NCBI GenBank assembly: GCA_020721975.1
Contig: DYLR01000006.1
Location: 1 to 32,110, forward strand
Reading direction: 5' to 3'
DNA: 32,110 nt
From: Blastopirellula marina
Lineage (GTDB): Bacteria > Planctomycetota > Phycisphaerae > Sedimentisphaerales > UBA12454
Positions 1 to 32,110 of this stretch are shown piece after piece (position 1 is the first letter of the stretch; each line of letters begins with the position of its first letter). Below the pieces are notes generated by a model. It saw only the letters and a program-made list of their open reading frames with translations, did no database searches and was not told where the DNA came from. Position numbers and translations under genes: made by a program.

Positions 1-111
1 TGTGAACCTGATGTAAAGGTTCTGGCATAACGAAAAGGACACGGATTTTTTTATATGGCATAGTTAGCCCCGCGATTTATTCGCGAGATTTTGTTTTCAA
101 ACTTGCCGTTC

Positions 112-140
112 TTGACAAAAATCGCACGACAGTTTATCCT
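112..140 (+). promoter_or_regulatory. Putative sigma-70-like promoter upstream of gltX (TTGACA-N17-TATCCT)
   Basis: TTGACA at 112-117, 17-nt spacer, TATCCT at 135-140; a second TATAAT lies at 150-155; the gltX ATG is at 188. Confidence 0.4.
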
Positions 141-187
141 TCAGTTTTGTATAATTTCGTTATTATTCCTCAATTTAAGAGGCCTAA

Positions 188-1813
188 ATGGTTGTAACTC
201 GCTTTGCTCCTTCTCCTACCGGATATTTGCATATCGGCGGTGCAAGAACTGCTTTATTTTGTCTGCTTTGGGCCCGCAAGACCGGCGGCAAATTTATCCT
301 TCGCATCGAAGATACCGACCAGAACCGCAATACTCCCACGGCAATGCAGCAGGTTCTCGACGATCTGTGCTGGCTGGGTCTGAACTGGGATGAAGGTCCC
401 CAGGTCGGCGGGCCAAACGGCCCTTATCTTCAGTCCCAGCGGCTGGCCATTTACCAAAAATATGTTGACAAACTGCTTGACAGCGGACTGGCCTATTACT
501 GCTTTGATACCCCTGAAGAATTACGGGCTATGCGCGAAAAGGCTGCCGCGGCTAAACAGAATTTTACCTATCCGCGTCCAGCCAAGTTCCCGACCTTGCA
601 GGACGTAAAACAGGCACGCGAACAGGGCAAGCCTGTAGTAGTTCGATTCTGTATGACTAATAACGAGATTGTCGTGAATGACCTGATTCGCGGCCAGGTA
701 CGGTTCAATGGCAGGGAACTGGGGGACTTTATTATCCTCAAAAGTGACGGTTTTCCGACATATCACTTTGCATGTGTTGTGGATGACGAACTGATGGGTA
801 TAACTCACGTGCTTCGCGGGCAGGAACATCTTATGAATACGCCCTGCCATATTGCCCTGCAAAAGGCGCTGGATTTCAGGACGCCGCAGTATGCCCATAT
901 TACGCTTACGGTCAATCAGGGCGGCGGCAAACTTTCCAAACGCGACCGGGCAAAAGCGCTGCGGGAGCATATTCTTGCGCATAAGGAAATCGACATAAAC
1001 AGGCTGATTCAGGTTGGCGGGTTGGGCGAAAATGAAATGAAGGAATTTCTTGAAGCACGGTCTGTGCCGGATAATCCGCAGGTTGACGCAATGGCCGAGT
1101 ATCTTGGCATTCATCTGCCGGAAATCAATGTAATAGATTTTCGCCGAAGCGGATATTTGCCTGAAGCGATAGTTAATTTTATCGCCTTGCTGGGCTGGAA
1201 TCCCGGCGGCGACAGGGAGATAATGACCTTTGAGCAGCTTATAGAGGCATTTGACCCGTCGCGGTTCAGCAGCGCCAACAGCCTGTTTGACCGCAGCAAA
1301 TTGATAGCCTTTAATACCGAACATATAAAAATGCTCGACCCGGAAAAATTGCTGATGCATTTTAAGGAATACCTTAATGCCAATAAATTGCCGATGGCAG
1401 GAGCGGATGATGCCGTACTTGGCAGGCTTTTGCAAATCTGCCACGGGGCAAGGACGCTGGAAGAAGTGAAGAATAAAAGCGAATTTTTATTTATGGAAAA
1501 TGATAAAATAAGGTATGATAGCGACGCGGTTGACAAGATACTGCTGAAGGGCGAAAAGCAGGGTCTTGAGATGCTGTGGCTGCTGCGGGATAAGCTGGCG
1601 CAGTTAAGCCCTGTGAATGCCCGGACGCTCGAGGCGATGCTTCGAGGATTAGCCGAGGAAAAGGCCGTCGGGCTTGGCAAGGTTGCCCAGCCTTTGCGGG
1701 TTGCGATTACCGGCACAACTGTCAGCCCGCCGATTTTTGACTCGATTGACATGCTGGGTATGGACAACACGCTGGCAAGAATCGATAATACGCTAAAGAG
1801 ATTTGAGGTTTGA
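188..1813 (+). CDS. gltX: Glutamyl-tRNA synthetase
   Basis: N-terminal TRFAPSPTGYLHIGGARTALF (HIGH-type motif), GKLSKRD (KMSKS-type motif), GYLPEAIVNFIALLGWNPGG. Confidence 0.97.
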   Translation: MVVTRFAPSPTGYLHIGGARTALFCLLWARKTGGKFILRIEDTDQNRNTPTAMQQVLDDLCWLGLNWDEGPQVGGPNGPYLQSQRLAIYQKYVDKLLDSGLAYYCFDTPEELRAMREKAAAAKQNFTYPRPAKFPTLQDVKQAREQGKPVVVRFCMTNNEIVVNDLIRGQVRFNGRELGDFIILKSDGFPTYHFACVVDDELMGITHVLRGQEHLMNTPCHIALQKALDFRTPQYAHITLTVNQGGGKLSKRDRAKALREHILAHKEIDINRLIQVGGLGENEMKEFLEARSVPDNPQVDAMAEYLGIHLPEINVIDFRRSGYLPEAIVNFIALLGWNPGGDREIMTFEQLIEAFDPSRFSSANSLFDRSKLIAFNTEHIKMLDPEKLLMHFKEYLNANKLPMAGADDAVLGRLLQICHGARTLEEVKNKSEFLFMENDKIRYDSDAVDKILLKGEKQGLEMLWLLRDKLAQLSPVNARTLEAMLRGLAEEKAVGLGKVAQPLRVAITGTTVSPPIFDSIDMLGMDNTLARIDNTLKRFEV

Positions 1814-1894
1814 AACTTTAATAATAATTCTGAAGTGGTATAATAGGTAAAAATGCTTAATGCTGTCTCACAACAGACTGTAAGTATTATAAAA

Positions 1895-2737
1895 ATGAAA
1901 GTCCCGCAAAATACTATAATCTGTGGCGATTGTGAAGATATTCTGCGGGGATTTCCTGACAATTGCATAGATTTGATAGTAACCTCGCCGCCTTATGCCG
2001 AAGCTCGTAAAAATGTTTATGGCGGCGTAAGCCCAGGTAAATATGTGGAGTGGTTTTTACCCAAAGCTAATCAATTTTTGAGAGTACTGAAACCCGATGG
2101 GACTTTTATCCTGAATATAAAAGAAAAGGTTGTAGGATGCCAGCGTCACACTTACGTAATTGAACTTATACTTGAGATGAAAAAACAGGGCTGGTTGTGG
2201 ACGGAGGAGTTTGTCTGGCACAAAAAAAACTGTTATCCCGGCAAATGGCCGAATCGTTTCAGAGATGCATGGGAGAGGTGTCTGCAATTTAACAAAACCA
2301 AAGACTTTAAAATGTTTCAGGATGAAGTAATGGTACCTGTTGGCGATTGGGCAAAAACAAGGCTTCGAAATTTAAGCGATACAGATAAAATCAGGGACGA
2401 ATCCAGGGTAAAAAGCGGTTTCGGCAAAAATATTTCAAATTGGCTCGGCAGAGACAAGGCTTATCCAACAAACGTACTTCATCTTGCGACAGAATGCGCT
2501 AACAGAAACCATAGCGCCACTTTTCCAATATCTTTACCTGAATGGTTTATCAAACTATTTACGGAAAAACACGACATAGTGCTTGATCCATTTATGGGTT
2601 CCGGGACAACGGCTCTTGCCGCAAAATTGCTGGAAAGAGCTTATATAGGCGTCGAGATAAATAAGGAATACTGCGAAATAGCAAGGAATAAACTTGGGGA
2701 GATTGCGGCACAAAGGAGCTTTAAATGGAAAAACTGA
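1895..2737 (+). CDS. Site-specific DNA methyltransferase (beta class; N4-cytosine or N6-adenine)
   Basis: TSPPYAEARK catalytic motif precedes DPFMGSGTTALAAKLLERAYIGVEIN (SAM-binding). ORF can open at 1853, but homology-like sequence starts at the internal ATG 1895. Confidence 0.92.
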   Translation: MKVPQNTIICGDCEDILRGFPDNCIDLIVTSPPYAEARKNVYGGVSPGKYVEWFLPKANQFLRVLKPDGTFILNIKEKVVGCQRHTYVIELILEMKKQGWLWTEEFVWHKKNCYPGKWPNRFRDAWERCLQFNKTKDFKMFQDEVMVPVGDWAKTRLRNLSDTDKIRDESRVKSGFGKNISNWLGRDKAYPTNVLHLATECANRNHSATFPISLPEWFIKLFTEKHDIVLDPFMGSGTTALAAKLLERAYIGVEINKEYCEIARNKLGEIAAQRSFKWKN

Positions 2738-3474
2738 AACTCAATGACATTAAAGAGTTTGTGAGTAAAAATATCTGCCTGTTTCACCAGAGCAAACTCA
2801 AAACACTTGAGAAAATAAAACTTAAAGAAATATTGAAAAAGAAAAATCCATACCTATTCAGAGCAAAAGATATAACTATTGCGAGCGATTTAATAAGTAA
2901 TATCCTTGATGCTTTTTTATCTTCTTCAGAGGAAGAACTTTTCGGGAGTTTTCTCGAAGAACTTGCGGTTTTTATTGCCGGCAAAACCTGCAAGGGGCGA
3001 AAATCTGCCGCTACCGGTATAGATATTGAATTTACAAATAAAGAAGTCCTGTATTTGGTTTCAATAAAATCCGGTCCAAACTGGGGAAATAATGCCCAGC
3101 AAAACAAACAACAGCAGGATTTTCAAACGGCTGTTCGTGTTTTAAAGCAGGCTAAACATAAGTTGAATGTGCAACCGGTACTTGGTATCTGTTATGGCAA
3201 AACCAAAACAACGTTTTTAAGGGGTTACATGAAAGTGGTTGGTCAGAATTTCTGGTATCTTATAAGCGAAAACGAAAACCTATATACGGATATCATAGAG
3301 CCTCTCGGCTACAGGGCAAAGCAGCATAATGATGCTTTTGTCAAACAAAAAGGAAAGGTTGTAAATTCATTTACGCAGGAGTTTATATCGGAGTTTTGTA
3401 ACGACGGTATAATCAACTGGGAAAAACTTGTAAAATTTAACAGTGGTAATCTGGATTTGAATCAAACAGCATGA
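2725..3474 (+). CDS. Type II restriction endonuclease, PmeII-like family
   Basis: Overlaps the methyltransferase end by 13 nt; contains NPYLFRAKDI, FGSFLEELAVFIAGK, SIKSGPNWGNNAQ and FWYLISENENLYTDIIEPLGYRAK, which I recognise as typical of PmeII-family endonucleases. Confidence 0.8.
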   Translation: MEKLKLNDIKEFVSKNICLFHQSKLKTLEKIKLKEILKKKNPYLFRAKDITIASDLISNILDAFLSSSEEELFGSFLEELAVFIAGKTCKGRKSAATGIDIEFTNKEVLYLVSIKSGPNWGNNAQQNKQQQDFQTAVRVLKQAKHKLNVQPVLGICYGKTKTTFLRGYMKVVGQNFWYLISENENLYTDIIEPLGYRAKQHNDAFVKQKGKVVNSFTQEFISEFCNDGIINWEKLVKFNSGNLDLNQTA

Positions 3475-3535
3475 TCGCGGTCTTTTATTAAATGGATTAA
3501 TGAAAATAAATGCAATTTATACGTCAGCATAGATA

Positions 3536-3748
3536 TTGTCATTAGCGGTTTTCGAAAGGACAGTAAAAGTGTTTTCACTGTGTATTTCTGATGGCAGTAA
3601 GAAAAAGTTTGCTACTAAAACAGAATTGGAAAACTATATTGAAATTGGGCACGCTGAAAAGGGTGGTTTTGATTGGATTTGTGAAATTAAAGACGATAAA
3701 GGAAACTGTTACGGATGCAGCTGGAAATTAGAAGTTGAAATGATATAA
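3536..3748 (+). CDS. Hypothetical small protein (70 aa), possible cargo of the R-M island
   Basis: Open frame with TTG start, AT-rich, immediately 3' of the R-M pair; no recognisable family. Confidence 0.45.
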   Translation: MSLAVFERTVKVFSLCISDGSKKKFATKTELENYIEIGHAEKGGFDWICEIKDDKGNCYGCSWKLEVEMI

Positions 3749-3798
3749 ATAATATGCTAAAGAATTTGCGAATGTTTGTTAAATCAGGAAAGTGATAT

Positions 3799-4704
3799 AT
3801 GTCAGTACTTGTAACCGGTTCGATAGGAATAGATACGGTCAATACGCCGTTGGGCAAGAGCGAGAACTGTATCGGCGGCTCGGCGGTTTATTTCTCAATG
3901 GCAGCCAGCTTCTTTGACGAGGTTCGCTTCGTCGGCGTTGTCGGGCAGGACTGCCCGTTCGACCTGGCCAAGGTCTTTTCGGGCAGAAACGTGGATTTGC
4001 GCGGGCTTGAAAGACGGTCCGGCAGCCGCACCTTCCGCTGGCAGGGAACTTATATGGGCGATATGAGCCAGGCCATTACCGACCACGTCGAGTTCAATGT
4101 TTTAGCTGAAAGGCCGCCCATTGTGCCGGAAGCCTTCCGCGACAGCAGATATGTCTTTCTTGCCAATACCAACCCTGCCCTGCAGATACAGCTTCTTGAC
4201 CAGATGCACAATCCCGTATTTGTCGCCGCCGATACGATGAACTGCTGGATATCCAATCACGGCGAGGAACTCAAAAAGCTTATGCAAAGAATCAACGCTT
4301 TTATCTGCAACGACGGCGAGGCACGGCAAATCACACACAGGGAAAACCTGGCTGCCGCGGGTAAAGAGCTTCTTAATCTCGGCCCTCGTGTTGTGATTAT
4401 CAAACGCGGCGAACACGGCTCGACAATGTTCAGCAAAGACGGTGATATTTTTATGCTGCCGGCTTATCCAACCGATGAGGTCAAAGACCCTACCGGTGCC
4501 GGCGATGCCTTTGCTGGTGCGGTACTGGGTTATCTGTCAAGCGTCGATAAAAATACGGGAATGTCTTTGCGTACGGCGATGGCTTACGGCACAGTAGCGG
4601 CGTCTTTTGCGATAGAAGGTTTTTCGCTTTCCGGCGTCAGTAAAATCGGTCGCGGCGATATCGACGCCAGATTTGAACACTTGCGCAGATATACACAATT
4701 TTAA
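3799..4704 (+). CDS. PfkB-family carbohydrate kinase
   Basis: N-terminal VTGSIGIDTV and GGSAVYFSMAAS; C-terminal DPTGAGDAFAGAVLGYL signature. Confidence 0.93.
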   Translation: MSVLVTGSIGIDTVNTPLGKSENCIGGSAVYFSMAASFFDEVRFVGVVGQDCPFDLAKVFSGRNVDLRGLERRSGSRTFRWQGTYMGDMSQAITDHVEFNVLAERPPIVPEAFRDSRYVFLANTNPALQIQLLDQMHNPVFVAADTMNCWISNHGEELKKLMQRINAFICNDGEARQITHRENLAAAGKELLNLGPRVVIIKRGEHGSTMFSKDGDIFMLPAYPTDEVKDPTGAGDAFAGAVLGYLSSVDKNTGMSLRTAMAYGTVAASFAIEGFSLSGVSKIGRGDIDARFEHLRRYTQF

Positions 4705-4718
4705 TACTAACGCGCAAT

Positions 4719-4738
4719 TAGGGTATAGAGTATAGGGT
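4719..4738. repeat. TAGGGTATAG-type short repeat, copy 1
   Basis: tagggtatagagtataggg; similar strings at 21883-21900 and, inverted, 25937-25954. Confidence 0.55.
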
Positions 4739-4770
4739 TTAGTTATTTACTATCTCCTGTCTGCTAATTG

Positions 4771-4820
4771 ATTTTAGATTTTGGATTTGTTTCGGATTTC
4801 GGATTTCGTGCTTCGGATTT
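4771..4820 (+). repeat. Dispersed GGATTT-type 7-bp-periodic array, locus A
   Basis: attttagattttggatttgtttcggatttcggatttcgtgcttcggattt; 4794-4820 is the exact reverse complement of 25996-26022 (27 nt). Confidence 0.85.
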
Positions 4821-4865
4821 ATATTAGTTGTGTTTTTCAAAAATTATTTGCGCTGTAGAGTACCT

Positions 4866-5429
4866 GTGCGTTGTTTTGTTGCCATTGATATTGATGAGCA
4901 TATCCGCCGACGGATATGTAAATTGCAGGACGAATTGCGAGGAAGAATCGGCGTGCAGAAAAGCCGGATTAAATGGGTGCAGCCGGAGCAGATACATTTA
5001 ACGCTGAAATTTCTCGGCGAGGTCCCGGATGCGGCAATTGCTGAAGTCTGCCGTACCGTGGAAAAGGCTGTGAAAATCCACAGCAGTTTTGAAATAAATA
5101 TCACCGGCGTCGGCACATTTGGCCGGCCTGCAGGCGTGCTTTGGGTTGGTGCGGAGGAGAATGCTTCTATTTTGGCTCTTGCGGCAGATGTTGAAAAAGC
5201 ATGTGCAGCGATGGGGTTTGAGCCTGAAAAACGCAAATTTAGTGCGCATTTGACAATAGCGCGAATAAAAGACCCCGCAGCAGGGCAGCTGGTAGTCGGG
5301 GAGATTGATTCGGTAAAGAATTTTTCCCCGGGAAGCATGATGATTGATTTAGTGAAGATTTACAAAAGCGATTTGACTTCTGCCGGCCCGCAATATACTG
5401 TATTGCATAAAATTACGTTGCCGACATGA
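4866..5429 (+). CDS. thpR: RNA 2',3'-cyclic phosphodiesterase (2H phosphoesterase, LigT/ThpR family)
   Basis: RCFVAIDID N-terminus, two H-x-T motifs (HLTLKFLGEV and HLTIARIK), next to recA. Start moved to the in-frame GTG at 4866. Confidence 0.9.
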   Translation: MRCFVAIDIDEHIRRRICKLQDELRGRIGVQKSRIKWVQPEQIHLTLKFLGEVPDAAIAEVCRTVEKAVKIHSSFEINITGVGTFGRPAGVLWVGAEENASILALAADVEKACAAMGFEPEKRKFSAHLTIARIKDPAAGQLVVGEIDSVKNFSPGSMMIDLVKIYKSDLTSAGPQYTVLHKITLPT

Positions 5430-5492
5430 TAAATTATGTTTGATGTTCGATATTTTTATTAAAATTCAATTATAAGGAAACGGAGGTTCTGA

Positions 5493-6587
5493 ATGCCCAA
5501 AACAGCAGCAATTAAAAAACCGGTGAAACAGACGGAAAATCTGGCGAAGGTAACGGCAGCCAAACCGGTTGCCGGCAGTGAAAAAACACACGCTGAAAAA
5601 TTGCCTGTCAAATCCGCCGCACTTGAACGGGCGATAGCCCAGATTGAAAAACAGTACGGCAACGGCTCAATTATGCAGATGGACGAGCATAAATACGCCA
5701 AAATTGAGAGTATCAGCACAGGCGCTTTGTCACTCGACATTGCCCTGGGCGGAAGCGGTGTACCGAGAGGAAGAATAATAGAGTTTTTTGGCCCTGAATC
5801 GTCGGGCAAAACGACACTTGCTTTACATGTAATTGCAAATGCCCAGAAATCCGGCGGCGTTGCGGCATTCATAGATGCAGAACACGCCATTGACACAACA
5901 TGGGCAAAAAAGCTCGGCGTTGATGTAAGCTCTCTGCTGGTAAGCCAGCCGGATACGGGGGAACAGGCTCTTGATATTGCCGAGATGCTGGTGCGTTCCA
6001 ATTCGGTTGACGTGATAGTAATAGATTCCGTTGCGGCTTTGCTTCCGGCTGCCGAGCTTGAAGGCGAAATGGGCGCCCAGCACGTCGGTCTCCAGGCAAG
6101 ACTAATGAGCCAGGCTATGCGAAAACTTACCGGGGCAATATGCAAAAGCAAAACATGTTTGATTTTTATCAATCAAATACGAATGAAAATAGGCGTGATG
6201 TTCGGCAACCCCGAAACGACGGCAGGCGGACAGGCCCTGAAATTTTACAGCTCGGTGCGAGTCGATATTCGCAGGGTTAATACCATCAAGGAAGGCGATA
6301 ACGCCGTAGGCAATCACGTGCGGGCAAAAGTCGTCAAAAATAAAATTGCGCCGCCGTTCCGCGAGGCCGAATTTGATATTATGTTCGACAGCGGTATAAG
6401 TTATGAAGGCGATTTGATTGACCAGGGTGTGGCCTGTGATGTGGTTGAAAAGAGCGGCGCATGGCTGCAGCTGGGGTCGGTAAAGCTTGGTCAGGGCAGG
6501 GAAAACGCACGCAGGTTCCTGAAGGAAAATCCGGAAATTGCGGCAGAAATCAGGCAAAAAATACTTGTGAAGAAAGGACTTGTTTAA
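5493..6587 (+). CDS. recA: Recombinase RecA
   Basis: [18 protein letters not shown] (Walker A), [43 protein letters not shown] aaacggagg upstream. Confidence 0.98.
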
Positions 6588-6618
6588 TATCAAAAATCAA
6601 ATACCAAAAACCAAAAAC
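6587..6618 (-). repeat. A-rich left arm flanking the four-helix-bundle ORF, locus B-left
   Basis: atatcaaaaatcaaataccaaaaaccaaaaac; begins in the recA stop codon; imperfect inverted counterpart at 6893-6921. Confidence 0.75.
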
Positions 6619-6622
6619 AAAG

Positions 6623-6874
6623 ATGGGTGAAGCAAAATTAAGAGATGAGTTAAAAAAACGATTATACACGCTGGTTTTGTGCACAATTGATTTTCTTGAT
6701 GAGTTGCCTAAGGAACTTGTATCGAAAAGAATTGCAGACCAGCTTTTAAGAAGTTCTACGAGTGTATTGGCAAATTTTGTTGAAGCAAGGGCTGCATCAA
6801 CTACGAAAGATTTTACTAAAATTTCCAAAATTTTTGCCGCAAGTGTTCTGACCTTAAAAAGCGGTAAGAAATAA
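6623..6874 (+). CDS. Four-helix bundle protein (S23/IVP-like), apparently C-terminally truncated (83 aa)
   Basis: RDELKKRLYTLVLCTIDFLDELPKELVSKRIADQLLRSSTSVLANFVEARAASTTKDF matches the helix 1-2 pattern of the family; the usual later portion (ALKSANE..YWL-like) is not found. Confidence 0.75.
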   Translation: MGEAKLRDELKKRLYTLVLCTIDFLDELPKELVSKRIADQLLRSSTSVLANFVEARAASTTKDFTKISKIFAASVLTLKSGKK

Positions 6875-6892
6875 AGATTTTTGCCTCTTATC

Positions 6893-6921
6893 TTTGATAT
6901 TTGGTTTTTGATATTTGATAT
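6893..6921 (+). repeat. T-rich right arm flanking the four-helix-bundle ORF, locus B-right
   Basis: tttgatatttggtttttgatatttgatat, imperfect inverse of 6587-6618; ends 16 nt before the probable alaS start. Confidence 0.75.
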
Positions 6922-6937
6922 GATAAAGGGATTATTT

Positions 6938-9637
6938 GTGTTTTCAGCCGGACAGATACGACAGCAGTTTATAGATTTCTTTGTAAATCAGGGCCATAAG
7001 TTTGTGCCGAGTTCGCCGACCGTGCCGCCGGACGACCCGACGCTGCTTTTTGCAAATGCCGGGATGAACCAGTTCAAGGATATTTTCCTCGGCACAGGCT
7101 CTCGCGATTATAAACGCGCGGTCAACAGCCAAAAATGCATCCGTGCCGGCGGCAAACACAACGACCTCGAGGATGTCGGCACAGACACCTATCACCACAC
7201 GTTTTTTGAAATGCTCGGCAACTGGTCTTTCGGCGATTATTTCAAGACCGAGGCGATTGAATGGGCGTGGAAACTGCTTGTTGAGGTTTGGAAACTCGAC
7301 CCGGGGCGGCTGCATGCCACATATTTCGAGGGCGACAGAGAAGAAAATCTCCAGCCGGATTTTGAGTCTCGGCAGATTTGGATGAAATATCTGCCGGTCG
7401 AGCATATTCATCCGGGCAGCAAAAAGGACAACTTCTGGGAAATGGGCGAAACCGGTCCGTGCGGACCATGCTCGGAAATACATTACGACGGTACGGACGA
7501 TTTTTCCGGCTCATCGCTTGTCAATACAGGTTCGCCGAAGGTGATTGAAATCTGGAATCTTGTTTTTATTCAGTTTAATCGCAACGGAGAAGGAAAACTA
7601 TCGCCGCTGCCGGCAAAACATGTCGATACGGGGATGGGGCTTGAGCGCATTGTGCGAATACTTCAGGGCAAAGATTCCAATTATGATACCGATTTGTTTG
7701 CGCCGATTATCGCGGCAATTGAAAAAATCAGCGGCAAAAAATATAACGGCACATTAAACGAGAAAAAAGATGCTGCATTTCGCGTTATTGCAGACCATAT
7801 CCGCACTTTAACCTTTGCAATAACCGACGGCGGCGTGCCGAGCAATGAAGGCCGGGGATATGTAATTCGCAGAATATTACGGCGGGCCTGCCGCTTCGGC
7901 AGAGTGCTTGATATGCACCAGCCGTTTATGGCAAAACTTGTGCCGGTGGTTATAGAGCAAATGGGCGAGGCATTTGGCGAAATCAAAAAGAGCAGGGATT
8001 TTCTATGCGCAGCGCTTACCGCCGAGGAAGAATCGTTTAACCGTACGCTCGACCGAGGAATTGAAATTTTCAACAGCGCCGCCGAAAAGGCGACCGGCAA
8101 AACTATTTTCGGCGACGACGCCTTCGCACTTTACGACACTTACGGTTTTCCGCTCGATTTGACGCAGCTTATGGCGCGAGAACGCGGGATGAGCGTTGAT
8201 GTTAAAAAATTTGAGCAGCTCATGGAAGCCCAGCGCAGCCGGGCTCGCGGCGCAAAAAAGGAACTCTCGCTTGCTGCGCTTATTTCGGGCGTAACACCCC
8301 CGGCCACCGATGACGGTCAAAAATATCTGACGGATTCATCTGCGGCAAAGGTGATAGGTTTTGTTGACAGGCAGGGCTATAAAGACAAAGGAACGCTCAC
8401 AGAGAAAAACGAACAGGCCGCAATAATACTCGACAAGACCTGTTTCTACGCCGAATCCGGCGGCCAAACAGGCGATTGCGGTATAATTGAAGGCAAGGCC
8501 GGTACGTTCAGCGTGGAAAATACCGAAAAGGCAGGCAACTGCATTTTACACTGCGGAAAAATTGTTTCGGGAACAATATCGGTTGGTGATGATGTATGTG
8601 CTAAAGTTGACTCTGGCCGACAGTCGAGCAGGAAGAATCACACGGCTACGCATCTTTTACAGTGGGCGTTGATAGAAACGCTCGGCAATTCAGTGCGTCA
8701 GCAGGGGTCACTTGTCTGCCCGGATTATCTGCGGTTTGATTTTACCTGCCCCCGTGCGTTAACTCCGCAGGAAGTCAAACGTGTTGAACATCTTGTCAAT
8801 GAAAAGATACATGCGAATCTGCCGGTGGCCTGGGCGGTAATGCCGATTGACAAGGCTCGAAAGCTCGCAGCGCATGCGCTGTTCAATGAAAAATATGGCG
8901 ATGTAGTTCGCGTGATTGCAATAGGCGCTGAAAGTGAGGAAAAGCTGCACGAGGCCTTCAGCAGGGAATTCTGCGGCGGTACGCACGTTGAAAATACCGG
9001 CCAAATCGGCGGATTTAAGATAATTAAAGAGGAAAGCATTTCATCAGGCGTGCGAAGAATAACTGCGATTACCGGATATGCTCTGCAGGCCTGGTTTGCT
9101 CAGCGCAGCGAAATTATTGACGATATTTGCGAACAGCTCAAGACAAGGCCGGAGGAAATTTCTGTACGAATCGGCAAGCTCATCGAGGAAAATAAAAAAC
9201 TTGCCAAAGATATAAAGTCGGTCAAAAAAGGCGGCGGCACAGATGCTGTTTCTCAGGCGGCAGAACTTCTGGCAAAGTCTGAAAAAATTGGGTCAACCGC
9301 AATAATCATCGGCAGACTTAATAATGCTTCGGATGAAGATGTGCGCGGTGCGATAGATATGCTCCGCAAAAAAGCGACATCTGCGGCAATTGTACTCGGC
9401 ACGGCAGCGGGCGACGACAAGGTGATGCTCTTTGCCGGAATGACGGACGATTTGGTTAAGAAGGGTTTAAGTGCGGGAGAAATTGTAAAGCAGATTGCAC
9501 CGGTTGTCGGCGGAGGCGGAGGCGGCAGGCCCAATATGGCTCAGGCCGGCGGCAAAAACGCAGCCAAACTTGACGAATCGCTGAGAAAAGCCGGCGAAAT
9601 TATTAAAGGCAAGTTAAAAGAATCTCCGGCAAAATGA
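6938..9637 (+). CDS. alaS: Alanyl-tRNA synthetase
   Basis: FSAGQIRQQFIDFFVNQGHKFVPSSPTVPPDDPTLLFANAGMNQFKDIFLG; FCGGTHVENTGQIGGFKI; C-terminal GGGGGGRPNMAQAGG. GTG at 6938 has SD aaaggg 7 nt upstream; the ORF-track start 6881 lies inside the repeat. Confidence 0.97.
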   Translation: MFSAGQIRQQFIDFFVNQGHKFVPSSPTVPPDDPTLLFANAGMNQFKDIFLGTGSRDYKRAVNSQKCIRAGGKHNDLEDVGTDTYHHTFFEMLGNWSFGDYFKTEAIEWAWKLLVEVWKLDPGRLHATYFEGDREENLQPDFESRQIWMKYLPVEHIHPGSKKDNFWEMGETGPCGPCSEIHYDGTDDFSGSSLVNTGSPKVIEIWNLVFIQFNRNGEGKLSPLPAKHVDTGMGLERIVRILQGKDSNYDTDLFAPIIAAIEKISGKKYNGTLNEKKDAAFRVIADHIRTLTFAITDGGVPSNEGRGYVIRRILRRACRFGRVLDMHQPFMAKLVPVVIEQMGEAFGEIKKSRDFLCAALTAEEESFNRTLDRGIEIFNSAAEKATGKTIFGDDAFALYDTYGFPLDLTQLMARERGMSVDVKKFEQLMEAQRSRARGAKKELSLAALISGVTPPATDDGQKYLTDSSAAKVIGFVDRQGYKDKGTLTEKNEQAAIILDKTCFYAESGGQTGDCGIIEGKAGTFSVENTEKAGNCILHCGKIVSGTISVGDDVCAKVDSGRQSSRKNHTATHLLQWALIETLGNSVRQQGSLVCPDYLRFDFTCPRALTPQEVKRVEHLVNEKIHANLPVAWAVMPIDKARKLAAHALFNEKYGDVVRVIAIGAESEEKLHEAFSREFCGGTHVENTGQIGGFKIIKEESISSGVRRITAITGYALQAWFAQRSEIIDDICEQLKTRPEEISVRIGKLIEENKKLAKDIKSVKKGGGTDAVSQAAELLAKSEKIGSTAIIIGRLNNASDEDVRGAIDMLRKKATSAAIVLGTAAGDDKVMLFAGMTDDLVKKGLSAGEIVKQIAPVVGGGGGGRPNMAQAGGKNAAKLDESLRKAGEIIKGKLKESPAK

Positions 9638-9827
9638 AATAATGATTTGATTTTGGCTTTCCTGTAAAGACAGAATTCCAAAATACCTGCCAAAATAACC
9701 GCTCAAAACTTGGTCTGCAATTTCATCTTGCATACAGCTTTCCAAAGTTTATTCGCGCTGTAATATGAGTTAGATATATAATATCCGGTGTGGCACAGGT
9801 ACTGTTATACGAGATGGCATTGTAGAG

Positions 9828-10820
9828 TTAGAACTGTCTGAGGAATCGCAGGTCGTTTTCAAACAGCATACGAATATCGGGTATGCTGTATTTTCGCATT
9901 GCAAGCCGTTCTATGCCGAAACCGAACGCCCAGCCGGTATATTTTTCACTGTCAATGCCGACCGCATTAAATACATTCGGGTCAACCATTCCGCAGCCGC
10001 CTATTTCCATCCACCCGTCCGATTCGTCCCTGTCTTGCCAAAGAATATCGACTTCCGCGCTTGGTTCGGTGAACGGGAAAAAGCTCGGCCTGAAACGCCA
10101 TTTTGTATCCGGGCCGAAAAAGGCATGCATAAACTGGTCGATGCTTGTGCGCAAATCAACCATGCTTACGCCTTCATCGACAACAAGCGCTTCAATCTGG
10201 TGAAACATAAACATGTGTCTGGCGTCAACGGTATCGGGGCGATAAACACGTCCCGGCGCAACGACGCGAATCGGCGGTTTACGGCTTTCCATTACGCGAA
10301 TCTGAATTGTCGAGGTCTGGCTGCGAAGCAGGGTTTTTTCATCGATATAAAAATTATCGGCAGGGTCGCGAGCGGGATGTTCCGGCGGTATATTTAAGGC
10401 CACAAAATTGTGCCATTCGTCTTCGACCTCCGGGCCGTAAGCTATCGAAAAACCCATACGCGCGAATATTTCTATCAGTTCATTTATAGTTTTTGTAATA
10501 ATATGATGCGCACCAATATCGATTGGCTCGCCCGGCAGGGTAACATCAACCAAATTTTGGATTTTGGATTTTGGATTTTGGATTGAAGACTGTGCTTGTT
10601 CAAACGCCTCGGTTATCTGCTGCTTTATGGAGTTGGCAAGCCGGCCGGCATCCTTGCGCTGCTCCGGAGGAGCCGAGCCGACCATGCCGAGCATCTGTGT
10701 GATACTGCCTTTGCGGGACAGGTACTTTATGCGGAATTCCTCGAGCTGCCGGGCATCCCGCACATCTTTAAGCTCTTTGAGAGCCTGTTCGCCAATCTGT
10801 TGAAACTGATTGATATCCAT
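9828..10820 (-). CDS. pheS: Phenylalanyl-tRNA synthetase alpha subunit
   Basis: VDVTLPGEPIDIGAHHIITKTINELIEIFARMGF, LLRSQTSTIQIRVM, FRPSFFPFTEPSAEVD, FGFGIERLAMRKYSIPDIRMLFENDLRFLRQF. Confidence 0.97.
   Translation of the reverse strand: MDINQFQQIGEQALKELKDVRDARQLEEFRIKYLSRKGSITQMLGMVGSAPPEQRKDAGRLANSIKQQITEAFEQAQSSIQNPKSKIQNLVDVTLPGEPIDIGAHHIITKTINELIEIFARMGFSIAYGPEVEDEWHNFVALNIPPEHPARDPADNFYIDEKTLLRSQTSTIQIRVMESRKPPIRVVAPGRVYRPDTVDARHMFMFHQIEALVVDEGVSMVDLRTSIDQFMHAFFGPDTKWRFRPSFFPFTEPSAEVDILWQDRDESDGWMEIGGCGMVDPNVFNAVGIDSEKYTGWAFGFGIERLAMRKYSIPDIRMLFENDLRFLRQF
10554..10588 (+). repeat. GGATTTT-type array, locus C, inside pheS
   Basis: Four tandem attttgg units (10554-10581) then attgaag; translated antisense as SIQNPKSKIQN in PheS. 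Confidence 0.9.
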
Positions 10821-10831
10821 ATAAACAGGCG

Positions 10832-11191
10832 TTATATTTTCATCGCTTGTTTTACCCTGTCAATAATCAGGTCAAACGCAGCAGCATCGGCAATGGCTAT
10901 TTCACTAAGCATCTTGCGGTTAAGAAGTATATTGGCCTTTTTCAATCCGTTGATAAGCCGGCTGTAATTGAGACCTCTTTCCCTGCATGCAGCGCTGAGA
11001 CGAACAATCCACATTGCACGGAATTGACGCTTCTTGCGTTTTCTGCCGATACGCGAATAGACAAGTCCGCTGGTTACGGCCTCTTTGGCCTGTCTGTAAT
11101 TTCTGCTTGCCGAACCCCTGCGGCCGCGGGCGTTTTTAAGTACCTTTTTGTGGGATTGACGTGTAGCTGAACCTTTTCTGACTCTTGGCAT
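10832..11191 (-). CDS. rplT: 50S ribosomal protein L20
   Basis: MPRVRKGSATRQSHKKVLKNARGRRGSASRNYRQAKEAV...RKRKKRQFRAMWIVRLSAACRERGLNYSRLINGL. Confidence 0.97.
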   Translation of the reverse strand: MPRVRKGSATRQSHKKVLKNARGRRGSASRNYRQAKEAVTSGLVYSRIGRKRKKRQFRAMWIVRLSAACRERGLNYSRLINGLKKANILLNRKMLSEIAIADAAAFDLIIDRVKQAMKI

Positions 11192-11232
11192 TGAGCTTTC
11201 CTTTCTATGATTTAAGTTATAGTTTGTAAAAT

Positions 11233-11273
11233 TCGCCGATATGAAACCGGCGATGGGTCGAACTTTTCAACCC
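11233..11273 (-). promoter_or_regulatory. Paired stem-loops in the rpmI-rplT spacer; possible L20 leader or processing structure
   Basis: Stem 11233-11238/11248-11253 (tcgccg/cggcga) and stem 11255-11262/11266-11273 (gggtcgaa/ttcaaccc, one G-U), directly 5' of rplT on the minus strand. Confidence 0.35.
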
Positions 11274-11313
11274 GTCAGGTCCGCTGCGGCAGCTCATAAG
11301 CCGGCGAACACTC

Positions 11314-11377
11314 TCGATTTTGGATTTTAGATTTTGGATTACAGATTACGGATTACGGATTTTAGATTACAGATTTA
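11314..11377 (+). repeat. GGATTTT/GGATTAC-type array, locus D
   Basis: cgattttggattttagattttggattacagattacggattacggattttagattacagattta; includes the rpmI stop codon (tta, 11375-11377). Confidence 0.85.
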
Positions 11378-11569
11378 CTCGCCGAGCAGTTCCCTTGTAC
11401 GCTTGAGAAAAACATTATCAACAAGGGCCGGATTTGTAAGGCGACGGCGATGCTTGGCGCTCTTGCCGCTCATCAAATGACCTGTGCCGGCACAATGACG
11501 CACGACCTTGCCGGTCGCTGTAACTTTAACACGTTTTTTTAGGCCCTTATGGGTCTTCTGCTTGGGCAT
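11375..11569 (-). CDS. rpmI: 50S ribosomal protein L35
   Basis: MPKQKTHKGLKKRVKVTATGKVVRHCAGTGHLMSGKSAKHRRRL, upstream of rplT on the same strand. Confidence 0.96.
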   Translation of the reverse strand: MPKQKTHKGLKKRVKVTATGKVVRHCAGTGHLMSGKSAKHRRRLTNPALVDNVFLKRTRELLGE

Positions 11570-11699
11570 AATTTATCCTTTTCTTTAAGACCTTTGCTGT
11601 CGTCAATTAAAATAGGATTTAGCATTATACTGCCCTGACATATCCGAGTCAATAGCGGCTGCAAAATTCGTCTGCCTGTACGGCAATCCTGTAAAAAAA

Positions 11700-12359
11700 T
11701 TGACAGCTTTGTTATCGACTTTGCCGCAGGCGTTGATTATAATGCTGATTGGAAATATACGCAACTGGATTGGCGTGGAGGGGCTCAGTTATCTTTATAT
11801 TGACGATGAGGCGCTGTTTGATGAAATTATAGGGGTCAATGCCGACCTGTCTGTTCAATGTGTCAGGACGGCGCTTGAAAGCGGCGCAAAATTTGATTTC
11901 GCTCATTTCTGGGAGGATATTTGTTACAAAAACGGCCCGCTCGTATCGCCATCGGTGTTTGAACGGAAGATAGTACCGCACTACAAACGCATCACCGATA
12001 TTGTGCGAAGCTACGGAATAAATATCGTTTCGCTTGACTGCGACGGAATGATAGATTCACTTATAGGCACGTGGGTTAATAACGGAGTGAACACGATGTT
12101 CCCCATCGAGGTCGGCACATGGAACGCCGAGATACGCCCGTGGCGGGAAAAGTACGGCAGGGAATTGCGGGGCGTCGGCGGTATGAACAAGACGGTTTTT
12201 GCGAGGGACAAATCTGCTGTCGATGCTGAGATTGACAAGCTGTGCCCCCTGGTTGAGCTGGGCGGATATATTCCATGCCCGGATCATCGAATTGCGCCGG
12301 ATGCCGAATGGGATAACGTGAAATATTACTGCGACCGGATGCGAAAGGTTTTCGGTTAA
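11700..12359 (+). pseudogene. Uroporphyrinogen decarboxylase/methyltransferase-family fragment lacking its N-terminal part
   Basis: RNWIGVEGLSYLYIDDEALFDEIIG, FAHFWEDICYKNGPLVSPSVFERKIVPHYKRI, VSLDCDGMIDSLIGTWVNNGVNTMFPIEVG, LGGYIPCPDHRIAPDAEWDNVKYY resemble the C-terminal part of UroD-family proteins; TTG start and in-frame stop just upstream. Confidence 0.6.
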
Positions 12360-14419
12360 TTTTCTTCGGGCTGCTGCAGCGTATTGCTCCCGTTACTTCC
12401 GGCTCGCACGGCAAGATAAAAACACCATACAAGCCCTGCGATTATCAACAATGATACACCGCCGAGCATAATATATGAAACGCCTTTGAGAGTCTGTTCA
12501 ACTTCGCTTACAGCCGGTATTTTTGCTTTGCCTGTCAACTGCACAAGCATTACTGCAATAATGGTGCTTAAAACCATTATCGACAATACACCGCTCCATC
12601 GGGCGATGCTGCTTGGAATGGCATTTGCCGCATAAGCGCGGTCCATCGCAAAATTACCCGCAATTATGCCTGCAGTGACTGCCAAAACTGATGCGACAAT
12701 CATTGCCCATTTAACCTGTGCATGCACGGCCATAGACGGCAGATTCAATGCGGCAGCAAACAGCAGAACGCTCAATATTGCCATTGCCAAAGACGCTATG
12801 CCTACCAGCCTTTCGGTTTTTCGCTGCACAGATTTCCGGGTTGTCTTATCTTCCGGCTGCAGATAAGGACTGCGATGTGCACTTGTTAGAACCGCAAGAA
12901 TCGGACATATCGCCATAATAGCCATTCCCACACAGTGCGGCAGATTCACAGAACCGTCTTTCTGAATAAAAAAGCCCAGTATCCCGCCGCCTGAAACAAA
13001 GAAATCGTCGATAATATTCCACACAAAAAGCGAACCAAGCACCACGGGAATGAAAATTCTAACAGCATAGTTCCACCATTTTCCCAGCCGCCAGTCGCTG
13101 CGGTTATTGGCGTGCAGCCGCAGGGTATCAATATTATATGCCCAGCTCAGCACGACCGCCTCAAGCAGTCCCATGAAAGTAATGCCCCATGTGCCGTTGA
13201 CAAAAGTATCAACGGTGCCGAGCCAGTTCAGTCCGCCGCGAGTTATAAACAACATACCGCTGAATATCCCTATGGCGGTCATTGCCGGCAGAACTATCGA
13301 GCGTTTCCAGCCGGTCTTGTCGATAATGGCGGCAAGGCACGACTCGGTTATGGAAAAGGCAGAATCAATGCCAAGCGTAACCAGCGCAATGAAGAATACC
13401 AAGCTGAACCAGTGAGCGTAAGGCAATTGCGCCAGGGCGTAAGGAAAGGCCACAAAAGCCAGCCCCGGCCCGCCCAGTGAAACTTTGGAAACCGGCACCG
13501 GCGAGCCTGCGGTCTGCGTAACGTGAGCCATAGCGCCAAGCGTTGCAAAAACCACTATGCCGCAAACCATACTCGTGGCAAAGTCGGACAAACATACGAT
13601 GACAGCATTGTTGTTGATGTCGCTTTTGCTGTGCAGAAAACTTGCGTATGTTATCATTACGCCGAATGCCAAACTAAGCGAAAAGAACACCTGTCCGAAG
13701 GCGACTCTCCATATAGCCGGACTTGCCAGTTGCGACCAGTCCGGGTTGAGAAAAAACGCAAGTCCCTGTGTGCTTCCCTTGAACGTAAGACCTCTAACCG
13801 CAAGAAGCAGCAGCATAAGCCACGGCAGCGGCACGGTAATCCAGACTATCCAGCCGACGAGTTTTACGCCGCGACAGATGCAAAGGTACATTGCAAGCCA
13901 TGTAATAACCAGCGGCCAGAACAGTTTCCAGTTTATCCCCCCAAGAGTATGGCTGCCGTTATACTGTAAATATTCCTTATAGAAGAAATCGCCTGCTCTG
14001 CCCACCCCTTCGATACCATGGCCGGACCATGGCAAAGCCGAGCCGGTAACAATGGCTTTTATGCTTATCCACAGAAAACTGAAGCACCACGCCAGCACTA
14101 CCGGATAGTACATAATAATCACAAATGAAAGCAGAATACCCCACCAGCCGACAAATTCCCATTTTTTGCCGACACGTCCGAATGCGTCGGGTGCGGCTTT
14201 CTGCGTGAAATGCCCGAGGCTGAATTCCAAAATCATCAGCGGTATGCCGACGACAAACATCGCCGCAATATATGGAATCAGGAACGCCGCTCCGCCGTAG
14301 TTATAAACCTTGAACGGAAAAGCCCACAAATTGCCCAGTCCGATTGCCGAGCCTATCGCAGCAAGCACAAAAGCCGCTCTGCCGCCCCAGTTCTCTCGCT
14401 GTTCCTCAAGTATTTCCAT
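12356..14419 (-). CDS. Sodium-dependent transporter, neurotransmitter:sodium symporter (NSS/SNF) family
   Basis: WGGRAAFVLAAIGSAIGLGNLWAFPFKVYNYGGAAFLIPYIAAMFVVGIPLMILEFSLGH, many hydrophobic segments. Confidence 0.93.
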   Translation of the reverse strand: MEILEEQRENWGGRAAFVLAAIGSAIGLGNLWAFPFKVYNYGGAAFLIPYIAAMFVVGIPLMILEFSLGHFTQKAAPDAFGRVGKKWEFVGWWGILLSFVIIMYYPVVLAWCFSFLWISIKAIVTGSALPWSGHGIEGVGRAGDFFYKEYLQYNGSHTLGGINWKLFWPLVITWLAMYLCICRGVKLVGWIVWITVPLPWLMLLLLAVRGLTFKGSTQGLAFFLNPDWSQLASPAIWRVAFGQVFFSLSLAFGVMITYASFLHSKSDINNNAVIVCLSDFATSMVCGIVVFATLGAMAHVTQTAGSPVPVSKVSLGGPGLAFVAFPYALAQLPYAHWFSLVFFIALVTLGIDSAFSITESCLAAIIDKTGWKRSIVLPAMTAIGIFSGMLFITRGGLNWLGTVDTFVNGTWGITFMGLLEAVVLSWAYNIDTLRLHANNRSDWRLGKWWNYAVRIFIPVVLGSLFVWNIIDDFFVSGGGILGFFIQKDGSVNLPHCVGMAIMAICPILAVLTSAHRSPYLQPEDKTTRKSVQRKTERLVGIASLAMAILSVLLFAAALNLPSMAVHAQVKWAMIVASVLAVTAGIIAGNFAMDRAYAANAIPSSIARWSGVLSIMVLSTIIAVMLVQLTGKAKIPAVSEVEQTLKGVSYIMLGGVSLLIIAGLVWCFYLAVRAGSNGSNTLQQPEEN

Positions 14420-15194
14420 TTATTTTTTGCAGGTCAAACAACTTAATAACATCCCGTTCGATAAAAGACCGAATCTTTTCGCGAGGCGCCATAGGCAGAT
14501 TTGTATCAGCCATTATTTTGCCCAGGCCAAGCAGCGTTTCAATGCATACCTGAGCCTCTGCGTTCGGCCAGTCCGAACCGAACAGCAGTTTGTCCATAAC
14601 CCCGGCCTCATAAGCCGACATTAACGTTGTATAAGCCTGCCACAGCTTGTCCGGGTGAATTGTTAAAACGGAATAAACATTGGGCTGCTTGGCAAGCAGG
14701 CCGATGGTTTCGTCGATATAAGGCCGGCCCATCGAGCCGATAATTATTTTCAAATTCGGGAACGTTCGGGCGATTTCATAAAGCAGATAAGGTCTGCCGA
14801 ATTCAAAAGCGCCCTGTGCCGACAACTGCTGGGTCAGAGAAAAAAACACCGGAAATTTCAAAGACTCGGCAATCTGATAAAACTGCATTGCCCTGCTGTG
14901 AGCGGGATGAAAATTATCTATGCAGCAGTAAAGCACAAAACCGCTGAAACTGAATTTTTCTCGCATCTGCTCAACGGCCTGCTGCGAAATGTCGTCGCAG
15001 GTCGGATTGACGGCGCCAAAACCGAACATTTTGCCGTTCTGAGAACGGATATAATCGGAAAGCGTTTTATTGGCGTTTTTTTGACCCTGACAGGCAAGAA
15101 CAAAACAGCCGTCAACCGGCTCGGCGGCCACAAAATGATCAGTATTCACGCCGTTAATATCAGGGTTCAAACGTGTCTGACAATCAATAATCAT
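14406..15194 (-). CDS. Amidohydrolase-family (TIM-barrel metal-dependent hydrolase) protein
   Basis: IDCQTRLNPD N-terminus, IIIGSMGRPYIDETIGLLAKQPNVYSVL, KLLFGSDWPNAEAQVCIE; overlaps the transporter gene start by 14 nt. Confidence 0.8.
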   Translation of the reverse strand: MIIDCQTRLNPDINGVNTDHFVAAEPVDGCFVLACQGQKNANKTLSDYIRSQNGKMFGFGAVNPTCDDISQQAVEQMREKFSFSGFVLYCCIDNFHPAHSRAMQFYQIAESLKFPVFFSLTQQLSAQGAFEFGRPYLLYEIARTFPNLKIIIGSMGRPYIDETIGLLAKQPNVYSVLTIHPDKLWQAYTTLMSAYEAGVMDKLLFGSDWPNAEAQVCIETLLGLGKIMADTNLPMAPREKIRSFIERDVIKLFDLQKINGNT

Positions 15195-15257
15195 TCAGCA
15201 ATTTATCCACAAACAGGTTATATAACTTTTTAAATCGTTAATTACGCTGTAGTAATG

Positions 15258-17981
15258 TCATTCTATAATTTTTCTGTCTGATGTCAACCATTTACACAAT
15301 TTGATTAACTCCATTGCCCAAAGCGTGAGTGAAGAAAGGGTTATCGCTATAATCCAATCGAGAATTCCTAAAGGCTGTGTCTTGAATATGACCTGGAAAA
15401 ACGGCACATAGACTACGGCCATTTGCAGCAGAAACGAAACGCAAACGGCCGCCAGCAGTTTTGTGTTTGTAAATATTCCGATTTTGAAGATTGACTGTTC
15501 CCTGCTTCTGCAATTGAACGAGTGGAAAAGCTGGCTGCACGCCAGGACTATAAAAGCCGCTGTTCTTGCCCTTTCTATACCTTCATCTTCAATAAAAAGA
15601 ACGGTACAAAACGCAGCCAGACTGCATAACGCAATAAAAGCGCCCTGAATCAGCATTGCAGATGCATTTTTGACGTTTATTACCGATTCGTTCGTCGGCC
15701 TCGGCGGCCGTTTCATTATATTCGCATCAACAGGGTCAACGCCAAGTGCAAGGGCGGGCAGGCCGTCGGTTACTAAATTCACCCAGAGAATGTGAATCGG
15801 CAAAAGCGGCACAGGCAGACCTATAAGCGAAGAGACAAACATCACGAGAATTTCGCCGGCATTGCATGACAAAAGATAATGCACGAATTTTTTGATGTTG
15901 TCGTAAATGCCTCTGCCTTCTTCCACCGCCGCCACAATCGACGCAAAATTGTCGTCGGTAACCACCATATCCGATACTTCCTTTGTTACATCCGTGCCGG
16001 TAATGCCCATCGCAACGCCTATATCGGCTTCCTTTACCGCAGGAGCGTCGTTTATGCCGTCGCCTGTCATCGCCACGATATTACCGCAGCTTCGCCATGT
16101 GCGAACCACGCGCAGCTTGTGTTCCGGCGAAACACGGGCATATACGCAGACCTTTTCCACCTTTTGTGCCAATTGCTCCTGCGGCATTTTATCAAGCTCC
16201 TCGCCGGTGAGTGCAAGAGAGTCCTCGTGGAAAAAGCCCAGCTGCCGGGCTATCGCCACAGCAGTATTTCTGTGGTCGCCGGTTATCATTACAGTTTTAA
16301 TGCCTGCCGTGAAGCACTGTGCCATTGCTTTTTTAACCTCTTCACGGGGCGGGTCAATCATGGCAATCAATCCGGCAAACGTAAGCTCGCGTTCAAGCGT
16401 TTCAGCGGTATAATTTTCGGGCATCTGTGACATACTGCGGTATGCAACGGCCAACACCCGCATCGCACGGTCGGCAAGCGAGTCATTCATTTTGAGTATA
16501 TCTGCCCTGTCCTTTTCTGTAATGCTGCGTTCAATGCCGTTTTGGATTATGCAGGTACAGTCTCCAAGCAAAACATCCGGCGCGCCTTTGACGAAGATTG
16601 CATATTCCCGACCGCTTCTGCGGATAACGGTCATTTTTTTACGTTCGGAATCGAACGGAATCTCATCGACAAACGAATATTCTTTTTCCCTGTCGGCTTT
16701 GATAATATCCGCTTTGGCGGCAGCAGTTAAAATTGCCCCTTCGGTCGGGTCGCCGGTAATTTTATAAGAGCCTGTATCGGTACGAACAAGCGACGCCCCG
16801 TTGCACAGTACGCCTGCCTGCAGCACGAACATCAGGTCGGAATAATCTGCGGCCTGTACTTTTTGACCTTTAAGCAAGAATTCGCCTTTGGGTTCATAGC
16901 CGATACCGCTTATATCAAACAGATTGCCTCCCGCCCATACGGCTTGAACGGTCATTTCATTTTTGGTCAGTGTGCCTGTCTTGTCTGAGCATATTACGGT
17001 CGCACAGCCGAGGGTCTCAACCGACGGCAGCCTGCGAATCAGGGCATTCCGCTTAATCATCCGCTGAACGCCTAATGCAAGGGAAATAGTAACCGCTGCG
17101 GGAAGTCCTTCGGGAATAGCCGCCACTGCCAGACTTACTGCCGTCAGGAATACCTCCATTATTTTCCCGCCCCTGAGAAGTTCCAGCACAAACAGCAGGC
17201 CGACCAGCACAAAACACAGATAAACAATCCATTTGCCGAATTCTTCGAGCTTTTTTTGAAGAGGCGTGGACTGATGCTCTATTTCCTGAATCATACCGGC
17301 TATTTTGCCAAGCTCGGTACGCATAGCTGTTTCCACGACCAAAACTTTTGCCTTGCCGCCGGCTATGGACGTACCCATATAGACCATATTTGCCCTGTCG
17401 GCCAAAGGCACATCTTTTTCCTGCAGCGCAACGGCGGTTTTTAATACGGGTGTTGACTCGCCCGTGAGGCTGGCCTCCTGTACGCAGAAATTGGAAGTCC
17501 CCCGCAGTACTCTGCTGTCTGCCGGGACGTTGTCGCCGGCTTCAAGCTCGACAATATCGCCGGGCACAAGTTCGCTGGATGGTATTGTAATCATCCGGCC
17601 TTGTCGCAATACCCGCGTTGTGGGACTGGCCAGCTTTTTCAGTGCTGCCAGCGATTTTTCCGCACGAAATTCCTGAATAAAACCCAAAACGGCATTGAGA
17701 ATAACTATCGCTACAATCGCACAGGAGTCAATCCATTCGCCCAATACTCCGGAAACAACGCTTGCAGCAACAAGAATCCAGACAATAAAATCTTTGAACT
17801 GGTCTAAAAATATCCGAAATGGCCCCCGTCCGGGCTTTTCCTTCAACTGATTTGGTCCGTATTGTTGCAGTCTGGCAATAGCCTGTTCGTCGGTAAGGCC
17901 TGTCGAAGAATCGGTTTGTAAAATAGAAATGACCTCTTCAGTGTTAAGCTGCCACCAGTTGTTGTGAACTTCCGTGCTCAT
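15258..17981 (-). CDS. Cation-translocating P-type ATPase, calcium-transporter-like (type II)
   Basis: [18 protein letters not shown] phosphorylation motif, [41 protein letters not shown]-terminal cation ATPase domain. Confidence 0.95.
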
Positions 17982-18169
17982 TATTGTTATTCTTTCAGTA
18001 ATTTTTTTTGATTATGAATAAAATTATTTGATTTTGCAACAATAACCGAAAAAAAATTAACTGCCGCGTTATTTTATTCTTTACCAAAAATGATTGCCGG
18101 CACATCTCATTGCCGATAATATACCTATATAGAATTGAATTTCACTATTTTTGATATAACGGAGCTTAT

Positions 18170-18997
18170 ATGGACGAAAATAAAAAACAGGAACAGCTCG
18201 TCGAGACCACCGATTATCTTGAGGCCATTGACGCAATGCGAAGTATGAAAAATCTGATGTTTTTTGCAGCGGTTATTGGTTTGCTGCTGCTTCAGTGTGC
18301 GTTTTGGCTGGTTCATTTGGGGCATGTTGAAATGCCCGGAGCAAATGGCGATAACCTTTGTGCTGACAGCAGGTTGAACGTATCTGCGAACATTGCCGGT
18401 CTTCCATTTATTCAGCTTTCGGTACCCGCCCCGGCGATAGATGAAACCAACACGCCCACCCTGAAAGAGAAGATAGCTCAGATAGCCGGCAAAATCACAG
18501 GCGAGCCGAACGTGCCATCCGAACCCAATAAGGCCGATGTTAAAACAGATGTAAACAAGCCGCTGATACCCGTTAAGACTATTAAAATAAAATATCAGCA
18601 TATTGTAATTGCCGTAAAAATCCTCAATTTTGTGGTACTGCTTTGCACAGTGACATATACGGCAATATTGGGAATGATATTGAAGATATCTCTTGTGAGC
18701 AGACTGGGCGGCATAAGCCATATTACCCGTGCGGTTTTTTGGGGGTTGCTGGCAGTGATATTGATTCTTCCCTGGCAGGCTGCGTTTAACGGCGTGATAG
18801 CCGGTGCAATATGGCTGCCCGGCGAACTGCTGGCCAGCGTCAGGGCGGTTGATACAAATGAAACAGCCGCACGGATAATGGTTTATCTGCGTTTCACGGG
18901 ATACAGTCTTTTCGTATTGCTGGCGCTGGTATTTTCGCAGTTGCGGGCGTCAAGGTGGTCGGCGGCTTCACTGCGAAGACTGGGAATTGCGGAATGA
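18170..18997 (+). CDS. Hypothetical multi-pass membrane protein
   Basis: Four or more hydrophobic stretches (LMFFAAVIGLLLLQCAFWLV, IVIAVKILNFVVLLCTVTYTAILGMILKI, AVFWGLLAVILILPW, YSLFVLLALVFS). No family recognised. Confidence 0.75.
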   Translation: MDENKKQEQLVETTDYLEAIDAMRSMKNLMFFAAVIGLLLLQCAFWLVHLGHVEMPGANGDNLCADSRLNVSANIAGLPFIQLSVPAPAIDETNTPTLKEKIAQIAGKITGEPNVPSEPNKADVKTDVNKPLIPVKTIKIKYQHIVIAVKILNFVVLLCTVTYTAILGMILKISLVSRLGGISHITRAVFWGLLAVILILPWQAAFNGVIAGAIWLPGELLASVRAVDTNETAARIMVYLRFTGYSLFVLLALVFSQLRASRWSAASLRRLGIAE

Positions 18998-19902
18998 CCC
19001 GGCAAATCGGTTTCATCGGTCTGGGCATAATGGGCGGGCCTATGGCGATGAATCTGCTTAAAGCGGGTTATCGTCTTGTCGTCAACAGCAGAACAAAAAT
19101 CAAGGCGCAGGCTGTGCTTGACGCAGGCGCCGTATGGGCGGACAGTGCTGCACAGGTTGCGGAAAATAATCAGATAATTCTCATCTGTGTGCCGGATACG
19201 CCGGATGTGGAAAAAGTTCTGCTCGGCAGCAAAGGCGTTATAACAACAGCCCGCCCCGGCACAATCTGCGTTGACCATTCCACCATTTCGCCAAAACAAA
19301 CACAAATTATGGCCCGGCAGCTTGAACAAAAGCAAATCACATTGCTCGATGCTCCGATTAGCGGCGGACAAATCGGAGCAATAGAAGCAAAGCTGTCGAT
19401 TATGGTCGGCGGACCGGCAGATGCTCTCGAAAAAGTCAGGCCGGTATTGCAGACTATCGGCAGAAATATTGTGCATTGCGGTTCCAGCGGCAGCGGCCAG
19501 ATGACCAAATTAGCCAATCAAATTATGGTTATACATACTGTTATGAGCATTGCCGAGGGGCTGGCATTTGCGGAAAAAGCAGGGCTGAATCTGCAAACTA
19601 CCTTTGACGCAACTTCGTCTGGTGCGGCATCGAGTGCATCGCTTAAAAATCTTGGACCGAAAATTATTGCCGGCGATATGAAACCCGCCTTTATGGTCGA
19701 TTTGCAGTTAAAGGATTTACGGCTTGTGCTGGAATGTGCCGAGGAGATGAAGCAGCCTTTGCCGGGTGTGGCTTTGGCAAAACAGCTTTTGACAGTATTA
19801 CAGGCGCAGGGTCGCGGCGGCGACGGAACTCAGGCAATGATTGACGTTATTCGCGGCCTGGGCAGAAAAAGCACGTTTCATTTTAACAGTGGCTTATTTT
19901 AG
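18994..19902 (+). CDS. NAD(P)-dependent beta-hydroxyacid dehydrogenase (2-hydroxy-3-oxopropionate reductase-like)
   Basis: IGFIGLGIMGGPMAMNLLKAGY, DHSTISPKQTQ, LDAPISGGQIGAIEAKLSIMVGG, LANQIMV; ATGA overlap with the preceding gene. Confidence 0.92.
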   Translation: MTRQIGFIGLGIMGGPMAMNLLKAGYRLVVNSRTKIKAQAVLDAGAVWADSAAQVAENNQIILICVPDTPDVEKVLLGSKGVITTARPGTICVDHSTISPKQTQIMARQLEQKQITLLDAPISGGQIGAIEAKLSIMVGGPADALEKVRPVLQTIGRNIVHCGSSGSGQMTKLANQIMVIHTVMSIAEGLAFAEKAGLNLQTTFDATSSGAASSASLKNLGPKIIAGDMKPAFMVDLQLKDLRLVLECAEEMKQPLPGVALAKQLLTVLQAQGRGGDGTQAMIDVIRGLGRKSTFHFNSGLF

Positions 19903-20056
19903 AGCCTATCCGAATAACCGGCTTTATTGCGGCCGGTTGCAATAGTCCGATGCCTGCGTTGTCGGCCAAAAATGTCATCTTAATTTACCAGTCTTTTAAC
20001 GCCAAAGCAGGACTATCATTGCAATATTTAGCGATGTCAATAGCCGGCATTTTGCC

Positions 20057-20563
20057 GTGATTGCGGTAACTATTCTTTTTGTTCTTAAAAGACCCTTTGC
20101 GGCGGTGTCAGCAATCTTCTGTGCGATAGTCGTGTTCATGGGTTATTCTCTGATGGTTTTTGAAGACAAAGCCTACAGGCAGCGAGCAGCCATGAAGGAT
20201 TTTTGTCTTGCCGCTTTACAGATAATTGGTTCCGACAGTAAATTGTTTTCTTATCACGACAATTCTGAAGTCTGCATTTTTTATTTTGGAAGAGTGGTGC
20301 CGCGATGCATAAACGACAGGCGGGCAATGAAGGAATACTATGCCGGCAACTGGATATTTACCAGCGACAGGCATATTGATGAATTGAGAAATCTTGGCAT
20401 GCGGATTATTTACAGTCAGACAAGGCCCGTCGACGATAAGGGTAAAACGCTCACTCGCGCCATATTTCACAAGACTGCGCCGGGAAGGGAAGCTTTTATA
20501 TGCCATTGCGATGATTGTTTAGGACAGTCTTGCGCAGGTTGTGTGAAAAATAACAAAAATTAA
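20057..20563 (+). pseudogene. Possible C-terminal remnant of a glycosyltransferase family 39-like membrane protein
   Basis: LKRPF..., LFSYHDNSEVCIFYFGRVVPRC, WIFTSDRHIDELRNLGMRIIYSQTR, ALFHK-like (AIFHKTAP) resembles the C-terminal periplasmic part of GT39 proteins; no upstream catalytic or TM domain and a stop upstream in frame. Confidence 0.4.
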
Positions 20564-20640
20564 ACTGGATTTTTAATATGTCAGGTGGTACGATAAAAGC
20601 CGATTGAAATCGGAGCAGATTTTTAACATAGGAGATTTTT

Positions 20641-21879
20641 ATGGCGAAAAAAACAGTAGCGGACATAGACGTAAAAGGCAAAAAAGTACTGATGCGGGTT
20701 GATTTTAACGTGCCGCTGGATGAAAACTGCAATATTACCAGCGATACAAGAATCGTCGCGGCTCTGCCGACTATTCAGTCCATTCTCGACAGGGGCGGGT
20801 CGGTGATACTGATGAGCCATCTTGGCAGGCCGGACGGCGAAAAAGTGGCAAGATATTCGCTTGCTCCTGTCGCAAAAAGACTCGGCGAGCTTTTAAAGAA
20901 AAACGTAATATTTGTGAATGACTGCATCGGACCGCAGGTAAAGGCAAAAGCTGCCGCCCTGAAACCCGGCGACGTTATGCTGATGGAAAATGTCAGATTT
21001 TACAAGGAAGAGGAAATCAAGGATAAAAACGCAAAGGATAATCCGGCTTTGCGAAAAGCAAAGGATAATTTTGCAAAACAAATGGCCGAGCTGGGCGACG
21101 TGTATGTAGATGATGCCTTTGGTACTGCTCACCGCGACAACGCATCGATGCTCACTGTGCCGCAGCTTATGGGCAATAAACCAAAGGTGGTCGGTTTTCT
21201 GGTTGAAAAAGAATTGAAATTTCTCGGCGATACGATAAATAATCCGGTGCGTCCGTTTGTGGCGATTTTAGGCGGCGCGAAGGTTTCCGATAAGCTGGCC
21301 GTGATTGAAAATCTGCTCACCAAAGTCAACAGAATCCTTATCGGCGGCGCTATGGCTTATACGTTCTTCAAGGCACAGGGCAGAAAAATCGGCAAGAGTC
21401 TGTGTGAAGATGATTTTATTGAAAAGGCAAAAGAACTTTTCAGCAAGGCTAAAGCGGCAAAATGCGAACTGATACTGCCGGTGGATGATGTAATAGCCCG
21501 CGAAATTAAAGAGAACACCGAGAACAAGGTTGTAACCGGCAACATTCCCGACGGCTGGCTTGGGGTGGATATCGGGCCTGCGTCGCGAAAATTGTTTGCC
21601 GAAAAACTGGCAGATGCCAAAACGATAGTCTGGAACGGTCCGATGGGCGTATTTGAGACCAAACCATTTGACGAGGGTACAAAAGCCATCGCCCAGGCGG
21701 TTGCGGACGCCACAGACAAAGGCGCAAAGAGCATCATTGGCGGCGGCGACAGCGCAAGCGCTATTAAAAAGGCCGGTCTTTCAAAGCGTGTAACCCACGT
21801 TTCCACCGGCGGCGGCGCAAGCCTTGAATTTATGGAAGGTAAAAAGTTCAAATGCATTGAAATAATTGATGAGAAATAG
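20641..21879 (+). CDS. pgk: Phosphoglycerate kinase
   Basis: KKVLMRVDFNVPLDENCNITSDTRIVAALPTIQ, LMSHLGRPDGE, VDDAFGTAHRDNASM, STGGGASLEFMEGK. Confidence 0.98.
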   Translation: MAKKTVADIDVKGKKVLMRVDFNVPLDENCNITSDTRIVAALPTIQSILDRGGSVILMSHLGRPDGEKVARYSLAPVAKRLGELLKKNVIFVNDCIGPQVKAKAAALKPGDVMLMENVRFYKEEEIKDKNAKDNPALRKAKDNFAKQMAELGDVYVDDAFGTAHRDNASMLTVPQLMGNKPKVVGFLVEKELKFLGDTINNPVRPFVAILGGAKVSDKLAVIENLLTKVNRILIGGAMAYTFFKAQGRKIGKSLCEDDFIEKAKELFSKAKAAKCELILPVDDVIAREIKENTENKVVTGNIPDGWLGVDIGPASRKLFAEKLADAKTIVWNGPMGVFETKPFDEGTKAIAQAVADATDKGAKSIIGGGDSASAIKKAGLSKRVTHVSTGGGASLEFMEGKKFKCIEIIDEK

Positions 21880-21882
21880 AGA

Positions 21883-21900
21883 TAGGGTATAGGGGATAGA
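21883..21900. repeat. TAGGGTATAG-type short repeat, copy 2
   Basis: tagggtataggggataga just after the pgk stop. Confidence 0.5.
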
Positions 21901-21908
21901 ATATAGTT

Positions 21909-21932
21909 AGCCCCGCGATTTATTCGCGGGGC
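21909..21932 (+). terminator. GC-rich hairpin downstream of pgk (agccccgcgatttattcgcggggct)
   Basis: Perfect stem agccccgcga/tcgcggggct-like around ttta; 26 nt (21903-21928) identical to 60-85 at the window start, so it is also a dispersed repeat. Confidence 0.6.
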
Positions 21933-21976
21933 TGTGAAACGTATTTCATGAAGCGCGAAGCGGAATAGAAATACAA

Positions 21977-22783
21977 ATGAGCAAGGCATTTTTACGAACT
22001 GCACGGGCGTATTTGTCCGGGCCAATGGATTTCGTCGCATCAAGAGACGAAGAAAAGACAATGGGCTGGCGCGTTCGTGTGCGGCAATTTTTAAAATCAC
22101 TGGGTGTAACCGTCTTCGACCCGTGGTCAAAACCCCGCGTGCTGGGCAGACACGATTACGGCAGAGAAGATACCACTACTCAAAAAGTTCGCGAAAACTG
22201 GACGTTTGAATCCGGCCAGGATGCGGCAAAACGCCGGAAAGACTGCGCCGATGCTTTTCGTGAAACGCTGCACATAGATTTGCGTATGATAGACTCAAGC
22301 GATTTTGTGATGGCGTATTGCCCGACCAATATTTACAGCGTCGGTACGCCTCACGAAATAGTCGTGGCAACACAGCAGCATAAACCCGTGCTGGTAGTAA
22401 GTCCGCCGGTGGAATTCCCTGCGTTGAATCAGCTTCAGAATCATTTGGAATCGCGCGGCGACAAACAGGCTCTTAAACTGCTTGAGCAGCTTAAACGTGA
22501 AGTGCCGATAAAGCCCAATCAAAAGGCCGTACCGAGCCTGTGGTATATGCCGCTTGTGGGCAGTGAAAATTTCTTTGACGGTTTTGGTTTTGACGAGTTT
22601 CGCAATGAATTCAACTGGCCTTTCGAGGCCTGCGACCAGACTGAACGCCAACGCCCGCCGCAAAGGCCTATTTTGGGTTTCCTGAAAAAACTACATGATA
22701 CCGGTGAACTGCCGAAAAAATGGAGCAAATCGGCAGGGGCGTTTGTAATTGACGACGACTGGCTTTTGCTGGACTATGAATAA
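21977..22783 (+). CDS. Hypothetical protein, nucleoside 2-deoxyribosyltransferase-like fold
   Basis: AYLSGPMDF near the N-terminus, DLRMIDSSDFVMAYCPTNIYSVGTPHEIVVATQQHKPVLVVSPP: the spacing resembles the (Y)xxGP...D...ID.SD.V...GT..E...A...KPV signature. Confidence 0.6.
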   Translation: MSKAFLRTARAYLSGPMDFVASRDEEKTMGWRVRVRQFLKSLGVTVFDPWSKPRVLGRHDYGREDTTTQKVRENWTFESGQDAAKRRKDCADAFRETLHIDLRMIDSSDFVMAYCPTNIYSVGTPHEIVVATQQHKPVLVVSPPVEFPALNQLQNHLESRGDKQALKLLEQLKREVPIKPNQKAVPSLWYMPLVGSENFFDGFGFDEFRNEFNWPFEACDQTERQRPPQRPILGFLKKLHDTGELPKKWSKSAGAFVIDDDWLLLDYE

Positions 22784-24156
22784 TGAATTACAGATCTCAG
22801 ACTTCAGATTACAGATTTCAGATTTTGGTATTTTTGGCATTTGCAGCGATATTTGTTCCGGCCGGTTGTTCAAATAAGAATGCTGCCGCAGGCCGGACAA
22901 TTAAAAAACTTGTGATAATCAGTCCGCATAATGAGGATATTCAATACGAGTTTGAGACCGCATTTAAAAGTTATGCAAAACATAATTTTGAATGGGATGT
23001 TTCCTTTGAATGGCGCAATGTGGGCGGTGGAGCAAGCGCTATTCAGCAGTTTATAGAAAATTCATATCTGCAGTCGCAAAGCTGCGGAGTTGATGTATTT
23101 TTTGGCGGCGGCGAATATCCCTATCAGGCGCTTGCCGAGCAGGGTCTGCTGGAAAAACTGGAAATCGAGCCGCAGGCGCTTGCGCAAATTCCGCAGCAGT
23201 TCGGCGGTATGCCTTTTTATGACCCCGATATGCGCTGGATTGGCAGCACACTCGGCGGTTTTGGTTTTATTTACAACAGCAAACTTTTGCAGGAAATGGG
23301 CGTTTTGCCGCCTGAAAAATGGGAGGATATGGGCAGGGCAGAATTTTTTAATTTGATACTGCTTGCCGACCCGACGCAATCCGGCTCGGCGGCTGCGGCG
23401 TATGAAATGATTTTGCAGACCGAACCGAACTGGCCGAGCGGCTGGGCTAAACTGCTTTCTATATTGTCGAATGCAAAACGGTTTGCAAATAATGCCGGCG
23501 AGGCGGCAAGCGGACCTGCCGTTGGCGAGGCGGCAATTGCGGCGAGCATTGATTTTTATGGCATAATGCGCGCTGCCGAGGCGCCTGACAAGCTGGTTTA
23601 TATAAATCCCAGTGGTCAAACCGGCTACACGCCCGACCCAATAGCTATTTTGAAGAATCCGCCGAACAAAGACACGGCTGGAAAATTTGTGAACTTTGTT
23701 TTGTCGCCTGAAGGGCAGGCTTTGTGGGGGTTGCCGGCAGGGCATCCCGACGGCCCCAAAAGAAGCTCGCTTAATCGTCCGCCGATACGAAAGGATTTCT
23801 ATGATAAATATGAGGGACAAATGCTGAAGGGTCTTTCGAACCCTTATGTTGCGGCAGCAGGAATGAATATGAACGCGGAACTGCGACGGGTGCGATACGG
23901 CGTATTGAATCATCTGGTATATGCCGCGGCTATTGCGAATCTTGACTTGATGAAGCAGGCCAAACAGGCTCTGATTAAAAGCAATTTCGACGCGGCTAAA
24001 CTGGCGATATTTAATGAGCTGCCGCAGAACATACGTACAATCGATGATTTCAAGGCAGCGGCTGTAAAACTCAAAGAGCCTCGTGCGGCGGAGCTTTTGA
24101 CCAGCGGCTGGACGAGCTATTTTCGGGAAAAATACAGGAAAATCATCGGCAGTTGA
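22783..24156 (+). CDS. ABC transporter extracellular substrate-binding lipoprotein (iron-type)
   Basis: Lipobox VPAGC; VDVFFGGGEYPYQALAEQGLLEKLE, GGFGFIYNSKLL, IAILKNPPNKDTAGKFVNFVLSPEGQALWG; upstream of matching permease. Confidence 0.88.
   Translation: MNYRSQTSDYRFQILVFLAFAAIFVPAGCSNKNAAAGRTIKKLVIISPHNEDIQYEFETAFKSYAKHNFEWDVSFEWRNVGGGASAIQQFIENSYLQSQSCGVDVFFGGGEYPYQALAEQGLLEKLEIEPQALAQIPQQFGGMPFYDPDMRWIGSTLGGFGFIYNSKLLQEMGVLPPEKWEDMGRAEFFNLILLADPTQSGSAAAAYEMILQTEPNWPSGWAKLLSILSNAKRFANNAGEAASGPAVGEAAIAASIDFYGIMRAAEAPDKLVYINPSGQTGYTPDPIAILKNPPNKDTAGKFVNFVLSPEGQALWGLPAGHPDGPKRSSLNRPPIRKDFYDKYEGQMLKGLSNPYVAAAGMNMNAELRRVRYGVLNHLVYAAAIANLDLMKQAKQALIKSNFDAAKLAIFNELPQNIRTIDDFKAAAVKLKEPRAAELLTSGWTSYFREKYRKIIGS
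22786..22828 (+). repeat. CAGATT/GGATTTT-type array, locus E, in the 5' coding end of the lipoprotein gene
   Basis: gaattacagatctcagacttcagattacagatttcagattttg; encodes NYRSQTSDYRFQI. Confidence 0.75.
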
Positions 24157-24214
24157 TGCTGCAATTGTAAGGAATCTTTCGAAATACGCTTCACAAGATA
24201 CGCCTGGCGAATTT

Positions 24215-25936
24215 ATGGCTATCAAACTTAAAATATTTCGGCGCAGCATAACGGCGAATATCATCAGTGTGCTGATAATAGCGGTAATAGCCGTGCTGTT
24301 CCTTTATCCGCTTGCACTGGCGGTAAAGACGGGCGTAATTGAAAACAGCAGGATTTCGTTTTACTGGCTCGGCAGGGTGCTCGGCAGTGAAATTCTGCTC
24401 AGGCAGTTGTGCAACAGTTTTCTTTTGGCGATATGTACAACACTTGCGGCTGTGGCTATTTCGATACCGACGGCAATAACAGCTACGAATTTCCGGTTTC
24501 GCGGCAAAAGCGTGCTTGGGACGCTGATTCTGTTGCCGCTGATTCTGCCGCCTTTTGTGGGCGGATTGTCAATTAAGCGGCTGCTGGGACAATTCGGAGT
24601 TCTCAATATTCTGCTGGACAAGCTCGGCATTATTGACATCAGTGCCGGTCTGCCGCCGGACTGGCTGGGAAGCGGCTTTATTGGCGTGGTGATTTTGCAG
24701 ACGCTGCATTTGTTTCCAATTACATATCTTAATACGTGTGCGGCGCTGGCGAATCTTGACCCTGCGTATGTTCAGGCGGGACGAAATTTAGGCGCAGGGC
24801 CGATACGCAATTTTTTTGAGATAACACTGCCGCTGATAAGACCCGGAATTTTTGCGGGAGCATCAATTGTTTTTATCTGGTCATTCACAGATATCGGCAC
24901 CGCGGCAATAGTGGGCTATGACGATTTGGCAGCGATTACGATTTTCAAAGAGATTGCGAAGGCAGATGTATCGCCTTTGACGTACAGTCTGGTACTAATA
25001 CTTCTGGCGGCGTCTTGCGGTTTTTACTGTGCAGGCAGAATTATGGCAGGCGCAGGCGAATACTGCGGCTCGACGCGAGCGTCGGTGGCGTTTGAACCTG
25101 GAAAATTCGGAAAGGCTGCAACTGCGGCTGTGTGGCTGCTGTTCGGTACGGTGATATTTGCGGCGGTTTTGCCGCACATCGGCGTTGTAGTTACTGCCGT
25201 AAGCGATAAATGGGTAAGGACAATTCTGCCGGAAAAATATACGTTCAGACACCTGGCCTATGTATTCACAAAAGCTGAAATCCGCAGCAGCCTGATGAAC
25301 AGCCTCAAATATGCGTCGGTTTCAACGCTTATTGATTTGATAATCGGCTCGATAGTTGCCTGGCTGATAGTGCGAAGCAGACCTGTTGCGGGGCGGCTGC
25401 TGGACGGGCTGGTAATGCTGCCGCTGGCAGTGCCGGGAATTATCCTTGCGGCGGGATATGTTGTAATGACCGCACCAGGCACAAAATTTGAAACTATCGG
25501 GCCGCTGCGCAATCCTTTCGGCATACTGGTTATTGCTTACGCAATGAGGAGGATGCCTTTTTTTGTGCGGAGTATCTCGGCGGGACTTATGCAGCTGCCT
25601 GAATCGCTGGAAGAGGCGGCAAGAAATCTTGGCGCATCAAAATTTATGACTATAATGCGAATTACGACGCCGCTGCTTTTGGCTAATATTACGGCAGCGG
25701 CAGTTCTGACTTTTGCATTTGCTATGCTCGAAGTGAGCGATTCTCTCGTGCTTGCACAACTGCAGCAGGATTATCCGCTTACAAAGCAGATATATGTACA
25801 GGCCACCAGCGGCAATACTGATGCCTTGAATATCGCGTCGGCTTTGGGAGTTTACGGGATGGCGTTTCTGGGCGGTGCAATGGCAATTGCTTCGCTGATG
25901 CTGGGCAAAAAACTCGGTGCAATATTCAGAGCGTAA
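24215..25936 (+). CDS. ABC transporter permease, duplicated-domain iron(III)-type (FbpB-like)
   Basis: Two permease EAA-type loops: VQAGRNLGAGPIRNFFEITLPLIRPG and EEAARNLGASKFMTIMRITTPLLLANI; about 12 hydrophobic segments. Confidence 0.92.
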   Translation: MAIKLKIFRRSITANIISVLIIAVIAVLFLYPLALAVKTGVIENSRISFYWLGRVLGSEILLRQLCNSFLLAICTTLAAVAISIPTAITATNFRFRGKSVLGTLILLPLILPPFVGGLSIKRLLGQFGVLNILLDKLGIIDISAGLPPDWLGSGFIGVVILQTLHLFPITYLNTCAALANLDPAYVQAGRNLGAGPIRNFFEITLPLIRPGIFAGASIVFIWSFTDIGTAAIVGYDDLAAITIFKEIAKADVSPLTYSLVLILLAASCGFYCAGRIMAGAGEYCGSTRASVAFEPGKFGKAATAAVWLLFGTVIFAAVLPHIGVVVTAVSDKWVRTILPEKYTFRHLAYVFTKAEIRSSLMNSLKYASVSTLIDLIIGSIVAWLIVRSRPVAGRLLDGLVMLPLAVPGIILAAGYVVMTAPGTKFETIGPLRNPFGILVIAYAMRRMPFFVRSISAGLMQLPESLEEAARNLGASKFMTIMRITTPLLLANITAAAVLTFAFAMLEVSDSLVLAQLQQDYPLTKQIYVQATSGNTDALNIASALGVYGMAFLGGAMAIASLMLGKKLGAIFRA

Positions 25937-25954
25937 CTATACCCTATACCCTAA
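25937..25954. repeat. TAGGGTATAG-type short repeat, copy 3 (inverted)
   Basis: ctataccctataccctaa immediately after the permease stop codon. Confidence 0.5.
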
Positions 25955-25995
25955 TACTACAATGCTACTTGTAATATGGAAACGAAACAGACTAA

Positions 25996-26152
25996 AAATC
26001 CGAAGCACGAAATCCGAAATCCAAAACAAATTCAAAATTCCAAATCAAAATAACCAAAACAAAAACTCCATTGTTTTAGGTTTTTGTTTTGAACATTTTA
26101 GTTTTGAATATTCGATATTGTTTCGGATTTTGATATTCGGATTTCGGATTTA
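25996..26152. repeat. Palindromic copy of the dispersed GGATTT repeat, locus F (ORF-less, MITE-like)
   Basis: Left arm aaatccgaagcacgaaatccgaaatccaaaacaaattcaaaattccaaat...; right arm ...tttgaatattcgatattgtttcggattttgatattcggatttcggattt; left 27 nt exact inverse of 4794-4820. Confidence 0.8.
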
Positions 26153-26184
26153 AATCCTTATATTATAAGAAATTAGATTAGAGA

Positions 26185-26279
26185 CTCTAACAAAATGAAT
26201 TTGTCTTCTGTGGCACGGCCATCCTGGCCGTGATTCACGGGCGCCAAGCCCGTGCCACGATTCATTTTGTTAGAGGCTT
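26185..26279 (+). repeat. Large nested inverted-repeat element with terminator-like 3' end
   Basis: ctctaacaaaatgaat (26185-26200) pairs perfectly with attcattttgttagag (26260-26275); inside, gtggcacgg/ccgtgccac (26210-26218/26250-26258) and two alternative hairpins (26214-26232, 26236-26254); followed by ctttta. Confidence 0.85.
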
Positions 26280-26321
26280 TTACAATAGCTAAAGGCAATA
26301 TAGCGTAGTAGAACTAACTAT

Positions 26322-27395
26322 ATGACTAAAGTCGAGGTAAAAAATATCAGCAAGGTATATGCCGGCAGGACAAGCGTCAAAGCCCTTGATAATGTCAATC
26401 TGGCCATCCGGCCGGGCGAGCTGTTTTTGCTGCTTGGGCCCAGCGGCTGCGGCAAAACCACCCTTTTGCGCATCATTGCAGGCCTTATAACGCCCACCAG
26501 CGGAACAGTGAGCTTTAACGGCAAAGATATTACCGATATGCCTGTCGAAAAACGCGATTGTGCAATGGTGTTTCAGAATTATGCACTCTGGCCGCACATG
26601 ACCGTAGATGCGAATGTTCGGTTCGGGCCGAAAATGAAGAAATTTAGTCGGCAGCGGCAGGATGCGATAGTCGGCAGGGTGCTTGAACTTGTGGGAATGA
26701 CAGGCCTTGCCAAAAGAAAACCAAACGAACTTTCCGGCGGCCAGCAGCAGCGGGTTGCTCTTGCCAGAGCGCTTGCGGCTGAACCGGCGTGCCTGCTTTT
26801 TGACGAGCCTTTGAGTAATCTTGACGCACAATTGAGAATACAGATGCGTATGGAACTTCGCAGGCTTGTCAAGGCGAATAATACCACGGCTATATATGTA
26901 ACTCACGACCAGAAAGAGGCTCTTTCAATGGCGGACCGAATAGCGGTGATGAATGCCGGCAGAATCTCGCAGGTTGCCGAACCTCAGGAAATTTATTACA
27001 GACCGGCAAACCGCTTTGTGGCCGATTTCATCGGACAGGCCAATCTCATAGACGGCATTGTAAAATATACGACCGGCGGAAATATAATTGAGACCGGTAT
27101 TTGTAATATTGTTCCGCAGAATTGTCTGCTGCCTGCGGGTACAAAAGCAACGTGCTGCATCAGGCCTGAAAGACTGAAAATTTCGCCGTTTGCGGCTGCG
27201 GGCGAAAAGTGTGGATTTGAAACTGCCGCCAGGATTGACAAAATCGAATTTCTTGGGGAAACCTGTCAGTATTATCTTTCAGCAAAGAATATTTCCCTGA
27301 TTGCCACAGATGTCGGATTTCAGCGAGGGCTTTGTCCCGGAATGGAAGTTAAAATATCGGCTCACAGCGATGATATAGTTGTTCTGGCGGAATAA
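26322..27395 (+). CDS. ABC transporter ATP-binding protein (FbpC/MalK-like)
   Basis: LLGPSGCGKTTLLRIIAGL, NELSGGQQQRVALARALAAEPACLLFDEPLSNLDAQLR, C-terminal TOBE-like region. Confidence 0.95.
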   Translation: MTKVEVKNISKVYAGRTSVKALDNVNLAIRPGELFLLLGPSGCGKTTLLRIIAGLITPTSGTVSFNGKDITDMPVEKRDCAMVFQNYALWPHMTVDANVRFGPKMKKFSRQRQDAIVGRVLELVGMTGLAKRKPNELSGGQQQRVALARALAAEPACLLFDEPLSNLDAQLRIQMRMELRRLVKANNTTAIYVTHDQKEALSMADRIAVMNAGRISQVAEPQEIYYRPANRFVADFIGQANLIDGIVKYTTGGNIIETGICNIVPQNCLLPAGTKATCCIRPERLKISPFAAAGEKCGFETAARIDKIEFLGETCQYYLSAKNISLIATDVGFQRGLCPGMEVKISAHSDDIVVLAE

Positions 27396-27396
27396 T

Positions 27397-28308
27397 TCAT
27401 TTTATCAGAGCCTGCGGAACATTGAATTCGTTTTTGTTGCGGAACACCAGCTTCGGCCAGGGCAGGGTTGTTTTGCCGTTTATGAATTTTTCAAATTCAG
27501 CCATAATTTTCATCGTATATTCGCCGGGTCTGCCTGCGGCGATGATTTTATCGTCAAATTTTACGACCGGCAGCACATCGCGTGTGGAAGCCGAAATCAT
27601 CAGTTCGTCCGCATTGTAAGCCTCTTCCAGACTTACGGCTGTCTGGTCAACTTCAATGCCGATATGTTCGGCGATGTGCAGCACAAAACACCGCGTAATG
27701 GAAGGCAAAACATTGGTGGTAAGCGGGGCAGTTCGTAAAACGCCGTTTATAACGGCAAAAAACGCAGCAGATGCGCCTTCGGTAATGCAGCCGTTTTCGT
27801 CGACGAGTATAGGCTCTTCGCAATTTTTTTCCTTTGCCGCCTGGACAGCCAACACGTTTGGCAGCAGGTTCAGCGATTTAATATCGCATCGTTTCCAGCG
27901 AATATCCGGCAGGCTCATGACGTCAACGCCGTGCTGTTTTTTTTGCGAAGCGTCTTTCAGCGGGGTTATTTGCAGATAAAATCTCGGCCTTATGGAGTCG
28001 TTCCATGTATGGCTCCTGGGTCCGCAGCCGCGAGTGATGTGCCAGTAAATTACGGCGTCGGCAAGCGATGATTTTTTATATGCAGTTTTAACGCGGCTGT
28101 CAATTTCTTCAATATCTATGCCGTTTATCCGCAACTCGGCCAAACTATGGGCAAACCTTTGCATACGATATTCAAGGCCGAAGATTCTGCCCCCGGCTGT
28201 GCGAACCACTTCATAAACCCCGTCGCCGAAAAACGTGCCGCGGTCAAGATAGCCGATATCTACCGACTCTGCAGCGCTTATTTTGTCGTCAAGCATTATG
28301 ATGTTCAT
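27397..28308 (-). CDS. PLP-dependent class IV aminotransferase (branched-chain or D-amino acid aminotransferase-like)
   Basis: YLDRGTFFGDGVYEVVRTAGGRIFGLEYRMQRFAHS, LNLLPNVLAVQAAKEKNCEEPILVDENGCITEGASAAFF, ISASTRDVLPVVKFD. Confidence 0.9.
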   Translation of the reverse strand: MNIIMLDDKISAAESVDIGYLDRGTFFGDGVYEVVRTAGGRIFGLEYRMQRFAHSLAELRINGIDIEEIDSRVKTAYKKSSLADAVIYWHITRGCGPRSHTWNDSIRPRFYLQITPLKDASQKKQHGVDVMSLPDIRWKRCDIKSLNLLPNVLAVQAAKEKNCEEPILVDENGCITEGASAAFFAVINGVLRTAPLTTNVLPSITRCFVLHIAEHIGIEVDQTAVSLEEAYNADELMISASTRDVLPVVKFDDKIIAAGRPGEYTMKIMAEFEKFINGKTTLPWPKLVFRNKNEFNVPQALIK

Positions 28309-28314
28309 AAAAAG

Positions 28315-28620
28315 TTATTTATTAAAGTCCTCTTCAGAAGATTCGTTTTCGTCGTCTTCGTTGGTGTACTTCCATTTTTCTGTTTCGTCAATATCGTTGA
28401 TTTCTCTTTCCATATATTTGAAAATTTTGTCCTGCAGCGGGGCCATTTTCTGCTGCATCTGCTGCATTGCCCGATAAGCAGACACGAGCATATCCAGCCG
28501 AATAAGCTGCCATTTGAGCAGACATTCCGGCTCTTTGATATTGGTGAACGGATCGCAGGCAAATGCCCGCCCGCCATTAGGCTCCAGCCGGTAATATTCG
28601 CAGTCTTTACATTGAATCAT
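28315..28620 (-). CDS. Conserved-looking hypothetical protein, Cys-rich N-terminus (101 aa)
   Basis: MIQCKDCEYYRLEPNGGRAFACDPFTNIKEPECLLKWQL; four Cys suggest possible metal binding; directly upstream of and co-directional with the aminotransferase. Confidence 0.65.
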   Translation of the reverse strand: MIQCKDCEYYRLEPNGGRAFACDPFTNIKEPECLLKWQLIRLDMLVSAYRAMQQMQQKMAPLQDKIFKYMEREINDIDETEKWKYTNEDDENESSEEDFNK

Positions 28621-28728
28621 ATCGGCAAACCTCGCAAATAAACTCTTGCCATAAAATATGATAACATATATACTACCGCGTTCAAAATGATTTTAATAGT
28701 TAAAAAAATATAGCATTATGGAGTTAAT

Positions 28729-28809
28729 ATGGGTAAACCCAGACGCAGGCGCAAAATCGGCAGCAAGAAAAGACACGCAAAGTGGAAAGCCAGACACCAT
28801 AAGCAATAA
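28729..28809 (+). CDS. Very basic 26-aa mini-protein (candidate small ribosomal or RNA-binding protein)
   Basis: ATG at 28729, SD-like atggag 7 nt upstream, product MGKPRRRRKIGSKKRHAKWKARHHKQ; absent from the ORF track because of its length. Confidence 0.65.
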   Translation: MGKPRRRRKIGSKKRHAKWKARHHKQ

Positions 28810-28888
28810 CCGGCAACCAGCAGAATTAGAGCAAGTGAAACCGGGTTAACACGGATTTTTTGAAATCTGTAATCTTTCTTTGTTTAGC

Positions 28889-29037
28889 CGCCGTCGGCAC
28901 GACGGCGTTCCCGTCAGCCCGCAGGCCCATCATGCGGGTCATCAATATAATGCAATCACGACTTTGCATAGGTCCGACTCCTACGGCCGGCATTGTGGCT
29001 GACAATTCCCCGCGACAGGGTCTGCGGGGTTTCTTTT
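28889..29037 (+). ncRNA. Candidate structured RNA (three consecutive hairpins) ending in an intrinsic terminator
   Basis: Stems 28889-28895/28901-28907 (cgccgtc/gacggcg), 28918-28923/28933-28938 (cccgca/tgcggg), 29008-29013/29024-29029 (ccccgc/gcgggg) then tttctttt; no ORF in between. Confidence 0.35.
29008..29037 (+). terminator. Rho-independent terminator
   Basis: ccccgc-gacagggtct-gcgggg followed by tttctttt. Confidence 0.75.
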
Positions 29038-29074
29038 AAAAAGACTCCTGCCGGATAAAAACCGGAGAATTGAC

Positions 29075-29103
29075 TTGACAAACTCTTTGCGGATTACTAT
29101 TTA
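29075..29103 (+). promoter_or_regulatory. Putative promoter of the rpmF-plsX-fabH-fabD cluster
   Basis: TTGACA (29075-29080), 17-nt spacer, TATTTA (29098-29103); lies after a terminator and upstream of rpmF. Confidence 0.55.
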
Positions 29104-29107
29104 CATA

Positions 29108-29218
29108 TCCTTACAAATTATTAGTTGAACCCCTGGGTCGTAAGTGTCCGGTGTTGTCAGCCGGGAACTATTTGGTAACGCTCCTTACAAATTATTAGTT
29201 GAACCCCTGGGTCGTAAG
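29108..29218. repeat. Exact 37-nt direct repeat, 37-nt spacer, 37-nt repeat
   Basis: tccttacaaattattagttgaacccctgggtcgtaag at 29108-29144 and 29182-29218, separated by tgtccggtgttgtcagccgggaactatttggtaacgc. Confidence 0.95.
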
Positions 29219-29297
29219 GCTGGGGGTTAAAATCGTGCTTTTTTGCAGCCTTTTCAGAGGTTGCCTTAAATTTTTTTATCTGGAGAATGCACAGAGT

Positions 29298-29489
29298 ATG
29301 CTTCCGGCAAAAAAGACAAGTAAAAGCAGAACACGTACAAGACGGGCGCATCACAGCCTAAGTGCTTGTAATTACTCGGTTTGTCCCCAGTGCAGCGGCG
29401 TAAAACTGCCGCACGCGGCCTGCGACAACTGCGGATATGTCAACCCCAAAATAACTCTTAAACTTGGGAAACAAGAGGAAAACGAGTAA
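29298..29489 (+). CDS. rpmF: 50S ribosomal protein L32
   Basis: MLPAKKTSKSRTRTRRAHHSLSACNYSVCPQCSGVKLPHAACDNCGYVNPK; upstream of plsX. Start set to 29298 rather than 29199. Confidence 0.93.
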   Translation: MLPAKKTSKSRTRTRRAHHSLSACNYSVCPQCSGVKLPHAACDNCGYVNPKITLKLGKQEENE

Positions 29490-29491
29490 AA

Positions 29492-30511
29492 ATGCGAATC
29501 GCAATTGACGCCATGGGTGGCGATTATGCGCCTAAGGAGATAGTGGAGGGCGCAATTCTGGCTCTGGATGTAATTGAGCCTGCCGATGAACTGCTTCTGG
29601 TCGGACCGACGCAGTTGATTTTGGACTGCGCAAGTTCCAAAAAAATTCACAATCCGAAATTGCACATTATAGATGCTCCTGAAATTGTTGGTATGGACGA
29701 ATCACCGGTGGAGGCGCTTCGTAAGAAGCGCAACAGTTCCCTGCGGGTAATGACAAAAATAACTGCCGACGGACAGGCAGATGCGGTCATATCTGCCGGT
29801 AATACCGGGGCGTGTGTAGCGGCCTGTCAGATGAAAATGAGGTTGCTGCCTGGCGTAAAAAGGCCGGGCATTACGGCAGTTTTCCCCACATACAGCGGAC
29901 CGGTAACCGTCTGCGATGTCGGCGCAAATATAAGCTGCAAACCTATCAATCTTTACCAGTATGCCGTTATGGCTTCGCTGTATTCCGAACATGTGCTGGG
30001 CATCAGAAAGCCGAGGATTGGCATAATGAGCATCGGTGAAGAAGATTCCAAGGGCAATGAGGTTGTTAAAAAGGCTCGCGAACTTATAAAGGCCGACCCT
30101 AAACTGAATTTTATCGGCAATCTTGAAGGCAGAGATGTTTTTTCAGGCGTCTGCGATGTAGTGGTATGCGAAGGCTTTGTAGGCAATGTAGTTCTGAAAC
30201 TCACCGAAAGCCTTGTGAGTGTGCTGTTTAAGGTTATAAAACGCGAACTTTTAAGTACCTCAAAGCTGCTGGCCTGGAGCTTTGGCGGGGTAATGAAGAA
30301 AATATACCAGCGTTATGATTATCACGAATATGGCGGAGCCCCTCTGCTGGGCGTGAACGGCACTGCAATTATCTGTCACGGCACAAGCCGGGCAAGAACG
30401 ATTAAGAACGCCGTGCTGGCCGCCAAAAAATTCCATTCGCAGCAGATAAACAGACTGATCACCGAGCATATTTCCGCATCAAACATCGGAGACCCTGATG
30501 AAGAAGACTGA
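29492..30511 (+). CDS. plsX: Phosphate acyltransferase PlsX
   Basis: MRIAIDAMGGDYAPKEIVEGA, DAVISAGNTGACVAA, VCEGFVGNVVLKLTES, GGAPLLGVNGTAIICHGTS. Confidence 0.97.
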   Translation: MRIAIDAMGGDYAPKEIVEGAILALDVIEPADELLLVGPTQLILDCASSKKIHNPKLHIIDAPEIVGMDESPVEALRKKRNSSLRVMTKITADGQADAVISAGNTGACVAACQMKMRLLPGVKRPGITAVFPTYSGPVTVCDVGANISCKPINLYQYAVMASLYSEHVLGIRKPRIGIMSIGEEDSKGNEVVKKARELIKADPKLNFIGNLEGRDVFSGVCDVVVCEGFVGNVVLKLTESLVSVLFKVIKRELLSTSKLLAWSFGGVMKKIYQRYDYHEYGGAPLLGVNGTAIICHGTSRARTIKNAVLAAKKFHSQQINRLITEHISASNIGDPDEED

Positions 30512-31502
30512 ACATACCGACTTCAATGCCGTTATCACTGGAACAGGGTCTTTCGTGCCTGAAAAAATTCTCACCAATGAAGACCTTTCCAAAATGGTCG
30601 AGACTTCCGACGAATGGATAGTAAGCCGTACGGGCATTAAAACCAGGCGGATTGCCTCGAAAGACCAGACGACCGCAATACTGGCGGCACAGGCTGCCCG
30701 GCGGGCGCTTGAAAACGCCTGTGTATCGGCTGATAATATCGAACTGATAATCGTCGCAACGATTACGCCGGAAATGGTTTTTCCGTCAACGGCCTGTTTT
30801 GTTCAGCAAGCTATCGGCGCAAAAAATGCGTGGGCTTTCGATTTGTCCGCCGCGTGCAGCGGCTTTGTTTACGCCGTTTCAATTGCCAAACAGTTTCTCA
30901 TAAACGGCAAATACAAAAACGCTCTCGTAATCGGGGCCGAAACGCTCAGCAAAATCACCGATTACACCGACCGCAAAAGCTGTATCCTTTTTGGCGATGG
31001 AGCCGGAGCCGCCGTCATCGAGGCAAAAACTGCCGGTCCTCGCGGCATTTTGTACTGCAACTCAGCCGCCGACGGGTCCGGCTGGGAATCGCTTTACTGC
31101 CCCGCTTACGGCAGCAGATATCCTGTCGGCAAAACGCTGCCGGACGAACGGTTTATTTATATGCAGATTAACGGAAGAGAGGTTTATCAACTGGCAGTAC
31201 GCAGAATCGTTGAGCTTGTCAACGACTGTATGGAAAAGTGCTGCCTGAATCTCGACGATATCAGCCTGTTCATTCCACATCAGATGAACGCAAGGATTAT
31301 CGAATCGGTGGCAAAAAGGCTCGATTTGCCCGATGAAAAGGTCTTTATAAACATTGATAAATACGGCAACACCTCGGCGGCATCGATACCGATTGCGCTT
31401 GACGAATGCCGCAGAACTGGAAAAATTAAGCCGGGCGATATTGTTCTGCTGGTGGCTTTCGGCGGCGGACTTACCTGGGGCGCAAATGTAGTGGAATTTT
31501 AG
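30498..31502 (+). CDS. fabH: 3-oxoacyl-[ACP] synthase III (FabH)
   Basis: ITGTGSFVPEKILTNEDLSKMVETSDEWIVSRTGIKTRRIA, FDLSAACSGFVYA (active Cys), FIPHQMNARI, INIDKYGNTSAASIPIAL; overlaps plsX by 14 nt. Confidence 0.97.
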   Translation: MKKTEHTDFNAVITGTGSFVPEKILTNEDLSKMVETSDEWIVSRTGIKTRRIASKDQTTAILAAQAARRALENACVSADNIELIIVATITPEMVFPSTACFVQQAIGAKNAWAFDLSAACSGFVYAVSIAKQFLINGKYKNALVIGAETLSKITDYTDRKSCILFGDGAGAAVIEAKTAGPRGILYCNSAADGSGWESLYCPAYGSRYPVGKTLPDERFIYMQINGREVYQLAVRRIVELVNDCMEKCCLNLDDISLFIPHQMNARIIESVAKRLDLPDEKVFINIDKYGNTSAASIPIALDECRRTGKIKPGDIVLLVAFGGGLTWGANVVEF

Positions 31503-31530
31503 ATTTTAGATTTTAGATTTTGGATTGAAG
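31500..31530 (+). repeat. GATTTTAGATTTTGGATTGAAG array, locus G
   Basis: tagattttagattttagattttggattgaag; begins in the fabH stop codon; end gattttggattgaag identical to the end of the pheS copy. Confidence 0.85.
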
Positions 31531-31588
31531 AAGAAATTTAATCACGGATTACGCGGGTTTTTCTTCGTTGTGATTTATATTTGATATT

Positions 31589-32110
31589 ATGAAAACGGCT
31601 TTAATATTTCCCGGCCAGGGCGCACAGACGGTTGGAATGGCAAAGGATTTTGCAGAAGCCTTTGCCGTTGCAAAAAGTCTGTTCAACAGCGCCTGCGATA
31701 TTGTCGGCTATGACCTTGCAAAACTGTGTTTTGAAGGTCCGCAGGAAAAGCTCGACACGACCGGGATTTCTCAGCCGGCAATCTTTACCGCCTCGGTGGC
31801 AATGCTTGAGGTTCTCAAGACCGAGGGACTTATTACCGAGCCTTATGCCGCAGCAGGATTAAGTCTCGGCGAATATACCGCCCTTTATGCGGCAGGCGTA
31901 TTTAGTTTTGAAGAAGGCCTGAAACTGGTCGATAAACGCGGCAGAGCAATGCAGGCCGCAGCGGATAAATCGAAAGGAGCGATGGTGAGCATCATCGGTC
32001 TTGACGAATCCAGGATTTCCGAGCTTTGCCAAAAGGCGTCGCAGGGTCAGATGCTTGTGCCTGCCAATTTTAATTGTCCCGGCCAGGTCGTCATTTCCGG
32101 GGCAGTCGAG
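31589..32110 (+). CDS. fabD: Malonyl-CoA-ACP transacylase (partial, runs off the window)
   Basis: MKTALIFPGQGAQTVGMAKDF, GISQPAIFTASVAML, AAGLSLGEYTALYAAGVFSFEEGLKLVDKRGRAMQ; open to the last base. Confidence 0.95.
   Translation, partial: MKTALIFPGQGAQTVGMAKDFAEAFAVAKSLFNSACDIVGYDLAKLCFEGPQEKLDTTGISQPAIFTASVAMLEVLKTEGLITEPYAAAGLSLGEYTALYAAGVFSFEEGLKLVDKRGRAMQAAADKSKGAMVSIIGLDESRISELCQKASQGQMLVPANFNCPGQVVISGAVE

Follow-up and report, generated by a model that had tools for sequence, protein, structure and literature searches.

A dispersed heptad repeat probably replaced part of a variable linker in the PheS of a planctomycete

The pheS gene of a metagenome-assembled genome (MAG) assigned to Blastopirellula marina contains a short, perfect heptad array that is read in frame as part of the protein. 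We propose, with a probability of about 0.7, that this array is a copy of a lineage-specific dispersed element of the form (GATTTTR)n-GATT, which replaced an equal length of hypervariable surface linker and probably has no function of its own. The window analysed is the 32,110-nucleotide stretch of contig DYLR01000006.1 in which the gene lies.

Results

The pheS gene (9828–10820, minus strand) is intact, with 330 codons. Its product scores 316 bits against TIGR00468 (cut-off 237), and both PF02912 and PF01409 were detected in it. pheS is an essential gene, and this is the only copy in the whole genome. The rplT gene for L20 (10832–11191, minus strand) adjoins it directly upstream, a conserved arrangement that recurs in 76 of 79 related loci. 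The source assembly is fragmented, with 1.65 Mb distributed over 120 contigs. The closest relatives of the protein come from Planctomycetota MAGs labelled Phycisphaerae or Sedimentisphaerales; the nearest comparison genomes belong to the same family (n = 12) and then to the same order (n = 58), with none from the same genus. Short second copies of the C-terminal 32–66 residues of PheS were seen in L075 (4350–4445) and in genomes G042, G047 and G048; in L075 and G048 they lie downstream of pheS, ~370–550 bp away. They may have been left behind by a duplication or by integration at the pheS 3′ end.

Tandem Repeats Finder (TRF), run on the window, reported an array at 10554–10584 (plus strand) with a period of 7, 4.4 copies, 100% matches and the unit ATTTTGG; the perfect 31-bp tandem repeat is also plain from the sequence itself. 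On the pheS strand it reads (AATCCAA)n and corresponds to nucleotides 237–267 of the gene, that is, codons 79–89, which encode SIQNPKSKIQN in frame. An earlier, sequence-only reading had described four perfect heptads translated antisense into this peptide. The peptide and its frame were correctly given and the repeat is indeed perfect and tandem, but it comprises 4.4 units rather than exactly four. When up to one mismatch was allowed, ATTTTGGATTTTGG occurred seven times in the window, compared with a mean of 0.03 in 100 shuffled sequences, none of which reached seven. The right flank of the array, GAAGA (10585–10589, plus strand), is common to at least seven other arrays here and encodes the Ser-Ser that precedes the repeat peptide. 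Inspection by eye revealed no evident target-site duplication at the pheS array.

The array is real, but it is not specific to pheS: it belongs to a genome-wide heptad family that the sequence-only reading had overlooked. The degenerate probe GATTTTNGATTTTNGATT, with up to one mismatch, gave 179 matches in the genome (95 + 84) as against 38 (25 + 13) for the reversed control, and the exact 18-bp probe GATTTTGGATTTTGGATT was present in 49 copies, with none for its control. Elsewhere the 18-bp probe was found once in total, in one of the 58 order relatives, and in none of the 12 family members, which implies that the pheS copy is younger than the split from the sampled family members. By these searches the GATTTTR family is lineage-specific; across the phylum, a three-unit array was sporadic (18 of 392 genomes). 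Within the genome, the GATTTTR, GATTACA, TTTCGGA, ATTTCAG and CTATACC heptad families occur side by side.

The ends of the arrays proved to be strongly phased. Phase statistics were confined to arrays of at least 24 bp (n = 35), in which the search probe leaves the phase unbiased. Thirty-two of these begin at unit phase 0 or 1 (GATT or ATT; p about 1e-14) and 24 stop exactly after GATT (p about 4e-13). The boundary together with its GAAGA flank, GATTTTGGATTGAAGA, was matched exactly eight times in the genome, with 0–1 matches for the control. The right flanks of the sampled arrays fall into a few classes (GAAGA, GAAACC and TGTTTCGG), the pheS copy being of the GAAGA class. Additionally, other repeated sequence often trails the arrays (GAAACCGCGGATT..., GAAGAAACCCCGCGAATAAATCGCGGGG; for example in L166, L155, L035 and L150), which suggests composite intergenic elements.

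Array contexts were taken from sampled stretches of the genome containing about 55 arrays. Nearly all of these are intergenic or touch gene ends, and only the pheS copy is interior to a conserved gene. Within the window, one intergenic GATTTTR-family array runs on into TTTCGGA heptads (4770–4820, plus strand), and another, upstream of rplT, passes from GATTTTR to GATTACA/G units (11316–11376, plus strand). A KASIII-type gene (30498–31502) runs at its 3′ end into a GATTTTR-family array with a GAAGA flank (31496–31526, plus strand), the first units of which supply its TAG stop codon. A solute-binding lipoprotein-like gene (22783–24156) opens with codons formed by degenerate ATTTCAG/GATTACA heptads (22787–22825, plus strand), and the beginning of its signal peptide (MNYRSQTSDYRFQILVFLAF; 22783–22840) is also made of degenerate heptads. 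The alaS ORF, as called from TTG, opens in degenerate TTTGATA heptads (MPLIFDIWFLIFDMIKG; 6881–6946); its true start is probably the ATG that follows them. Among the sampled arrays, one encodes the C-terminal residues of an HlyD-type protein (SSIQNPKSKI-stop). Others touch an N-terminus, namely that of a UbiA-type prenyltransferase, of an AddB-type protein or of a solute-binding lipoprotein, and others still are just upstream of flgI, trpE, a purQ-like gene (labelled by eye) and an M16 peptidase gene. Independent interior cases were found in other Planctomycetota: an FGE-sulfatase domain (L191) contains SKIQNPKSK, and the same peptide is also present within a long ORF that belongs to no known family (L188). 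The L191 protein (489–2366), of the FGE-sulfatase/PEGA type, carries several heptad-coded inserts.

Comparison with relatives bears on the state of the linker before the repeat. About 109 pheS loci, partly redundant, were fetched, giving about 100 related PheS sequences, and 38 sequences (this PheS and 37 relatives) were aligned. The IQNPKSK peptide is absent from all relatives among the ~109 fetched loci, redundancy included, and no relative was found to encode the same peptide with non-repeat codons. Since the repeat family is also absent from all 12 family-level relatives, the pheS repeat is derived rather than ancestral; an origin of the peptide ancestral to the lineage was accordingly rejected. 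The heptad peptide was also absent from the PheS linkers of 13 other repeat-bearing Planctomycetota genomes. The linker, measured from F73 to D92, is 18 residues long here and 17–21 in relatives, with a mode of 18 (23 of 37), and residues 78–89, which comprise the array and its flank, are the highest-entropy 12-residue window of PheS across the 37 relatives. An unchanged length at the most variable stretch indicates that the repeat replaced ancestral linker without lengthening the protein, which upholds the earlier suggestion that it had taken the place of part of the coiled-coil-to-core linker. The alignments thus support a position in the linker that joins the helical arm at the N-terminus to the catalytic core, in place of ancestral sequence.

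The baseline used by the sequence-only reading, the Ala/Glu-rich helix of E. coli PheS, turned out to be less apt. In relatives this most variable segment is rich in K/Q/S/G and has no conserved Ala/Glu helix, so the E. coli helix was dropped as reference state in favour of the relatives' alignments. Because the segment is hypervariable, the replacement is far less drastic than the original wording implied. The linker is ~3 residues shorter than in solved bacterial PheS chains, e.g. that of E. coli (3pco). In an AF2 model of the protein, which is weak overall (mean pLDDT 63.5), the long arm helix stops at residue 81 and residues 82–107 are irregular, with pLDDT below 50 at residues 82–104.

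The coding properties of the heptad help to explain how such an array can be accommodated. Pure ATTTTGG, i.e. (GATTTTG)n, is stop-free in all six frames, whereas the GATTTTA unit introduces stops. Because 3 and 7 share no common factor, a strand yields a single peptide whichever frame is read, and on the pheS strand this is the hydrophilic PKSKIQN. The array is therefore tolerated because the pure heptad is free of stops and yields a single hydrophilic peptide in this orientation. Worked out by hand, two of the four unit positions in pheS would turn into a stop if the unit were ATTTTAG. We considered whether G-only units had been selected in pheS, but purity alone is no proof of this, since pure-G arrays occur outside genes too. 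If one or two units were gained or lost, PheS would be cut short at 86–116 codons, while a change of three units keeps the frame; the assembled copy number is thus the one compatible with coding.

Discussion

These results are consistent with a scheme in which a dispersed element was copied into pheS, perhaps by ectopic recombination or template switching, and settled in the linker between helical arm and catalytic core, displacing the same length of sequence. Three features would have allowed it to survive: a pure, stop-free array giving one hydrophilic peptide, (PKSKIQN)n; a linker site that appears to accept almost any K/Q/S/N-rich residues; and an overall length that preserved the reading frame. 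Within PheS, the array is most likely a neutral linker with no function of its own.

A purely local origin, in which a heptad-like motif in an AT-rich and K/Q/S/N-rich linker was expanded by replication slippage independently of the other arrays, would suit a weakly constrained linker that is length-variable in relatives, and heptads slip readily. However, the unit, both boundary phases and the GAAGA flank match a family of dozens of copies in the genome, a chance product is not expected to equal the genome's own dispersed heptad, and linker length did not increase. We regard local slippage as rather unlikely, since the fixed boundaries and the flank found at at least seven other arrays favour copying. 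The flank held in common is just 5 bp and encodes a Ser-Ser that some relatives have at this position, so it could be a coincidence. We also doubt, somewhat more strongly, a bolder form of copying, in which the heptad moves actively as an element with defined ends, (GATTTTR)n-GATT, and either inserts into short targets or converts them, its pure-G form having been selected as a 'universally open' coding tract. If it were true, PheS and the FGE-sulfatase would be two cases in which nature had tried replacing a linker with a repeat that is not a transposon.

The phased boundaries would also suit a recognised element, and several arrays lie close to gene starts, as might be expected if the peptide, or the DNA array as a putative protein-binding site, gave PheS or its transcript a new property. 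Such recruitment seems very improbable given that the peptide occupies the least conserved part of PheS and that many other arrays sit at unrelated intergenic places. A misjoin of contigs through the repeat might be suspected in a MAG of 120 contigs with 49 copies of the 18-bp core, but the frame runs unbroken through the array, both halves align gap-free to full-length PheS, the rplT–pheS order is kept in relatives, the genome has no second pheS and a sequencing read is longer than the 31-bp array. We thus consider an assembly artefact extremely unlikely; a chimera test comparing the identities of the N- and C-terminal halves of PheS gave a correlation of −0.13, this measure being uninformative. 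Finally, loss or gain of a heptad would shift the pheS frame, as at contingency loci, and could in principle turn the gene off and on. A phase-variable switch is nevertheless scarcely credible, since turning off a single-copy gene that is generally known to be essential would be lethal, and the array is short (4.4 units), lies mid-gene and is in a gene that is not of the surface or contingency type.

Copying of a dispersed repeat, the reading we prefer, has parallels elsewhere. The family resembles the STRR-like class in having 7-bp tandem units, many dispersed copies above chance, a mostly intergenic or gene-edge distribution and several heptad families side by side. Cyanobacterial STRR heptanucleotides, the units of which probably differ in sequence from the heptad here, were reportedly described by Vioque in 1997 inside rnpB of heterocyst-forming cyanobacteria; there too, one of the dispersed arrays lies inside the gene for an essential RNA, whereas the pheS array is read in frame as protein. 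In Candidatus Maribeggiatoa (BOGUAY) and other Beggiatoaceae, TAACTGA heptamer direct repeats are dispersed in well over 100 sets, most of which lie between genes and close to where a gene begins or ends. One set is upstream of a pheS. Coding sequence is contained in or overlapped by 24 sets; these mostly affect the ends of proteins, and a single one, in an RNA polymerase beta′-like ORF, falls in the interior (PMC4679880). The present repeats are likewise 7 bp, dispersed, mostly intergenic or at gene edges and sometimes coding, but the unit differs, and here it is the stop-free orientation that lies within a conserved essential enzyme, in its most variable linker.

The GGGAATC and GGGGA(C/T)T heptamers of Xanthomonas and Nostoc are also dispersed and mostly intergenic, with variable last unit positions, a preference for four units and some copies that are intragenic or overlap stop codons; in Xanthomonas, 7–11% are at least partly intragenic (PMC4692102). 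Those repeats are G-rich and quadruplex-forming, whereas GATTTTR is AT-rich and lacks runs of three or more G. Rickettsia palindromic elements, as summarised in PMC3767692 (citing Ogata 2000), are 100–150 bp palindromes in frame inside pre-existing ORFs that are kept. The pheS array is similarly a lineage-dispersed repeat in frame within a pre-existing ORF, but it is a 31-bp tandem heptad array rather than a palindrome of that size. The entry of dispersed heptamers into coding sequence has thus already been described, in Beggiatoaceae, Xanthomonas and Nostoc. The pheS array is probably another harmless insertion of this familiar sort, in a location that is unusual and well controlled.

It provides a clean case of a non-coding dispersed repeat made part of an essential protein, at a site where ~100 relatives show that variation is tolerated. 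With a stop-free unit whose length, 7, is coprime to 3, heptads can enter genes where other repeats cannot. The fixed boundaries of the arrays bear on how bacterial heptamer repeats spread, and the case is also a warning that PKSKIQN-like repeat peptides in metagenomic proteins reflect repeats in the DNA rather than homology between proteins.
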